NCBI RefSeq assembly: GCF_900106595.1
Contig: NZ_FNNC01000002.1
Span: 62,001 to 126,000 of the forward strand
Length of the DNA: 64,000 bases
Direction: 5' to 3'
From: Marinococcus luteus
GTDB lineage: Bacteria; Bacillota; Bacilli; Bacillales; Marinococcaceae
Below the pieces are notes generated by a model. It did no database searches, was not told the DNA's origin, and was given only the letters and a program-made list of their open reading frames with translations. This document shows positions 1 through 64,000 of the stretch, in pieces. Position numbers and translations under genes: made by a program. Each line of letters begins with the position of its first letter. The first letter of the stretch is position 1.

Positions 1-406
1 AGGAAAGACCGATAAGCGTTCCTCCTCCCATCCCGCTGCCGCCGACGCGTTCGTATTCTTCCGGGCCGGCAAAATGTATCGAGGTGCCGGTCCCGACATT
101 TGTAATAATATACGTATCCCCGTAGGTATTGTCTTCATTAAAATGTTTCCGCAGATAGGAAACACCTTTACAGGTGGCTTCAAACTCACTGATGAGCTCT
201 GCAGGCCAGGGCAGAGACTTCCGCAGCGTTTCCGCCTGCCCTCCTGTAATGTGAATAACTGGATTGTCGATCCGGTCTTCAATCCATTCCTGCACCTTCT
301 CCATGTCGGTTAAAGGTATTTTCTGCAGTTCCCATTCGTCGTTCACACGATAAGCAATTTTAATCAGCGTACCTCCTGCATCAATACCGACTACTTCGTT
401 TTCCAT
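1..406 (-). CDS. coaW: Type II pantothenate kinase, N-terminal part
   Basis: Phosphorylates pantothenate, the first step of coenzyme A synthesis, in the cytosol. Only about 135 codons are inside the window; the rest lies beyond the left edge. The product opens with a GIDAGGTLIK phosphate-binding loop of the ASKHA fold (residues 7-16), followed by NVGTGTS (around residue 107) and a glycine-rich GGSGMGGG stretch. This is the pattern of the Staphylococcus/Bacillus type II enzyme rather than CoaA or CoaX. ATG at 406 follows a GGGGGAGA SD. It is divergent from the cardiolipin synthase gene across 244 bp in which I see no further gene. Confidence 0.88.
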   Translation of the reverse strand, partial: MENEVVGIDAGGTLIKIAYRVNDEWELQKIPLTDMEKVQEWIEDRIDNPVIHITGGQAETLRKSLPWPAELISEFEATCKGVSYLRKHFNEDNTYGDTYIITNVGTGTSIHFAGPEEYERVGGSGMGGGTLIGLS

Positions 407-650
407 TATTCTCCCCCTGTCCCGCGTTCAAATAGTTATATCTTCTGTCGTCTCTTCGTATTTTATCCTACTTCCTGACGAATTGAAAACGATGCAGCAT
501 GCCGGCTCTTCCTGTTTTTCTCAAAATTATAGGTTTCCTGCTTCGCAATGGCGTTAATTTTGTTAAAATAATACTACTGCCTCATACGCAGGTGTCTATA
601 AATTTAACAAGGTCCTCCGTTTCAGCATAGAGGAAGAATGGGGAAAGCAG

Positions 651-2108
651 ATGGGCTTCGAGATACTATCCATTTTCTTAGCAATATTATCGATTTTTAA
701 TTTATTTTTCGCCTTTGTAATTATCTTTATTGAAAAACGGAACGCCACCGCCATCTGGGCCTGGATTATGGTGCTGTTTTTTATTCCTTTTTTAGGATTC
801 GTGCTTTATTTAATTTTCGGGCAGAACCTGACCAGAAAACGGCTGTTTGACTGGGCGGACATTGAAAAGATTGGAATTGAAGAACTGATTAAGGAGCAGA
901 TGCATACACTGCGCAACGGCACTTTTCAATTTTCGGATTCTGTTTCCTCCAAGAACCGGGACCTGATCTATATGCAGCTCGCAAACGATGGGTCGGTGCT
1001 TACGAAGGAAAACGACGTTCGTGTGTATACTGACGGCCGCGAAAAGTTCAATAACCTGATTGAGGATATCGAGAAGGCTCAGGATCATATTCATCTGCAG
1101 TACTACATTCTTCGAAGTGACAACCTCGGGCGACGGGTTATTGAAGCACTCAGGAAAAAAGCAGAAGAGGGAGTTGTCGTACGGCTGCTCTATGATGACA
1201 TGGGTTCGAGAAAAATGCGTAAAAAAGCACTTCAGGGACTTGAAGCAGCCGGCGGAGAAGTGGCGGTCTTCTTCCCGAAGCGCCTGCCGATTATTAATTT
1301 GCGCCTCAATTACCGCAACCACCGGAAAATTGTTGTGATAGACGGAAAAACCTCCTACGTCGGCGGCTTTAATATTGGCGATGAATACCTCGGACTCAGC
1401 AAAAAGTTCGGGTACTGGCGGGACACACATCTGCGCCTGGAAGGGCAGTCCGTCAAAACGGCGCAGACCCGGTTTATTCTCGACTGGAACCAGGCTAATT
1501 CCAGAAATCCTATCCATTACGAAGAGCGTTATTTTCCAACTCTCGCAGAGCCTGGGGATGCAAGCATGCAGATTGTCTCAAGCGGCCCGGACTCCGAGTG
1601 GGAGCAGATTAAGAACGGGTATATAAAAATGATCAACTCCGCCAAGCATTCGGTTTATATCCAGACCCCCTATTTTATTCCGGATGAGAGTCTGATGGAT
1701 GCCATACGGATCGCCTCTTTATCCGGGGTCGACGTCCGCATCATGATCCCGAGTATGCCCGATCATCCGTTTGTCTACTGGGCCACGTATTCCCATGTGG
1801 GCATTGCTCTTCGTACCGGCGCCCGTGTTTATATTTACAACAATGGCTTTATTCATGCCAAAACGATCATGGTGGATGACGAAATCAGTTCGGTGGGCAC
1901 AGCCAATATCGACGTACGCAGCTTCCGTCTGAACTTCGAAGTGAACGCTTTTATTTACCATGCGGAAACGACGAAACAGCTGACCGATACCTTCCTGTAC
2001 GATATGAATACACATTCCTCCGAGCTCACCCTCGAGGCGTACCGGCAGCGCTCGCTCTGGATCCGTATCAAGGAAGCAGTATCCCACCTTTTATCCCCGA
2101 TTTTATAA
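651..2108 (+). CDS. cls: Cardiolipin synthase (phospholipase D family)
   Basis: Condenses two phosphatidylglycerol molecules into cardiolipin at the cytoplasmic membrane. The 485-residue protein has two N-terminal membrane segments (about 2-25 and 33-57) and two HKD phosphodiesterase motifs: HRKIVVID at H224/K226/D231 and HAKTIMVDD near residue 402. Length and order match the bacterial ClsA family (about 480-510 residues). The SD is modest (GGGGAAAG before ATG 651). It stands alone and ends in a terminator shared with the convergent glycerate kinase gene. With the sulfolipid operon 2 kb away it forms a neighbourhood for anionic lipids. Confidence 0.95.
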   Translation: MGFEILSIFLAILSIFNLFFAFVIIFIEKRNATAIWAWIMVLFFIPFLGFVLYLIFGQNLTRKRLFDWADIEKIGIEELIKEQMHTLRNGTFQFSDSVSSKNRDLIYMQLANDGSVLTKENDVRVYTDGREKFNNLIEDIEKAQDHIHLQYYILRSDNLGRRVIEALRKKAEEGVVVRLLYDDMGSRKMRKKALQGLEAAGGEVAVFFPKRLPIINLRLNYRNHRKIVVIDGKTSYVGGFNIGDEYLGLSKKFGYWRDTHLRLEGQSVKTAQTRFILDWNQANSRNPIHYEERYFPTLAEPGDASMQIVSSGPDSEWEQIKNGYIKMINSAKHSVYIQTPYFIPDESLMDAIRIASLSGVDVRIMIPSMPDHPFVYWATYSHVGIALRTGARVYIYNNGFIHAKTIMVDDEISSVGTANIDVRSFRLNFEVNAFIYHAETTKQLTDTFLYDMNTHSSELTLEAYRQRSLWIRIKEAVSHLLSPIL

Positions 2109-2115
2109 ACGATGC

Positions 2116-2155
2116 AAAAATCCGCTGCCTCCCACAGAGAAGCAGCGGATTTTTT
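2116..2155. terminator. Bidirectional rho-independent terminator
   Basis: Stem AATCCGCTGC / GCAGCGGATT flanked by A5 on one side and T6 on the other, so it can stop both cls (+) and the glycerate kinase gene (-). The kinase stop codon lies in its T-run. Confidence 0.85.
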
Positions 2156-3287
2156 ATGTTTTCCACAGGCCGCCGAGACTCCGGGCCCAGTTTTCGATGT
2201 AGCGGGCGCTTTCCTGCATTGCCTCTTCGAGTGAAACGATGCCCGGTACCATACTGAAAGCAGCATCAATGCCCGCTTCATACACCTTTTCATAACCATC
2301 GCCAAGCTGGCCGGCAACCGCGACAACCGTGCTTCCTTCCGGGGAGGCTTTCGCTACTCCGACGGGCGTTTTGCCAAATACGGTCTGGGCATCGATTTTT
2401 CCTTCGCCGGTAATAACGAGTGACGCCCCGGCACTCCGTTCAGCGAAGCGGCTCTCTTCAAGCACAATGTCTATGCCTGGCTCAAGAGAAGCATTTAAAA
2501 AAGCTATCGCACCGGCCCCCAGGCCTCCCGCTGCCCCAGCTCCTTGTTCCTGAAGCACCGGTTTATGCAGATCCCGTTCGATCACTTCCCCGAAGGCCTG
2601 CAGCGCTTGGTCCAGCTCCTGAACAGCTTCATTCCCTGCCCCCTTCTGCGGGCCGTAAACAGCACTCGCTCCCTCCGGACCCGTCAGCGGATTCGTAACG
2701 TCACAGGCCGCACGCACGGTTACTTCATGGATTCTCTTGTCGAGCCCGTCGGTATCAATGCGGTGCAGATGCTTCAGCGCCCTTCCGCCGGGCTCAAGTT
2801 CATTGCCGCTCCGGTCCAGAAAGCGAACGCCCAGCGCAGCAGCCATCCCGGCCCCGCCGTCATTGGTGGCACTCCCCCCGAGACCTAAAATAATTCGCTC
2901 CGCCCCTTTATTGAGCGCTTTCAAAATCATCTGTCCTGTACCATGGGAGGTGGCCGTTAACGGGTTCCTCCTCTCTTTGGCCACGAGGCCGATGCCTGAA
3001 GCTTCTGCCATTTCAATAACCGCTGTGCGGGATTGCTGGATGTAGACAAATTCAGCCTTCACGGCACTTCCGTCCGGGCCGGAAACATCCACTGTATGAA
3101 CCTCCCCGCCAAGACCATCCCGAAGCGACTGTGTGGTTCCTTCGCCGCCATCGGCCATAGGGATCAGTTCTGTAACGAGGTCGTCGGGATTTCCAATACC
3201 CTTGCGGAATCCCCTTTCGATTGCCTGAGCAGCCTCCATGGCTGTCATGCTTTCCTTGAATGAATCCGGTGCAATCACTACTTTCAA
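2154..3287 (-). CDS. Glycerate 2-kinase (GarK/GlxK family)
   Basis: Phosphorylates D-glycerate with ATP, feeding glyoxylate- or serine-derived carbon into glycolysis. The 377-residue protein begins KVVIAPDSFKES, the family signature, and carries ILGLGGSATNDGGAG (around residues 133-147) and the C-terminal VITGEGKIDAQT motif. All three are hallmarks of the GarK/GlxK fold, and the length is typical (370-380). The start is a TTG at 3287 behind a strong GGAGGAGG SD. The unknown gene at 3309-3758 sits 21 bp upstream on the same strand and is probably cotranscribed. No other glyoxylate-pathway gene is near. Confidence 0.92.
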   Translation of the reverse strand: MKVVIAPDSFKESMTAMEAAQAIERGFRKGIGNPDDLVTELIPMADGGEGTTQSLRDGLGGEVHTVDVSGPDGSAVKAEFVYIQQSRTAVIEMAEASGIGLVAKERRNPLTATSHGTGQMILKALNKGAERIILGLGGSATNDGGAGMAAALGVRFLDRSGNELEPGGRALKHLHRIDTDGLDKRIHEVTVRAACDVTNPLTGPEGASAVYGPQKGAGNEAVQELDQALQAFGEVIERDLHKPVLQEQGAGAAGGLGAGAIAFLNASLEPGIDIVLEESRFAERSAGASLVITGEGKIDAQTVFGKTPVGVAKASPEGSTVVAVAGQLGDGYEKVYEAGIDAAFSMVPGIVSLEEAMQESARYIENWARSLGGLWKT

Positions 3288-3308
3288 TTGCGCCTCCTCC
3301 TTTACGCT

Positions 3309-3758
3309 TTACGACTGATTGGGATAAATAGAAGATGCGTGCTGCTCCAGCATTTTTTCAAACAGCCATTTTTTCTCCGGGAGCGGCAGCATACAGTCAA
3401 ATTGTGTCATGTCTTCGTTTTTAAAAAAGCCGAGCGTTCCCTGGCAAAAACCGCAATAGGACGTTTGGTGAGTCAGCGGCTGCTCATCCGGGAACCAGTC
3501 ATTTTCCGAAGGCACAAATTCACCGCTCATATTCCAGCCGGTTCCATCGGTTAACTGTACAGAAGCCAGAAGCTTGTACGCCTTCTGTCCTTCCTCTTTG
3601 TCTGCGGCTGCCATCTGCACGTAGGAATCCTCCACCTGAAGCAGGCGGGGAATTTCATTTTCCCGAAGCTCCCGGAAGGACGGAGTTTCCTGGCCTGTCT
3701 GACGCAGGTAGTTCATATGCTCCTGGTACCTCGATAAGTATAAATGGATAGGTTCCAA
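3309..3758 (-). CDS. Hypothetical protein, 149 aa, with a CxxC pair
   Basis: I do not recognise this protein. It is acidic and soluble, with no signal peptide or membrane segment. A YCGFCQGTLGFF segment near residue 100 holds a CxxC pair that could bind metal or be redox active. Aromatic residues are frequent, including a WNMSGEF...NDWFPDEQ region. The start is probably TTG at 3758, because AAGGGGG lies 7 nt upstream; the next in-frame ATG (residue 15) has no SD. It lies just downstream of the sulfolipid operon terminator and just upstream of glycerate kinase, so it probably belongs with the kinase. A function cannot be given. Confidence 0.7.
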   Translation of the reverse strand: MEPIHLYLSRYQEHMNYLRQTGQETPSFRELRENEIPRLLQVEDSYVQMAAADKEEGQKAYKLLASVQLTDGTGWNMSGEFVPSENDWFPDEQPLTHQTSYCGFCQGTLGFFKNEDMTQFDCMLPLPEKKWLFEKMLEQHASSIYPNQS

Positions 3759-3801
3759 ATCGTTTCCCCCTTTTTTTCAGTATAGCATGAGTATTCTTTT
3801 G

Positions 3802-3854
3802 AAATAATAAAAGAACATCCCGCTCCGCTGCGGCAGCGGCTCTGAGATGTTCTT
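3802..3854 (-). terminator. Terminator of the sulfolipid operon
   Basis: Two-tier hairpin directly after the gtrA-like stop: outer stem AAGAACATC / GATGTTCTT, inner CCGCTGC / GCAGCGG, then TTTTATTATTT on the minus strand. It separates the sqd operon from the genes downstream. Confidence 0.8.
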
Positions 3855-4337
3855 CTACTGGTTTTCTTCCCGTGACGATTGTTCACGGTTTGGATACCGG
3901 CGGTTAAAGTCTTTAAACACAAAGTATTTCATCATAAAGAAACTCGCCGTGAACGAAGCCAGCATTGCCAGCCCCTTAGCCAGGTTCTGGCGGATCCATG
4001 TCGGTACTCCAAGTGCCTGAAATAAAGCATTAAATCCTAAAAATACGGCGTTATTAATACCAAGGCTGATCAGCCCCTGCACAATAAAAACTAACCGCTG
4101 GCGGGTACTTCCTTTCGCGGAATCCCGGAATGTAATAAACACGTTCCAGATGTAACTGTTAGTTACCGCCAGCGCGTAAGCAATCGTATTAAAAAGTGTT
4201 AAAGTCATCCGCTCTTCACTTGGAAAAAGAAATAGAAGCAGATTCAACGCTCCTATATCGACTACAGCATTCGTTACACCAATCGCACTAAACTGAAGCG
4301 CTTGAAGAGGACCACGCCGCTTTTGATTCTTACCCAT
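3855..4337 (-). CDS. GtrA-like membrane protein in the sulfolipid operon
   Basis: About 160 residues with four predicted membrane segments and the GtrA family pattern: FSAIGVTNAVVDIGALNLLLF near the N-terminus, a central SYIWNVFITFR, and a C-terminal FMMKYFVFKD. GtrA proteins are thought to help move lipid-linked sugars across membranes. ATG 4337 has AGAGGGG 5 nt upstream; a longer form from a GTG at 4397 overlaps the upstream gene and has a poor SD, so the shorter form is preferred. It lies 31 bp after sqdX and before the operon terminator, so it is the third gene of the sulfolipid operon. A role in flipping or placing the glycolipid is inference. Confidence 0.85.
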   Translation of the reverse strand: MGKNQKRRGPLQALQFSAIGVTNAVVDIGALNLLLFLFPSEERMTLTLFNTIAYALAVTNSYIWNVFITFRDSAKGSTRQRLVFIVQGLISLGINNAVFLGFNALFQALGVPTWIRQNLAKGLAMLASFTASFFMMKYFVFKDFNRRYPNREQSSREENQ

Positions 4338-4368
4338 AGAACCCCTCTGTTCTTGATGAAATCTCCGC

Positions 4369-5529
4369 TTATCGGCGTTCTTCTGAAACTGTGTCACTAT
4401 TTTCCGCCGTTTTTGAAACCTTCACTCCGGCTGCTTCTTTGTATAAATCCCGGATCTGCTCTGCTGCCGCTTCCCAGCCGAAGGCAGCAACATCTGTAAA
4501 GGCCTGGTCAGCCAGACGTTTACGGAGGGTTTCATCCTCAAAACGGCAGACAGTATTTTTAAAGTCATCTTTAATTTGTGGATCATACAAAAGGCCATTA
4601 CGTTCGGATGTAAGCTGTTCCTTTGTCGGTCCGCTTTCGGCAGCAACAAGAGGCAGGCCGGAGGCCATTGCTTCCATAATCACAAGTCCCAGCGTTTCCG
4701 TCGTGGAAGGAAACACAAATACGTCGGAGGAGGCAAACGTAGAAGCCAGTTCATCTCCGTGCATAAACCCTGTAAATACAGTATCGGTACCTTCGAAATG
4801 CTTTTCCAGCTCCTCACGGTGGGGACCGTCGCCTACAATGGCCAGGCAAAACTTGTCCGATTCTTCGAGAACATCACGGATTTTTTCGATTTCTTTTTCA
4901 GCCGCAAGCCGGCCTACATACAGCAGCAGCGTTCTGTCGGTTTTCCCACCTGAAAGCCGTTCCCGCATTTTTCTGCTGTGATGTCCCGGATGGAATTGCT
5001 CGGTATCTACTCCACGTTTCCACAAATGCATACGTTCAAATCTTTTTTCCTGGAGTTCTGTCTGGACGGTCTGCGAGGTGCAGAGATTAATGTCCGCTTT
5101 ATTATGCAGGCGCCGCACATACCACCACATCAGCCATTTCAGCATGCCCAGATTATAGTAGGACATATACTGGGCCAAATTTGTATGGTAGGAGGCAACC
5201 AGCGGAACGCCAAGCTTTTTCGCATAGTTTACACCCGAATAGCCTACAACCGCCGGGTTCACGACGTGCACGACGTCAGGATCGAAATCCTGTATATACT
5301 TCTTGACTACCCGGTTCGGGAGAGCGAACTTCTTTGAACGATAAAAAGGGAGGGCGCGCGCAGGCACCCCTTTCACTTCTGCTCCATCAAATTCATACAC
5401 ACCCAGATCCGGGGCTACAATCTGTACTTCATGACCATCACGATGCAGCCAGCGTATGCAGGCTGTTAATCGTGTAACAATTCCATCTGTAGAAGGCAGA
5501 AAAGTCTCGGTGATGATCATTATCTTCAT
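4369..5529 (-). CDS. sqdX: Sulfoquinovosyltransferase (SqdX/SQD2-type GT4)
   Basis: Transfers sulfoquinovose from UDP-sulfoquinovose to diacylglycerol, the last step of sulfoquinovosyldiacylglycerol synthesis, at the membrane face. The 386-residue GT-B enzyme has an N-terminal acceptor domain (MKIMIITETFLPSTDG) and a C-terminal nucleotide-sugar domain with VGRLAAEKE, VGDGPHREELE, FTGFMHGDELA and ETLGLVIMEAMASGLP. From memory, LWKRGVDTEQFHP with the following SRKMRERLSGG closely parallels plant SQD2 and cyanobacterial SqdX, and the adjacent sqdB gene makes the donor. ATG 5529 lies 9 nt after GGGGAG; an upstream TTG (5538) is too close to it. Related alpha-mannosyl- and glucosyltransferases look similar, so context carries weight. 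Confidence 0.88.
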   Translation of the reverse strand: MKIMIITETFLPSTDGIVTRLTACIRWLHRDGHEVQIVAPDLGVYEFDGAEVKGVPARALPFYRSKKFALPNRVVKKYIQDFDPDVVHVVNPAVVGYSGVNYAKKLGVPLVASYHTNLAQYMSYYNLGMLKWLMWWYVRRLHNKADINLCTSQTVQTELQEKRFERMHLWKRGVDTEQFHPGHHSRKMRERLSGGKTDRTLLLYVGRLAAEKEIEKIRDVLEESDKFCLAIVGDGPHREELEKHFEGTDTVFTGFMHGDELASTFASSDVFVFPSTTETLGLVIMEAMASGLPLVAAESGPTKEQLTSERNGLLYDPQIKDDFKNTVCRFEDETLRKRLADQAFTDVAAFGWEAAAEQIRDLYKEAAGVKVSKTAENSDTVSEERR

Positions 5530-5548
5530 AGAAGACAACTCCCCGTTT

Positions 5549-6892
<1,344 letters not shown>

Positions 6893-6922
6893 ATCATACT
6901 AACTAATCATTGCAGCTGTCAC
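6893..6922 (-). promoter_or_regulatory. Sigma-A promoter of the sqd operon
   Basis: Minus strand GTGACA (6922-6917), 18-nt spacer, TATGAT (6898-6893). It is the best promoter between the palindromic element and sqdB. Confidence 0.6.
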
Positions 6923-6955
6923 AGCAATAATTCATAAAAATTACATAAAATTTTA

Positions 6956-7092
6956 TCGAAAAGCGAAGGAAGCCTGTTCAGCGGCGCGGGCCCTGGAAGA
7001 GCTTTGGATAAAGGGGCTTTTTCCCTTTATCAAAGATCTGAAGGGACACGCCGCCGCTGGCTTCCGGAGCTGGACAGATCGAAAAGCGGAGG
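6956..7092. repeat. Long palindromic element flanked by 15-bp direct repeats
   Basis: A nearly continuous hairpin spans about 6968-7066: GGAAGCC and CAGCGGCG pair with CGCCGCTG and GGCTTCC, and the core CTTTg-GATAAAGGG pairs with CCCTTTATC-AAAG around a short loop. ATCGAAAAGCGAAGG at 6955-6969 and ATCGAAAAGCGGAGG at 7078-7092 (one mismatch) flank it. It could be a structured RNA, a MITE-like insertion with target duplication, or an elaborate terminator for the stress gene upstream. No T-run follows directly on either strand. Confidence 0.55.
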
Positions 7093-7195
7093 GTGTTATT
7101 TAAATGATGTTCGATTAAAATCGCTACATCCTGTAGCAACACCGAACTGACCCGCCTCGTGCGGGCCCTAACACTGAATAAAATCCGGAAAAGAT

Positions 7196-7537
7196 TCACT
7201 TTTCAAAAGAGAATTTTTCCGGATCTTCATCCACGGCAATTAGTATATTATGTTCCTTCAGCTGCTCGCTCAGGTCACGTGCTTCTTTATCACTGTATCC
7301 AAGCTTTGTTAATCGCTCATAAATATCGGATGCACCGTTTCGAAAAAACTGTTTTACGAACTCCATCGGACTTTTAACGTCTGCTTCTGTATCACTTACT
7401 TTTAATTCTTTCGCAGTCGCTTTTTCCGACTCCAGAGCCAAAGCATAAATCTGTTCCCTCTGGATTCCCTGCATCTTTAATTTATTTACAGCCTTCTGTG
7501 CTTCTTCTACGGATATAAAAATACGAGCGGTAGACAA
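7196..7537 (-). CDS. General stress protein, YflT/GSP17M family
   Basis: A 113-residue protein of the heat-induced stress protein YflT family. The N-terminal half, ARIFISVEEAQKAVNKLKMQG, is the beta-alpha unit that recurs in B. subtilis YflT/GSP17M, and the C-terminal half, YERLTKLGYSDKEARDLSEQL...ILIAVDED, also matches. The molecular role of this family is unknown; B. subtilis members belong to the sigma-B regulon. The start is TTG at 7537 after GGAGGGGG. A sigma-B-like promoter lies just upstream (7563-7588), which fits the assignment. Confidence 0.85.
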   Translation of the reverse strand: MSTARIFISVEEAQKAVNKLKMQGIQREQIYALALESEKATAKELKVSDTEADVKSPMEFVKQFFRNGASDIYERLTKLGYSDKEARDLSEQLKEHNILIAVDEDPEKFSFEK

Positions 7538-7562
7538 TAGTTCCCCCTCCTTGCAAGGAATA

Positions 7563-7588
7563 TTACCACTCCGCCCGTAAAATGAAAC
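7563..7588 (-). promoter_or_regulatory. Sigma-B-like promoter of the YflT-like gene
   Basis: Minus strand GTTTCA (7588-7583), 14-nt spacer, TGGTAA (7568-7563), close to GTTTAA-N12-14-GGGTAA. It lies 25 nt before the start codon of a stress-protein gene. Confidence 0.5.
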
Positions 7589-7597
7589 AAGGAATAT

Positions 7598-8617
7598 TTA
7601 TCCTCCAATATATCTCTGATACAACGACCTTGCCTCCACTTCCCCGGAAACTCCGTGAATGATGGCTCTTCCGTCTTTAAAAAGCACCAGCCGCTTATTT
7701 TCAATATTCAACACCAGCAGATGCTGATTCGCTTTGGAGAGGTGCTGCTTATGAACGTCCGCCGTCTGTTCGAGCGATACCTGCATATCCGGAAGAGGCT
7801 TCACCTGCACTGCATCTCTGCCGCATAGTGTCTCAGCCTTGCTTCTCCCGCTCCATGCGAGTGCCGGATACGCCGGGGACTCCCCGCAGGAAGGACAATC
7901 CTTATCCTGCAGTGAATCCACATAAATGGATGAGCTCTCGTTCGACCATACATCAAACGACCACAGCGTTCCGCGCAGTTGTTCAAAGGAATGAGTGAGC
8001 AGCTTCATCGCTTCGGTCACCTGAGTGGCGCTTACGAATTGAACAGCCGGAGCAATAATTCCCACCGTGTCACACGTTTCCCCTTCCATCGGAATGCCCT
8101 TCATCAGACAGCGCAGGCACGGGCCTTGTCCCGGCCTCACTGTATAGCTCAGTCCGTAGGCGCCTACACAGGCTCCGTAGATCCAGGGAATCTGGTGTTT
8201 CAAGGCTGTATCATTAATCATCAGCCTCGTCTCCATATTATCGAGTCCGTCGATAATAAGATCTGCAGGCATACAATTTTCGAGCAGGGCCGGATCCGCT
8301 TCCCCGACAATGATTTCAATAGAAGCATCACTCCGAATATCGAGAAGCCGCTTTTTCGCCGCTTCTGCTTTTGGTGTACAGGCCTCGGCGTCTGCTTCCG
8401 TATAAAGCTGCTGACGCTGCAGATTACTTTCTTCCACATAGTCCCGGTCAATCAGCGTTAATTTTCCGACACCCGCGCGTACGAGAGTTTCGGCTGTTAA
8501 ACTCCCAAGAGCTCCGGCACCCACCATTATGACGTGAGCCTCCTGCAGCCTTTCCTGGCCTTCCCAGCCGATTCCGTGAAATAATCGCTGCCGGGAAAAA
8601 CGTTCTTCCGTATTCAA
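7598..8617 (-). CDS. thiF: ThiF, adenylyltransferase for ThiS
   Basis: Adenylates the C-terminal glycine of ThiS so that it can be thiocarboxylated, the sulfur-carrier step of thiazole synthesis. The 339-residue E1-like protein has the ATP loop VGAGALGS (around 32-39), [13 protein letters not shown], a catalytic-region Cys in [12 protein letters not shown], and two zinc Cys pairs (CLRC, CPSC). The C-terminal [12 protein letters not shown] extension is normal for Bacillus ThiF/MoeB. The start is TTG 8617, whose TTGA overlaps the thiG stop, with GGAGG 9 nt upstream. Last gene of the thiazole operon. The paralogue at 53286-54305 lies with the molybdenum-cofactor genes and is called MoeB; operon context is what separates the two. 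Confidence 0.9.
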
Positions 8618-9378
8618 ATGCTGAGGCCTCCTAAAGGACTGCTCGCCTGGGCGTAGAATTTTTTATCTATGCGCCCTGCTTCTGCGCCAAGCGCCCCGGC
8701 CCTCACTGCCAGTTTCATCGCCTCTGCCATTTTTACAGGATCGCCCGCTCCCGAAACGGCCGTATTCAGCAGGATGCCATCAGCGCCGAGCTCCATTGCA
8801 TAAGCAGCATCCTTCGGACTGCCAATGCCTGCATCTACAATCACCGGAACCTCCGCCTGTTCGATAATGTGGGACAGGTTGTACGGGTTAATGATCCCAA
8901 GCCCCGTGCCTATAGGGGAGGCCCCCGGCATCACTGCATGAACCCCAAGCTCCTGAAGCTTCCTGGCAAGCACAACGTCATCAGACGTATACGCGAGGAC
9001 CGTAAACCCTTCGTTCAGCAGCTGTTCCGAGGCCCTGAGCGTTTCCACCGGATCCGGCAGAAGCGTTTTGTCGCATCCGATCACTTCTACTTTAATCATG
9101 TCACACATGTTGGCCACCTCTGCCAGCTTCGCTGTCCGTACTGCCTCTTCAGCCGTTTGGGCCCCGGCGGTATTTGGCAGCAGCCGGTACTTGGAGACGT
9201 CCATCTGTTCAAAGGGATCTGGCTGGCTGCTGTCAAACAGGTTCATTCTTCGAACGGCGAAGGTCAGCACCTCTGTTTCCGATGCTTCTACAGCCTGCAG
9301 CTGGGTCTTAGCATCTTTATACTTTCCGGTACCGAGAAATAAATTCGATTCAAACGTCATATTGCCAATATTAAGCAT
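8614..9378 (-). CDS. thiG: ThiG, thiazole synthase
   Basis: Builds the thiazole phosphate ring from deoxyxylulose 5-phosphate, dehydroglycine (from ThiO) and ThiS thiocarboxylate. The 254-residue TIM-barrel protein has the Schiff-base lysine in IKVEVIG (Lys96), the phosphate-binding [11 protein letters not shown] and [11 protein letters not shown] segments, and [11 protein letters not shown] near the C-terminus. Length matches B. subtilis ThiG (256). ATG 9378 lies 11 nt after a GGAGG inside the end of thiS. It is tightly packed between thiS and thiF. Confidence 0.97.
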
Positions 9379-9382
9379 TCGT

Positions 9383-9583
9383 TCATCCGCCTCCTACAAA
9401 ATGAATGATTTCGATTCTATCTCCGTCCATTAAACCTTCCTGCTGATGAAATTCTTCAATCACAATAGTACCGTTGCGCTCCACTACTGTTTTTTTGTGA
9501 GCAATCTGAAGCTCTTCAAGTAAATCGGCTACCGTTTGGCTGTTCTCAATATTCTGTAATTGACCGTTAAGCGTGATCTGCAT
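9383..9583 (-). CDS. thiS: ThiS, sulfur-carrier protein
   Basis: A 66-residue ubiquitin-fold protein that carries sulfur as a C-terminal thiocarboxylate to ThiG. It ends in the required Gly-Gly (HFVGGG) and has LNGQ near the start and [12 protein letters not shown] before the tail. ATG 9583 follows GGAGG by 8 nt, and the gene overlaps the end of thiO by 17 bp, which suggests translational coupling. Confidence 0.95.
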
Positions 9584-10691
9584 GAATGACTCCTCCCTTT
9601 CGTATTTGAGGATCTACGGCAAACAGGTGCTTCCAGTCTTCGCGGACGCTTTTTCCCCCGATCCGGGCAGCCATCCAGCTCCCACTCAGCGCTGAAAGCA
9701 AAATACCGTTTCTGTAATGGCCGGTCATTACCCACAGGCCCCGGTCGGTCTGTCCCATATACGGCAGCCCGTCTCCTGTCTGCGGCCGCACACCGCTCCA
9801 AAACCTTTCAATATTCGCATCTTTAAGCTCCGGCACTAAATGAACAGCTGCTTTCATCAGCTCCTGTATCGAGGCTACAGTGACTCCTGTACTCGAGTCC
9901 CCGGGTTTTTCTGAAGCGCCGATAAAGATTTCCCCGTCTTTTTTCGGAACAATATACACCTGCGGAGTGTGCAGTGTGTACCTCAAATTCCCCTGGGGCA
10001 TGCGTACGGACAAGCACTCCCCTTTCACCGGGTAGAGCGTGAACTCCTTTTCATTAAGCAGCGCCGCTCCGGCACTCCCACCGGTAAAAACAACTTCTTC
10101 CGCTTCAACAACTCCTTCATTTGTTTTCACGCCATAGACCCGCCCGTCAGCTTCTAAAATACGGTCAACTGAAGTGTTTTCCCGTATGATTGTTCCGCAG
10201 GCCTTTGCTGCTTTGGCAAGAGCCGTTGTCCATTCATAGGCACGGAGCTGTCCGTCTTTCGGAATGGACCAGACGCCCCGGATGTTTTCGGAAAGCGCCG
10301 GTTCTCTGCGCAGTGCTTCACGTGCCGGAAGCCACTCCGCTCCATAGCCGTGCCCCGCAGCACGCTGGTATTTTACTTCTTCCGTCTTATGCCATACAGG
10401 CTTCAGCATCCCGTTGTTCACGTAGGAGACGTCCATTCCACTGAGCGCTTCCACTTCAGGGACCAGCTCTTCAAACAGCGCCCGGCTTTCCAGGGCGAAT
10501 TCCTGAAAAAGGCCAGTCCCCTCCCATTCGGACTGTGCTCCGAGCATGCCGGCAGCCGCTTTTGATGCTCCGGAAGCGATGGTTTCTTTTTCGATAACCA
10601 TTACACGATGGCCGCGTTTGCTTAACTGATACGCAAGCGAGCACCCCTGCACGCCTGCACCTACAATAAGAACTTCTGTATCAGCCTTCAT
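9567..10691 (-). CDS. thiO: ThiO, glycine oxidase
   Basis: FAD enzyme that oxidises glycine to the imine used by ThiG, with O2 as acceptor. The 374-residue protein opens with the FAD Rossmann loop VLIVGAGVQGCSLAYQL, followed by VIEKETIASGASKAAAGML, and ends with the DAO-type GHYRNGILLS signature (near residue 328). Length fits B. subtilis ThiO (369). ATG 10691 is chosen because AAGGAG lies 8 nt upstream; GTG/ATG codons at 10700 and 10697 are too close to that SD. It overlaps tenI by 11 bp. An O2-dependent ThiO, not ThiH, marks this as an aerobic thiazole route. Confidence 0.95.
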   Translation of the reverse strand: MKADTEVLIVGAGVQGCSLAYQLSKRGHRVMVIEKETIASGASKAAAGMLGAQSEWEGTGLFQEFALESRALFEELVPEVEALSGMDVSYVNNGMLKPVWHKTEEVKYQRAAGHGYGAEWLPAREALRREPALSENIRGVWSIPKDGQLRAYEWTTALAKAAKACGTIIRENTSVDRILEADGRVYGVKTNEGVVEAEEVVFTGGSAGAALLNEKEFTLYPVKGECLSVRMPQGNLRYTLHTPQVYIVPKKDGEIFIGASEKPGDSSTGVTVASIQELMKAAVHLVPELKDANIERFWSGVRPQTGDGLPYMGQTDRGLWVMTGHYRNGILLSALSGSWMAARIGGKSVREDWKHLFAVDPQIRKGGVIHADHA

Positions 10692-11292
10692 TGTCATCAC
10701 TCCTTAACCGGGTTCTGAGCTCTTCGGCTGCTTTTCCAGGTTCTTCCGCCTCATAAAAATACGCAATGGCTGCCACCCCGGACGCTCCGCAGTTTATACA
10801 CTCCGCTGCTTTGCCCGCATCAATTCCCCCAATGGCAATCACGGGGATGCGCACACTTTCCGCCACCGCTTTTAACGCCCGGACTCCGCGCGGCGCTTTC
10901 CCCGGTTTACTGCCGGAGGCAAACACATGACCAAAATACAGCCATGATGCCCCCTCCTGTTCGCTTCTTTCCGCTGCCCCTGCAGAGTGTATGGACTGCC
11001 CCCAGCCTACAGACACCGGATAGACCGTACGACGCTCGGGCAGGTGAGTACCGGCCAGCCCATACGCAGCGGCAAGCTCCGGTTCATCATTTATGATCAA
11101 TTGTTTCGGGGCGGTCCCTTCTTTTAGCGCCCACTCCACAGCCCTTTCTTTTTCACGCTTCGTCCATTCAGGTGCCCGTACGTGCACGTAATCAACAACC
11201 CCTGTCAACTCCCTCGTTTTTTCCCACCAAGTGTTCACCGTTATATCCGGCGGCGATACTGCATGTATGCGCGGCTTCGATTTGTTATCCAT
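10681..11292 (-). CDS. tenI: TenI, thiazole tautomerase
   Basis: Aromatises the thiazole tautomer released by ThiG. The 203-residue TIM-barrel relative of ThiE has IHAVSPPD at the N-terminus, YVHVRAPEW, GHVFASGSKPG (around 126-136) and VIAIGGIDAG. The weak match to ThiE active-site motifs and the operon position before thiO support TenI over thiamin-phosphate synthase. ATG 11292 follows at once the T-run of a terminator hairpin whose 3-prime arm contains the AAGGAGG SD (7-nt spacing). First gene of the operon, under two TPP riboswitches. Confidence 0.88.
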   Translation of the reverse strand: MDNKSKPRIHAVSPPDITVNTWWEKTRELTGVVDYVHVRAPEWTKREKERAVEWALKEGTAPKQLIINDEPELAAAYGLAGTHLPERRTVYPVSVGWGQSIHSAGAAERSEQEGASWLYFGHVFASGSKPGKAPRGVRALKAVAESVRIPVIAIGGIDAGKAAECINCGASGVAAIAYFYEAEEPGKAAEELRTRLRSDDNEG

Positions 11293-11321
11293 AAAAAAAC
11301 CTCCTTCCAGAAGGAAGGAGG
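11293..11321 (-). terminator. Riboswitch terminator that also holds the tenI SD
   Basis: Perfect 9-bp stem CCTCCTTCC / GGAAGGAGG with a 4-nt loop and T7, followed directly by the tenI ATG. AAGGAGG of the descending arm is the tenI SD, so the same hairpin can end transcription and mask the ribosome site. The aptamer strand at 11350-11358 (GGAGGGAAG in the RNA sense) can pair with the ascending arm and act as antiterminator. Confidence 0.85.
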
Positions 11322-11344
11322 CTGCCCGTTAAAAGGTTCAACAT

Positions 11345-11430
11345 GGCTGCTTCCCTCCGCTGGCTCTCCAGATCAGGTTCAAAGGGTTCCGGATAGTTCT
11401 CCGGTCTCAGCCTCAGCAGGCACCCCCAGC
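11345..11430 (-). promoter_or_regulatory. TPP riboswitch 2 (gene-proximal aptamer)
   Basis: Minus strand carries the full THI-element: GGGGGTGCC, GCTGAGA, ACCCTTTGAACCTGATCTGG, CCAGCGGAGGGAAGC, closed by P1 GCTG/CAGC. It senses thiamin pyrophosphate and feeds the terminator at 11293-11321. Confidence 0.95.
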
Positions 11431-11449
11431 AAATATAATATTTTCCCAC

Positions 11450-11480
11450 AAAAAACCCCGCCTTCGTTAGAAAGCGGGGG
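11450..11480 (-). terminator. Terminator of TPP riboswitch 1
   Basis: Stem CCCCGC / GCGGGG with an internal loop followed by T6, between the two aptamers. GGGGAAGAGAT from the end of aptamer 1 can pair with ATCTCCCC ahead of this stem, a likely antiterminator. Confidence 0.85.
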
Positions 11481-11505
11481 AGATAGTAGTATCAGCATCT
11501 CTTCC

Positions 11506-11588
11506 CCACTTCCCTCCGCTGGTATAATCCAGATCAGGTTCAAAGGGATCAGCTTTACGCTGTCTCAGCCAACAGGCACCCCTAGTGG
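11506..11588 (-). promoter_or_regulatory. TPP riboswitch 1 (promoter-proximal aptamer)
   Basis: Second complete THI-element: AGGGGTGCC, GCTGAGA, ATCCCTTTGAACCTGATC, CCAGCGGAGGGAAGT, closed by CCACT/AGTGG. Each aptamer has its own terminator, so this is a true tandem and not a duplicated fragment. Confidence 0.95.
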
Positions 11589-11603
11589 TTCGATATTACT
11601 TAT

Positions 11604-11632
11604 ATCATAACGCGGTACTCCTCTTCCGTCAA
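11604..11632 (-). promoter_or_regulatory. Sigma-A promoter of the thiazole operon
   Basis: Minus strand TTGACG (11632-11627), exact 17-nt spacer, TATGAT (11609-11604), about 15 nt before the first TPP aptamer. Confidence 0.85.
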
Positions 11633-11646
11633 TTCGCCCCGGAGTT

Positions 11647-12546
11647 TTAAGCCTGGAAAATCGACAGCACCACCCACAGGGAGGGGACGCTTAAAATAGT
11701 CGTCACCAGGGTAATACTCGAAACAAGCTGGGGGTTGGAATCAAACTGTACGGAAATCATTGCCATGGTTGCTGCACTCGGCATCGCTGTTGAAACAACC
11801 AGCACGGTGGTTAACGTGTCGCTGGTCTGCAGCAGCAGAGCAATCACGTAGGCAAGAGCCGGCGCAAATACAAGCCGTAAAAACGTACCTGCACTCACAA
11901 GCTTCCAATCCATGCTTTTTACGGATATGCGTGCAAGCTGCATGCCCAGTATAATCATAACTACCGGAATCGCAGCGCTCGCGAGCATGTCCAGGGCTTC
12001 GTAATAGGTCGCTCCGACAGGTATTCCGGTCAACTGGAAGACGACGCCGGCGATCAGTGCATAAAATACCGGCATCCGCAGTACCGTTCGAAACGCGTCG
12101 GCCGCATCCATATTGGCACTGTTTGCGATATAGACACCTACAGTATTCATCAGCATCGTCTGAATAACCATAAAAACGATAGAGTAGGCAAAAGCTGTAT
12201 CACCAAACGCAAAAGCAATTAAGGGAGCACCGTAATTGCCTGCATTCATAAACACGGTGGAGAGCATCATGCCGGTTTCATTAGCTTTCGGCCATTTACG
12301 AACATATGAAACCAATTTGATCACCCCGGTCATGACCGCTAAAAATACCAGGGAAAACAGAGCCATCGACAGCATATCGCTGTTCAGTTCTCTTTCATAG
12401 AAGGTCCGGAAAACAAGCGCAGGCGTCAATACATAAAGAGCGACAGCCGACACCGGCCGAATATCCACTGCCTGTCTTTTCTGCAGCAAATAGCCAATCG
12501 TAAATATTAAAATGATTGGGATCAATACATTGATCAGTACACCCAT
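11647..12546 (-). CDS. AEC (auxin efflux carrier) family transporter
   Basis: A 299-residue integral membrane protein with about ten hydrophobic segments in two five-segment halves, the layout of the AEC/malonate-malate permease family. Family features include IPIILIFTIGYLLQKR at the start, an ALYVLTPALVFRTF segment, and GNYGAPLIAFAFG with its Asn-Gly-Pro helix break (around 103-115). Likely substrates are organic or amino acids, but none can be deduced here. It lies 14 bp upstream of the thi promoter and 57 bp downstream of the antiporter on the same strand. A thiamin-precursor role has no support, since the thi operon has its own promoter and riboswitches. Confidence 0.85.
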   Translation of the reverse strand: MGVLINVLIPIILIFTIGYLLQKRQAVDIRPVSAVALYVLTPALVFRTFYERELNSDMLSMALFSLVFLAVMTGVIKLVSYVRKWPKANETGMMLSTVFMNAGNYGAPLIAFAFGDTAFAYSIVFMVIQTMLMNTVGVYIANSANMDAADAFRTVLRMPVFYALIAGVVFQLTGIPVGATYYEALDMLASAAIPVVMIILGMQLARISVKSMDWKLVSAGTFLRLVFAPALAYVIALLLQTSDTLTTVLVVSTAMPSAATMAMISVQFDSNPQLVSSITLVTTILSVPSLWVVLSIFQA

Positions 12547-12603
12547 GTGGAGCCCTTCCTTCTTTCCTCAAATTTAATGCATCTTAACGCCGACCGCTTT
12601 TTG

Positions 12604-14076
12604 TTAGTAATCGTGTCGCAGCATCTGCTTTAAAATACGCTTTTCTTTACGTGATACAAGAATATACAAATAATCACCAGCCTGGATTACTGTCTCACCC
12701 ACTGGAGTAACCAGTTCATCGTCCCGGACAATCGCGCTGATCAGCGCGGATGCCGGAAATTCAACACTTTGAAGCGTCTGGCCGACAATCGGCGTCGCTT
12801 CATTCGTTTGAAATTCCATAATTTCTGCATTCGCTTTTCCGAGTGAGACAATCTCCAGGGAATGAGTCGGTGTTTCCCGGAGCGGGCCGGACAGATGAAG
12901 CCATTTCGCTAATGGAGCTATGGTTGCTCCCTGGATCAGTGCAGATGTCAGCACAATAAAGAAGACGACATTAAAAATCTGGCTGCCCGATTCTACACCG
13001 GCAACGATCGGGTATGTAGCCAAAATGATTGGTACTGCCCCCCGCAGGCCCGCCCATGATAAAAATACATTCTGCTTCGGTTTATATCCGAAAAATGAAG
13101 TAGACAAAAATGTGGCGAGAGGCCGTGCCACAAACATTAACACTGCCGACAAAGCGAGCCCCATGGAAATGTTTGACCATGTCAAAATATCTCTCGGGAA
13201 AGCAAGCAGACCCAGGATAATAAACATGCTTATTTGAGACATCCACGCCATTCCCTCATTAAAACGGTAAATCGGCTGACGGTAGATCAAATCAGAGTTC
13301 CCTATCAAAAGCGCCGCTACGTAAACTGCCAAAAACCCGCTCGCGCTCATGCTCGAAGTCACGCTGTAGGTTAACAGTGCAAAAGCAATCGCAAACAGGG
13401 GATAGAGCCCACTCGAATCCAGATTAATACGGTTAATGGTCCATGAGGCTACCCATCCAAACAGGCCGCCCATCGCAAAACCGGCACCCATCTGCCAGAA
13501 AAAAGCTCCGGATAACAGCCAGACGTTCGGCGAATCTGCCAATATTAATTCAATAAAGAAGAGCGTTAAAAACACGGCCATCGGATCGTTGCTTCCCGAT
13601 TCCGCTTCTAGGGTGGATCCCATTTTTTTATCAATGCTCCGCCCCTTCAAAGCGGCAAAGACGGCGGCGGCGTCTGTCGAACCGACTGTAGCCCCGAGAA
13701 GCATCGCTTCGAGCCAGGTCAGATCGAGCAGCTGCTTTGCCACCAGCCCCATAAGAGCAGCCGTAAACAGAACGCCAAACGTGGCGAGCGTTACGGAAGG
13801 CCCCACCACTGGTTTAATATCGCGCCACTTTGTCTGGGTGCCCCCTTCAAATAAAATAATGATCAGGGCTATAATTCCGACGGTCTGGGCAAGCTGGACA
13901 TTTTCGAAATCAATAATTCCAAAACCATCATTTCCCATCAGCATACCTAGAATAATAAACAAAATAAGTGAAGGCACGCCGAGCCGTGTCGAAAATTTTG
14001 TCACGATGACACCTAAAATAAGCAGAAGTGCTCCTAATAATATAAATGAATCCACATTTGCGTTCCCTTCAAACAA
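12604..14076 (-). CDS. K+/H+ (or Na+/H+) antiporter, CPA1 NhaP2 type
   Basis: Exchanges cytoplasmic K+ or Na+ for protons, useful for pH and salt homeostasis. About 490 residues: twelve or so membrane segments with FEGGTQTKW, GATVGSTDAAAVFAAL and ESGSNDPMAVFLT (the Asn-Asp transport site), then a cytosolic RCK_C/TrkA_C domain with IVGQTLQSVEFPASALISAIVRD and AGDYLYILVS. The RCK_C domain is typical of NhaP2/CvrA K+-efflux types. The start is probably TTG 14076, 9 nt after AAAGGAGG; the ATG at 14139 has no SD and would add a polar tail. A GTG at 14058 is a weaker alternative. Substrate preference is inferred. Confidence 0.88.
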   Translation of the reverse strand: MFEGNANVDSFILLGALLLILGVIVTKFSTRLGVPSLILFIILGMLMGNDGFGIIDFENVQLAQTVGIIALIIILFEGGTQTKWRDIKPVVGPSVTLATFGVLFTAALMGLVAKQLLDLTWLEAMLLGATVGSTDAAAVFAALKGRSIDKKMGSTLEAESGSNDPMAVFLTLFFIELILADSPNVWLLSGAFFWQMGAGFAMGGLFGWVASWTINRINLDSSGLYPLFAIAFALLTYSVTSSMSASGFLAVYVAALLIGNSDLIYRQPIYRFNEGMAWMSQISMFIILGLLAFPRDILTWSNISMGLALSAVLMFVARPLATFLSTSFFGYKPKQNVFLSWAGLRGAVPIILATYPIVAGVESGSQIFNVVFFIVLTSALIQGATIAPLAKWLHLSGPLRETPTHSLEIVSLGKANAEIMEFQTNEATPIVGQTLQSVEFPASALISAIVRDDELVTPVGETVIQAGDYLYILVSRKEKRILKQMLRHDY

Positions 14077-14220
14077 TGCCCGCTTCCTCCTTTCCCCTGC
14101 CGCAGCTGTTTCCCTGGCTTCTTTATGTATTACTTGCATGATACATGTAATTTTCGTTTAAAAAATACTGCCATTCAGGCGCTTTGGTCTATCTTTTCTA
14201 TACCCAAAAATGCCTGCATA

Positions 14221-14250
14221 TAAAAAAGCATGCTGTTTTTGCAGCATGCT
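14221..14250 (-). terminator. Terminator after the UPF0344 gene
   Basis: Stem GCATGCTG / CAGCATGC with T6 on the minus strand, 8 bp after the stop codon at 14258. Confidence 0.8.
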
Positions 14251-14257
14251 CTCTGTA

Positions 14258-14596
14258 TTACCCAATCACATCGTAGCCGATGGATAAGATAATTGCGAAT
14301 AAAATGATCCATATAATCCAGAACATAGCGTGTTTTTGGCCTGCCCGGCGACGCACAAACATCATTTCCATTACCCCGATAAATATCAGGGCCAATACCC
14401 CTTTGAAAATGGACAGGAGCGGGAATCCGTACAGCACCACCATGCCTGCACCAGAAAGAATCATGATGACTACAAACAGCCGCTCAATCATCATTGTCAC
14501 TTTTTGTTTTGGGAACAGGTAGCTGATCAAAAAGAATATGATCAAAAACGCCCATGAACCCGAATGTGCTTCGTACAAAATACTTTGAAGATCCAT
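14258..14596 (-). CDS. UPF0344 (YisL-like) membrane protein
   Basis: A small 112-residue membrane protein with four hydrophobic segments. The pattern SYLFPKQKVTMMIERLFVVIMILSGAGM... and GVMEMMFVRRR resembles the YisL/UPF0344 family of Bacillus, whose function is unknown. ATG 14596 is preceded by AGGAGG at 7 nt. It is a single gene with its own terminator. Codon use and SD support a real gene. Confidence 0.75.
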   Translation of the reverse strand: MDLQSILYEAHSGSWAFLIIFFLISYLFPKQKVTMMIERLFVVIMILSGAGMVVLYGFPLLSIFKGVLALIFIGVMEMMFVRRRAGQKHAMFWIIWIILFAIILSIGYDVIG

Positions 14597-14712
14597 ATGT
14601 TTTCCTCCTTTCAGATTTCGTTGCTTTGCTGCTCCAAATATTTCACCTGAATGTAACTATAATCAAAATAAAGCCTGCGCTCAAGGCATAACGGCTTTTG
14701 TTTTTGAACGTT

Positions 14713-15033
14713 TTATGGCGCAATCAGCTTCAGACCTACAACCGAAGCAAGGATGACCGCAATACTTATAAGTCTTCCCGTGTTTGCCGGCTCTTTGTAC
14801 CAAAGCATGCCAAACAGCGCACTTCCTGCTGCCCCTATTCCCGTCCAGACAGCGTAGGCAGTGCCCATCGGCAGGGTCTGCATCGCAAGGGAAAGAAGAA
14901 AAAAGCTTGCTCCAAAACCGGCAGCGATCATGAACAGCGGCCAGACGACCCGCTTTTGAATCCATTCGTTAATCATAGAAACGCCAATCATCTCAAAAAT
15001 ACCGGCACCGATCAAATACAGCCACGTCATCAC
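14713..15033 (-). CDS. ykkD: SMR efflux subunit YkkD
   Basis: A 106-residue four-helix small multidrug resistance protein, second half of a heterodimeric pair. It keeps the membrane glutamate near the N-terminus (YLIGAGIFEMIGVSM, Glu13) and the AYAVWTGIGAAGS motif of helix 3. The start is GTG 15033, sharing its G with the TAG stop of ykkC; GGAGG lies 9 nt upstream. Control by a guanidine-I riboswitch marks the pair as guanidinium exporters rather than drug pumps, as known for riboswitch-linked SMR proteins. Confidence 0.9.
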   Translation of the reverse strand: MMTWLYLIGAGIFEMIGVSMINEWIQKRVVWPLFMIAAGFGASFFLLSLAMQTLPMGTAYAVWTGIGAAGSALFGMLWYKEPANTGRLISIAVILASVVGLKLIAP

Positions 15034-15371
15034 TATCCACTGCCTCCTTCATTTGCTTTTGCCCGCCCGGAGGCTGTATGAAGCCCGGCGATTCCGGCAA
15101 TCAGCATGAAAATAAAGACCAGCTTGATCCATTCGAACGGCTGGCCGAAAAAGATCATATCAAGAATCGTCGTCCCGATTGTCCCAATGCCGACAAAGGC
15201 CACATACGATGTACCTACCGGAAGGTATTCACCCGCCCGGATTAAAAAGAGAAAGCTCAGTACAATAGCTACAAGCGTTCCTGCCCATTCCCATCCAGCC
15301 GACGCATGCTTCAAACCAATGACCCAGAGAATTTCAAATGATGCTGCTACAGCGACGTTGATCCATCCCAT
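15033..15371 (-). CDS. ykkC: SMR efflux subunit YkkC
   Basis: A 112-residue four-helix SMR protein: MGWINVAVAASFEILWVIGLKHA with Glu13, then YLPVGTSYVAFVGIGTIGTT and a C-terminal helix. Lengths of 112 and 106 match B. subtilis YkkC and YkkD, and the order is the same. ATG 15371 follows AGGAGGGG. It forms an antiparallel pair with YkkD in the membrane. It is the first gene after the guanidine riboswitch. Confidence 0.92.
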   Translation of the reverse strand: MGWINVAVAASFEILWVIGLKHASAGWEWAGTLVAIVLSFLFLIRAGEYLPVGTSYVAFVGIGTIGTTILDMIFFGQPFEWIKLVFIFMLIAGIAGLHTASGRAKANEGGSG

Positions 15372-15439
15372 TACAGCCCCTCCTTACCGGCGCTTGCTTA
15401 ATTATTTCCCGGAAATATTTATTTCAGCTTTTAACCGCG

Positions 15440-15565
15440 AAAAAACCCGGGAAGTCTTCGCAGCGAAGATCTCCCGGGTTTTTATCCCTCCGTGGCGCAA
15501 ACTATTCGTTCGCGGGTTTTCTCTCGGACCAGGCCGGCGCTGCCGCGGAACCCTAGAAAACATTC
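15440..15565 (-). promoter_or_regulatory. Guanidine-I (ykkC) riboswitch with terminator
   Basis: Minus strand shows the conserved aptamer blocks CTAGGGTTCCGC, CTGGTCCGAGAG, AAAACC, ACGGAGGGATAAAA and CCCGGGAGA. The last block starts a strong terminator (15440-15483: ACCCGGGA / TCCCGGGT plus T6). Bound guanidinium should keep the terminator open and turn ykkCD on. Confidence 0.95.
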
Positions 15566-15573
15566 TGCCTCCC

Positions 15574-15601
15574 AGTATATCAAATTTCCGGGTATTGTCT
15601 A
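15574..15601 (-). promoter_or_regulatory. Promoter of the ykkCD riboswitch transcript
   Basis: Minus strand TAGACA (15601-15596), 16-nt spacer, TATACT (15579-15574). The -35 hexamer overlaps the topB stop codon. Confidence 0.65.
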
Positions 15602-17755
15602 CGAGGGTGCATTATCTTTAGCCGGAAACACAAATTCCACGCCATTTTCTTTTCGTTTTAATTTGGCGTCGAATGGCTTTTTACCTTTAAATCCCTTGAT
15701 CACCTGGGTCTCCCCTTTTTCACACAGCTTTTTAACCTGAGCCTGGGTAATTCTTTTCTTCAATAACGTTTTTGGCACAGTGAACTTGCAGCCATTCGCA
15801 TATTCACTGCAGCCATAAAAGGACTTCCTCTCCATCAGCTGCCCCTTTTGGCATACAGGGCAGAGAGCGATTGGCTCTGCGCGCTGCGGCTGTTTTTTGG
15901 ACGCGGCCACCTGATCCGGATTCGTCTGCATGTTCGTTATGCCTGCCGGCGCTTCTTCGACCAGTTTTTTTGTAAAAGCCTCTGTCTGCTTTAAAAAAGC
16001 TTCCTTATCCGCTTCCCCGCTGCCAATCTGCTTCAGAAAGGCTTCCCACTTCGCGGTGAGCAGTGGTTTGGACAAAAGCGTTCCCTCCACTACTTCGCAA
16101 AGCGCCCGGCCTTTGGAGGTCACTTCCACAATGTTCTTTTGAATCCGGATATATTCCTGTTTTTGCAGTGTTTGAATAATGGTGCTTCGCGTCGCCTCGG
16201 TGCCAAGACCCTCTGTTTCCTGCAGTACTTTTTTAGACGTTTCATCATCCTCGATCCATTTGCCGCAGGATTTCATCATGTTGATCAGCTGGCCTTCAGT
16301 GTAAGGCTTTGGCGGCTGGGTTTCTTTTTCAGCCGCCTGGACGTATGCTTCAACCTGCTCTCCCTCAGTAACTGGAGGAAGGGTGTTGTCCTCCTGGTCT
16401 TTCTTCTTCTTTGGCGCCGGAAAGAGCTCCTTCCAGCCCAGCTGCTTGTCCACCCGGCCCTTACTTTCAAAAACAAGTCCCTGGACGTCCGTTTCAATCG
16501 TCGTTTCTTCGTACACATAGTTTCGGTGAAACATAGCGAGTACGCTGTTCATAACTTCTTTATACACCTGCTGCTGGGCCCGGTTCAGCTTTTCAAACTG
16601 GGTCTGGCTCAGCACTTTTTTAGTCGGAATGATCGCATGGTGCTCCTGGACTTTGCTGCCGTCTACAAACCGCTTTGAAGGCGTAGTGGACGCAGGCTCG
16701 AAGGAGGCGTTCATGCACTCCTGCATCCGGCCCAGATTTCCTTTTAAGTAGTTAAATTCCCCTGACGTAATGTGCCGGGTGTCCGTTCTCGGATAGGATA
16801 CAGCTTTTAAGGGTTCGTCATACAGGCTCTGAACCGTTTTCAGCACGGCAGACGGACTCATTTTATACTTTTTGTTCATCGTCGTCTGCAGACTCGACAG
16901 CGAATGAAGAAGCGGGGGCTTTTCCTGCTTCTCTTCTTTTTTTATGCTGCTGATCGTGCCTTCGGTATCCTTTTTCAATCCGTGCTCCTTCCAAATCCGG
17001 AGCACCTCTTTCTTCGAGCCGAAGCGTTTTTTATACTTTCCTTTATACTCTCCTGCTTCCGCCCGGAAGGTTCCTTCAAGCTCCCAGTAAGGCTCGGGCT
17101 CAAACGCCTCAATTTCCTTCTGCCGGTCGTAAATAAGCTTGAGCGTTGGTGTCTGGACCCTGCCGACGCTGAACACTTCATTGATGCCCTTCTGCTTTAA
17201 CAACAGTGTATACAGGCGGCTCGCATTCATCCCGACAATCCAGTCGGAAAATTGGCGGGCCCGCGCTTCTTCATAAAGAGGGAGATAGTCTGCTCCTTCG
17301 CGGAGCTGCTCGAACCCTTTATACACTTCATCCTTTTCCAGACTGTTGATCCAAAGACGCTGCGTCGGTTTATGGGATGTTTTCGTGTAGTCGATGACGC
17401 TCCGGGCGATGTTTTCGCCTTCCCGGTCGCAGTCGGTCGCAATAATAATGCTGTCGGCTTCCTGCAGCATCTGTTTGACGATCTTCAGCTGCTTGAACGC
17501 CCGCGGGTTAGGCTTAAAGCGAAAATGGGCGGGAAGCATCGGGAGTGTGTCGAGCGACCACTTTTTCCAGGAGGACTCGTAATCGGCCGGAGCCCGGAGC
17601 TCGAGCAGATGGCCAAATCCCCAGGTAAGCACCGCCCCGTCCGGAAACAGACTGCACGGCTTCAGCCGCATATACCCGTCTTTTTTCTCCTGTATTTGAA
17701 ACGCGGCCGCATAGGCTTTTGCCTGGGACGGCTTCTCCGCTAAGATAACTGGCAT
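15599..17755 (-). CDS. topB: DNA topoisomerase III
   Basis: Type IA topoisomerase that passes single strands and untangles replication and recombination intermediates. The 718-residue protein has the Toprim start VILAEKPSQAKAYA (residues 3-16), ATDCDREGENIARSV with the acidic metal site, SVGRVQTPTLKL, and the catalytic Tyr in VSYPRTDTRHI (around 320). It ends with one zinc-ribbon-like Cys cluster (CPVCQKGQ...YGCSEY..GCKF) and a basic tail. Length agrees with B. subtilis TopB (727). A LexA-type box lies 36-52 bp upstream, suggesting SOS control. Confidence 0.96.
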   Translation of the reverse strand: MPVILAEKPSQAKAYAAAFQIQEKKDGYMRLKPCSLFPDGAVLTWGFGHLLELRAPADYESSWKKWSLDTLPMLPAHFRFKPNPRAFKQLKIVKQMLQEADSIIIATDCDREGENIARSVIDYTKTSHKPTQRLWINSLEKDEVYKGFEQLREGADYLPLYEEARARQFSDWIVGMNASRLYTLLLKQKGINEVFSVGRVQTPTLKLIYDRQKEIEAFEPEPYWELEGTFRAEAGEYKGKYKKRFGSKKEVLRIWKEHGLKKDTEGTISSIKKEEKQEKPPLLHSLSSLQTTMNKKYKMSPSAVLKTVQSLYDEPLKAVSYPRTDTRHITSGEFNYLKGNLGRMQECMNASFEPASTTPSKRFVDGSKVQEHHAIIPTKKVLSQTQFEKLNRAQQQVYKEVMNSVLAMFHRNYVYEETTIETDVQGLVFESKGRVDKQLGWKELFPAPKKKKDQEDNTLPPVTEGEQVEAYVQAAEKETQPPKPYTEGQLINMMKSCGKWIEDDETSKKVLQETEGLGTEATRSTIIQTLQKQEYIRIQKNIVEVTSKGRALCEVVEGTLLSKPLLTAKWEAFLKQIGSGEADKEAFLKQTEAFTKKLVEEAPAGITNMQTNPDQVAASKKQPQRAEPIALCPVCQKGQLMERKSFYGCSEYANGCKFTVPKTLLKKRITQAQVKKLCEKGETQVIKGFKGKKPFDAKLKRKENGVEFVFPAKDNAPS

Positions 17756-17791
17756 AAAGAAATTCCTCTCTTCGCTGATTTCTTTGAATTT

Positions 17792-17807
17792 AAGAACATT
17801 TGTTCTT
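17792..17807. promoter_or_regulatory. LexA/DinR-like box upstream of topB
   Basis: AAGAAC-AAAT-GTTCTT on the minus strand, fitting the Bacillus core GAACRNRYGTTC exactly; the flanking C/G of the full consensus are missing. A TATAAT (minus strand, 17816-17811) sits just upstream, so a bound repressor would cover the transcription start. Confidence 0.5.
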
Positions 17808-17957
17808 TAATTATAATGAATCTGTCACAAAAACGAAAGATGGAGCCCGTCTTTCATATACTCAACTTCGGCCGGGCGTGATACACTGGCATTTGTGAAA
17901 ACAATGGAAGGACGCTTCCACTCGAAGAAACCACCATTCGGGAGGAGAAATAGACAA

Positions 17958-18764
17958 ATGAAGCCTTTAAAACAGCAAGGATACGAATATTACGATTTAG
18001 CCGATATACTGCATGACAGCTACAGCGAAGCAGATCTTGCAGCTCTCACTGCAGCCTTTGACGACCTTCCGGCCGATGACTACGCCCCGGATCTGAATCG
18101 TTACCGGCAGTATGGGCGTGCCGTTATTTTTCCGGGCACCCACCGGATCGAATGGCTGCCGGAAACAGTTAAAAACGGCAAAAGCTACTACGATTATTTT
18201 CAGGGGTCGTTCAACCCCGAATATCCCGATGCGAGCCGCCGCTTCCCTGCGATTCCCGAACACGTCAGGCATAACCGGCTGCTTGAAGCACTGATCGCCT
18301 TTAATTTCCGCCAGACATTCTGGACGCGCGAAGATGCGCTGATGCCTTTTCATGCGGGAGTCCACTTTGTGAAGCTTCACGTTGAATCGGAGGAGGACGA
18401 AGCTTTTTCTTCACCAAACACGCTGCATCAGGACGGCGAGCCGTTTACCTTTGCCCACCTGATCCGCCGGCGCAATATCGAGGGCGCCCGGAACGTCATA
18501 TCTGTCCCGGAGGTCCGCGGGCGGATGCCGGAGGAAGTTGAAAAGGGGAAGATAACTGATTCCTTTTACATGACCCGCCCGCTTGAATCCTACGGAGTGT
18601 ACGATCCGCTGGTCACACATTACGTCGGCTCCGTACGTAAGGGACCAGAGGACGGGCCTGGGGAGCGTTCCGCCATCTTAATCGACTATCAGCCGACCGT
18701 CGTTGCCAATCCGGATGAAATCCGCAGCATGCACGGTGACACAAACAATATGGATTACGTATAA
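17958..18764 (+). CDS. 2-oxoglutarate/Fe(II) dioxygenase (amino-acid hydroxylase type)
   Basis: A 268-residue member of the 2OG-Fe dioxygenase family that includes the L-isoleucine 4-hydroxylase of B. thuringiensis. The iron site is LHQDGEP (HxD) and a later His in THYVGS; the nearby FTFAHLIRR and RSAILIDYQ segments also fit, with Arg as likely 2-oxoglutarate ligand. It probably hydroxylates a free amino acid, but the substrate cannot be read from sequence. ATG 17958 is chosen for AGGAGA 9 nt upstream; an ORF extension to 17895 is basic and lacks an SD. Single gene with its own terminator, divergent from topB. Confidence 0.82.
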   Translation: MKPLKQQGYEYYDLADILHDSYSEADLAALTAAFDDLPADDYAPDLNRYRQYGRAVIFPGTHRIEWLPETVKNGKSYYDYFQGSFNPEYPDASRRFPAIPEHVRHNRLLEALIAFNFRQTFWTREDALMPFHAGVHFVKLHVESEEDEAFSSPNTLHQDGEPFTFAHLIRRRNIEGARNVISVPEVRGRMPEEVEKGKITDSFYMTRPLESYGVYDPLVTHYVGSVRKGPEDGPGERSAILIDYQPTVVANPDEIRSMHGDTNNMDYV

Positions 18765-18780
18765 CCTTATCGTTTTACTA

Positions 18781-18816
18781 AAAAAGCTGCGCCAACTACT
18801 GGTGCAGCTTTTTTTG
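18781..18816. terminator. Bidirectional terminator
   Basis: AAAAAGCTGC..CC / GG..GCAGCTTTTTTT between the dioxygenase gene and the convergent RpiR regulator gene. Confidence 0.8.
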
Positions 18817-18829
18817 TTCCTTGCCAGCC

Positions 18830-19588
18830 TCATTTTTCTATTTGCCCTTCCTTGTAGGAAACGTATTTCCGGAAAAGCGTCTCCAGCGCTATCGAAAGTG
18901 GTATAAATGACACAATTTCCTCTCCAGACTGGGAATAAGACGTACTTGTTGCGGCGTAGATGCTGAAAGGAGACTTTTGAGCAAGTTTATTGTTTTTTAA
19001 ATTAGTTACGGAAATGAATGTAATCCCCCGCGCTGTGAGCTGATGTACATGAGGGAGCAGACTGGGAGTATCACCGGAAAGGGAAATGATGATTACCACG
19101 TCCTCCGGCGCCATCGCCTTCAGCATCGATTCAAACTCCGCCTTATCGTAGATGATCGTCACGAAAGTCTGCTGCAGCGCAAACAACCGCTGGATTTCCC
19201 GCGCACAGGTCAGTTGAGCTGTGCCTGTACCATAAATGAAAATCCTTCCTGCTTCATAAAGTCTTTCACATATCGGTTCAAAGTGCAGCGAGGCCAGATT
19301 TTTCAGTGTAGCCCCAATATCATTCTCAAGCTGCTGCATATGATTGCCGGTTTCCTCACTTTTAACATTCTCCCATTTCAAGAAAACTTTAAATTCACTG
19401 TAGCCGCTGAACCGAAGCTTCTTGGTAAGCCGGTGGATCGAGGAACGGGAAGCTAAAGAGGCATCGGCCAATTCATTGATCCCCATCTCCTGGCAGGCTT
19501 CTTTATGATTCAGTATGTACTTAAGTATATGCATGTCGTTGTCATTCAGCTCATCGTAATAGGTGTTAATTAATTCTTCAAGCGCCAT
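18830..19588 (-). CDS. malR: RpiR/MurR-family regulator of the mal genes
   Basis: Probable sugar-phosphate-sensing regulator of the divergent malP-malA operon. The 252-residue protein has an N-terminal HTH_6 domain (MGINELADASLASRSSIHRLTKKLRFSGYSEFK, around 39-71) and a C-terminal SIS domain (RIFIYGTGTAQLTC, VVIIISLSGDTPS). The same arrangement holds in B. subtilis, where MalR (GlvR) activates maltose use. ATG 19588 is chosen for its GGGGGCG SD; an ORF extension to 19618 looks non-coding. Whether it activates or represses here is not known. Confidence 0.85.
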   Translation of the reverse strand: MALEELINTYYDELNDNDMHILKYILNHKEACQEMGINELADASLASRSSIHRLTKKLRFSGYSEFKVFLKWENVKSEETGNHMQQLENDIGATLKNLASLHFEPICERLYEAGRIFIYGTGTAQLTCAREIQRLFALQQTFVTIIYDKAEFESMLKAMAPEDVVIIISLSGDTPSLLPHVHQLTARGITFISVTNLKNNKLAQKSPFSIYAATSTSYSQSGEEIVSFIPLSIALETLFRKYVSYKEGQIEK

Positions 19589-19650
19589 GTAAACGCCCCC
19601 TGTTGTATTTGAATACATATCCTCTTCAGTATAGCACCCGTCTGCACTTC

Positions 19651-19664
19651 TGGGAAAATTCCCA
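19651..19664. promoter_or_regulatory. Inverted repeat, possible MalR operator
   Basis: TGGGAA-AA-TTCCCA in the divergent malR/malP interval, between the regulator start and the malP promoter. A second interrupted repeat, GTGA-N8-TCAC (19724-19739), lies inside the promoter spacer. Confidence 0.35.
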
Positions 19665-19719
19665 CATTTTGAAACGATGTCCGATCTTTTTATCCCTTTC
19701 CCTTCATTGCCTGATTCTG

Positions 19720-19748
19720 TTGAGTGAGAGAACTTTCACGCATACACT
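19720..19748 (+). promoter_or_regulatory. malP promoter
   Basis: TTGAGT (19720-19725), 17-nt spacer, TACACT (19743-19748). The weak -10 suits a promoter needing an activator. Confidence 0.6.
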
Positions 19749-19760
19749 CGGAAAAGTAAA

Positions 19761-19774
19761 TGAAATCGTTATCA
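19761..19774 (+). promoter_or_regulatory. CcpA catabolite-responsive element (cre)
   Basis: TGAAATCGTTATCA matches the cre consensus TGWAANCGNTNWCA at every position and lies just after the expected malP transcription start, where CcpA would block transcription when glucose is present. Confidence 0.8.
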
Positions 19775-19806
19775 AAAATACATTATGCAGAAAGCGGTGG
19801 AGAAAT

Positions 19807-22753
<2,947 letters not shown>

Positions 22754-22766
22754 AACTATAAAAATA

Positions 22767-22808
22767 AAAGGCCTGTCCCGTCGATATTGTCGATGGGACA
22801 GGCCTTTA
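22767..22808 (+). terminator. Terminator of the mal operon
   Basis: Stem AAAGGCCTGTCCC / GGGACAGGCCTTT, 14 bp after the malA stop; also able to serve the convergent small gene. Confidence 0.85.
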
Positions 22809-22816
22809 TCATTCTT

Positions 22817-23059
22817 TTAGTTGACCGAGGTTAAGGACACAAGCTCATATTCAATTGTCGTACGGTGGGATTCCCATTCCACGCGGTGTATAACCGCCTT
22901 GCCAAATGGCACTTTTTCAGCAAAGGTGTGAATTGGAAGTGGGTGATCGAGTGGAAACATTTGATAATTATCTTTAATCAGCCGGAAATTTCTTTCATCG
23001 AGGCGCTCGGCCTGCTTATTCGTAATAATTTCCCAGTTCATCTCTACAGAAAAACCCAT
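22817..23059 (-). CDS. Small conserved protein, DUF2584-like
   Basis: An 80-residue soluble protein. The outline MGFSVEMNWEIIT..., a central YQMFPLDHPLPI and the ending EWESHRTTIEYELVSLTSVN resemble the DUF2584 family of Bacillus, as I remember it; that match needs a search. The function is unknown. It sits between the mal terminator and the nucleoside hydrolase, with its SD (GGAGG) upstream of ATG 23059. It is transcribed alone or with the hydrolase 57 bp upstream. Confidence 0.7.
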   Translation of the reverse strand: MGFSVEMNWEIITNKQAERLDERNFRLIKDNYQMFPLDHPLPIHTFAEKVPFGKAVIHRVEWESHRTTIEYELVSLTSVN

Positions 23060-23116
23060 ATGTGTCCCTCCTGCTCCCTTGTCTCTATAATTATAACGCT
23101 TACTTTTCTATTTCCA

Positions 23117-24037
23117 TTATGGCAGATTTTTAAGCGATTGTAAGATTAAATCCCAAAATTTATCATTATCTACTTTGACTGCGACCTGTACCGGTCCTTC
23201 TGCAGCGGAAGCATCAATGACTGTTTCCCCGTACGTATGCTTTCCTGCTGTTTCCACCTTTACATCGGCCGATTCAAATGTAAACAGGGACGGCTGCAGG
23301 CATACCGCCACCGCGCAAGGGTCATGAACCGGCGGAAGTTCCAGATCAAAACGCTCTTCATAGGCACGCTGAAAGTGATCAAGCAGTTCATACGTAAACT
23401 GGGCCGCCATTGTTGGTATCTCTTTAATCCGTTCCACCACGGCCTGGGACGATAATGCCTGATGAGTAACGTCGAGGCCGCACATCGTGATTGGGATACC
23501 GCTGGCAAAAACAATTTCTGCTGCTTCTGCATCTGCATAAATATTAAACTCTGCCGCCGGCGTCCAATTGCCAAACGTTCCGCCGCCCATAATCGACAGG
23601 TGGCGGATACGCCCGGCTGCCTTCGGATTTTTCCGGCATAACAGGGCAATATTTGTGAGCGGACCGGTCGCAATAACGGTAACCTCTTCCTCCGAATGGA
23701 GCAGTATGTCTTCCATTACGTCCACCGCATGTCTTTCCTCCACCATATGTGTAGGCACTGGAAGCTCCGGCCCGTCGAGGCCGGACTCCCCGTGAATAGA
23801 AGGAGCGTGCTCCGGCCTGCGGATCAGGGGCCTTCCCGCACCTTCTGCCACCGGTACTCCGTCCAGCCCCGCAGTATCAGCGGCCACTAAAGCGTTCCTT
23901 GTTGTTTTTCCTATATCAGCGTTGCCTGAAACAGTCGTCACAGCCCGGATATCCATGTCCGGATGACCGGCTGCGAGAAATAATGCAATGACATCGTCGT
24001 GTCCCGGGTCCATATCCATAATTACTGGTATTTTCAT
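23117..24037 (-). CDS. Inosine/uridine-preferring nucleoside hydrolase
   Basis: Cleaves ribonucleosides to base and ribose for salvage. The 306-residue protein has the family calcium/substrate motif DMDPGHDD (residues 8-15, where most members have DxDxGxDD), VTTVSGNA, VTVIATGPLTNIALL (around 117-131), LSIMGGGTFGNWTPAAEFNIYAD and HDPCAVA with the C-terminal Asp. All sit where they do in RihA/RihB/IunH enzymes. Base preference cannot be told from sequence. Single gene; SD AAGGAAGCAG before ATG 24037. Confidence 0.92.
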   Translation of the reverse strand: MKIPVIMDMDPGHDDVIALFLAAGHPDMDIRAVTTVSGNADIGKTTRNALVAADTAGLDGVPVAEGAGRPLIRRPEHAPSIHGESGLDGPELPVPTHMVEERHAVDVMEDILLHSEEEVTVIATGPLTNIALLCRKNPKAAGRIRHLSIMGGGTFGNWTPAAEFNIYADAEAAEIVFASGIPITMCGLDVTHQALSSQAVVERIKEIPTMAAQFTYELLDHFQRAYEERFDLELPPVHDPCAVAVCLQPSLFTFESADVKVETAGKHTYGETVIDASAAEGPVQVAVKVDNDKFWDLILQSLKNLP

Positions 24038-24080
24038 CTGCTGCTTCCTTTCTGTGCCTGACTATATGCTTATTCAAACC

Positions 24081-24107
24081 AAAAGCACCGCCGGCCGGCG
24101 GTGCTTT
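24081..24107 (-). terminator. Terminator of the Mn catalase gene
   Basis: 13-bp perfect palindromic stem AAAGCACCGCCGG / CCGGCGGTGCTTT with a T-rich minus-strand tail. Confidence 0.75.
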
Positions 24108-24128
24108 CCTGCTTTCGGGCTCTGGCGT

Positions 24129-25049
24129 TTAAAGTCCTGCTTCATAGTTCAATTTTTTCGACATTTCCCGGAACTGCTGCTCGTCAAACCCCGGCGCAAA
24201 TTCCTCCGGAATGTGGTCGAGGTTCGGAATTTCCCCGCCCTCCGGAGTCGGCATGTCGCTGACTACTTCGAGTTCGCCTGGCGGTCCGACTGGTGTCGGA
24301 CCGTTCCAGATCCGGTCAAGCATTGTGTAATCGTTATCGCTGAAGCGGTAGAGCTTACGGTGCGCGCCCTTCGCTTCATATTTCTGGGCGTGATCATATT
24401 TACTGTTATCAAGGTCCGGTACCGGAAGCATTTTCGTTACATCCACGCCTGTTAATTTCTCCAGCGCTTTAGCATAGGCCACTACGTGCACGCCGCCGCG
24501 CACAAGCAGGTAGCCGGTCAGCTCACGGGCGGTTTCATTATCAGTCATTTGATACACCCGCATCTTGTGCGTCCTTGCTCCGCATTCGAGGTAAAAATTG
24601 TGAAGCAGGTCGTTTACGAGGTTACCGCTTGTAAAGACGTTGTCCCCCGTCCACGGCGCCCCCATCGAATCCTTCGGCACAGCGTTCTGGCCGGCAAAAA
24701 TAAAGCTCTGCGGGTTTCTCGAATCCATGGCTTCACTGAGCGGTGTACTGTCCGGATTGGCCGGGTCCTGTCCGCTCTGGCTCGTGGAACCCTGCAGGCA
24801 TAAATTTATTGTATTGGCAACCAGCTCTACGTGTCCGAGTTCCTCAGCTGTAATGCTTGCGACTAAATCATAAAATGGGCGTAGCTGTTTTTTGCTGCGA
24901 AAATTAAACGACTGGAATAAATAGTTATTGAGCGTTGACATTTCACCGAATTTCCCACCTAAAAGCTCCTGCACGACGTTGGCTGAGTTAGCGTCTGGAT
25001 TACTGGGCGTTGGGAGGTCGATCTGCAGTTTATCAATTCTCTTAAACAC
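24129..25049 (-). CDS. Manganese catalase
   Basis: Breaks down hydrogen peroxide with a dinuclear manganese site instead of haem. The 306-residue ferritin-fold protein has the metal ligands in QELLGGKFGEMSTLNNY (Glu), ITAEELGHVELV (Glu/His), ECGARTHKM and LLVRGGVHVVAYAKAL (His). The C-terminal tail EVVSDMPTPEGGEIPNLDHIPEEFAPGF is also typical of Bacillus enzymes. The start is GTG 25049, 7 nt after AGGAGG; ORF sequence to 25160 runs through the promoter. A sigma-B-like promoter lies at 25106-25130. Confidence 0.94.
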   Translation of the reverse strand: MFKRIDKLQIDLPTPSNPDANSANVVQELLGGKFGEMSTLNNYLFQSFNFRSKKQLRPFYDLVASITAEELGHVELVANTINLCLQGSTSQSGQDPANPDSTPLSEAMDSRNPQSFIFAGQNAVPKDSMGAPWTGDNVFTSGNLVNDLLHNFYLECGARTHKMRVYQMTDNETARELTGYLLVRGGVHVVAYAKALEKLTGVDVTKMLPVPDLDNSKYDHAQKYEAKGAHRKLYRFSDNDYTMLDRIWNGPTPVGPPGELEVVSDMPTPEGGEIPNLDHIPEEFAPGFDEQQFREMSKKLNYEAGL

Positions 25050-25105
25050 AATGATTCCTCCTATAGGTTTAAATTCGTATTTCGCCAGCAAAATACACTT
25101 ACCTA

Positions 25106-25130
25106 TTACCGCTCTCCTAATAAAACAAAC
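25106..25130 (-). promoter_or_regulatory. Sigma-B-like promoter of the Mn catalase gene
   Basis: Minus strand GTTTGT (25130-25125), 13-nt spacer, CGGTAA (25111-25106). Confidence 0.45.
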
Positions 25131-25283
25131 GCTCGATTTCTTTATATTAACAATATTCATTTTTTTTACACAATTGATATTACCTATAAATTTTCCTGTT
25201 ATCCCGGCTTCGAACCCATGTTTAAAAGTAGGTGGCGGCAGGAATAATGATAATTAGTTTCACTACGAAAGGAAGGATTATCC

Positions 25284-25712
25284 ATGGATAAAAACGAAGC
25301 AAAGAGACACGCACTCGATATCATTGACAGCAATAAAGTAGGCGTCCTTGCGACGATTGAAGGCAACAAGCCCCACTCCCGCTATATGACGTTTTACAAC
25401 GATAATTTCACCCTTCTTACACCGACAAGCAGCAAAACCCACAAGGCAGAAGAAATCGAAAAGAATTCCAATGTGCATATTCTGCTCGGTTACGACGGAG
25501 AAGGATACGGGGATGCTTTTGTTGAAATTTCCGGCAAAGCAGTAATCCGCCATGATCAGGAGACCAAGAAAAAGGTTTGGACCGACAGCGTGCAGTCCTG
25601 GCTCGGCTCCCCGGACAATCCGGAATATATTGTCCTCGAAATCCAGCCGGAGTCTATCCGCCTGATGAACTCCAAAGGAGATACTCCCGAGGAAATCGAT
25701 TTTTCCTCTTAA
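25284..25712 (+). CDS. General stress protein 26-like, PNPOx-fold flavin-binding protein
   Basis: A 142-residue protein of the pyridoxamine 5-phosphate oxidase-like split-barrel family. It resembles B. subtilis general stress protein 26 (YdaG): VGVLATIEGNKPHSRYMTF (about 18-36), LLTPTSSKTHKAEEIEKNSNVHILLGYDG and the C-terminal IQPESIRLMNSKGD. It probably binds a flavin or similar cofactor; the reaction is unknown. AAAGGAAGG precedes ATG 25284. A GTTTAA-N15-GGAATA element at 25220-25246 is a weak sigma-B-like candidate. It is divergent from Mn catalase. Confidence 0.85.
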   Translation: MDKNEAKRHALDIIDSNKVGVLATIEGNKPHSRYMTFYNDNFTLLTPTSSKTHKAEEIEKNSNVHILLGYDGEGYGDAFVEISGKAVIRHDQETKKKVWTDSVQSWLGSPDNPEYIVLEIQPESIRLMNSKGDTPEEIDFSS

Positions 25713-25720
25713 GCAAATAA

Positions 25721-25755
25721 AAGTCCCCGCCGGTATGCATTCCGGCGGGGATTAT
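25721..25755. terminator. Bidirectional terminator
   Basis: Stem TCCCCGCCGG / CCGGCGGGGA between two convergent genes, with A- and T-rich flanks. Confidence 0.8.
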
Positions 25756-25756
25756 T

Positions 25757-26395
25757 TTATAAAGCCTTCCAGGCTTCGTGAATATCCGTATCTCCTGCAA
25801 GCAGTTCGACCGTTTGCCCCCGGGCGTTTTCAATGTCGAGGGCTGCGACCATCGTGCGGGCAACGTCCTCCCTGGAAATATCTCTTTCTTCGGGGCTCGA
25901 AAGCTTTTCTGCCAGCTCGATTTTCCCTGTGCCCTTATCAAATGTAAGTTTTCCTGGACGGACAATCGTATATGGCAGCCCACTGCTCTGCAGATGCTTA
26001 TCTGCGTTCAACTTTGCCTCCGCATAATGCTTAATGGGTCCCTGCGGGTTGTCGACGCCAATCCCGCTCAGCATAACGTAGTGCTGCACGTCCTGCACTC
26101 TTGCCGAATCAATGGTTTTCTTTGCTCCTTGCTGGTCTACGCTCACTGTTTTTTCAGGCCCGGTCGAGGAACCGGAGCCAGCGGCGAACATAACAGCATC
26201 CATGCCCTTCAGAGCGACCGCCGTATTTTCTTCAAGGTCTGCAAGAATTGTGGATGCCGCACCCAGTTTTTTCAGCTCATCGGCCTGGGAGACTTCACGT
26301 ACCATAGCATGCGGAGTATGCTCCGGATGGGCTGCAAGCTGTTCCACCAACAGCCGGCCCGTATGCCCATTCGCTCCTATGACTAATACATCCAT
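25757..26395 (-). CDS. NAD(P)-binding SDR-like protein (YhfK type)
   Basis: A 212-residue atypical short-chain dehydrogenase. It begins MDVLVIGANGHTGRLLVEQL with a GxxGxxG dinucleotide loop and continues with GMDAVMFAAGSGSSTGPEKT, VMLSGIGVDN and YTIVRPGKLT. The length and these segments match B. subtilis YhfK; the substrate is unknown. ATG 26395 follows AAGGAGG; upstream ORF sequence overlaps the EamA gene region and lacks an SD. It lies 43 bp after the EamA transporter gene and is probably cotranscribed with it. Confidence 0.85.
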   Translation of the reverse strand: MDVLVIGANGHTGRLLVEQLAAHPEHTPHAMVREVSQADELKKLGAASTILADLEENTAVALKGMDAVMFAAGSGSSTGPEKTVSVDQQGAKKTIDSARVQDVQHYVMLSGIGVDNPQGPIKHYAEAKLNADKHLQSSGLPYTIVRPGKLTFDKGTGKIELAEKLSSPEERDISREDVARTMVAALDIENARGQTVELLAGDTDIHEAWKAL

Positions 26396-26438
26396 TTTAA
26401 TGCCTCCTTTTTTACATTTGTTCCCTGCAGTCCTCAGT

Positions 26439-27392
26439 TTAAACGTCTCCTCCGGGCTTCTTTTCCCACTCGTTTTGCGATTTTCTCCGGCGGTTCCCAC
26501 GCTTTTTCCGGAATTTTCCCGGTCTTGAATAGATGGAAAGAACGACCGCCGAAAAAATCAGAACGATACCAAGCCCCTGCCAGCTGCTCAGCCTGTCCCC
26601 AAAAGCGAATACGCCGATCACAATGGCCACCATCGGCTCCACGGTTGATAAAATCGCCGCTTTGCCCGATTCAATATATTTCAGCCCGATCGTAAACAGT
26701 ATATACGCAGCAATCGTGGAAAGAAGAATTCCCCCAAGACCGTACATCCACATCATCGGCTCCTGTATAGCCTCTTCGTTTGCCAGAAGACCGCTGAAAG
26801 GGACCATTACCACTCCTCCGGCGAGCATCGTGTAGGCAGTGATCGTAATGGAATGGTATTTCGGCGTCACAAATTTACCAAGAATACTGTACAGGCCACA
26901 GCATAAACCGGACAGCAGCCCGATCATAAGAATCGACAGCGACATTCCGCCGGCGCCGCCGGGAAGCAGACCGGCCACCAGCGCACAGCCGGCAATCGTA
27001 AGCAAAATAGCTGCCAGCTTGTTCATTGTTATTTTTTCTTTAAATACAAATCTCGAAATGAGCGCTACAAACACCGGGCTTGTGTAGAGAAGCACCACTG
27101 CAATGGAAAGCGAGGCTTCATTCATAACAGTGAAATAACACCAGTTAAAGAGGGCAATACTGCCGACGCCGAGCCCGATAAAGTGCGGCAGATCGTACCA
27201 CCGGACCTTTAGAAGATACGGCCGGACCAGGGCTACAGCCAAAAACAGGATCAGGGCCGAACCGGCCATGCGCAGAGCCACTACCTGGTCGGGTTCGATA
27301 TTGTACCGGTACATGTTCTGTACGAACAATCCTGTAAACCCCCAAAACGAAGCACCGGCGACGGCAAATAAATAGGCAGTGGATGGTTTCAT
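26439..27392 (-). CDS. EamA/DMT-family metabolite transporter
   Basis: A 317-residue membrane protein with ten segments in two EamA repeats (first repeat from AYLFAVAGASFWGFTGLFVQNMY, second from LLSGLCCGLYSILGKFV). EamA proteins of this type often export amino acids or related metabolites; no substrate can be named. The C-terminus is a very basic cytosolic tail (KFRKKRGNRRRKSQ) not usual for the family. ATG 27392 is preceded by GGGGGAG. A second, unrelated DMT protein, RarD, lies at 54323-55237. Confidence 0.88.
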   Translation of the reverse strand: MKPSTAYLFAVAGASFWGFTGLFVQNMYRYNIEPDQVVALRMAGSALILFLAVALVRPYLLKVRWYDLPHFIGLGVGSIALFNWCYFTVMNEASLSIAVVLLYTSPVFVALISRFVFKEKITMNKLAAILLTIAGCALVAGLLPGGAGGMSLSILMIGLLSGLCCGLYSILGKFVTPKYHSITITAYTMLAGGVVMVPFSGLLANEEAIQEPMMWMYGLGGILLSTIAAYILFTIGLKYIESGKAAILSTVEPMVAIVIGVFAFGDRLSSWQGLGIVLIFSAVVLSIYSRPGKFRKKRGNRRRKSQNEWEKKPGGDV

Positions 27393-27591
27393 AGCTGCTC
27401 CCCCTTTATATGAATCTTTTTCCTTCAGCTCCGCTATCATCTCAAATTTTCCTGTCCGCTTTCTATATATTTTTAATTATTCTTAAATAGTATTGACCTT
27501 CCCTGATCTTAAATGTTTGAAAAAATACAGCGCGAGGTATATCATACATTGCTACCGGGTTTTATCCGGTAATTACGAAAGGATGGTTGCT

Positions 27592-29043
27592 ATGCATACC
27601 GATTTTACAAAGCAGTATATTAACGGCTCCTGGGTGAGCGGCTCATCCAGCAAAACAATCGAAAATACTAATCCTTATAACGGCGAATCGCTGGGGACAA
27701 TAGCTTCCGCAGACGCCAATGATCTTGACCGCGCGTATCAGTCGGCCAGTGATTATCAGAAAACGTGGGACGCCCACAGCCCCGCCGAAAAGCAACAGTA
27801 TATCCACCGGCTGTATGATGTTATGCAGAACCAGAAGGAAACCATTGTGGAATGGCTGATCAAGGAATCCGGAAGCAGCAGACTGAAAGCAGAAACAGAG
27901 TTCAATACAGCTTCCAACATTGTTTTTGAATCCACGTCCTTCCCTAACCGGATTCACGGCTCGACCGCTCCTTCGAACACTCCCGGCAAAGAAAACTATA
28001 CCTTCCGCTCGGGCAAAGGAGTTATCGGTGTTATCGGCCCATGGAATTTCCCGTTCCACCTGGCAATGAGAACAATTGCACCGGCAGTGGCAGCAGGTAA
28101 TACTGTCGTTGTTAAGCCAGCCTCCGACACACCGGTTACATCCGGACTGCTGATTGCAGCATTGTTTGAAGAAGCCGGATTTCCGGCAGGCGTAATTCAC
28201 GTTACGGCCGGACGCGGCTCTGAAATTGGCGATGCCTTCGTCACTCACGAAGTACCAGCTCTGTTATCATTCACCGGCTCCACTGAAGTCGGCACGCACA
28301 TTGCTGAGCTTGCGGCGAAAAACTTAAAAGAAACCGCTCTTGAGCTTGGCGGCAACAACGCCATGGTCGTTCTTAACGATGCTGAAGTGAAAAAAGCTGC
28401 CAAAGCAGCAGTATTCGGGTCCTTTCTTCACCAGGGACAGATTTGCCTCGCATTGAACCGCGTGATTATTCACGATGACATTTACGATGAATTTGTCGAA
28501 GAGTTCACCCGCGTAGCGAAAACGTTAAAAGCTGGTGACCCTTCGGATGAAAATGTCATCGTCGGCCCGATCATTAATGAAGAACAGGTCAACAATATCG
28601 AGAAGCTGGTTCAGGGTACGATCGATGCCGGGGCTAAACTTCAAACAGAGTTTGAAATCAACGGCCAGGTTATACCGCCGGTGGTTCTTTCCGAAGTAAC
28701 TAACGACATGCCGGCCGCAAAGGATGAAGTCTTCGGTCCTGTTGCGACATTAATTCGGGCATCGAGCGAAGATGAAGCAATCCGTATTGCCAACGACTCT
28801 CCTTATGGCTTGAGTGGCTCGGTCTTTACCCAGGACCGTTACCGCGGCATGCAGGCGGCGCGCCGTATTAATTCCGGCATGGTTCACGTGAACGACCAGT
28901 CTGTAAACGATGAGGCCCACCTGCCATTTGGCGGCGAGAAGCAGTCCGGTATCGGACGCTTTAATGGCGAATGGGTCTTAGATGAATTTACGACCGAGCA
29001 GTGGATCAGTGTACAGGCACAGGACCGCCCATACCCATTGTAA
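27592..29043 (+). CDS. Aldehyde dehydrogenase (NAD(P)+), YfmT-like
   Basis: Oxidises an aldehyde to the acid. The 483-residue protein has NAD-site motifs GPWNFP (around 155-160) and FTGSTEVG, the catalytic-region ELGGNN and GQICLALNR with the catalytic Cys (around 285), and EVFGPV near residue 380. The N-terminus FTKQYINGSWVSGSSSKTIENTNPYNGE is like B. subtilis YfmT, an aromatic aldehyde (vanillin/benzaldehyde) dehydrogenase, so an aromatic substrate is possible. ATG 27592 is preferred for SD spacing; ATG 27583 overlaps the SD. Single gene. Confidence 0.92.
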   Translation: MHTDFTKQYINGSWVSGSSSKTIENTNPYNGESLGTIASADANDLDRAYQSASDYQKTWDAHSPAEKQQYIHRLYDVMQNQKETIVEWLIKESGSSRLKAETEFNTASNIVFESTSFPNRIHGSTAPSNTPGKENYTFRSGKGVIGVIGPWNFPFHLAMRTIAPAVAAGNTVVVKPASDTPVTSGLLIAALFEEAGFPAGVIHVTAGRGSEIGDAFVTHEVPALLSFTGSTEVGTHIAELAAKNLKETALELGGNNAMVVLNDAEVKKAAKAAVFGSFLHQGQICLALNRVIIHDDIYDEFVEEFTRVAKTLKAGDPSDENVIVGPIINEEQVNNIEKLVQGTIDAGAKLQTEFEINGQVIPPVVLSEVTNDMPAAKDEVFGPVATLIRASSEDEAIRIANDSPYGLSGSVFTQDRYRGMQAARRINSGMVHVNDQSVNDEAHLPFGGEKQSGIGRFNGEWVLDEFTTEQWISVQAQDRPYPL

Positions 29044-29148
29044 TTTCTCCGGAAATTTGAAGCTGAATTTGTTCTGTTTCCTTTTATTACCTTGCGGCCT
29101 GCCCTAAAATTGATTACTCTATAAAGAGAGGGGTAAGGAGGTTTGGAA

Positions 29149-29349
29149 GTGGAACAAGAAAAAGACGTAAAAATATTTGATAAAGACGAACTTTTGTATT
29201 TTGATGGAAAAGAGTGCAGGATGATCGCGGAATATGAACGTACGATTTGTGTCGAATACGTTAATTACCCGTTCGCCGGCCAGGAGGAAGAATTTCCTTA
29301 TCCACGCGTTATTCTTCGTAAAGGAGAAGTCGAACGCGCAGCTGTCTAA
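29149..29349 (+). CDS. Hypothetical protein, 66 aa
   Basis: A small acidic protein I do not recognise. It has two short beta-rich stretches (LLYFDGKECRMIAEYERTICVEYVNYPF and YPRVILRKGEVERA) and could be a small barrel. The start is GTG 29149 because AAGGAGG lies 7 nt upstream; a TTG at 29143 is too close to that SD. It has a strong terminator, and TACTCT or TATAAA lie upstream as possible -10 elements, so expression as a single unit is plausible. Confidence 0.65.
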   Translation: MEQEKDVKIFDKDELLYFDGKECRMIAEYERTICVEYVNYPFAGQEEEFPYPRVILRKGEVERAAV

Positions 29350-29378
29350 ACGAAAAGTTTGCTTTAAAATAACAGCAA

Positions 29379-29417
29379 AAAACAGGGACTGTCCTTTTCC
29401 GGGGCAGTCCCTGTTTT
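29379..29417. terminator. Terminator after the 66-aa gene
   Basis: Stem AACAGGGACTG / CAGTCCCTGTT followed by TTTT on the plus strand. Confidence 0.85.
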
Positions 29418-29481
29418 AAATTCATCTACCTTCTTGCAGGAGACACTTTTGCTCGTTGCTTCATACGCTGTCTGTCGTTCT

Positions 29482-29952
29482 TTACAGCAGCTTTGCCATA
29501 ACTACGACGCCAAACGGCGGCTGGCCTTCTTTTTCTGCAGTATATTCCCTTATATTTTCGTAACCCATCCGCAGATACATCTGGACATTTTGAGGCGTCG
29601 ACGCCCGCACTTTACAGTAAACCCCTTCGAACTTCTCTTTTAAGGCAGCCTCCTCCACCCAGCGGACAAGCGCGGCAGCAGCCCCGTTGCCGCGGTAGGA
29701 AGGGCGGACCGACAGACGGTGGAAATAAATATAATTCTCCTCCGGCCGGAATCGGATCATCGCTGCCGCTTCCCCGTCCTTCCACCAGACGGCGGCTCGT
29801 TCTCCCTGCTCCATTTCAGCCTGAATGGCCTCTGTTGTTTCCTGAATGGCTCCTGACGGCGGCGACTCGTTCCGGTATTCCCAGAACGCTTCATACATAA
29901 TGGCGTTAATCAGTGCTGCTTCTGACGGCCCTGCTTCTAATATTTCTTTCAT
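29482..29952 (-). CDS. GNAT-family N-acetyltransferase
   Basis: A 156-residue acetyl-CoA-dependent acyltransferase. The acetyl-CoA-binding segment is LSVRPSYRGNGAAAALVRWV (R/QxxGxG/A, around residues 85-104), followed by VRASTPQNVQMYLRMGYENI, the usual ending of the GNAT fold. The substrate is unknown. ATG 29952 lies 6 nt after AGGAGG; the ORF upstream to 29994 has no SD. Single gene. Confidence 0.85.
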   Translation of the reverse strand: MKEILEAGPSEAALINAIMYEAFWEYRNESPPSGAIQETTEAIQAEMEQGERAAVWWKDGEAAAMIRFRPEENYIYFHRLSVRPSYRGNGAAAALVRWVEEAALKEKFEGVYCKVRASTPQNVQMYLRMGYENIREYTAEKEGQPPFGVVVMAKLL

Positions 29953-30021
29953 TCTTTTCCTCCTGGCACCTTCCGAGTCCATGCTTATGATCATTTATCG
30001 TACCATATTTATTCAGGCACG

Positions 30022-30048
30022 AAAAAAGAACCTGCCGGTGGCAGGTTC
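30022..30048 (-). terminator. Terminator of the SleB-like gene
   Basis: Stem GAACCTGCC / GGCAGGTTC and T6 on the minus strand. Confidence 0.85.
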
Positions 30049-30061
30049 CTGATTCTCATCA

Positions 30062-30685
30062 TCAGCTTGCAAAAACGTGCTGGCCGATGGATAAATTCGG
30101 CGTCCGGGTCCAGATCCAGTCAGAGGTTACATCCTCCGGGTTGTAATAATACATCGAACCATTGGATGGATCATAGCCATTCCATGCCTGCCTGACCGCT
30201 TCGTACGCTGTCTGGTCCGGTGTCATGCTGTACTGTCCATCAGCTACTGCGGTGAAAGCATTCTGCTGCTGAATGACGCCGTTTACGTTGTTGGGAAATT
30301 CAGCAGATTCAAGACGGTTTAAAATAACCGCTGCCACACCTATCTGTCCTTCAAAGGATTCTCCACGGGCTTCCCCGTAGACCGCCTTAGCCACTGATGT
30401 AACTTCATCTATGCGGCTGGTTGTCTGCGGACCCGCCGCCCCGTCCACGATTAAGCCAAAATCACTTTGAAACTGTTCTACTGCCCGGGCGGTTGCCGGG
30501 CCGTAATAACCGGTCGCATTCGTATGTAAGTATCCCATCTGTATTAAATCCTGCTGAAGCGCCGTTACTTCCGGGCCCTGTGCCTCCGTTTCCAGCATAG
30601 ATGCCTTAGTGGTATCCGGTGAAGCGAAAATAAAGATTGTAGCCATAATTGCAATAATAGTACTGAATAATAATTTCCTGTTCAC
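30062..30685 (-). CDS. Secreted cell-wall hydrolase, SleB/CwlJ-type with PG-binding domain
   Basis: A 207-residue exported peptidoglycan hydrolase. It has a signal peptide (NRKLLFSTIIAIMATIFIFASPDTTKASM), a PG_binding_1 domain (EVTALQQDLIQMGYLHTNATGYYGPATARAVEQFQSDFGL split over about 45-85), then a Hydrolase_2 domain with AKAVYGEARGESFEGQIGVAAVILNR (catalytic Glu in GEARGE) and the C-terminal WNGYDPSNG...YYYNPE. This is the layout of SleB spore-cortex lytic enzymes, though vegetative YkvT-like homologues share it. The start is GTG 30685 after GGAGGTG. Spore germination or wall turnover are both possible. Confidence 0.9.
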   Translation of the reverse strand: MNRKLLFSTIIAIMATIFIFASPDTTKASMLETEAQGPEVTALQQDLIQMGYLHTNATGYYGPATARAVEQFQSDFGLIVDGAAGPQTTSRIDEVTSVAKAVYGEARGESFEGQIGVAAVILNRLESAEFPNNVNGVIQQQNAFTAVADGQYSMTPDQTAYEAVRQAWNGYDPSNGSMYYYNPEDVTSDWIWTRTPNLSIGQHVFAS

Positions 30686-30809
30686 TTTTTCACCTCCACA
30701 CATATTGTATCCAAAAAATTCAATTTTCTAAACAATTTTCCTTCTTTTCAGGGAAAGTATATAACAAGGTACTAAGTGCTGGTGTTAAACAGTTCCAAAT
30801 TTTACCAAT

Positions 30810-30838
30810 AAAAAAGACCCCCATGAAAAATGGGAGTC
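30810..30838 (-). terminator. Terminator of the BCCT gene
   Basis: Stem GACTCCCAT / ATGGGGGTC with T6 on the minus strand. Confidence 0.85.
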
Positions 30839-30850
30839 CCGACATTCTTT

Positions 30851-32383
30851 TTATGAAGCTTTATCCGGTTTGTCTGTATCTTTTCGTTTATCCTTTGTTT
30901 CAATATCTGTTTCTTCCCTCAGCGCTTTAAACAGCGAGTATACCATCAGTATCATCACAATGGAAAACGGGAGCGCCGATATAATCATGACGTTCTGCAG
31001 GGCATCTATCCCTCCGGAATAAAGCAGTACGGCCGCTGTGGCTGAGAGCATAATCCCCCAGATAAACTTTACGACTGCGGACGGATTTAATGCCCCGTTC
31101 GACGTCTGCATGCCGAGCACAAATGTTGCAGAATCGGCAGACGTGATAAAGAAGGAAATAATCAAAAGGAGCGTGATAACTGACAACACAGCGCTGAGCG
31201 CATAGTTATCAAATACGCCAAAGATGGCCTCCTCAGCAGCCAGGGAGGAAATGTCTGCAAGACCAGTGCTCTGGACGTTTAACGTCGCACCGCCAAACAG
31301 GGAGAACCAGATAAAGCTCACAATCGACGGCACGAGAAGAACACCGATGGTAAATTCCTTCAGGGTCCGCCCTCTCGACACCCGGGCAATAAATATGCCC
31401 ACAAATGGTGACCAGGACATCCACCAGGCCCAGTAGAAAATGGTCCACGCATTAATCCATTCCCTCGAGCTGTCGGACGTTGGCGCGATCCGGAAACTCA
31501 TGCTCGGAAGCGACTGCAGATATGTGCCGATCGTATTCGTAAACAAATTCATGGAAAACAACGTCGGCCCGACAAAAAGCATTAAAATGAATAAAATGAC
31601 CGTTAAGTATATGTTCGCGTTACTCAGGAATTTGATCCCTTTATTTAAGCCGGTATACGCTGATATTAAAAACAAAACAGTAATAACGACAATCACAATC
31701 AGCTGCACCGTATAATTGTTCGGTGTATCAAACAGATAAGCCATGCCCCCGGACACCTGCGCCGCCCCGACACCAAGGGTGGTCGCGATGCCTGACACCG
31801 TGGCAACCAATGCGACAATGTCCACTACTTTTCCGCCGATTCCTTTTTCGTTCATAATCGGACTGAGCATGGCGCTCACCATGCCGGGTGCGCCGCGCCG
31901 GAACGTAAAGTAGGCAAAACAGATGGCCGTGATGCCGTAAATCGCCCATGGGTGTATCCCCCAGTGCAGAAACATATAGCGCATGGAATCGACGAGCGCC
32001 TGGTCCGTTCCGACCTCTGCTTCCGGAGCGTTCGTTGCATAGTGCGAGACCGTCTCCGCCCCGCTCCAGAATACAAGCCCGACTCCCATGCCGGCACTGA
32101 ACAGCATTGCAAACCAGGTTGGATAGCTGTATTCCGGCCGGTCCTCCGGCCTTCCGAGACGGATGTTTCCGTACCTGCTGAAAATAAAATAAATACATAA
32201 AAGCACAAATGCCGATACAATTAAAAGATAATACCACCCAAAACGGTTCGAGGCGAATGTCTGCACGGCGGAAGTGGCATTAAAAAACGATTCCGGGACC
32301 GCAACTCCGACCACCGCCATAATAAGTAGTATTACTAAGGCTCCGTAAAACACAAAGCCTACTCTTGGTTTTTGATTATCCAC
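30851..32383 (-). CDS. BCCT-family glycine betaine/choline transporter
   Basis: Imports a quaternary ammonium osmolyte with Na+ or H+. The 510-residue protein has twelve membrane segments, the FSAGMGVGLVFWSGAE loop (around 93-108), and the substrate-box stretch YWAWWMSWSPFVGIFIARVSRGRTLKEF (around 313-340) with conserved tryptophans. The Gly-Met-Gly-Val-Gly of the first half fits betaine transporters (BetP/OpuD/BetL). The charged C-terminal tail is short, so osmosensing like BetP is not assured. It fits the salt-adapted character of the genome. Confidence 0.93.
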   Translation of the reverse strand: MDNQKPRVGFVFYGALVILLIMAVVGVAVPESFFNATSAVQTFASNRFGWYYLLIVSAFVLLCIYFIFSRYGNIRLGRPEDRPEYSYPTWFAMLFSAGMGVGLVFWSGAETVSHYATNAPEAEVGTDQALVDSMRYMFLHWGIHPWAIYGITAICFAYFTFRRGAPGMVSAMLSPIMNEKGIGGKVVDIVALVATVSGIATTLGVGAAQVSGGMAYLFDTPNNYTVQLIVIVVITVLFLISAYTGLNKGIKFLSNANIYLTVILFILMLFVGPTLFSMNLFTNTIGTYLQSLPSMSFRIAPTSDSSREWINAWTIFYWAWWMSWSPFVGIFIARVSRGRTLKEFTIGVLLVPSIVSFIWFSLFGGATLNVQSTGLADISSLAAEEAIFGVFDNYALSAVLSVITLLLIISFFITSADSATFVLGMQTSNGALNPSAVVKFIWGIMLSATAAVLLYSGGIDALQNVMIISALPFSIVMILMVYSLFKALREETDIETKDKRKDTDKPDKAS

Positions 32384-32780
32384 GATGGGACCCCTTCCTA
32401 TTTTATGTATACTGAAAATTATTGAACTTTTGCATTATGCAGAATTAAACGAAAAATAACAAATACACTAATTTCATAGATTTTACCGTAATTCGCGATA
32501 ATTTGTGATTACATAAGGTATCCTCATTATATAATCGTATCACCCTCTATATCACGGTTTAACTGTTTTTTTCGGCAAAACAATAAAATGATGTCAGATT
32601 TTCTCACGCGGTTTTTCTTTCTTTTAGCCTTGTGCCACCGCAAACACGCATCATTATCCTTTATTTTCCTTATTCAGGCTGTTTTTTTGCTTCCACAGAG
32701 GGAATATGATTTCATATATATGCGTATAAAAATCCGGCAACCCTATTCAAATAAAATTCCATCATTTTGGAGGCAGCAGT
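32384..32780. other. 397-bp divergent intergenic region
   Basis: AT-rich interval between the BCCT gene (-) and the acyl-CoA dehydrogenase gene (+). It holds a good minus-strand promoter at 32434-32462. On the plus strand I see TATAAA-like sequences but no convincing -35, and no RNA structure I recognise. Confidence 0.6.
32434..32462 (-). promoter_or_regulatory. Sigma-A promoter of the BCCT gene
   Basis: Minus strand TTGTTA (32462-32457), 17-nt spacer, CATAAT (32439-32434), 50 nt before the start codon. Confidence 0.55.
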
Positions 32781-33944
32781 ATGACTATGACCACCCTTTC
32801 CACAAAAGCCGAGCGGCTGCAGCAGCTCGAAGACACCTCCCGGACATTCGCCGGGAGAACGGAGGAACATGACCAAAACGGCACCTTCCCAGCTGAAAAC
32901 ATCGAGGCACTGAAAAGTATTGGCTACCCGGCCTTAACGGCCCCGGCTGCTTTTGGCGGTATTGATGCCGGTCTGCTTGAACTCGTGGAAGCCCAGGAAC
33001 TTATCGCCCGCTACGACGGATCCACATCGCTTGCTATTGGCTGGCATGCCGGGATTGTTAAAAACTTAAACGAAACACGGCCGTGGGAGGAAAATTTGTA
33101 CAGCCGTGTCATGAACGACGTCGTTGAAAACGGAGCCGTCCTGAACAATATCGCGACCGAAGCAGCAACCGGAAGTCCGACCCGCGGCGGCACGCCGGGA
33201 ACTATCGCTGAACACCAAAACAGCGGATGGATCCTGAATGGGCGAAAAACATTCGCCACCATGTCGCCCGTGCTTGATTACTATATCGTAACGGCCCATA
33301 TTACGGCAGAAGATGCTACAGCCTACTTTGTGGTGCCCAAAGAAGCTGCAGGAATATCCATTGTCGACACATGGGATTCGATTGCCATGCGCGCGACCGG
33401 CAGTCATGATGTTGTGCTTGAAAACGTCCGGGTGCCAAAGAACCACCTGGCCCAATATATCGTCCCCGGCAATAAACCAGCAGCCGGATGGCTTCTGCAC
33501 ATTCCGGCCTGTTACCTGGGAATCGCACAGGCCGCAGCTGATGAAGCTGCCCGCTTTGCTGCTTCCTACTCTCCCAACAGCATTAATGGAACGATCTCGG
33601 AGCTTCCGAACGTGCGGGAAAAACTCGGCCGGATGGAGCTTAAACTGCTGCAAAGCAGGCACTTCCTTCATTCCGTTGCGCTGAAATGGGATGAATCCAG
33701 TACTGAAACGAGACAGCAGATGAAAGGCGAATTGGGCGCAGCCAAAACGAGCATCGTTAACGAAGCCGTTGAAGTGGTCGACCTCGCTATGCGCGTTGCC
33801 GGAGCCAGAAGCCTTTCCGCTTCCAGTCCGCTGCAGCGGCATTACCGTGACATCCGCGCCGGGCTTCATAACCCTCCTATGGATGATATGGTAATTGACC
33901 AGCTCGCCGGCCGGCTTCTGGATTACCAGCCGCCTTCGTCCTAA
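32781..33944 (+). CDS. Acyl-CoA dehydrogenase family protein (YdbM-like)
   Basis: A 387-residue FAD enzyme with the acyl-CoA dehydrogenase fold: N-terminal helices, a middle beta domain (ATEAATGSPTRGG, WILNGRKTFATMSPVLDYYIV) and a C-terminal helical domain with AMRVAGARSLSASSPLQRHYRDIRAGLHNPP. The last segment places the substrate and flavin as in desulfurisation/Acd-like members. It resembles B. subtilis YdbM, whose substrate is uncertain. GGAGGCAG precedes ATG 32781 by 7 nt. Single gene with its own terminator, so not part of a beta-oxidation operon. Confidence 0.87.
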   Translation: MTMTTLSTKAERLQQLEDTSRTFAGRTEEHDQNGTFPAENIEALKSIGYPALTAPAAFGGIDAGLLELVEAQELIARYDGSTSLAIGWHAGIVKNLNETRPWEENLYSRVMNDVVENGAVLNNIATEAATGSPTRGGTPGTIAEHQNSGWILNGRKTFATMSPVLDYYIVTAHITAEDATAYFVVPKEAAGISIVDTWDSIAMRATGSHDVVLENVRVPKNHLAQYIVPGNKPAAGWLLHIPACYLGIAQAAADEAARFAASYSPNSINGTISELPNVREKLGRMELKLLQSRHFLHSVALKWDESSTETRQQMKGELGAAKTSIVNEAVEVVDLAMRVAGARSLSASSPLQRHYRDIRAGLHNPPMDDMVIDQLAGRLLDYQPPSS

Positions 33945-33970
33945 GAAACCGCTCCCGGCGGTTTCTTTTT
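33945..33970 (+). terminator. Terminator of the acyl-CoA dehydrogenase gene
   Basis: GAAACCG / CGGTTTC stem followed by T6. Confidence 0.75.
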
Positions 33971-34005
33971 TATGCCGTTTTCTGTTGCCGCCTCCTCTAT
34001 TGTAC

Positions 34006-34031
34006 GTTTGTAATATGCATCCTGATGGTAT
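34006..34031 (+). promoter_or_regulatory. Sigma-B-like promoter
   Basis: GTTTGT (34006-34011), 14-nt spacer, TGGTAT (34026-34031), ahead of a homologue of a known sigma-B gene (ydaD/GSP39). Confidence 0.5.
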
Positions 34032-34077
34032 AAATAACAATGTACACATGATTTCAATTTGAGAAAGGATGTTACAC

Positions 34078-34944
34078 ATGGATCCTAGAGATATGCAGAA
34101 CGGAAGTACGCCAAGACAGCGCCAGGACAAACAGCCGGGCATTGAATCGAAGATGGAGCCGCTCCCGGCTCATCCAACCGATTATCAGGGGACCGGGAAA
34201 CTAAAGGGAAAAGCCGCGCTTATCACCGGCGGCGATAGCGGTATCGGACGCTCGGTAGCTCTTCTTTATGCCAAAGAGGGAGCCAATGTCGCCATTTCCT
34301 ACCTTGATGAACATGACGATGCTGAAGAAACGAAGCGCATGGTTGAAGCAGAAGGAGGCAGATGCCTGCTGCTTCCGGGAGATATTAAAGAGGAATCCCA
34401 TTGTATCGATCTCGTGAAACAGACGGCAGAGGAGTTTGGCGGATTAAACATTCTCGTTAACAACGCAGCGATCCAGCACGTCCACGAAAACGTCGAGGAT
34501 ATTCCATCCGACGAATTCGAGGATGTGTTCCGTACCAACTTTTTCTCCCAGTTTTATTTAACAAAAGCAGCAATGGATTATTTAACTGAAGGCGACTCGA
34601 TCATTTCCACCTCTTCGATCAACGCCTTCCGCGGCAACCCAATTCTCATGGATTACTCCGCGACAAAAGGAGCAATCACCGCCTTCATGCGAAGCATTGC
34701 CCAGAGTCTCGCTTCGAAAGGCATCCGGGTGAACAGCGTCGCTCCGGGACCTGTATGGACGCCGCTTATTCCTTCTTCATTTAATGAAGACGGGGTCGAG
34801 GATTTTGGGCAGGACACGCTGATGAACCGTCCCGGCCAGCCATCTGAGCACGCATGGCCATATGTGATGCTTGCTTCTGATGAAGCCTCCTATATGACCG
34901 GACAGACGATTCATATTAACGGAGGCGCCTACACGTCTTCTTAA
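34078..34944 (+). CDS. SDR oxidoreductase, general stress protein 39-like (YdaD)
   Basis: A 288-residue classical short-chain dehydrogenase with a 40-residue N-terminal extension (PRQRQDKQPGIESKMEPLP) typical of the YdaD/YhdF/YhxC group. Cofactor loop is ALITGGDSGIGRSVALLYAKEGA, followed by NILVNNAA, the Ser of ISTSSINAF, and YSATKGA with the catalytic Tyr/Lys. The Asp/Glu pattern after beta-2 does not settle NAD against NADP. ATG 34078 lies 8 nt after AAAGGA. The substrate is unknown. Sigma-B control is suggested by the promoter upstream. Confidence 0.9.
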   Translation: MDPRDMQNGSTPRQRQDKQPGIESKMEPLPAHPTDYQGTGKLKGKAALITGGDSGIGRSVALLYAKEGANVAISYLDEHDDAEETKRMVEAEGGRCLLLPGDIKEESHCIDLVKQTAEEFGGLNILVNNAAIQHVHENVEDIPSDEFEDVFRTNFFSQFYLTKAAMDYLTEGDSIISTSSINAFRGNPILMDYSATKGAITAFMRSIAQSLASKGIRVNSVAPGPVWTPLIPSSFNEDGVEDFGQDTLMNRPGQPSEHAWPYVMLASDEASYMTGQTIHINGGAYTSS

Positions 34945-34949
34945 CGTTC

Positions 34950-34989
34950 AAAAAGGCTTCGAATCCACTTAGGATTCGAAGCTTTTTTT
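34950..34989. terminator. Bidirectional terminator
   Basis: Stem GCTTCGAATCC / GGATTCGAAGC with A4 and T7 flanks, between convergent genes. Confidence 0.9.
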
Positions 34990-36052
34990 ACTTTAGCTTG
35001 ACCTGAATCGTTTCAACCGCATTGTAGCCGTAGCCCTTTTGATTCCAGAAGGCCTGCATAGGCTGCTGGCGTCCACCAGCATCGCGGGCCCTGGCCATTA
35101 GTGTATATTCTCCGGCCGCCGCTTCCGGCCACTCATAGAACCATTTTGTCCATGTGTACGGCGTATCGCTTCGAGGCTCAAGCTGTGCCTCCGCCCATGT
35201 CTGGCCGCCATCTGTACTTACTTCGACCAGCTCGATAACAGCTTCGCCCGACCAGGCAATGCCTTCTATTACCTGCGTTCCTTCTTTTGTAATTTCCATA
35301 TCAGCCGGGGACTGAATAATGCTGTTTACATTCATGGTCGTCACCGGAAAGGCGTCTTTCCGGCTGTTTTTGTGCGGATAATAAACATAGTCAATCGCCT
35401 GAAAGGGACCTTCAAACGCTTCTTTACTCACGGTGAGCCGCTCAATCCATTTCATGGAAGCCATTGCGTACCACCCCGGTACAATTAACCGAAGCGGCGC
35501 TCCGTGTTTGAAAGAGAGCGGCTGGCCGTTGTATTCGTAGGCGATGATAGTGTCCGGGTCCATCGCTTTTTCTACCGGCAGGCTCCGAGTGTAGGCATAA
35601 ACGTCCTTTTTATCGGGACGCTCTCCCGCGTCCCCTGCGGCAGTGATAACTTCCACGGCTGTTTCCTTATCCCACCCGGCTTTCCCGAGCAGGGCTTTCA
35701 GCGGCACCCCCTTCCATTTTCCCTGGCTGATGGCTCCCTTTCCCCACGGCTCTCCGAAGGCTTTGGGCTCAAATAAGCTTCTTTTGTTGCCCGCACACTC
35801 CAGCACTGTCTCTACTGTTCGTGAGGGCAGGGCCTGGATATCTTCGAGCGAAATAAATCCCGGGCTGTCCACGAGACCGTCAATCGTAACCCCTGCCGCC
35901 GGGGACTGAGGGTACGGAAAGTGATTGCGCCGGTAAAACAGTGAAGAATGCACGTGTTCGTTTCCGACAAATGGAATCGGCGTTTCCTGATTTTCCGGCT
36001 CCAGGCTTAACGTTTTTAGATACAATTCTTCCGGAACTTTTTTTGAACACAT
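34988..36052 (-). CDS. Sulfite oxidase-family molybdoenzyme
   Basis: A 354-residue molybdopterin enzyme: an Oxidored_molyb domain (about 60-220) with the Mo-ligating Cys in VLECAGNKRS and GAPLRLIVPGWYAMASMKW, then a C-terminal Mo-co dimerisation domain (EIVEVSTDGGQTWAEA..., WTKWFYEWP). This two-domain layout is that of sulfite oxidase and plant-type enzymes. There is no haem domain and no Tat signal, so it acts in the cytosol with an unknown electron acceptor. It probably oxidises sulfite. The molybdenum-cofactor genes at 46-54 kb would supply it. The SMP-30 gene upstream (17 bp) appears cotranscribed. Confidence 0.87.
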   Translation of the reverse strand: MCSKKVPEELYLKTLSLEPENQETPIPFVGNEHVHSSLFYRRNHFPYPQSPAAGVTIDGLVDSPGFISLEDIQALPSRTVETVLECAGNKRSLFEPKAFGEPWGKGAISQGKWKGVPLKALLGKAGWDKETAVEVITAAGDAGERPDKKDVYAYTRSLPVEKAMDPDTIIAYEYNGQPLSFKHGAPLRLIVPGWYAMASMKWIERLTVSKEAFEGPFQAIDYVYYPHKNSRKDAFPVTTMNVNSIIQSPADMEITKEGTQVIEGIAWSGEAVIELVEVSTDGGQTWAEAQLEPRSDTPYTWTKWFYEWPEAAAGEYTLMARARDAGGRQQPMQAFWNQKGYGYNAVETIQVKLK

Positions 36053-36069
36053 ATTCTCTCCCTTCTTTT

Positions 36070-36939
36070 TCAGCCGCCAAACGAGTAGGTTGGCATGCCC
36101 GGCACATCGGTACGGATATGAAACAGTCCACCTGCATGCGGTTCTTCGCGGAGCTCCTCTTCAGAAAGCCCGCCTCTCGCAGTTGTAATGTACAGATCCT
36201 TTAAATCTTCTCCGCCAAACACACAGGAGGTCGTTCTCTGTGCCGGAACGGTCACTGTTTCCAGACGTTCACTCGTCTGTGGATTCCAGCGTTCAACTTT
36301 CCCCAGGCGGTGCAGTGCGATCCAAAGCATGCCTTCCTGGTCCATGCACATTCCATCCGGGGAGCCTTCCTGAAACGTAATCGCTGTTCGTTTACCTGTA
36401 ATTTCCCCCGTAACAGCATTCAAATCATACGCCATCACTTTTTTAGTCGGTGTATCGATGTAATACATCATACTTCCATCTTCCGTCCAGGCCAGGCCGT
36501 TTGAAATAGTGACGCTGTCAAAAATCGTATCGAGACTCATATCTTTATTCAGGCGGTATAAAGCAGCTTCCCCTGTGCCGCGCTCGACCGCCATCGTTCC
36601 AGCCCAAAAGCGTCCGGACGGATCACATTTACCGTCATTGAACCGGTTTCCCGGCTTGTCTGCTTCCGGATCTATAATGGCTTCCTTCTCTCCGGATACG
36701 AGATCGTAGGAATAGAAGCCATCCCTCAAAGCAAGCATCATTCCTCCTTTTTCTCTCGGCACCGCAGCACATACGTGCTGATCGAGCTTACGTTCATAGT
36801 GCCGTCCTGAAGAAGGATGATATTCCATTAATTTAAAGCCATCAATATCCACCCAGTATAAAACACCGCGCCCGGCGTCCCAGCTTGGGCCTTCCCCAAG
36901 CTCTGCTTTCTGATCTATTACAAGCGATGCTTCTCTCAT
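36070..36939 (-). CDS. SMP-30/gluconolactonase-family lactonase
   Basis: A 289-residue six-bladed beta-propeller of the SMP-30/gluconolactonase family. Metal ligands sit in GEGPSWD (residues 16-22), GNRFNDGKCDPSGRFWAGTM (around 97-116), ISNGLAWTEDG and SPDGMCMDQEG, the usual Glu/Asn/Asp set. It likely hydrolyses a sugar lactone. A good AGGAGGAAAAC SD precedes ATG 36939. Its pairing with the sulfite-oxidase gene has no obvious metabolic logic. Confidence 0.9.
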   Translation of the reverse strand: MREASLVIDQKAELGEGPSWDAGRGVLYWVDIDGFKLMEYHPSSGRHYERKLDQHVCAAVPREKGGMMLALRDGFYSYDLVSGEKEAIIDPEADKPGNRFNDGKCDPSGRFWAGTMAVERGTGEAALYRLNKDMSLDTIFDSVTISNGLAWTEDGSMMYYIDTPTKKVMAYDLNAVTGEITGKRTAITFQEGSPDGMCMDQEGMLWIALHRLGKVERWNPQTSERLETVTVPAQRTTSCVFGGEDLKDLYITTARGGLSEEELREEPHAGGLFHIRTDVPGMPTYSFGG

Positions 36940-37018
36940 CCTGTTTTCCTCCTCTTCATTATTCTAATGTTCTTCTTCCCCGTCCTTTCCATGTTTAATG
37001 CCAACGAAAGCAACTTTC

Positions 37019-37050
37019 TTTACTTTTCATCAGTTTAAAGTTAAACTGAT
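37019..37050 (+). promoter_or_regulatory. mhq promoter with palindromic MhqR-type operator
   Basis: TTTACT (37019-37024), 17-nt spacer, TAAACT (37042-37047). A perfect palindrome with arms ATCAGTTTAA and TTAAACTGAT around AG (37029-37050) covers the spacer and -10, as expected for an autorepressing MarR protein. Confidence 0.75.
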
Positions 37051-37075
37051 GGCAACCGTAAAGGAGTCAATGCGT

Positions 37076-37516
37076 ATGAATAAAACCAGAATGGGCCTGC
37101 TGCTGTGGTTCCGGCTCGCCCGGGTCTATGAGCAGAACCTCAGCCGCTCGGCCGCTCATTTAAAGCAGGCGGGACTCAGCCCGCCGCAGTTCGATATTCT
37201 TGCCCAGGTGCACGCTCATCAGCCGATTACCCAAAAGGAGCTCGCGGGTAAGTTGTTTGTCACAAAGGGAAGTGTCACTTATCTTTTGAAAAAGCTCGAG
37301 GAAGAAGGGCTTGTAGCACGCAGACAGACTTGGAAGGAAAAACATATTACCCTGACCCCGCAAGGACTTGCTGCACTCGAAGCAGTCGCTCCCGGGCAGG
37401 AAGATTTTCAGGCCGCACAGTTTGACGGCCTGACAGATGCAGAAAAACGGGAGCTGCTCCGGCTGCTCCGCAAACTGCAGAAAACAACCAGGCAGGAGGA
37501 ATCATCATGCAGCTGA
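37076..37516 (+). CDS. mhqR: MarR-family repressor, MhqR-like
   Basis: A 146-residue winged-helix regulator. The domain runs from LARVYEQNLSRSAAHLKQAGLSPPQFDILAQV through the recognition helix QKELAGKLFVTKGSVTYLLKKLEEEGLV (around 60-87) to the wing (RQTWKEKHITLTPQG). It probably releases the operator upon quinone or electrophile stress; no obvious redox Cys pair is present (one Cys near the C-terminus). The first gene of an operon with a ring-cleaving dioxygenase and an esterase, the same trio of functions that MhqR controls in B. subtilis. ATG 37076 lies 9 nt after AAAGGAG. Confidence 0.87.
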   Translation: MNKTRMGLLLWFRLARVYEQNLSRSAAHLKQAGLSPPQFDILAQVHAHQPITQKELAGKLFVTKGSVTYLLKKLEEEGLVARRQTWKEKHITLTPQGLAALEAVAPGQEDFQAAQFDGLTDAEKRELLRLLRKLQKTTRQEESSCS

Positions 37517-38472
37517 AAGGTATTCACCACGTCTCTTCATTAACAGCAGATGCCCGCCGTAATGTCGATTTCTATACGAACGTTCTCGGCATGCGGCTCG
37601 TCAAAAAAACGGTCAATCAGGACGACACTTCTGTCTACCATTTATTTTACGGAGACGAACGGGGCAATCCCGGCACTGAAGTTACATTTTTTGAAATCCC
37701 AATGGCCGCCTCCAATAAGCGCGGCACCAACAGCATTACAAAGGTCTCTCTCCGTGTGCCCGGGGACAGCGCACTCGAATACTGGAAACAACGATTTGAA
37801 GAGCATTCTGTACAGCACGGTGATATTCAGAAGCAGGCGGGACGGCTCGTCCTTCCATTCGAAGACCCCGAGGGCCACCGGATGCAGTTCGTGTCTGATG
37901 AGCACGATCAGGGCGTGGAACCCGGAACCCCCTGGGAACATTCAAATGCCTCCCCGGCAAACGGAGCCACCGGTCTCGGCCCGGTCCGTTTAACCGTTAA
38001 AACGGCTGAACCAACGGCTGCCGTGCTGAAGGATATAATGGGTTTTTCCGAAATTCAATCCTATCCTCACCCAAATGATACCGATCTGCCGGACATTCGT
38101 GTATTTGAAACAGGAAAAGGAGGGTCCGGTGCCGAAATTCATATAGAAACCCGCAGTGACCTGCCGGCCGAACGTCAGGGGCGGGGCGCTGTGCACCATG
38201 TAGCTTTCCGGGTGGAGGACGCAGACGAACTGCAGCAGTGGATTGAACGCATTAAAAACGCCCGGCTTCCGAACTCCGGATTTGTGGAACGCTATTATTT
38301 TCAGTCGCTGTACTTTCGCGAACCAAACGGCATTCTTTTTGAACTGGCTACCGACGGCCCGGGATTTGAAGGGGATGAACCGTTTGAACACTTGGGAGAA
38401 AGCCTTGCCCTGCCGCCTTTTCTCGAACCCAGTCGTTCAGAAATCGAAGCACGTTTAAAGCCGATTGATTAA
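37507..38472 (+). CDS. mhqO: Ring-cleaving dioxygenase, MhqO/MhqA family
   Basis: A 321-residue vicinal-oxygen-chelate protein with two glyoxalase-like modules. It likely opens hydroquinone or catechol-type rings to detoxify quinones. Metal-binding positions appear as the His of KGIHHVSSLTADARR (residue 6-7), a second His in GAVHHVAFRVED (about 227), and the Glu of GILFELATD (about 283). Its 10-bp overlap with mhqR (ATG inside the regulator C-terminus) points to coupled expression. The subgroup (MhqO, MhqA or MhqE) cannot be separated with certainty. Confidence 0.9.
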   Translation: MQLKGIHHVSSLTADARRNVDFYTNVLGMRLVKKTVNQDDTSVYHLFYGDERGNPGTEVTFFEIPMAASNKRGTNSITKVSLRVPGDSALEYWKQRFEEHSVQHGDIQKQAGRLVLPFEDPEGHRMQFVSDEHDQGVEPGTPWEHSNASPANGATGLGPVRLTVKTAEPTAAVLKDIMGFSEIQSYPHPNDTDLPDIRVFETGKGGSGAEIHIETRSDLPAERQGRGAVHHVAFRVEDADELQQWIERIKNARLPNSGFVERYYFQSLYFREPNGILFELATDGPGFEGDEPFEHLGESLALPPFLEPSRSEIEARLKPID

Positions 38473-38498
38473 GTAATCAGGGACGGAGGAGAGGTTTG

Positions 38499-39107
38499 AT
38501 GAAGCATATATTTCAACCAGGCAACAGCACTGCCCCGACTATTTTAATCCTGCACGGCACCGGGGGCACCGAAAAGGATTTCCTCGAAGCAGGACGGCTG
38601 ATTGATCCGGAAGCAAACATCTTAAGTGTCCGCGGCAACGTTGTCGAAGAAGGTATGCACCGCTATTTCGCCAGGCTTTCCGACGGATCAATTGACGAAA
38701 AGGACCTGATTTTCCGTACCCAGCAGCTTCATCAATTCCTTGAGGAAAGCGCTGGCCGTTATAATTTTGATCTTCACCAAGTCATCATTTTCGGTTATTC
38801 CAACGGAGCCACCATGGGAGCGAGCCTGCTTTTTCATTATGCGCGCTCCGTCACCCGGGCTTTTCTCCATCACCCGATGGTGCCGAGACGGGACGTGCCT
38901 CTTCCGTCCCTCGCCGGCAGCAGCATTTTTATCGGCGCCGGTACTAACGATCCCATCTGCCTCCCGGAAGAGGCAGAAACCCTTTACCGCCTGTTTGAAG
39001 AAGCAGGGGCTTCTGTAGAACTCTATTGGGGGCATGAAGGCCATCAGATCACCACAGAGGAAGTAGAGGCCGGCGCCGCATGGTATCAGCGCGTCATACA
39101 GGAATAA
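38499..39107 (+). CDS. mhqD: Carboxylesterase/phospholipase-like hydrolase MhqD
   Basis: A 202-residue alpha/beta hydrolase. Catalytic triad: nucleophile Ser in IFGYSNGATMG (around 100), Asp in GTNDPI (around 151), His in GHEGHQIT (around 183). ILHGTGGTEKDF forms the oxyanion region. Homologue of B. subtilis MhqD (YodD), an azoreductase-regulon hydrolase induced by methylhydroquinone. ATG 38499 follows GGAGGAGAGG. Last gene of the operon, 26 bp after the dioxygenase. Confidence 0.88.
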   Translation: MKHIFQPGNSTAPTILILHGTGGTEKDFLEAGRLIDPEANILSVRGNVVEEGMHRYFARLSDGSIDEKDLIFRTQQLHQFLEESAGRYNFDLHQVIIFGYSNGATMGASLLFHYARSVTRAFLHHPMVPRRDVPLPSLAGSSIFIGAGTNDPICLPEEAETLYRLFEEAGASVELYWGHEGHQITTEEVEAGAAWYQRVIQE

Positions 39108-39118
39108 ACAAAAGAATA

Positions 39119-39150
39119 TAAAAAAACTGCCTCCCGTTCAGGGAAGCAGT
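39119..39150. terminator. Terminator between mhqD and the YjdJ-like gene
   Basis: Stem ACTGC-TCCC / GGGA-GCAGT with T7 on the minus strand; mainly serves the minus-strand gene. Confidence 0.75.
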
Positions 39151-39157
39151 GCTGTTG

Positions 39158-39433
39158 TTACTGCGTTTCAAGCACCTGCTTGAAATCGTCATTTTCTTTG
39201 ATTTTTTCTTCCGCATAAGGGCAGCGGGGAACGATTGTTTTGTTTTCCCCTTTTGCTTTTTCCACCACATTGCGGACTAATTCTTCACCTACGCCATTTC
39301 CTTGCTCTTCCTCGATTACTTTGGTACTATCGATGACAATGCTTTGTTCACCTTCTTCAAAAAATGAAATGTCACCAATAACCTTGCCATCCTGCTCGGC
39401 TGTGAATCTGTTATCATAATGTTTTATTTCCAT
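39158..39433 (-). CDS. GNAT-like acetyltransferase, YjdJ/CG family
   Basis: A 91-residue minimal N-acetyltransferase. VIEEEQGNGVGEELVRNVVEKAKGENKTIVPRCPYAEEKIKEN contains the acetyl-CoA pyrophosphate loop (QGNGVG) and the RCPYA motif with a Cys, typical of the small YjdJ family. Substrate unknown. The SD (AAGGGAG) precedes ATG 39433. Divergent from rpsN2. Confidence 0.88.
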   Translation of the reverse strand: MEIKHYDNRFTAEQDGKVIGDISFFEEGEQSIVIDSTKVIEEEQGNGVGEELVRNVVEKAKGENKTIVPRCPYAEEKIKENDDFKQVLETQ

Positions 39434-39524
39434 GAAAGAAACTCCCTTCGTTTAAACGTTGTTACTAAATAATTCATTACCGTTTCCGGCGGATCATAAA
39501 CATCGGAAACAATCAGAAGAAACC

Positions 39525-39553
39525 TTTACACATACCGAGGCAGCTGTTATGAT
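39525..39553 (+). promoter_or_regulatory. Promoter of the alternative S14 gene
   Basis: TTTACA (39525-39530), 17-nt spacer, TATGAT (39548-39553). Confidence 0.7.
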
Positions 39554-39609
39554 GAAGTATGTGCTTAAAAATATGAATGCCACGAATATTATGAAAAGGA
39601 GTGAGAACT

Positions 39610-39879
39610 TTGGCTAAGCAATCTAAACTCGCAAAAGAGCGTAAGCGCGAAGAAACGGTAGCGAAATACGCTGAACTCCGCCGTGAGTTAAAAGAAAAAG
39701 GCGATTATGAGGCACTGCAGAAGCTTCCTCGTGACGCTTCTCCAACACGCCTTCACAATAGATGTTCGATTTCCGGTCGTCCACACGGCTATATGCGTAA
39801 ATTCGGCATGTCCCGTATCGCGTTCCGCGATCTGGCCCATAAAGGTCAGGTACCAGGCGTGAAAAAAGCAAGCTGGTAA
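39610..39879 (+). CDS. rpsN2: 30S ribosomal protein S14, zinc-independent paralogue
   Basis: An 89-residue S14 that lacks the CxxC...CxxC zinc ribbon of the ordinary 61-residue Bacillus S14. It reads [15 protein letters not shown]..., [31 protein letters not shown] and [11 protein letters not shown], and matches B. subtilis RpsN2 (YhzA). Such copies replace the zinc form when zinc is scarce, usually under Zur. The start is TTG 39610, 8 nt after AAAGGAG, which gives the exact family length; the GTG at 39601 lies on the SD. It is alone, away from the ribosomal operon. Confidence 0.96.
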
Positions 39880-39891
39880 GCCGTTCTTACT

Positions 39892-39921
39892 AAAAAAAGC
39901 AGCCAACCGGCTGCTTTTTTT
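39892..39921. terminator. Bidirectional terminator after rpsN2
   Basis: A7 - GCAGCC / GGCTGC - T7. Confidence 0.9.
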
Positions 39922-39936
39922 GTATGCTTTTATTCG

Positions 39937-40548
39937 TTACGTATTGCCTTTGGTTGGAATAGGATTCTCTTTTAAAATTGTTCCCACATGCAGCATGTTG
40001 TACGCCAGTTTAGGAATATGCTTTTGAACAAATTCGCTTTTAATGCCTTCCGCTTCAATAAACGAAGGCCCCGGCCCGGCTTCGCCGACCCAGTAGCAGT
40101 TCGGACGCGGCGGAAGCGTGAAGCCTAAATGGGACAAGCCAAAAACAATAGACTGAATGGCGTGTTTGGCACCGTCTTCGTTGCCTGTGGCTACTACTCC
40201 GGCAACCTTATCGTAATAGATCCCCTGCCCTTTTTCGTTTGTATGGCTGGCTGAACCATTCAGCCGTTCTATAGCTTTTGTAATCATGCTGCTTTTTTCC
40301 CCGAGCCACACCGGTGTGCCGAGCAGCACCAGTTCTGCTTCCTCAATCTTCGCCTGGATAGCCGGCCAGTCATCTCCTTCTCCGAGGTCATCTGCGACTC
40401 CATACGGGATATTGTAATCCGCCAGACGAATTTTCTCCACCTGCACCCCTTCCTCTTCCCAGATCTGCATGACTTCATCGGCCAATGCATCTGTGTTTGA
40501 GGTATGAGAAGAATCCTTTAACGATCCGTTTAAAAATACTGCTTTCAT
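39937..40548 (-). CDS. NAD(P)H-dependent FMN reductase, flavodoxin fold
   Basis: A 203-residue flavoprotein: FMN loop FLNGSLKDSSHTSNT (residues 5-19), LVLLGTPVWLGEKSSMITKAIERL (around 73-96) and VAGVVATGNEDGAKHA. These are the segments of NADPH-dependent FMN reductase-like proteins (YwqN group). It may reduce quinones, chromate or flavins. Single gene whose start region faces the SDR gene. Confidence 0.87.
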   Translation of the reverse strand: MKAVFLNGSLKDSSHTSNTDALADEVMQIWEEEGVQVEKIRLADYNIPYGVADDLGEGDDWPAIQAKIEEAELVLLGTPVWLGEKSSMITKAIERLNGSASHTNEKGQGIYYDKVAGVVATGNEDGAKHAIQSIVFGLSHLGFTLPPRPNCYWVGEAGPGPSFIEAEGIKSEFVQKHIPKLAYNMLHVGTILKENPIPTKGNT

Positions 40549-40628
40549 AGTTTCACCTCTTTTTATAGTAACTGCTTCTCTATGTACCCCGAAGTTTCCC
40601 TATATAATCTTCCATCACCCTCTCAATC

Positions 40629-40654
40629 GTTTGCTTCCTCCCCCTTACGGGTAA
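40629..40654 (+). promoter_or_regulatory. Sigma-B-like promoter
   Basis: GTTTGC (40629-40634), 14-nt spacer, GGGTAA (40649-40654): the best sigma-B match in the window. Confidence 0.6.
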
Positions 40655-40691
40655 ATAAAAGCAGACTACTTTATACATGGAGGAATACATA

Positions 40692-41492
40692 ATGATGCCA
40701 TTTGCTGAAAACGCACTGCAGAATGAACACGCCCTTGTGACCGGTAGTACCCGTGGGATTGGGAGAGAAACAGCTGTTACGCTTGCCCGCATGGGTGCTG
40801 ATGTTACAGTGACCGGCCGGAACAAAGAAAAGCTCGAAGAGACCAAACAGCTGATCCTCGATGCACAGCCGCAGGCCCATGTATTTGTCTGGCCTGCAGA
40901 CATCACTGATGCTTCGGCGCGCAGTGAGCTGGTGAAGGCAGCCGAAGGGGCGCATGGGCCGTTGAGCCTCCTGGTGAATTCAGCAGGCGTACTAAAACGT
41001 AAGTTTGTTGATGAGCTCGAAGAAACGGATCTGCAGGAAATGATGGACGTAAACTATACGTCCACCGTTCTTTTAACCCAGCTCGTGTACAAGCGCATGC
41101 AGGAGCAGAAGAAGGGAGCGATTGTGAATGTTTCTTCTCTTTCCGGTCTGCGTGGCACACCGGGTAACAGCGCGTATTCTGCTTCGAAGTTTGCAATCAC
41201 CGGCTTCACCCAGTCCCTTGCGCTTGAAGCCATCGGGCACGGAATTCGGGTCAACGCGGTCTGCCCCGGCTACGTGCAGACGGAAATGGTGGAGCAGCTC
41301 ATGCAGACTAAGGCTGAAGAAACCGGCAGAAGTCTCGAAGAACAAATGCAGGTATCCGCTGATAGTCTGCCGTCCAGACGGATGACCCAGCCGGAGGAGG
41401 TGGCCAATACTATCGCCTACCTGTTAACAGACGCCGCCTCCAACATTGTTGGGGAAGCCGTAAAAATCTCCGGGGGAAGCGTCGTCCACTAA
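40692..41492 (+). CDS. SDR oxidoreductase
   Basis: A 266-residue classical short-chain dehydrogenase: VTGSTRGIGRETAVTLARMGADVTVTGRN (Arg after beta-2 favours NADP), LVNSAGVL, VNVSSLSGLRG, YSASKFAITGF with Tyr/Lys, and a C-terminal GEAVKISGGSVVH. It resembles 3-oxoacyl-ACP reductase-like proteins, but the substrate is unknown. ATG 40692 lies 8 nt after GGAGG. A sigma-B-like promoter stands 38 bp upstream. Confidence 0.9.
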   Translation: MMPFAENALQNEHALVTGSTRGIGRETAVTLARMGADVTVTGRNKEKLEETKQLILDAQPQAHVFVWPADITDASARSELVKAAEGAHGPLSLLVNSAGVLKRKFVDELEETDLQEMMDVNYTSTVLLTQLVYKRMQEQKKGAIVNVSSLSGLRGTPGNSAYSASKFAITGFTQSLALEAIGHGIRVNAVCPGYVQTEMVEQLMQTKAEETGRSLEEQMQVSADSLPSRRMTQPEEVANTIAYLLTDAASNIVGEAVKISGGSVVH

Positions 41493-41535
41493 ATGTTTTA
41501 ATGTTTTTTCGTGCACTGACCCGTTCCATATATAC

Positions 41536-41573
41536 AAAAAAGCCTGCCCCGAAGCTTCGGGACAGGCTTTTTC
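41536..41573. terminator. Bidirectional terminator of qox and the SDR gene
   Basis: AAAAAGCCTGTCCCG-type stem: GCCTG-CCCGAAG / CTTCGGG-CAGGC with A5 and T5 flanks. Confidence 0.85.
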
Positions 41574-41576
41574 TAT

Positions 41577-41927
41577 TTAATGATCTGAATGTTCTTCTCC
41601 GGAGCCGCCGTTCATATCCATGTCGCTCATACCAAAAGACATTACCCAGATGGAACCTGCGATAACTACAGCTGCGATAAAAAATCCAAATAGGATATTT
41701 CCATACTGCGGTATAGGGTTTTTCTCGGCAATGTGCATGAACATGACAAGCTGAAGGACGGCCTGGATAACTGCGAGTATCATAATGATTGCAATAATCC
41801 ATGGCACCGGGAGTCCGGACATCACAGTTGTGTAAGCAGCAACGAGCGTCAAAACAATAGAGGCAATAAAGCCGATAATGTGTTTGACGGGAATGCTGGA
41901 CTCACTGTGTTCTGTGTGTTCACTCAT
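41577..41927 (-). CDS. qoxD: aa3 quinol oxidase subunit IV
   Basis: A 116-residue membrane protein with three helices (HIIGFIASIVLTLVAAYTTVM, WIIAIIMILAVIQAVLQLVMFMHI, ILFGFFIAAVVIAGSIWVMSF). The QLVMFMH motif is the mark of subunit IV of the haem-copper oxidases of Bacillus. It aids assembly of the oxidase. It directly follows qoxC (stop and start adjoin), and it is the last gene of the operon. The C-terminus is short, acidic and His-rich. Confidence 0.93.
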   Translation of the reverse strand: MSEHTEHSESSIPVKHIIGFIASIVLTLVAAYTTVMSGLPVPWIIAIIMILAVIQAVLQLVMFMHIAEKNPIPQYGNILFGFFIAAVVIAGSIWVMSFGMSDMDMNGGSGEEHSDH

Positions 41928-42536
41928 TTAAACCACCATCCCTATCAGGTAGACGGCTGTAAAGATGAAAATCCATACAACGTCCAAAAAGTGCCAGTAC
42001 AGGCCAATTACAAATGTTTTTCTGGCTGTTGTCGGCGTTAAGCCAACCCGGACCAGCTGAATGATAATCAACAGACACCAGGCGATACCAAGCGTTACGT
42101 GCAGTCCGTGCGTACCGGTAAGCGTAAAGAACGCTGACCAGAACGCGCTTGACTGAATCGATGCGCCTTCGTGAACGTAGTGTACAAACTCATAAATTTC
42201 AAAACCAAGAAATCCAAGGCCTAAGGCCAATGTGATGCTAAGCCAGATAAGAAGACCCTTTAAGGATTCTTTTCTCATCATATGAATCGCTATTCCACAC
42301 GTAAAACTACTTGTTAAAAGCAGAAACGTCATGGCAAGCGCTATTGGCATTTCAAACAATTCCGGTGCCGGAGTAGCGTCGCCATAGCGGCCGAACAGCA
42401 CGGCGTATGTGGCGAAGAGCGTGGAGAAGAGTACCACCTCGGCTGCAAGAAAGATCCAGAAGCCGAGAATGGTAAGCGTTCCTTCTTCTTTTCGGTACTC
42501 AAGAGGCCCGGTTTTTAATTCCGCGTGTTCACTCAT
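41928..42536 (-). CDS. qoxC: aa3 quinol oxidase subunit III
   Basis: A 202-residue protein with five membrane helices, belonging to the haem-copper oxidase subunit III family: LGFWIFLAAEVVLFSTLFATYAVLF (with the conserved Glu), SAFFTLTGTHGLHVTLGIAW, and VIGLYWHFLDVVWIFIFTAVYL. No Cys or metal site is needed. ATG overlaps the qoxB stop by 4 nt (ATGA). Confidence 0.95.
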   Translation of the reverse strand: MSEHAELKTGPLEYRKEEGTLTILGFWIFLAAEVVLFSTLFATYAVLFGRYGDATPAPELFEMPIALAMTFLLLTSSFTCGIAIHMMRKESLKGLLIWLSITLALGLGFLGFEIYEFVHYVHEGASIQSSAFWSAFFTLTGTHGLHVTLGIAWCLLIIIQLVRVGLTPTTARKTFVIGLYWHFLDVVWIFIFTAVYLIGMVV

Positions 42537-44482
42537 TCTTTACGCCCCCTTGCCTGCTCCTCAGTACGTTTAATTTCCTCAATAGGGACGTGATACCCTT
42601 CATCATAGTCGAAGGAGCGGATAACCATGCATATAATAACCCCGATGAGCCCTGGAATTGCAAGCCAGAACCAGTGCCAGACAAGACCGAAACTTGCCAC
42701 AAACATAATGGCTGACATGATAATCGGCATACCCTTGTAATTAGGCATATGAATAGGTTCAAGCTTCGATTCATCGTAAGTGGTCGCCCCTGTTTCTTTC
42801 ATGTCCCAGTATGCTTCGTGACTGTTCACATAAGGAACGGTAGCGAAGTTGTAGTGAGGAACTGGTGTTGTCGTCGCCCATTCGAGCGAACGGCCGTCCC
42901 AGGCATCGCCTGTTTTTTCCCTCGGCTCGTAGCGTGCACTGAAATAAATGTTGTATACAAAGATGACGAAACCGCCGGCAAGGATAAACGCGCCAATGGT
43001 GGAAAGGAGGTTAAGCGGCATCCACTCCGGTTCAATCGTATACGTCCGGCGCGGCATACCCATAAGTCCAAGGAAGTACTGCGGTAAAAACGTAATATTG
43101 AAACCAATAACAGTCAGCCAGAAGCTGACTTTTCCGATCTTTTCGTTCATCTTATGACCAAACATTTTCGGGTACCAGTACGTGAGCCCTGCAAACATTC
43201 CAAACAATGTTCCAGCAATCAATACACCATGGAAATGGGCAATTAAGAAGTAAGTGTTATGATACTGATAGTCAGCAGCGGCCATGCCGAGCATTACTCC
43301 GGTTACGCCGCCAATGGTAAAGTTCGGAATAAAAGCAAGCGCCCACAGCATCGGCACATTAAACCTGATCCTGCCCTTATACATTGTCCCAAGCCAGTTG
43401 AATATCTTAATACCGGTCGGAACGGCAATCAGCATTGTGGTGATGGAGAAGAGAGAGTTAACTCCTGCTCCAGCGCCCATCGTAAAGAAGTGGTGGACCC
43501 ATACGACAAAGCTGAGCCCTGCGATAACACACATCGCGTAAACCATTGCTTTGTAACCAAACAGCTGCTTTCTGGCAAACGTCGAGATAACTTCTGAGAA
43601 GACCCCGAACGCAGGAAGAATTACGATATATACTTCCGGGTGGCCCCAAAGCCAGAAGAGGTTGGCCCACATCATCGGCATGCCTTCACCGGCCAATGTA
43701 AAGAAGTGGGTGCCGAAAATACGGTCCATCGTCATCAGAGCCAGTGCAATTGTCAGAATTGGGAAGGCAAAGATAATAATAATGGATGTAATCAATGCAG
43801 ACCAGGTGAAGATAGGCATCTTCATCAGGGTCATGCCCGGCGCACGCATCCGCAGAATCGTAACAAGGAAGTTGATCCCTGTGGCAAGCGTACCTATACC
43901 AGACAGCTGCAATGCTAATAAATAATAGTTCTGGTTAATCTCCGGACTAAGCTCCGGACCGGCCATCGGAACATAGCTGGTCCACCCGGCGCTAGGAGAA
44001 CCCCCGATAACAAAGGAAATGTTAAACAGCATTGCGCCGAAGAAAAATGTCCAGAAGCTTAAAGCGTTCAAAAATGGAAACGCAACGTCGCGGGCGCCGA
44101 TCTGCAGAGGAACAACGACGTTCATCAAACCAATAATAAACGGCATCGCCATAAACAGGATCATGGTCGTCCCGTGCGTCGTGAAAATTTCGTTATAGTG
44201 CACGGAATTTAAAAAGTTCATTCCCGGGAGCGCCAGCTGCGTCCTCATCATTAAGGCGTCTACACCGCCGCGGAAAAGCATTGCCAGGGCGGCAATAATA
44301 TACATTATACCGATTTTCTTATGGTCCACCGTTGTTAAATATTCATCCCAAAGCCATTTCCACAGCTTGAAATACGTCAGGACAAACACAATTAATACTG
44401 TAACGAGGACAATGGAAGCCATCGCCCCGTAAATTAACGGCTCTCCGGTGACAAGAAAATCATTCCATATAAAATCCCACAA
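42533..44482 (-). CDS. qoxB: aa3 quinol oxidase subunit I
   Basis: Catalytic subunit that reduces O2 to water at the haem a3-CuB centre and pumps protons. The 649-residue protein has about fifteen membrane helices, a haem-ligand TTHGTTMILFMAMPF (around 104), the CuB and cross-linked His-Tyr motif WGHPEVYIVILPAFG (around 283-297), WVHHFFTMG, and the haem-ligand pair HFHGVL. Length agrees with B. subtilis QoxB (649). The start is TTG 44482, 7 nt after AGGTG. The gene lies between qoxA (41 bp) and qoxC (4-bp overlap). Confidence 0.97.
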   Translation of the reverse strand: MWDFIWNDFLVTGEPLIYGAMASIVLVTVLIVFVLTYFKLWKWLWDEYLTTVDHKKIGIMYIIAALAMLFRGGVDALMMRTQLALPGMNFLNSVHYNEIFTTHGTTMILFMAMPFIIGLMNVVVPLQIGARDVAFPFLNALSFWTFFFGAMLFNISFVIGGSPSAGWTSYVPMAGPELSPEINQNYYLLALQLSGIGTLATGINFLVTILRMRAPGMTLMKMPIFTWSALITSIIIIFAFPILTIALALMTMDRIFGTHFFTLAGEGMPMMWANLFWLWGHPEVYIVILPAFGVFSEVISTFARKQLFGYKAMVYAMCVIAGLSFVVWVHHFFTMGAGAGVNSLFSITTMLIAVPTGIKIFNWLGTMYKGRIRFNVPMLWALAFIPNFTIGGVTGVMLGMAAADYQYHNTYFLIAHFHGVLIAGTLFGMFAGLTYWYPKMFGHKMNEKIGKVSFWLTVIGFNITFLPQYFLGLMGMPRRTYTIEPEWMPLNLLSTIGAFILAGGFVIFVYNIYFSARYEPREKTGDAWDGRSLEWATTTPVPHYNFATVPYVNSHEAYWDMKETGATTYDESKLEPIHMPNYKGMPIIMSAIMFVASFGLVWHWFWLAIPGLIGVIICMVIRSFDYDEGYHVPIEEIKRTEEQARGRKE

Positions 44483-44523
44483 AGGATGTCACCTGCTTTC
44501 TATATTTATCATGCTAAGGGTGT

Positions 44524-45468
44524 TTATTCTTCTTCCCAAGGGCCGCCTTCGCCACCGTAAAGGTGTACGTCTTCGCCCAGGTCTCCGCTGTAGAGATCTG
44601 TGATATAGCTTCTTCCGTCATTTTCACCAAAATCAACGTACTCTAAATGCGTGCTCGAATATTCAGCCTCGTCAGCAAGGCCAGGCTCCAGGTACTGGTC
44701 AAAACGTTCTTTGGTCAGCTCAGGAGCGTTATTTTGAATGTCGCTCACCCACTCGTTGAAATCTTCTTCACTTTCAGAAGTAACAGTGAATGTATGCTCT
44801 GCAAACCCGGATCCGTTATAGTTCGCGTTACGGCCTGCAAATTCACCTTGTTCCTCTGCCTCCAGATACAGTGTATTCTGCATGCCGGCCATGTTGTATT
44901 TCTGGCCTCCAAGCGCCGGTATCCAAAGTGCTGTCATCGAGTCAGCACCCGACAGCTTGAATTCAATTGGCCGGTCTTCCGGTATGTGTAAGTAGTTAAC
45001 CGTTTCAATGTTTTGCTCCGGATAACTGAAATACCATTTCCAGTTGGATGTATCCGCGTGAATGACTAACGGCTCCTGATCTGAGCCTTCGGGTGGTTCC
45101 TCCAGTGCATACAAGGAGGTTACTGTAGGTACTGAAAGAGCTGCTACAATAATAAATGGAATGACCGTCCAAATAATCTCGAGCGTGGTGTTTCCGTGCT
45201 GGTGAGGGTCATAATCCTTATCTGTCCAGTTTGGACGTTCCCTAAACCGGATAATCATGTAGAAAAATAGCACAAAAACAACAATGATAATGACAGACAT
45301 CAGTGTAATAGAAAAAATGATGAGTTCCTGCTGGGTTCTGGCTACCGGACCTTTAGGATCCAAAACTGTAATACCGCTGCAGCCGCTGGCGACGAGCAGC
45401 AAAGCAAACAACCCTGGTACCATAAACAGTCGTTTGAACCAGGAAACTAAGTTTTTCAAGCGCTTCAC
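44524..45468 (-). CDS. qoxA: aa3 quinol oxidase subunit II (lipoprotein)
   Basis: Membrane-anchored subunit II. Signal with lipobox LLLVASGCSG (Cys about residue 30), two membrane helices, then an external cupredoxin domain. The CuA ligands (CxxxC) of cytochrome c oxidases are absent; ADSMTALWIPALGGQKYNMAGM takes the place of the copper motif, which defines a quinol oxidase. The tail after residue 230 is acidic, as is common in salt-adapted species. The start is GTG 45468 or TTG 45459; AAGGAG lies 1 or 10 nt upstream, so TTG 45459 fits better. Confidence 0.95.
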   Translation of the reverse strand: MKRLKNLVSWFKRLFMVPGLFALLLVASGCSGITVLDPKGPVARTQQELIIFSITLMSVIIIVVFVLFFYMIIRFRERPNWTDKDYDPHQHGNTTLEIIWTVIPFIIVAALSVPTVTSLYALEEPPEGSDQEPLVIHADTSNWKWYFSYPEQNIETVNYLHIPEDRPIEFKLSGADSMTALWIPALGGQKYNMAGMQNTLYLEAEEQGEFAGRNANYNGSGFAEHTFTVTSESEEDFNEWVSDIQNNAPELTKERFDQYLEPGLADEAEYSSTHLEYVDFGENDGRSYITDLYSGDLGEDVHLYGGEGGPWEEE

Positions 45469-45835
45469 GCTCCTTCCTTTTTATTACCGACTTCTGTGAT
45501 GAATAACCCCTCTCTCCATCAGCCACGGTTCATTCCGTTCATATGCAGAGCGCACCATTATCGTAGCAAATTTTTATGCCTCTCGTCATTTTTTCTCCGG
45601 CAAAATTTCAAAATTGACGATTTTTAAACACAAATATGTCATAAAACGTTCACTTCTATGCGCCTGTTGCCTAGAACCTTTATCATCGTATCCTAACGCC
45701 TGCCAATTTTCAACCTGCGAAAGGCTGTTTTAGGACAAAATTACCGCATGCCTGCGTACAAGATTACACCTTATTTTTATTCCATATAAGCCCGGGAATT
45801 CTCTGCCTTCTCTGCACATCAGAAAGAACGAGCCG
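45469..45835. other. 367-bp intergenic region upstream of qoxA
   Basis: No gene seen. It holds a minus-strand promoter at 45685-45713, so the qox mRNA would have a leader of about 215 nt. The leader is AT-rich and I see no known riboswitch in it. Confidence 0.6.
45685..45713 (-). promoter_or_regulatory. Promoter of the qox operon
   Basis: Minus strand TTGAAA (45713-45708), 17-nt spacer, TACGAT (45690-45685). Confidence 0.5.
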
Positions 45836-45850
45836 TCAGGCCCGTTCTTT
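45823..45850. terminator. Hairpin at the end of the methyltransferase gene
   Basis: AAAGAACG / CGTTCTTT with a GCC/GGC inner stem; the stop codon lies inside it. The T-tract on the minus strand is broken, so termination may be weak. Confidence 0.5.
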
Positions 45851-46552
45851 TACTGCTTCAAGCAGCAGCATATTTGAGTTAATAAGCACTTTCCGGTCTT
45901 CCCGGTACGTCGAAAATGACTGTGCTTCACTCTCAAGCTTATGCACTGTCCAGCCTTCGTACCGGCGGGCAAGCTTTTGAATAATATCTTCTGTATCGAA
46001 ATTCACTTCCATTTTTGCCGGAAGCTCCTCGTTCGTCTCCGCGTCTGTCTCATGAATCCCGGTGTTCATCAAAAACGCATGCACCCCGCCCTCGGCCGTG
46101 CCTTTCTGGAGTTTATCGATTAAATTCCAGAAGGTGTTTTCATCGGGCACGTGTTCGATGCTTGAAACTGCTATAATGCCGTCAAAATACGCCTCTTCCG
46201 GGGTGTACTCTTCTATTGCCTTTTTTACCGGTTTAATCTCTTGTTCGACGCCGTATTCCCCGGCGTACTCCATTAACTGGGTGATGGCTTCGTCCAAAAA
46301 GTCCACGCACGTAACCTCACAGCCCTGCTCCTGGAACTGCCTGGCGGCCGGTATGCTGTTACGGCCGATCCCGCAGCCAAGGTCAAGCAGCCGGACGTCT
46401 TCCCCTTTTCGAATTCGGCCCAGGGCATTAATAATACGGGAAGCAGGCTTTTTCATCCACGTGCCTTGTTCAAATAAACCGTGCTGCTTGTAGTACTGGC
46501 GATGATATTCTTTTTCCGATGCCCGGATTTCCTCTAAACTTGGTTCTTTCAC
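45836..46552 (-). CDS. SAM-dependent methyltransferase
   Basis: A 238-residue class I methyltransferase: SAM site LLDLGCGIGRNSIPAAR (motif I, around 53-69), VTCVDFLDEAI (motif II) and IIAVSSIEHVPDE (motif IV). The substrate is unknown. The start is GTG 46552 with AGGGG 7 nt upstream; the ORF to 46612 lies over moaB. It is 29 bp after moaB on the same strand, so it is likely cotranscribed, though a molybdenum-cofactor role has no support. Confidence 0.85.
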   Translation of the reverse strand: MKEPSLEEIRASEKEYHRQYYKQHGLFEQGTWMKKPASRIINALGRIRKGEDVRLLDLGCGIGRNSIPAARQFQEQGCEVTCVDFLDEAITQLMEYAGEYGVEQEIKPVKKAIEEYTPEEAYFDGIIAVSSIEHVPDENTFWNLIDKLQKGTAEGGVHAFLMNTGIHETDAETNEELPAKMEVNFDTEDIIQKLARRYEGWTVHKLESEAQSFSTYREDRKVLINSNMLLLEAVKERA

Positions 46553-46581
46553 ACAAGCACCCCTCTTATTTTTTGTTTCCC

Positions 46582-47100
46582 TTACAGATCGCGCTGTTTT
46601 GTAGCCTCCCAAACCACGTGAGGCAGCTCAGGAATAATCAGTTTTTCCATCGCAAGCTTTACAGCCCCGGAGGAGCCTGGCATGGTAAACACCGGCTTGT
46701 GATCGATAATGCCGGCGGCAGCTCTCGATAAAATCGCCGAAGACCCGATATCTTCCACATAACTCAGGTAGCGGAACAGTTCGCCAAACCCGACAATTGC
46801 TTTATCAAATCTGGGCTCTACAGTTTCGATAGTAATATCCCGGTCGGCAATTCCTGTCCCTCCGTTAATCAGCACTGCTTCTGCCTCAGGATGGACGAGC
46901 GCTTCGTTCAGACAATTGGTGATTGATGCCTGTTCGTCTGTAACTATTGAATAAAAACAAACCTCGTGGCCGTGGGATTCGAGCAGCTCATGAATACGTC
47001 TGCCGCTTTTATCCGTTTCTTCGGTTCTCGTGTCACTCACGGTAATAACAGCACATTGAATCTTTTTCTCTGCCTGCTCTTTATGTTCTTCTGTCGCCAT
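46582..47100 (-). CDS. moaB: Molybdenum cofactor biosynthesis protein MoaB
   Basis: MogA/MoaB-family protein that adenylates molybdopterin before metal insertion. The 172-residue protein has CAVITVSDTRTEETDKSGRRIHELLESHGH, LINGGTGIADRDITIETVE (around 85-103) and FTMPGSSGAVKLAMEKLIIPEL. ATG 47100 follows GGAGGGG. A terminator at 47127-47155 separates it from moaA, so it may be expressed partly apart from the rest of the block. Confidence 0.94.
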   Translation of the reverse strand: MATEEHKEQAEKKIQCAVITVSDTRTEETDKSGRRIHELLESHGHEVCFYSIVTDEQASITNCLNEALVHPEAEAVLINGGTGIADRDITIETVEPRFDKAIVGFGELFRYLSYVEDIGSSAILSRAAAGIIDHKPVFTMPGSSGAVKLAMEKLIIPELPHVVWEATKQRDL

Positions 47101-47126
47101 AGAAGTCCCCTCCTTTATTTTTCTCT

Positions 47127-47155
47127 TAAAAAAAGAAGCCTTTTTCAGGCTTCCT
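47127..47155 (-). terminator. Terminator between moaA and moaB
   Basis: GAAGCC / GGCTTC stem, short loop, T7 on the minus strand. Confidence 0.7.
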
Positions 47156-47167
47156 CTTTTCTTCCTA

Positions 47168-48178
47168 TTATCCCCCAATATAGGACATTTCAATCCGCTT
47201 ACGGTTGCGCGCCGTTTCTTCGGTCCGCTCTTCCGAGTAACGGTCTGTCCGTCTGCCCCATATGCCGGCAATATTATCAAATATCGTTTCATCTGAGTCC
47301 TCGGAACGGAGCTGATTCCGTAAATCGTATCCTTCGGTGGCAAACAGGCACGTAAACAGCTTTCCATCCGCAGAGATCCGCGCCCGTGTGCACGTAGAGC
47401 AGAACGATTCCGTAACAGACGAAATAACGCCGACTTCGCCGCTGCCGTCCTTATAACGGTAACGGTCAGCCACTTCACCGTAATAGCCCGGATCCACGGG
47501 CTCAATCGGAAACGTCTGGTGAATCGTGTCGATAATATCTTTTTTCGTCACCACTGACCCGAAGTTCCATCCGTTGGTGCTCCCCACATCCATAAACTCG
47601 ATAAAGCGCAGATTGACACCGCGCTGTTTAAAATACATAGCCATGGGAAGAATCTGTTCCTCGTTCATCCCTTTTTTGACTACGGTGTTCACCTTTACAG
47701 TAAGGCCTGCTTTTTTTGCTGCTTCAATGCCTTTTAACACAGGCTTTGAGCCAGTTTTTCTGCCGTTGATGCTTGCGAACACTTCATCATCGAGTGCATC
47801 AAGGCTGATGTTCACCCGCTGCAGCCCGGCGGCCTTCAATTTTTCAGCCTGGGCGGGCAGCATGACCCCGTTTGTAGTCAAAGCGATATCTTTAATGCCT
47901 TCGATTTCCGTCAGACGACGGATCAGTTCAGGCATGTTTTTACGAAGCAGTGGTTCTCCTCCGGTCAAACGCAGCTTTTCCACACCAAGACCGGCAAACA
48001 GGCGCGACACCCGGACAATTTCATCGAAGGAGAGCCGCTCGTCCTGACCCATAAATTCAAAATCCGGGCCGAAAATTTCCGCCGGCATGCAGTAGGTGCA
48101 CCGGAAGTTGCATTGATCTATCACGGAAATACGCAAGTCACGAAGGGGACGGTTTAACTGGTCAGTTACATTGGTCAT
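47168..48178 (-). CDS. moaA: GTP 3',8-cyclase MoaA
   Basis: Radical SAM enzyme that rearranges GTP in the first step of molybdenum-cofactor synthesis. The 336-residue protein has the radical [4Fe-4S] motif CNFRCTYC (residues 23-30), [13 protein letters not shown], and a second cluster site in [22 protein letters not shown]. It ends in the required Gly-Gly (SYIGG). ATG 48178 follows GAGGGGG. It lies 16 bp after mobA. Confidence 0.97.
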
Positions 48179-48194
48179 TGTATTCCCCCTCTCT

Positions 48195-48782
48195 CTATTT
48201 TACCTTTCTGTTTAACTCCTCGAGCTGCCGGACAGTATTAATATTTTCAAATGCTTCGGGGCGACAGTACGCCTGATTGACGTCTACGACTCTTTCCTTA
48301 CCGCTGAATACATTTTTCATCCGGTAATCCCCGGATTCGAGCTGGGCTTCTGCTTTTGAAAGCAGATCTGCGCGGAACCACCCACACGCCGGTGCCAGTC
48401 TTCCCCCAACCTCCGGGATGACCGCATCTGTTTCCGGGGTAATATAAGATGACAGAAAACGCACTTCTTCCGCAGTAATAAGCGGCATATCCACCGGAAG
48501 CATAAACACCCATTCTTCCTCTGTGTAGGAAAGTCCGGTGAAAAGGCCGGCCAGCGGTCCCTTTTCTTTATGAGGTGGAAGATCTTCCCTGACCTTCACC
48601 TGCTCGCCGGCTTGTATTCTCCCGGCAAACGACGGATGAGAAATCAGCCAGATGGTTTTCACTTCAGTCTGAAGGGCGTGGACGGCCCGTTCATAAAAAT
48701 AGCTTTCTTTCCAGACGGCAAAGGCTTTTGGAGAACCAAACCGCTCCGACATGCCTCCGGTAAGAATGATTCCATCTGCCAC
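48195..48782 (-). CDS. mobA: Molybdenum cofactor guanylyltransferase MobA
   Basis: Attaches GMP to the cofactor to make the bis-MGD form. The 195-residue protein opens with [17 protein letters not shown] (the LxGGxxxRxGxxK nucleotide loop) and has [16 protein letters not shown] with the Mg-binding Asp. The start is GTG 48782, 8 nt after GGAGG and only 4 nt after the moaD stop. A guanylated cofactor is not needed by sulfite oxidase-type enzymes, so the cell probably has DMSO-reductase-family enzymes elsewhere. Confidence 0.93.
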
Positions 48783-48786
48783 AGTA

Positions 48787-49020
48787 TTATCCTCCGCTGA
48801 CCGGTGGAATCAGGGCTACTGTGTCCCCCTGGCCGACCGGCGTGCTTTCTTCAGCAAATTCTTCATTCACAGCGGTCATAATGCCGCTGATATCAGCATC
48901 ATACGTGGCTTTCAGATACTCAAGCACATCCTCCACAGTAGCTATGCCACCACTGTTAATGGTAAGCTTTTCTCCGCCAAAAATGTCTTTCATGTGGGCA
49001 AAGCATAACACATTAATCAC
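48787..49020 (-). CDS. moaD: Molybdopterin synthase small subunit MoaD
   Basis: A 77-residue ubiquitin-fold sulfur carrier for molybdopterin synthase; it ends in the needed Gly-Gly (ALIPPVSGG) and has VNEEFAEESTPVGQGDTVALIPP. The start is GTG 49020, 8 nt after GGAGG and 8 bp inside the end of moaE. A longer ORF extends upstream but runs within moaE and is not used. Confidence 0.92.
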   Translation of the reverse strand: MINVLCFAHMKDIFGGEKLTINSGGIATVEDVLEYLKATYDADISGIMTAVNEEFAEESTPVGQGDTVALIPPVSGG

Positions 49021-49480
49021 TATTTCCACCTCCCGGGGCCCCGTCTGGGTACCGCGTTTGTTCAAGCTGGTCTCCCACCCACTGCTCGCCGTCTTCCCAG
49101 TGTTCTTTTTTCCAGATGGGCACAATTTGTTTGATGCGCTCAATAATATATTCATTCGCTTCATAAGCGTCTTTCCGGTGCGGTGTCGAAACAGCAATGA
49201 CGACTGCCGCGTCCGAGATCTTCAGTTCGCCGGTGCGGTGACCCACGGCTGATTCAGCATCCGGCCAGCGTTCCTTCACTTCCCGGCCGATCGCCTCGAG
49301 CTGCTTTTCCGCCATCGAATGATACGCCTCGTATTCCAGATAGACGGTCCGGCGGCCTTGGGTAAATTCCCGGACCGTGCCGATAAACTGCACCACGGCT
49401 CCTGCTTCCGGACGCGTGACCTCAGCAGCAAGCTCTTCCACAGACAGCGGTTCTGATGTCACAAAAAATCGTTTCTTCAT
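49013..49480 (-). CDS. moaE: Molybdopterin synthase large subunit MoaE
   Basis: Converts precursor Z to molybdopterin using sulfur from MoaD. The 155-residue protein has AGAVVQFIGTVREFTQGRRTVYLEYEAYHSMAEKQL (with the catalytic Lys/Arg set), VGHRTGELKISDAAVVIAVSTPHRKDAYEA and VPIWKKEHWEDGEQWV. ATG 49480 overlaps the mobB stop by 4 nt and follows GAGGAG. Confidence 0.96.
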   Translation of the reverse strand: MKKRFFVTSEPLSVEELAAEVTRPEAGAVVQFIGTVREFTQGRRTVYLEYEAYHSMAEKQLEAIGREVKERWPDAESAVGHRTGELKISDAAVVIAVSTPHRKDAYEANEYIIERIKQIVPIWKKEHWEDGEQWVGDQLEQTRYPDGAPGGGNSD

Positions 49481-49962
49481 AGTATACTCCTCATGTATTG
49501 TTCAAACCATTCATCTGTTTTTTCAGTATCCTGAAAATGATTCACTTCTTCTCCAGGACCAAATGCTGTTTGAATATTATCAAGATCCTCAAGGGATACT
49601 TTATCTTCTATGCTTCGGAGCAGAAGGACTTTAGGATGCGGTGCTTTTTTGTATCCTTCTATAAGAATAACATCAAGCGGCAGCTGTTGATAAATATTCA
49701 GCAGCGTGGAAAGGTCCGGCTCCTCCATATCCGCGAGGAACTGAAAGACTCCAGCGCCTTCCACACCGGAAACCACGGCGCCAGCATCCTTCAGCTCCAG
49801 GCTGTCGACTCCCTCCGGCTGAAGCGGCACGCTCCGGTGGCCGTGATGCTTTAATACGCCCACCCTCCAGCCGTTTGTCTTGCCAAGCGCCGTCCAGCGT
49901 TTAAGCAGGGTCGTTTTCCCACTTTCTTTAAACCCCGTTACCTGCAGTACCGGGGTGGTCAT
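49477..49962 (-). CDS. mobB: MobB, molybdopterin-guanine dinucleotide adaptor
   Basis: GTP-binding helper of MobA. The 161-residue protein has a Walker A loop GFKESGKTTLL (residues 10-20), KHHGHRSVPLQPEGVDSLELKDAGA, and VILIEGYKKAPHPKVLLLR. ATG 49962 overlaps the moeA stop by 4 nt. Confidence 0.95.
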   Translation of the reverse strand: MTTPVLQVTGFKESGKTTLLKRWTALGKTNGWRVGVLKHHGHRSVPLQPEGVDSLELKDAGAVVSGVEGAGVFQFLADMEEPDLSTLLNIYQQLPLDVILIEGYKKAPHPKVLLLRSIEDKVSLEDLDNIQTAFGPGEEVNHFQDTEKTDEWFEQYMRSIL

Positions 49963-51227
49963 GAGAGCGGCTCTTTCTGGCCTTCGTTATCTTCAAGCAG
50001 CATGACGTCGACCACGTCCCCCTGCTGATATCCGCGGCTTCCCCCGGGAAGAACGATACACGCATTGGCACCGGCCAGGGAGGTTACCGCGCTCGACTTA
50101 TTAAAGCCTCCCGGCTCTGCAAATAAACGATCCCCTTCTGCGCGGCAGCTGCCTCGCACAAAACGGGTGAACGGGTTCGGCTTGGAGAAATCCGCTGCAA
50201 GCTCCGCCTTTACCATCGTATGGTGCGGGTGCGCAGAATGCATCACGGCCTGAATCACCGGCCGCACGAAAAGCTCAAAGCCCATGTAGCAGGCGGACGG
50301 ATTTCCTGAAAGGCCAAACAGCAGCGTACCATCCCAGCTGGCGACGGTCGTTACGCTGCCTGGACGCATTGCCACTTTATTAAAGAACACGTCTGCGCCG
50401 AGCCGTTCGTAAACGTCCGGGAGCAGATCATAGTCCCCGACCGACACCCCTCCGGTCGTAATGACCATGTCCGTTTCCTCGGCCGCCTGACGCACCGCCT
50501 CGTAGCAGGGACCCAGTTCATCCTTCAGCTTGCCGTAGTATACAGGCTCTGCCCCGGCGCGCTGCAGCTGGGCAATCATCATGTAGGCATTACTGTTTCG
50601 TATTTTGCCCGGCTCCAGATCATCAGAGACGTCCAGCAGCTCCGTGCCTGTCGCAAACACGCCGACGACCGGCTTTTTAGCCACCTTCACCGTGGCGTAG
50701 CCAAATGTCGCAAGCAGGGCCGTGACGCCGGGGTCAATCCACGTGCCCGCCGGAACGAGTTCGGCGCCTGCCTCCGTATCTTCCCCTTCAAAGGAAATGT
50801 TTTGATGCTGTTCAAACTCGCGCTTGATCGTCATGAGCGGGTACGTGCCGTCATGACCCTCCTGGGCAAGCTCGAGCATGACGACGGCATCGCACTGCTC
50901 CGGAATTTTTGCCCCGGTCATGATGCGTACCGCCTGCAAAGGCTTAAGTTCTTTTTTTGACACAAAACCAGCGCCGATTTCCTCAACTACCTGAAAGGTA
51001 ACCGGCTGCTCCCGGGAAGCTCCGCGGGAATCCGCCGAGCGTATCGCAAATCCGTCATAGGGGGAACGGTCAAACGGCGGGACCGGATGAGCGGCCGTGA
51101 TCGTCTCTGCCAGCCGGCGGCCGTAGGATTCCTGGATGGAGACCTCCTCCACGCCTCCTTCTTCGACATTCTCCATTACTCGCTCAATTGCTTCTTTTAC
51201 AGGTACAGGCGTACGTTTTTCAACCAT
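49959..51227 (-). CDS. moeA: Molybdopterin molybdotransferase MoeA
   Basis: Inserts molybdate into adenylated molybdopterin. The 422-residue protein has [12 protein letters not shown] (around 53-64), [43 protein letters not shown] (around 238-250) and [20 protein letters not shown] (around 301). ATG 51227 lies 7 nt after AAAGGAG. It is the first gene of the minus-strand block moeA-mobB-moaE-moaD-mobA-moaA, expressed divergently from moaC. Confidence 0.96.
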
Positions 51228-51244
51228 ATCGATGCTCCTTTGTT

Positions 51245-51285
51245 ATATTTGAATGTATGTATCCGTGCTATAATCGGTCAATACC
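51245..51285. promoter_or_regulatory. Face-to-face promoters of moeA and moaC
   Basis: Plus strand: extended -10 TGC-TATAAT at 51266-51274 for moaC. Minus strand: TTGACC with a TACATT or ATACAT -10 about 17-18 nt on, for moeA. The two overlap within the 80-bp gap, so they may compete for polymerase. Confidence 0.5.
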
Positions 51286-51307
51286 ATATCCAGGAGGGAC
51301 ATTTACC

Positions 51308-51796
51308 ATGTCAGAATTTACGCATTTTAACGAACAGGGCCGGGCCAGAATGGTGGACGTCTCCGATAAGCCGGTGACGAGCAGAAGCGCCCTGGCAGGG
51401 TCAAGCATACGCGTTCCAGAAGAAGTCTACCGCGCGGTGACGCAGGGAGATATTAAAAAAGGCGATGTGCTCGCCGTCGCCCAAATTGCAGGAATCACCG
51501 GCGCCAAACAGACATCCACGCTTATTCCAATGTGCCACCCACTCCCTTTAAGTAACGTAGACATCAGCTTTTACTGGAAAACAGAAGAAGCGTATGAACT
51601 GTTTATTGAAGCGTTTGTTAAAACGAAGGGAAGCACCGGTGTCGAAATGGAAGCGCTGACTGCAGCATCCGCCGCTGCTTTGACCGTATATGATATGTGC
51701 AAAGCACTCGATAAGGGGATGGTCATCGGACCGACATATCTGCTTGAAAAAACCGGAGGCAAAAGCGGTGACTATCACCGGGAAACGAGCGATTAA
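51308..51796 (+). CDS. moaC: Cyclic pyranopterin monophosphate synthase MoaC
   Basis: Completes precursor Z after MoaA. The 162-residue protein has [42 protein letters not shown] (active-site His-Pro region, around 70-95), [28 protein letters not shown] with catalytic residues, and [13 protein letters not shown] 51308 follows AGGAGGG. It is the only molybdenum-cofactor gene on the plus strand and ends 3 bp from the end of modB. Confidence 0.97.
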
Positions 51797-51799
51797 TAT

Positions 51800-52453
51800 T
51801 TAACGTTCCCGGTTTAAAAGGTAAGTTAAACCGAGCAGCAGAAAGGAAACAAATATACTGATGCCGACGTACGTATACGCAAGGTTCATTTGATTCGACT
51901 CAATGGCCACGTAGATGGCCGTCGGCATCGTTTGTGTAACACCGGGAATATTCCCGGCAAACATCAGGGTAGCCCCGAATTCCCCCAGAGCTCTCGTAAA
52001 ACTGAGCACAAATCCTGTCATAAGCGCCCGGCCTGCGAGAGGCACAGCAATATTTATAAACACACGCCACTCTCCTGCCCCGTCAACTCTTGCAGCGGAT
52101 TCAATATTGGGGTCAATTGAACCGTAGCCGGTTTTTGCCGACTGAAACATTAAAGGAAACGCAACGACCGCAGCGGCAACAACAGCTGCGACCGGCGTGA
52201 AAATAATCGAATTTTGAAACACTTGTTCATACACGCTGCCGATCCAGCTGTTTGTTCCAAAAGCGATGATAAGTAAAAAGCCGGTAACTGACGGCGGCAG
52301 CACGAGCGGAAGCATCAGGCACGTTTCCGCCGCCAGCTTCCCCCGGAAATTTCTGACGGCAAAAACTCTTCCGAGCATCGCACCGGCAATGAAAACAAGG
52401 ACTGCTGCAATGCTTGCGGTCAGCAGAGATAACTGTATTGGAAACCAAAACAT
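51800..52453 (-). CDS. modB: Molybdate ABC transporter permease ModB
   Basis: A 217-residue inner-membrane permease with about five to six helices and the EAA loop (ESAARVDGAGEWRVFINIAVPLAGRAL, around 115-141) that contacts the ATPase. PLVLPPSVTGF and FTRALGEFGATLMFAGNIPG are molybdate/tungstate permease signatures. It lies 18 bp after modA. No modC ATPase gene is adjacent: the next gene on the other side is moaC. Confidence 0.94.
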   Translation of the reverse strand: MFWFPIQLSLLTASIAAVLVFIAGAMLGRVFAVRNFRGKLAAETCLMLPLVLPPSVTGFLLIIAFGTNSWIGSVYEQVFQNSIIFTPVAAVVAAAVVAFPLMFQSAKTGYGSIDPNIESAARVDGAGEWRVFINIAVPLAGRALMTGFVLSFTRALGEFGATLMFAGNIPGVTQTMPTAIYVAIESNQMNLAYTYVGISIFVSFLLLGLTYLLNRER

Positions 52454-52471
52454 CAGGCTCGCACGCTCCTT

Positions 52472-53248
52472 TTATTCCGGATCTGAAAAGCCGTGCGAGC
52501 GCAATATGTTCTGGGCTTCGCTGCTTTGCAGATATTTCATAAACTCCCGGCTTTCTTCTTCATTCCCGTTCCCCGCTACAGCCCCGCCGTAATAATGAAT
52601 GGGAGAGTACAGGGAAGGATCAATTTCTTCAAGAACCCGGACCTCGGCTCCATGCGCATCCGAGGCATACACAAAGCCGACCGCTGCATTGCCTCTTTCG
52701 ACAAGTGTTAACGTGTGCCGCACATCCTTAGCAAAGACTATCCGCTCCTGCACGCTCTCCCATTCCTCCATGGAAGTGAGTGCTTCCCGGGTATATCTTC
52801 CGGCGGGTGCTGCTTCCGGCGTCGCCACCGCTATCCGGCCGCTCCCATCAAGCACGCTCTGAAGTTCCTCCGCCGCACTGTCTTTAGGCACCACCGCCAC
52901 CAGCGCATTTTCCGCAAAGGCAGGTTCCGCTGCTTCCACCATTATATTTTCCTCTTCAAGATCGTTATAGTGCGAAGCGGAGGCTGACAAAAAGACGTCT
53001 GCCGGACCGCCGCGCTCAATCTGCTGCTTTAGTGTTCCTGATCCGCCGTAGTTAAAGGCCAATGAAATATCCGGATGCTCATTGGCGAAGCTTTTTTGCA
53101 CCTCGGTAAGGGCGTCCTGCAGACTGGCTGCCGCTGAAATCGTCAGCTCGGCCTGCTCTTCGTTCTGTTCTGCCTGCGGACCGCTGCCGCTGCAGGCCTG
53201 AAGAAGAAAAATTCCGGTTCCTGCTGCCACGAAGGGTTTCCAGTTCAT
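52472..53248 (-). CDS. modA: Molybdate-binding lipoprotein ModA
   Basis: Captures molybdate outside the membrane and delivers it to ModB. About 258 residues: a lipoprotein signal with FLLQACSG (Cys about 19), a charged linker, then the ModA domain: ISAAASLQDALTEVQKSF, FNYGGSGTLKQQIERGGPADVFLSAS, VVPKDSA, and GFVYASDA. These are the oxyanion-binding loops. ATG 53248 is preferred since GGGAG lies upstream at a workable spacing; ATG 53260 would sit on that SD. It lies between moeB and modB. Confidence 0.93.
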   Translation of the reverse strand: MNWKPFVAAGTGIFLLQACSGSGPQAEQNEEQAELTISAAASLQDALTEVQKSFANEHPDISLAFNYGGSGTLKQQIERGGPADVFLSASASHYNDLEEENIMVEAAEPAFAENALVAVVPKDSAAEELQSVLDGSGRIAVATPEAAPAGRYTREALTSMEEWESVQERIVFAKDVRHTLTLVERGNAAVGFVYASDAHGAEVRVLEEIDPSLYSPIHYYGGAVAGNGNEEESREFMKYLQSSEAQNILRSHGFSDPE

Positions 53249-53285
53249 ATTGTCCGTCATCTCCCATCGATGGATTGTTTTCAGT

Positions 53286-54305
53286 TTACCCGAGCAGCTG
53301 GGCGTACCACCGCTTGGCCTCCTGGACATCGCTCGTACCGTGAATGAGCGCCCGCCCATCCTGAAATAAAACGATGCGCCGCGTTTCAGTCTGTACCGAC
53401 AACAGATAAGGATTTTTGCGTACACTCCAGTTCCGGCTCTCCCAATCGCGCTCCAGTCGCTCAAAGTTCAGCTGTTTGCTTTCACCCGGCCGGATCTGTA
53501 CCGTGTCCCTGCCGCAAAGTACGCTCGTTTTATTTGAATGTTCATATGTTAACGCCGGGTACTCCGCTTTTTCACCGCATGACAGGCATCCCGGGTCTTT
53601 GCTGCTCTGCAGGCCGATGGAAAACTGCTGCTGATTCCAAAGATCAAAATAATCCAGGGTTACCGGGAGACTTTCCCCGTCCCCGACCAGTATTTTTAAA
53701 GCCGCGGCTGTCTGCTTTGCCGCCACTGACTGCACAGCCGGAGCGATCACCCCTACTGTGTCGCACGTCTGTCCCTGCGAAGGGATCTTTTTCCATACGC
53801 AGCGGAAGCAGGGGCGCTCTCCCGGAAGAAACGGATGGACCATGCCGATGCTTCCGACACAGGCTCCGTAAACCCAGGGCTTACGGTATTTTCTCGCCGC
53901 ATCGTTAATCAGCAGCCGGGTATCAAAATTGTCCGTGCCGTCAATGATAAGATCTGTCTCAGCAGCCCTTGCTTCGATCCAGGTAAAATCCACATCCACT
54001 ACTTCCCCGTGCACATGAACCCCGGAGTTAATTTCGCGCAGCCGCTTTTCTGCCGCCGCTGCTTTAGGCATCTGCTCTGCGGCGTCCTTTTCCGTATACA
54101 GCTGCTGACGCTGCAGGTTGCTGTACTCTACGTAATCACGGTCTGCGATTGTCACCGTTCCAACACCGGCGCGTACAAGCATCTCCGCTGCCGAAGCTCC
54201 GAGCGCCCCTGCACCGACAATCGTCACAGAGCTTTCGCTTAACTTTTTCTGGCCCGCTTCACCGATCGGCGAAAACAGCTGCTGTCTTGAATATCGCTCG
54301 TCCAT
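53286..54305 (-). CDS. moeB: MoeB, molybdopterin-synthase adenylyltransferase (ThiF paralogue)
   Basis: Adenylates MoaD for sulfur loading. The 339-residue E1-like protein has [41 protein letters not shown], and zinc Cys pairs CFRC and CLSC, with a C-terminal LFQDGRALIHG segment. It is the same length as ThiF at 7598-8617 and shares most motifs. The call MoeB rests on its place beside modA/modB. ATG 54305 lies 7 nt after AAGGAG. It is 17 bp after rarD. Confidence 0.9.
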   Translation of the reverse strand: MDERYSRQQLFSPIGEAGQKKLSESSVTIVGAGALGASAAEMLVRAGVGTVTIADRDYVEYSNLQRQQLYTEKDAAEQMPKAAAAEKRLREINSGVHVHGEVVDVDFTWIEARAAETDLIIDGTDNFDTRLLINDAARKYRKPWVYGACVGSIGMVHPFLPGERPCFRCVWKKIPSQGQTCDTVGVIAPAVQSVAAKQTAAALKILVGDGESLPVTLDYFDLWNQQQFSIGLQSSKDPGCLSCGEKAEYPALTYEHSNKTSVLCGRDTVQIRPGESKQLNFERLERDWESRNWSVRKNPYLLSVQTETRRIVLFQDGRALIHGTSDVQEAKRWYAQLLG

Positions 54306-54322
54306 GCTTTCTCTCCTTTTCT

Positions 54323-55237
54323 TCAATTATTTATAGCTGCTTCTGTTTTCTTCCTCTGCATATGAATACGCGTCCGGGAAACGGTAAACAGTGTCAGTCC
54401 CGCCCAAACAATCAAAAAGGCCGTAAACTGCTGGAGGGAAAAAGGCTCCCTAAATAAAAAAACACCCAGCACCAGCATAATCGTCGGCGCAATATACTGC
54501 AGAAAGCCAAGCAGGGAATAGCTGATCTTCCGTGCCCCGGAAGCAAACAACAGTAATGGAACGGCCGTAGCTGCGCCTGCCCCGAAGAGCAGTGTCCATG
54601 TGCCTGAATCATAGGTGGAAGCCGTTTCGCCCGAAAAGAACATTAAAAAAACCAGGGCAAATGGAGCTGCCAGAAACGACTCCAGGGTCAGACCTGCCCA
54701 TGCCCCGAGCGCTACAGTTTTTTTAATAATACCATAGCACCCAAAGGATAACGCCAGAATAATAGAAGCCCACGGAAACTGCCCGTAGGAAATCGTCAGC
54801 ACGAATACACCGATAAATGCGAGCACTACAGCGGCTATTTCCATGCGTGCCAGCCGCTCTTTTAAAAATACCGTCGCCAGAGCTACGTTTACGAGCGGGT
54901 TAATATAGTAGCCAAGACTCGCCTGGATCACGTGGTCTCCATTCACCGCAAAAATAAAGGTGAACCAGTTGATCGTAATCAATAAAGCAGCCCCCGTGAT
55001 GGCTGCCGTCGTTTTCACGGAATGAAAAGCATGCGTTATTTCATTCCACACTCCTTTAGAACGCCCGATCAGCACAATAAGTACAGACATGAACAAAAAC
55101 GACCAGATCACCCGGTGGGCGAGCACATCGATCGCCGGAACATCATTAAAAAGCTTCCAGTAAAGCGGAAGAAATCCCCAAAGTACATAAGCCGCCATTC
55201 CTGCTGCAATGCCTGTCTGCTGCTCTCTCATCTGCAT
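54323..55237 (-). CDS. rarD: RarD, EamA/DMT-family transporter
   Basis: A 304-residue protein with ten membrane segments, of the RarD branch of the EamA superfamily: GMAAYVLWGFLPLYWKLFNDVP at the N-terminus, VIWSFLFM, GYYINPLVNVALATVFLKERL (around 98-118), and GFLQYIAPTIMLVLGVFLFREPF near the end. The substrate is unknown. It comes first in a possible operon with moeB, modA and modB, an odd partner for molybdenum genes. Confidence 0.92.
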   Translation of the reverse strand: MQMREQQTGIAAGMAAYVLWGFLPLYWKLFNDVPAIDVLAHRVIWSFLFMSVLIVLIGRSKGVWNEITHAFHSVKTTAAITGAALLITINWFTFIFAVNGDHVIQASLGYYINPLVNVALATVFLKERLARMEIAAVVLAFIGVFVLTISYGQFPWASIILALSFGCYGIIKKTVALGAWAGLTLESFLAAPFALVFLMFFSGETASTYDSGTWTLLFGAGAATAVPLLLFASGARKISYSLLGFLQYIAPTIMLVLGVFLFREPFSLQQFTAFLIVWAGLTLFTVSRTRIHMQRKKTEAAINN

Positions 55238-55331
55238 CTCCGTCCTCTCTCCCCACCTATTATAGCGGACAACGGTGCCCCCCTGGCAAACAAGAACGGC
55301 TTAAGCCATTGAAATTTTTCCATGCATAAAC

Positions 55332-55363
55332 AAAAAAACAGCTTCGAAGGGGCTCGAAGCTGT
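55332..55363 (-). terminator. Terminator of the CopC-like gene
   Basis: ACAGCTTCGA / TCGAAGCTGT stem with T7 on the minus strand. Confidence 0.85.
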
Positions 55364-55369
55364 CCGCTG

Positions 55370-55933
55370 TTATTTTTTGTGCTCTCTGTTTTTCCATAAA
55401 ATGATAGTAAACGCGGAAACGATTGCCAGACCAAGAACTCCCATGGCCACCATACCAGGAATATTAGGTCCAGCTTCTTCTGCTTCCTCCGCAGCCTCCC
55501 TATCTGCATCAGAAAGAGAGCTTTCTCCGCTGCGTTCTTCTAATTCCTGCTGTCTTTCTTCGAAGGGCTGATTGCTATTCAGACTAAAATTGGTGCCCCC
55601 CTGCACCGTTTCTCCGTCAGCACCCGTTACACTGTAATTCAACACATAGTTTCCGTTTTCCAGTACAGTTTCCATGTATGAAACTACAGTACGGCCATCA
55701 TCACTAATTTCGGGATCAGACATTTCTATCTCATCTCCCGTTTCTACAAGCAGATACATATCCTCCACACGGTCAATCTCTGTATCAAAAGTAAGCTCGA
55801 GGCGTTCAGGAACTTCTAAAACAGAATCTCCATCTTCAGGGCTTGAGGATTCCAGCGTAGGTGCTGCAACCGCCTGATAAGGGGATGCAATGAAAAATAA
55901 AACCGCGAGAAGACCAAAAATTCGATATTTCAT
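55370..55933 (-). CDS. CopC-domain protein, membrane anchored
   Basis: A 187-residue exported protein: signal peptide (to about residue 23, VAA-APTLES), one CopC/YobA-type beta-sandwich (SSPEDGDSVLEVPERLELTFDTEI to GADGETVQGGTNFSL, about 28-118), an acidic linker, and one C-terminal membrane helix (GMVAMGVLGLAIVSAFTIILW). The usual N-terminal His copper ligand after the signal is missing, and Met-rich copper motifs are absent, so copper binding is doubtful. No CopD gene is near. A perfect 20-bp palindrome lies upstream. Confidence 0.87.
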   Translation of the reverse strand: MKYRIFGLLAVLFFIASPYQAVAAPTLESSSPEDGDSVLEVPERLELTFDTEIDRVEDMYLLVETGDEIEMSDPEISDDGRTVVSYMETVLENGNYVLNYSVTGADGETVQGGTNFSLNSNQPFEERQQELEERSGESSLSDADREAAEEAEEAGPNIPGMVAMGVLGLAIVSAFTIILWKNREHKK

Positions 55934-55968
55934 AGGACTTCTCCTTTCAATAAATAGATCACTCTATT

Positions 55969-55988
55969 CTTTATATCATGATATAAAG
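55969..55988. promoter_or_regulatory. Perfect 20-bp palindrome upstream of the CopC-like gene
   Basis: CTTTATATCATGATATAAAG, centred 45 nt before the start codon; a TTGACA lies further upstream on the minus strand. Likely operator of an unknown repressor. Confidence 0.5.
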
Positions 55989-56074
55989 CCAAATTCGAAC
56001 GATATCATTTACGTTTTTGTGTCAATTTTATATTTCCCGGGTAATATTTGTTTCTTTCTTCTTCAGCCAGGCAC

Positions 56075-56105
56075 AAAAAACCCGGACGCGGTACGCGCAT
56101 CCGGG
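56075..56105 (-). terminator. Terminator of htpX
   Basis: CCCGGA-GCGCG-type stem (CCCGGATGCGCG / CGCGTCCGGG) followed by T6 on the minus strand. Confidence 0.85.
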
Positions 56106-56117
56106 AAGTACTTATAT

Positions 56118-57017
56118 TCAGCTTTGTTCTAAACGACGGATCCGGTCTTCAAGCGGCGGGTGCGATGAAAAAAGCATCGCAGCAGCTGACGGCTTGTTGT
56201 TGATTTTCAGCGTCTGCATGGATGACTGTTCCGTATCCACCCGGTCCACATAATTTTGCAGAGAGCGGAGAGCGTGAGCCATTTTGTCTTTTCCGGCAAG
56301 GTCTGCCCCTCCGCGGTCGGCGTGGTACTCACGGTAACGGGAGTAGGCAGCCACGACGATGCTTCCGAGAATCGAAAAGAGAATTTGAAATACAATAATC
56401 GCCAGAAAATGAATAATCGGGCGCATATTTTCGTTTACAAATCTCGATACCGCAAAGGCTACGACCCGTGCCAGGAACACCACAAACGTGTTCACGATTC
56501 CCTGCAGCAGGGTCATGGTGATCATATCGCCGTTTGCCACGTGGGCAACCTCATGGGCAATAACGCCTTCCACAGCGTCATCGTCCATCGATTGAAGCAG
56601 CCCGGTTGAAACGGAAACAAGCGACCGTTTTTTGGTCGGCCCCGTCGCAAACGCGTTCACTTCAGCGGACTGGTAAATCCCAACCTCCGGCATATGGGTC
56701 AACCCTGCGCGCCGGCAGAGACGGTGAACTTTTTCCACTACCATTTTTTCAGCCTGGCTTCCCGGGTTATCCGGGTCAATTACTTTGACGTTCATTGCTT
56801 TTTTCGCTATAAATCTCGACATCGCCAGTGAAATAAACGCCCCGGCGAAGCCGATAACGGCACTGATAATTAACAGCGGCACCAAATTCAACGTACCGGC
56901 GCCGTAGTCATAAGCACCCAGGTTAACACCAAACAAACTTAGTATCGAAAACACGATGACAATTGTTAACAATACCATCATGTTCGTTAATAGAAACAAC
57001 ATGATTCTTTTACCCAT
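56118..57017 (-). CDS. htpX: Membrane zinc metalloprotease HtpX
   Basis: Degrades damaged membrane proteins. The 299-residue protein has four membrane segments (two at the N-terminus, two around 155-215) and the M48 zinc motif HEVAHV (around 146-151) with the third ligand Glu in [32 protein letters not shown] and [16 protein letters not shown] complete the family pattern. ATG 57017 lies after AAGGAGAG; the ORF extension to 57194 covers the promoter region. A sigma-W-like promoter is possible. Confidence 0.95.
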
Positions 57018-57061
57018 GGCTTTCTCTCCTTTTAACGGTTCATTTTCATCTACACAAGTAT

Positions 57062-57090
57062 TATACGCAGACGTACCCCTGATGGTTTCA
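57062..57090 (-). promoter_or_regulatory. Possible ECF (sigma-W-like) promoter of htpX
   Basis: Minus strand TGAAAC (57090-57085), 17-nt spacer, CGTATA (57067-57062); it overlaps a TATAAT. The spacer is one longer than the usual 16. Confidence 0.35.
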
Positions 57091-57243
57091 TCTCTCTTTA
57101 TATTATCACACATTAAAAATTGCACGAAAAGAAAGATACCCGTATGTTTACGAATTTTTCTTAACAGGTATAAATACAAAGAGCATGTTTTCATTCAGAA
57201 AAAATTAACACAATTGGAATTATGACGAAGGAGGACGCCTTTT

Positions 57244-59187
57244 ATGGCACGAAACGTCGCACAAAAACTAATTGAAGAGCACCTCGTTTCCGGAGAAATG
57301 ACTCCAGGCGAGGAAATTGGAATGAAAATCGACCAGACACTCACACAGGACGCCACAGGAACAATGGTGATGCTTGAGCTTGAAGCCATGGGGGTTGAAC
57401 AGGCTCAGACAGAAGCTTCCGCCCAGTACGTAGATCACAACATTATTCAGGAGGATAACAAAAACCCGGATGACCACCTGTTTCTTCAGACAGCGGCAAA
57501 ACGTTTCGGCATGCATTACAGCCGTCCGGGGAACGGCGTAAGCCACCCGGTACACATGCAGCGCCTTGCACGTCCCGGCCGCACTCTTCTCGGGTCGGAC
57601 TCCCACACCTGTGCCAATGGCTGTATGGGGATGCTTGCCATGGGGGCAGGCGGCATTGAAGTAACCATGGCAATCGCCGGAGAACCATTCTTCGTTAAAA
57701 TGCCCCAGGTATGGGGAGTAAAGCTTACCGGCAAGCTTCCTGACTGGGTAAGCGCCAAGGACGTTATTCTTGAACTTCTCCGCCGCCACGACGTAAAAGC
57801 CGGCGCTAACAAAGTCATTGAATACTACGGACCAGGCCTTGAAGACCTGAGCGCTATGGATCGCCACGTAATCGCGAACATGGGCGCCGAGCTCGGCGCC
57901 ACCGCAAGCGTATTCCCATCGGACGATGAAGTGAAGCGTTTCATGGCAAGCCAGAACCGCGAGGACGAATGGCAAGAGCTGAAAGCTGACCGCGGTGCCC
58001 AGTACGACATCGACGAAGAAATCGATCTGTCCTCTCTCGAGCCGATGATTGCCAAACCATCGAGCCCTGGCAACGTCGTACCGGTCCGGGAAATTGCCGG
58101 CGAGCCTATTTTCCAGGCATATATCGGTTCATCCGCTAATCCGGGCTACCGGGATTTTGCAATTGCTTCTGAAATTGTCAAAGGGAAAACTGTGCATGAG
58201 AATGTAAGCTTTGATATTAATCCATCTTCGCGGCAAATGCTGACAGACCTTGTGTCCAACGGCCATATCGCAAATCTTCTGAGCGCCGGCGGGCGGCTGC
58301 ACCAGGCAGGCTGTAACGGCTGTATCGGCATGGGGCAGGCTCCGGCCACCCACAAAAACAGCCTGAGGACGACCCCGCGGAACTTCCCGGGACGCTCCGG
58401 CACGAAGGAAGACCGCGTCTTTCTGTGCAGCCCTGAAATAGCTGCTGCTTCTGCACTTTACGGTGAAATTACCGATCCGCGGACTCTTGATATGGATTAT
58501 CCAAAAGTAAGCGAACCGGATGAGCCAACCGTTGATTTCCGGCTGCTGCAGGAGCCGCTGCCTTACGAAGAAGCGAAAAATGTAAAAATCGAAAAAGGCC
58601 CGAACATTGCCACCCTTCCGGAAATGGAAGAGCTGCCGGACCGCATCGAGGTGCCAGTACTGCTGAAGCTTGGCGACAACTTCTCCACAGACGAAATTCT
58701 TGCCGGTGGAACCCGCGTGCTTCCATACCGCAGTAACCTTCCGGAAATCAGCAAGTTTTCATTTGAAATTACTGATGAAGACTATTACAACCGGGCAATG
58801 GCAATTAAGGATGAGACCGGGCACGCTATTGTCGGCGGATCCAACTACGGCCAGGGATCAAGCCGTGAGCACGCGGCCCTTGCACCCCGCTATCTCGGGC
58901 TGCGTGTTGCACTCGTCCAGGACTTCGCCCGTATTCACTGGCAGAACCTGGTGAACTTCGGCGTACTTCCGATTACGTTTGAAGATACTGAAGACTATAT
59001 GAAAATCGACGCCGGTGATACTATTGTGCTTGAGAATCTGCGTGAAAATATACAGAATCACAATACGTTTGAAGCTTCTATTAAGAATAAAAACGAAACC
59101 ATCACCGTGCGCCATGAAATGTCCAGGCGCCAGGTTGATATGATGCTTCGCGGCGGTTTAATCAACTGGGTACGAGCAAGAAAATAA
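57244..59187 (+). CDS. Aconitate hydratase, short Aquifex-type
   Basis: Isomerises citrate and isocitrate with a [4Fe-4S] cluster. At 647 residues it is far shorter than the roughly 900-residue AcnA/CitB of other Bacillus. It joins a LeuC-like large part (LLGSDSHTCANGCMGMLAMGAGG around 118-140; cluster Cys also in HQAGCNGCIGMGQAP around 355) to a LeuD-like swivel part (LGDNFSTDEILAGG, GGSNYGQGSSREHAALAP around 535-552) in one chain without the AcnA linker. This matches the putative aconitase family first seen in Aquifex. Homoaconitase or isopropylmalate isomerase are less likely. SD AAGGAGG precedes ATG 57244. Confidence 0.88.
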   Translation: MARNVAQKLIEEHLVSGEMTPGEEIGMKIDQTLTQDATGTMVMLELEAMGVEQAQTEASAQYVDHNIIQEDNKNPDDHLFLQTAAKRFGMHYSRPGNGVSHPVHMQRLARPGRTLLGSDSHTCANGCMGMLAMGAGGIEVTMAIAGEPFFVKMPQVWGVKLTGKLPDWVSAKDVILELLRRHDVKAGANKVIEYYGPGLEDLSAMDRHVIANMGAELGATASVFPSDDEVKRFMASQNREDEWQELKADRGAQYDIDEEIDLSSLEPMIAKPSSPGNVVPVREIAGEPIFQAYIGSSANPGYRDFAIASEIVKGKTVHENVSFDINPSSRQMLTDLVSNGHIANLLSAGGRLHQAGCNGCIGMGQAPATHKNSLRTTPRNFPGRSGTKEDRVFLCSPEIAAASALYGEITDPRTLDMDYPKVSEPDEPTVDFRLLQEPLPYEEAKNVKIEKGPNIATLPEMEELPDRIEVPVLLKLGDNFSTDEILAGGTRVLPYRSNLPEISKFSFEITDEDYYNRAMAIKDETGHAIVGGSNYGQGSSREHAALAPRYLGLRVALVQDFARIHWQNLVNFGVLPITFEDTEDYMKIDAGDTIVLENLRENIQNHNTFEASIKNKNETITVRHEMSRRQVDMMLRGGLINWVRARK

Positions 59188-59197
59188 AAGTACCGGC

Positions 59198-59237
59198 GGA
59201 GCAGACGTTTCTTTCTAAGAAACGCTGCTCCTTTATG
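59198..59237 (+). terminator. Terminator of the aconitase gene
   Basis: GGAGCAG-CGTTTCTT / AAGAAACG-CTGCTCC stem and a short T-rich tail. Confidence 0.7.
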
Positions 59238-59264
59238 TTTGACGATTAAGGGAGGCCTTCATTG

Positions 59265-60149
59265 ATGGAAAACAAAGTAGAGAAACAAAGAACTATCCTG
59301 CTGACCGGCGCCACAAACGGTATAGGCAGAATCGTCGCAGAAAAACTGGCTGCTGAAGGGCATACCTTATTGCTGGTAGGACGCAAAGAATGGAAAGGCG
59401 AAGAGCTGATTACCGAATTGGAGCAGAAAACCGGAAATACGGAGCTTCATTTTTATCAGGCGGACCTTTCCCTTCTGCAGGAAATCGAGACACTCGCAGA
59501 GAGTGTGGCCCGCGACTACGGCCAGCTTGATGCTTTGATCAACAATGCCGGTGCCGTCTACTCTTCCAGAGTTTGGACGGAGGAGCATCTTGAGCGCACC
59601 TTTGCCCTGAATTACCTCGGGGTATTTTATCTTACTGAACTTCTTCTTCCACTTCTTCGCGAAAGTTCTGACGGAAGAATTGTGAATGTTTCCTCCGCTG
59701 CCCACGCCTTATCAAAAATGAACTTTCAAAACCTGCAGGGCGAACAGAAGTATAACGGCCTGAAGCAGTACGGGCTGGCTAAGCTGTCATTGCTTCTGTA
59801 TACGTATGACCTGTCCCAGAGGCTCCGCCATGAAAATATTAAAGTGAACGCACTCCACCCCGGCAATATTTCCACCGGGTTCGGTCTGAATAATAAAAAT
59901 GCCTTTTACCGTGGGCTGAACAAGTTCACCAGTATGTTCGGCGACTCCCCGGAAGAAGGAGCTGACCTGGAAGTGTCGCTTGCTTCAGGTGCCCGCGGCT
60001 CTCAGGTAACCGGTAAATACTTTACGAAAAAAGGAATCACGAGCTCTTCGAGTGATTCCTATTCCACAGCCAATCAAAGAAGGCTGCGGGAAATCAGCGA
60101 AGAACTTGTTTATCACTACGCCGGAAGAGAGCTTCAGAAAGAAGCTTAA
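59265..60149 (+). CDS. SDR oxidoreductase, retinol dehydrogenase-like
   Basis: A 294-residue short-chain dehydrogenase of the group resembling retinol/light-dependent protochlorophyllide reductase-like SDRs: LLTGATNGIGRIVAEKLAAEGHTLLLVGR (Arg favours NADP), DALINNAGAV, VNVSSAAHALSK and YGLAKLSLLLYTYDL with the catalytic Tyr/Lys, then NALHPGNISTGFGLNN. Substrate unknown. ATG 59265 lies 9 nt after GGAGG. An 8-bp perfect inverted repeat (GGAATCAC / GTGATTCC, about 60032-60058) lies within the C-terminal coding part. Confidence 0.88.
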   Translation: MENKVEKQRTILLTGATNGIGRIVAEKLAAEGHTLLLVGRKEWKGEELITELEQKTGNTELHFYQADLSLLQEIETLAESVARDYGQLDALINNAGAVYSSRVWTEEHLERTFALNYLGVFYLTELLLPLLRESSDGRIVNVSSAAHALSKMNFQNLQGEQKYNGLKQYGLAKLSLLLYTYDLSQRLRHENIKVNALHPGNISTGFGLNNKNAFYRGLNKFTSMFGDSPEEGADLEVSLASGARGSQVTGKYFTKKGITSSSSDSYSTANQRRLREISEELVYHYAGRELQKEA

Positions 60150-60167
60150 CAAAATATCAGCCTGATG

Positions 60168-60194
60168 GAATGCCTTCGCGGGCATTCCTTTTTT
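60168..60194 (+). terminator. Terminator of the SDR gene
   Basis: GGAATGCC / GGCATTCC stem followed by T6. Confidence 0.85.
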
Positions 60195-60300
60195 CGCTTC
60201 CCTGCCTGTCCGCGTTGTTTTGCCCTGTTTTGAAGCGGGTATTTAACTTTCATGTGCATATAATTATGTACCATTCTATTTACCTGAGGAGGAATACCCC

Positions 60301-61566
60301 ATCGTACAGGCGAAGGCACATGCTGCAAAAGCTGACTTTACCGAACGTTTTACGTCTCTGCGTCAGCAGACGATGAAGCTGACCGAACCGTTGTACACAG
60401 AAGACTTTATGATTCAGGCGCATCCCGACGTCAGTCCAGCGAAATGGCATCTGGCCCACACGACCTGGTTTTTTGAGCAGTTCATTCTCAAACCGTATGC
60501 TGACCATTATGAAGAATTTTCAAAATTCTCCAACGGCTTGTACAACTCCTATTATGAAACACAGGGAAAGCCTTTTCCTAAGCAGTACCGCGGCTTGATT
60601 TCCCGGCCGACAACCGAAGAAACCATGGAATACAGGCGTCATGTGGAAGCGGCCATGGAAAGTTTTCTTAAAGAAGGCCCGTGGAACGAAGAAATCGCTG
60701 AATTAATGGAAACCGGCCTCCAGCACGAGCAGCAGCATCAGGAGCTGTTAGTAACCGATACAAAATTCAATTTTTCAATGAACCCTCTGAGTCCTGCCTA
60801 TCTGGAAAATGATTCTTTTGCTGAACAGGGAGAGACCCCCGAGCTGGAATGGCACGCCTATGAAGACGAGTTAACGACTATTGGCACAGATAATCTGCAT
60901 TTTTCCTTCGATAACGAACGACCGGAGCATAAATTTTATCTGCACGCCTTCTCTATCGCCTCAAGACCGGTGACCAACGAAGAATATATTCGTTTTATTG
61001 AAGACGGCGGCTACGAAGATCCCGAGCTGTGGCTTTCCGAAGGCTGGGGCATCGTCCAGGAGCAGGACTGGAAAGCACCGCTTTACTGGCAGAAGCAGGG
61101 CGGTATCTGGTTTTACTTTACGATGAACGGCCTGAAAGAAGTGCGCCTTCATGAACCTATTGCCCATATCAGCTACTACGAAGCCGATGCCTATGCCCGC
61201 TGGGCCGGAGCCCGTCTCCCTACCGAACAGGAATGGGAGTATGCTTTCCGCAGCTCCGAAGCAGGCGGTACGTTTCTTGAATCTGAAAGCTATCACCCGC
61301 AGCCACTCCAATCGGCTCCGGGTGCATACGGGGACGTGTGGGAGTGGACCCGCAGCCCTTATTCCCCGTATCCAGGCAACCGTCCGCCGGAGGGAGCCAT
61401 GGGAGAATACAATGCAAAATTTATGAGTAACCAAATGGTGCTGCGCGGCGGTTCATGCGCGACTCCGCAGTCGCATATCCGCTCCACCTACCGTAACTTT
61501 TTCCCGCCGGAAAAACGGTGGCAGTTCAGCGGGCTGCGGCTTGCCAAGGACGGGGTGCAGAAATAG
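60301..61566 (+). CDS. egtB: Ergothioneine synthase EgtB (sulfoxide synthase), ATC start
   Basis: Non-haem iron enzyme that joins hercynine to a thiol (cysteine or gamma-glutamylcysteine) with O2, the key step of ergothioneine synthesis. A DinB-like N-terminal domain holds the three-His iron site (WHLAHTTWFFE and HEQQHQE; H53, H142, H146 from 60301), followed by an FGE-sulfatase domain (RPVTNEEYIRFIEDGGY, GARLPTEQEWEYAF, VLRGGSCATPQSHIRSTYRNFFPPEKRW). The first in-frame ATG (60373) has no SD and would cut the conserved first helix (FTSLRQQTMKLTEPL). A GAGGAGG SD stands 8 nt before ATC 60301, and an in-frame stop lies at 60244, so ATC is the likely start (421 residues). Confidence 0.9.
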   Translation: MVQAKAHAAKADFTERFTSLRQQTMKLTEPLYTEDFMIQAHPDVSPAKWHLAHTTWFFEQFILKPYADHYEEFSKFSNGLYNSYYETQGKPFPKQYRGLISRPTTEETMEYRRHVEAAMESFLKEGPWNEEIAELMETGLQHEQQHQELLVTDTKFNFSMNPLSPAYLENDSFAEQGETPELEWHAYEDELTTIGTDNLHFSFDNERPEHKFYLHAFSIASRPVTNEEYIRFIEDGGYEDPELWLSEGWGIVQEQDWKAPLYWQKQGGIWFYFTMNGLKEVRLHEPIAHISYYEADAYARWAGARLPTEQEWEYAFRSSEAGGTFLESESYHPQPLQSAPGAYGDVWEWTRSPYSPYPGNRPPEGAMGEYNAKFMSNQMVLRGGSCATPQSHIRSTYRNFFPPEKRWQFSGLRLAKDGVQK

Positions 61567-61568
61567 CC

Positions 61569-62525
61569 ATGGCTGATTATACTGTATTGGATTTAAAGCC
61601 TTCGCTGTCCTCCCTGGCTGAAGACGTTCGCACCGGTCTGGCTGCCGAACCAAAAAGTATTCCCCCCAAACATTTCTACGATGAACGGGGGAGCATGCTG
61701 TTTAATGAAATCACCCGGCTGCCGGAATATTACGTAAGCCGGACCGAAGCATCTGTTTTATCAGACTACGGGGAAGAAATTGCTGAAAGTATTGGAGGGG
61801 CCTCCCTTATTGAGCTTGGAAGCGGGAGCTTTGATAAAATCCGCTGCCTGCTTCCTTTCCTTTCGGAGGCAGTAAGCTACACCCCCGTCGACATTTCGCT
61901 TAGTGCCCTGCACGACACCGCAGCCCGCGTGAAAGAATCCATACCCGCGATGCAGGTCTCGGGCGTATGTGCAGACTATACAACAACGATGTCTTTTTTA
62001 AACAGCGGAAGAAATCAGCCCACAGCTGTCTTTTTTCTCGGCTCCACGATTGGAAACCTGGATCCAAAGGAGGCTTCGGAATTTTTAAAGAAGCTTGCTT
62101 CTCACATGAAGCCGGAGGACACCCTGGTGATCGGTGTCGATTTGAAGAAGGATCCGGTCGTGCTGCACCGGGCGTACAACGACGGGGCAGGCATTACCGC
62201 TTCCTTTAATAAGAATCTGCTTCACCGCCTGAACCGCGAGCTTGACGCCGGCATCAACACCAGCCATTTTGCACATGAGGCTTTTTACAACGAACGGCTC
62301 GGACGGATCGAAATGCATCTACGTGCCGAAAAGCCTTCCCTGTTCTCAATTGGTGGAGAAACGTTTACGATGCGTGCCGGCGAGACTATCCATACAGAAA
62401 ACAGCCGGAAGTTCACTCCGGAGAAATTTATGCACCTGGCCCGCCAGTCCTACTGGGAAACCAGCGACTGGTGGACGGACGAAAACGAATGGTTTGGCGT
62501 ATTTACGCTTTCCCCTCAATTATAA
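61569..62525 (+). CDS. egtD: L-histidine N-alpha-methyltransferase EgtD
   Basis: Trimethylates histidine to hercynine with three SAM. The 318-residue protein has PKHFYDERGSMLFNEITRLPEYYVSRTE (about 31-58), SAM site LIELGSGSFDKIRCLL (about 79-94), TPVDISLSALHDTA, FFLGSTIGNLDPKEA and GVDLKKDP; the C-terminal FTMRAGETIHTENSRKFTPEKF also matches the EgtD family. It starts 2 bp after the egtB stop with a poor SD, suggesting coupled translation. Together the two genes give hercynine and its sulfoxide conjugate; a PLP lyase (EgtE) is not in the window. Confidence 0.94.
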   Translation: MADYTVLDLKPSLSSLAEDVRTGLAAEPKSIPPKHFYDERGSMLFNEITRLPEYYVSRTEASVLSDYGEEIAESIGGASLIELGSGSFDKIRCLLPFLSEAVSYTPVDISLSALHDTAARVKESIPAMQVSGVCADYTTTMSFLNSGRNQPTAVFFLGSTIGNLDPKEASEFLKKLASHMKPEDTLVIGVDLKKDPVVLHRAYNDGAGITASFNKNLLHRLNRELDAGINTSHFAHEAFYNERLGRIEMHLRAEKPSLFSIGGETFTMRAGETIHTENSRKFTPEKFMHLARQSYWETSDWWTDENEWFGVFTLSPQL

Positions 62526-62530
62526 GCGAA

Positions 62531-62554
62531 GCCCCCGATCCTCCGGGGGCTTTT
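62531..62554. terminator. Terminator of egtBD
   Basis: GCCCCCG / CGGGGGC stem and TTTT on the plus strand; it lies against the tenA stop. Confidence 0.8.
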
Positions 62555-63225
62555 CATGTCTGTGGCCAGCCTTCCAGCCGGTACGCCATTTCCCAGAACA
62601 AATACTCAAACCGGGTGGTCGTTAAAAATATATTTTCAATTTTTCTTTTTTCCTCGTCGGGTTTGTTTTCTGCCAGGCGGTCGAGCATGTTAATGCACCA
62701 ATCTGCCAGCTGCTGAAATTCGTCATCGCTGTACATCTGCACCCATTCGCCGTACAGCTCATGCTCCAGTGCTCCCGGCCACGTACTGAGCTTTCTCCCG
62801 ATTTCTGCGTAGCTCCACATGCATGGAAGCACGGCCGCAAGCAGCTCAGCCAGACCTCCGTTCTGCCCTTCATGCAGCATATATCTTGTGTACGCAAGGG
62901 TTGTCGGGGCCGGTTCTGCCTGTTCGAGCTCCTGTTCAGTGATCCCAAACTTTTTCGCATACTGGCGGTGCAGGCCCATTTCTTCATTCATGGTGACATC
63001 CATCACCTTCGCAAAAGCCCCCATCGTTTCAACGTCCTCAGCTTTAACAGCGCCAATCGCAAACAATTTTGCATATTGCACGAGATAAAGATAATCCTGA
63101 ACCATGAAATAACGAAATTTTTCCTTGTCGAGGGTTCCCCGTCCAAGCTCTTCCACAAACGGATGCGTGTGGTTCTGTTCCCACACCGGGAGCAGTTTTT
63201 CCTTTAAATCATGAGTGAATGACAT
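62554..63225 (-). CDS. tenA: TenA, aminopyrimidine aminohydrolase (thiaminase II)
   Basis: Hydrolyses formylaminopyrimidine or thiamin breakdown products to recover hydroxymethylpyrimidine. The 223-residue helical protein has HPFVEELGRGTLDKEKFRYFMVQDYLYLVQYAKLFA (Asp of VQDY near 44), EEMGLHRQYAKKFGI, the catalytic-region Cys in AAVLPCMWSYAEIG (about 135), YGEWVQMYSDDEFQ, and a C-terminal TRFEYLFWEMAYRLE with catalytic Glu. ATG 63225 follows AAAGAGG. It stands alone, 50 kb from the thi operon, and no TPP riboswitch precedes it. Confidence 0.94.
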   Translation of the reverse strand: MSFTHDLKEKLLPVWEQNHTHPFVEELGRGTLDKEKFRYFMVQDYLYLVQYAKLFAIGAVKAEDVETMGAFAKVMDVTMNEEMGLHRQYAKKFGITEQELEQAEPAPTTLAYTRYMLHEGQNGGLAELLAAVLPCMWSYAEIGRKLSTWPGALEHELYGEWVQMYSDDEFQQLADWCINMLDRLAENKPDEEKRKIENIFLTTTRFEYLFWEMAYRLEGWPQT

Positions 63226-63348
63226 TAACCTCTTCCTTTCCTTCATTAAGAGTCCAGTCGGCCCAATTCCAGGTGAAAGCAGCAGTTTCCCATATTCAAA
63301 CACAGTTCCTTCCCGCCGGCAACACGTGCATGAGGTAGCCCTCCACAG

Positions 63349-63367
63349 GGTATACTACAAGTATACC
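63349..63367. promoter_or_regulatory. Perfect inverted repeat over the monooxygenase promoter
   Basis: GGTATACT-ACA-AGTATACC, 20 bp before the start codon and including a TATACT -10 hexamer. Probable operator of a TetR- or MarR-type repressor. Confidence 0.6.
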
Positions 63368-63387
63368 GAAGGGAGCGTGATGAATTC

Positions 63388-64000
63388 ATGAAAACAACGA
63401 ATACCGATGTATGCATTGTTGGGGCAGGGCCCGTAGGTTTGACTGCTGCCAATACATTAAGAGCACTCGGCATCCGCGTCCGGATTTTAGACAGAAAAAG
63501 CTCTATTTCTCCCTTTTCCAAAGCATTCGGCATCCAGGCCCGCACCCTTGAAATGCTCAGCCTGATTGGGACCCTCCGTCCCTTCCTGAAGGAAGGGTTC
63601 CCCATCACTGATGCGTCTGTACAGCCTGAAGGCAAAAGAGCTTCCAAAGCTTCCTTTGCTTCGCTCGATACGCCGTTTCCCTTCATGCTTATGCTGCCAC
63701 AGTCAGATACGGAGCATATTTTGAAGAAACAGCTCCGGGAAGTCGGCCAATTTATCGATTGGAACACCCACTGCGAGCGGATTACCCAGTACAGTGACTA
63801 CGCGGAGGTTGAATGCTACACCGAAAATGGGCAGGAATTAATCCGCGCCTCTTATGTAATCGGCTGCGATGGTCCTCACAGTACTGTCCGGGAAAACATG
63901 AACGTTTCCTTTCCGGGCGGCAAGCATGAAACAATCTACTTTTTAGGGGACGTTACGGTGGAAGGGATTTCACTTTCCAACGACATTTCCACATTTATTA
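63388..64000 (+). CDS. FAD-dependent aromatic monooxygenase, N-terminal part
   Basis: Partial flavin hydroxylase of the PHBH/PheA/TfdB superfamily; about 204 codons lie in the window and the gene continues past the right edge. It has the FAD loop VCIVGAGPVGLTAANTLRALGI (about 8-29), RILDRK, the substrate-region GIQARTLEML, and the GCDGPHSTVREN motif (about 168-179). It probably hydroxylates a phenol or similar ring with NAD(P)H and O2. ATG 63388 is preceded by GGGAG at about 12 nt; an ATG at 63379 meets a stop after two codons. Confidence 0.88.
   Translation, partial: MKTTNTDVCIVGAGPVGLTAANTLRALGIRVRILDRKSSISPFSKAFGIQARTLEMLSLIGTLRPFLKEGFPITDASVQPEGKRASKASFASLDTPFPFMLMLPQSDTEHILKKQLREVGQFIDWNTHCERITQYSDYAEVECYTENGQELIRASYVIGCDGPHSTVRENMNVSFPGGKHETIYFLGDVTVEGISLSNDISTFI

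Follow-up and report, generated by a model that had tools for sequence, protein, structure and literature searches.

The second of two tandem TPP riboswitch units in front of the thiazole-branch thiamine operon of Marinococcus is probably an OFF-switch with a dual expression platform, in which a single hairpin is predicted to act on both the transcription and the translation of tenI. The leader lies in the window, the whole 64,000-nt stretch of DNA from the salt-loving bacterium Marinococcus luteus that was analyzed, and reads on the minus strand in the order promoter-like site, aptamer 1, terminator 1, aptamer 2, terminator 2, T7, and tenI ATG, with the following features:

11604..11632, minus strand: promoter-like site (TTGACG, 17-nt spacer, TATGAT), 11 nt upstream of aptamer 1
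11494..11593, minus strand: TPP aptamer 1 (RF00059, 81.8 bits, cut-off 54.3)
11450..11479, minus strand: terminator 1 (stem 11479-11456, then T6)
11335..11437, minus strand: TPP aptamer 2 (RF00059, 65.8 bits, cut-off 54.3)
11350..11358, minus strand: strand 1, the aptamer 2 3' strand, GGAGGGAAG (8 of 9 positions pair with 11321-11313)
11313..11358, minus strand: predicted antiterminator hairpin, 19 pairs (-22.2 kcal/mol, z -4.0)
11313..11321, minus strand: strand 2, the ascending arm CCTCCTTCC (anti-SD)
11309..11312, minus strand: terminator 2 loop, TTCT
11300..11308, minus strand: strand 3, the descending arm GGAAGGAGG, which is the tenI SD (SD duplex within the hairpin)
11293..11299, minus strand: T7, terminator U-tract and SD-ATG spacer together
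10681..11292, minus strand: tenI, ATG 11292-11290 (Pfam TMP-TENI, 1.4e-26)

Both aptamers exceed the RF00059 gathering score and carry the core TPP motifs. The tandem arrangement, in which one operon is preceded by two aptamers with an expression platform apiece, occurs in all five Marinococcus genomes compared (our own and four others of the genus). Downstream lies the operon tenI-thiO-thiS-thiG-thiF, the thiazole branch of thiamine biosynthesis; its genes match Pfam TMP-TENI, DAO, ThiG, and ThiF, with the DAO-matching gene taken as thiO and a 66-aa ORF occupying the position of thiS, making it a candidate by position. The tenI frame has no start codon upstream of ATG 11292, and the TenI N-terminus is alike in all five genomes. 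The promoter-like site is backed by its position rather than its score, as the region holds three such sites where shuffles predict 3.7; its second hexamer differs in L007. A 1,020 bp query searched against plasmids gave no match. Elsewhere in the window, a guanidine-I riboswitch (RF00442, 83.5 bits) occupies 15469-15567 on the minus strand; two small ORFs downstream of it (15371-15033 and 15033-14713) may encode guanidinium exporters. A Bacillaceae-1 RNA (RF01690, 67.6 bits) lies at 7099-7165 on the plus strand.

The hairpin at 11321-11300 reads CCUCCUUCC-UUCU-GGAAGGAGG, and exactly T7 separates it from the tenI ATG. Its stem has nine pairs, extendable to 11 (11323-11298), and in this longer form folds at -19.0 kcal/mol (z -5.1), a value equaled by none of 200 shuffles; a stable stem-loop with a U-tract is thus present, as expected of an intrinsic terminator. 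The same 3' arm holds the SD. A sequence-only reading of this DNA had described the AAGGAGG SD as the descending arm of the second terminator with the ATG directly after its T7, and this anatomy was borne out: the whole SD falls in the 11308-11300 arm, its duplex with the 16S tail (-13.5 kcal/mol) lies wholly inside the hairpin, and the start codon stands 7 nt past the arm. This last hairpin before tenI looks built to stop transcription and to cover the SD when TPP is high.

Pairing between the aptamer and this hairpin supplies a predicted alternative. The earlier claim that 11358-11350 pairs with the ascending arm at eight of nine positions, one of them G-U, was reproduced. It had been offered as a simple switch for both levels, which holds for the pairing itself but understates its extent, since the full alternative is a 19-pair antiterminator at 11358-11313 that excludes the terminator. 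This structure is made up of seven pairs (GGAGGGA with UCCUUCC), a G-C and a C-G pair, GCC with GGC, and a seven-pair inner hairpin. None of 200 shuffles folded as well as its -22.2 kcal/mol, so it clearly beats chance; the 67-nt segment 11358-11292 stands out less when taken whole (z -2.8, matched by 4 of 200 shuffles). The bare 11-nt duplex between arm and strand is only moderately above chance, with 8.5% of 200 shuffled arms pairing equally well or better, as did 3% of 95 arms from other loci with the aptamer strand. Across 96 family loci, swapping arms hardly altered the score (median -9.8 kcal/mol for a locus's own pairing vs -9.4 swapped), and 24 of the 96 had an arm equaled by at most 5% of shuffled arms. 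As the short duplex score is a poor antiterminator test in general, we relied here on folding of the nascent chain.

Without ligand, the nascent RNA formed about eight antiterminator pairs when its 3' end lay at 11312-11306 and about six at 11303; the terminator won from 3' end 11300 on. Unit 1 follows the same order, with the 3' strand of aptamer 1 competing as antiterminator against terminator 1. The ligand-free full-length RNA favors the terminator, by 3.9 kcal/mol in a 168-nt fold and 7.2 kcal/mol in a 198-nt fold, and the ON state must therefore be held kinetically. The antiterminated mRNA would then be a held state that could refold to the masked form, a possible source of translational effect separate from termination. 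When the antiterminator was enforced in the full-length fold, individual SD bases were only 2-67% unpaired, because they find other partners.

These structures suggest the following course of events. At low TPP, the 3' strand of aptamer 2 (GGAGGGAAG...) would capture CCUCCUUCC in the long antiterminator, RNA polymerase would read on, and the SD GGAAGGAGG, free of the ascending arm, would leave tenI translatable. With TPP bound, the aptamer would retain its 3' strand, CCUCCUUCC would pair with GGAAGGAGG, and transcription would end in T7 before the AUG. A transcript that leaked through with the hairpin formed would have its SD enclosed in a stem of -19 kcal/mol, and its translation should be poor. 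Three elements of this course are inferred from the anatomy: binding of TPP, termination, and how strongly translation is affected. The earlier suggestion that transcripts escaping termination could be shut off translationally stands in part: the hairpin suits such a role, but RNAs that escape by antitermination lie outside the mask, since their ascending arm is occupied. The mask would thus act only where an RNA has leaked through in the terminator fold or an mRNA refolds afterwards. Within the reach of sequence and folding, the anatomy supports an SD-masking terminator for which the aptamer 3' strand would serve as antiterminator.

Both aptamers and both terminators are kept in all five Marinococcus genomes, as are the alternative folds, antiterminator and terminator 2. 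Only two of 67 columns vary across 11358-11292, both in M. halophilus (G001), and each substitution turns a wobble into a Watson-Crick pair. The two competing stems carry one such change apiece, with pairing preserved. As the alignment holds two distinct rows among five genomes and no compensatory double changes, covariation is no real test here, and conservation agrees only weakly with the model. The aptamers, the hairpins, their mutually exclusive pairings, the SD position, and this conservation in the genus are all apparent from sequence and computation.

We then considered how unusual the arrangement is. The pattern GGAGG-N0-2-T5-N0-4-ATG has 19 sites in the M. luteus genome, so a T-rich spacer between SD and ATG is unremarkable by itself. 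GGAGG is a predicted hairpin arm at six of them. Of these, tenI alone starts an ORF of more than nine codons; the other five look like ordinary terminators followed by a chance ATG. By this one narrow pattern, no other such site in the genome precedes a real gene. A tighter pattern with GGAAGGAGG gave 15 sites in a sample of 150 genomes of the order, own genome included, of which only our own site combined a strong hairpin with an upstream TPP core. The L187 site among these has a weak hairpin, and just downstream of its GGAAGGAGG-T-rich-ATG stretch, at L187:1594-1664 (+), the sequence matches sbrA, an sRNA family of Listeria (RF01489, 70.1 bits). Within the family, the exact hairpin plus T5 occurs in five of 29 genomes, the five Marinococcus, at one place each.

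The looser layout is recurrent in the family. Searches of the 29 genomes yielded 133 RF00059 matches, and 122 were examined after leaving out eight tandem-leader aptamers of the four other Marinococcus genomes and three L003 orthologues. Platforms were parsed for 112 of the 122, the other ten being missed by the core pattern. An SD-like stretch in a terminator-like arm was flagged for 30 of the 122, although automatic calling was noisy: L002 and OWN2 are one hairpin counted twice, and several flags rest on TTG or GTG starts judged false by eye. Inspection by eye left thirteen credible dual leaders, namely eleven ThiT leaders (L043, L046, L075, L085, L087, L096, L106, L109, L113, L116, and L127), L040, and the present one, with L044 (tenI, start uncertain), L033, and L125 undecided. 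Three of the eleven ThiT leaders have GTG starts, and all nine of the ThiT genes scanned against Pfam matched Thia_YuaJ. Like the tenI leader, ThiT leaders such as L043, L075, and L109 place an SD, GAAAGGGG or AAAAGGGG, in the 3' arm of a hairpin behind a TPP aptamer, with a T-rich tail and a start codon 6-12 nt on; they differ in having weaker hairpins (-6.1 to -12.7 kcal/mol), a weaker SD (about -8 kcal/mol), a transporter gene, and a single aptamer. Of the thirteen SDs, that of the present leader is the strongest (-13.5 vs about -8 kcal/mol).

Leaders of tenI itself were inspected in 17 of the 24 non-Marinococcus genomes of the family. By the RF00059 list, each has one aptamer close upstream, not two, and only L040 (genome G027) was judged credible as a dual leader. 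Its terminator ends 6 nt before the tenI ATG and is more stable than the present hairpin (-23.0 kcal/mol), and its arm holds an SD-like AAGGCGG (duplex -8.0 kcal/mol). We also note that aptamer 2 has a P5 loop of 4 nt (AGAG; AGAT in three relatives) compared to about 6 in most family aptamers, and affinity or ligand preference could therefore differ from those of aptamer 1. Shortened P5 elements with loops of about 5 nt were seen as well in the L089, L097, L102, and L107 aptamers, whose downstream proteins appeared ThiD-like by eye.

The main alternative is that the switch works on transcription only, the terminator being real and the SD overlap arising incidentally because the leader is short and its third strand looks like the purine-rich strand of the aptamer. 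Masking would carry little weight, as the transcripts that pass would mostly be antiterminated. Terminator 1 of the same leader is indeed a plain terminator, most of the 17 other tenI leaders have their SD past the terminator, and transcription attenuation is dominant in Firmicutes according to Barrick and Breaker (PMC2258182). Nevertheless, a leaked transcript in the terminator fold could hardly be freely translated, because all of its SD is base-paired within a stem of -19 kcal/mol and the start codon adjoins it; the same layout is found again at ThiT, and masking added repression in the pT181 attenuator (PMC5435934). We regard a purely transcriptional switch as rather unlikely.

Two further readings make the ribosome the sole or leading actor. 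A translation-only sequestor, in which the hairpin masks the SD and T7 is a mere non-terminating spacer, can draw on the 13 of 19 genomic sites where an SD, a T-rich spacer, and an ATG occur without a hairpin, an ordinary arrangement; stem, loop, and U-tract nevertheless have the usual form of a terminator, and unit 1 already makes this a termination leader, so that we consider this reading highly improbable. Still less probable is coupling through a leader peptide, whereby ribosomes would start at ATG 11344, using the aptamer GGAGGG as SD, and translate 19 codons through the hairpin, opening it. Such an ORF exists at 11285-11344 on the minus strand, starting 8 nt after GGAGGG and ending in a TAA (11287-11285) just past the tenI start, and the frame is open from ATG to TAA in all five Marinococcus genomes; here, coding is indistinguishable from structure, because the sequence is almost invariant. 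An ATG stands 3-12 nt past the SD-like motif in 51 of 108 family aptamers, against 7-25 in later 10-nt bins. This excess proved to be mostly composition (30 vs 20.8 expected among 77 representatives), with other triplets more enriched, and the SD-like motif is paired both in the aptamer and in the antiterminator. In two of five genomes, one extra C shifts the frame of the comparable ORF after aptamer 1, and a leader peptide read from the aptamer motif was not supported.

The dual platform that we favor belongs to a kind already known, and its novelty is low. The pT181 attenuator work is reportedly of the Westbrook and Lucks type. At pT181 repC, a terminator/RBS hairpin raised repression from 85% to 98% in reporters (PMC5435934), so such a hairpin can act on both levels. 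There, the RBS likewise sits in the 3' half of the terminator hairpin and one structure serves both levels; by analogy the tenI hairpin might do so too, although pT181 is switched by an antisense RNA, has no metabolite aptamer, and keeps 12 nt between its SD and the start codon. "Dual transcription and translation attenuation" is itself a riboswitch platform category defined by Barrick and Breaker in 2007, and the present leader does not differ from it in principle (PMC2258182); it differs in being second in a tandem and in the unusually complete SD in its arm. Tandem TPP units are likewise described, with 213 representatives given in PMC9481103 and units with thiO, thiS, thiG, and thiF in Bacillota listed in PMC12452182. 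They share with our leader two aptamers with their own platforms before Bacillota thiamine operons. Pseudo-cooperative tandems have plain terminators there, whereas the present second terminator is predicted also to mask the SD. In PMC9481103, a visible second terminator counts as evidence against the two-mechanism type of tandem; the present leader would be an exception to that criterion if the mask works. A literature search on Marinococcus together with riboswitches did not turn up a description of this leader.

What would be modestly new is the combination, in which a dual TPP unit comes after one that has a terminator only. We tentatively suggest, as a possibility we hold with less than even confidence, that the leader is a "terminate, then terminate-or-mask" gate, in which unit 1 would act on transcription only and unit 2 on transcription and, reversibly, on translation. 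The aptamer 3' strand is purine-rich and SD-like, and a terminator with a similar third strand needs little change to contain an SD, so the layout should be easy to evolve; if the gate reading is true, this would account for its repeated appearance, at ThiT and at tenI, in a single family. Dual second units would then be hidden among tandems read as pseudo-cooperative, overlooked because the second terminator is plain to see. The tenI leader is in any case a strongly predicted, clean case of a single hairpin working at two levels, and it lends itself well to measuring what SD masking contributes beyond termination. It suggests that tandem riboswitches sorted as purely transcriptional may deserve a recheck for an RBS in the second terminator.
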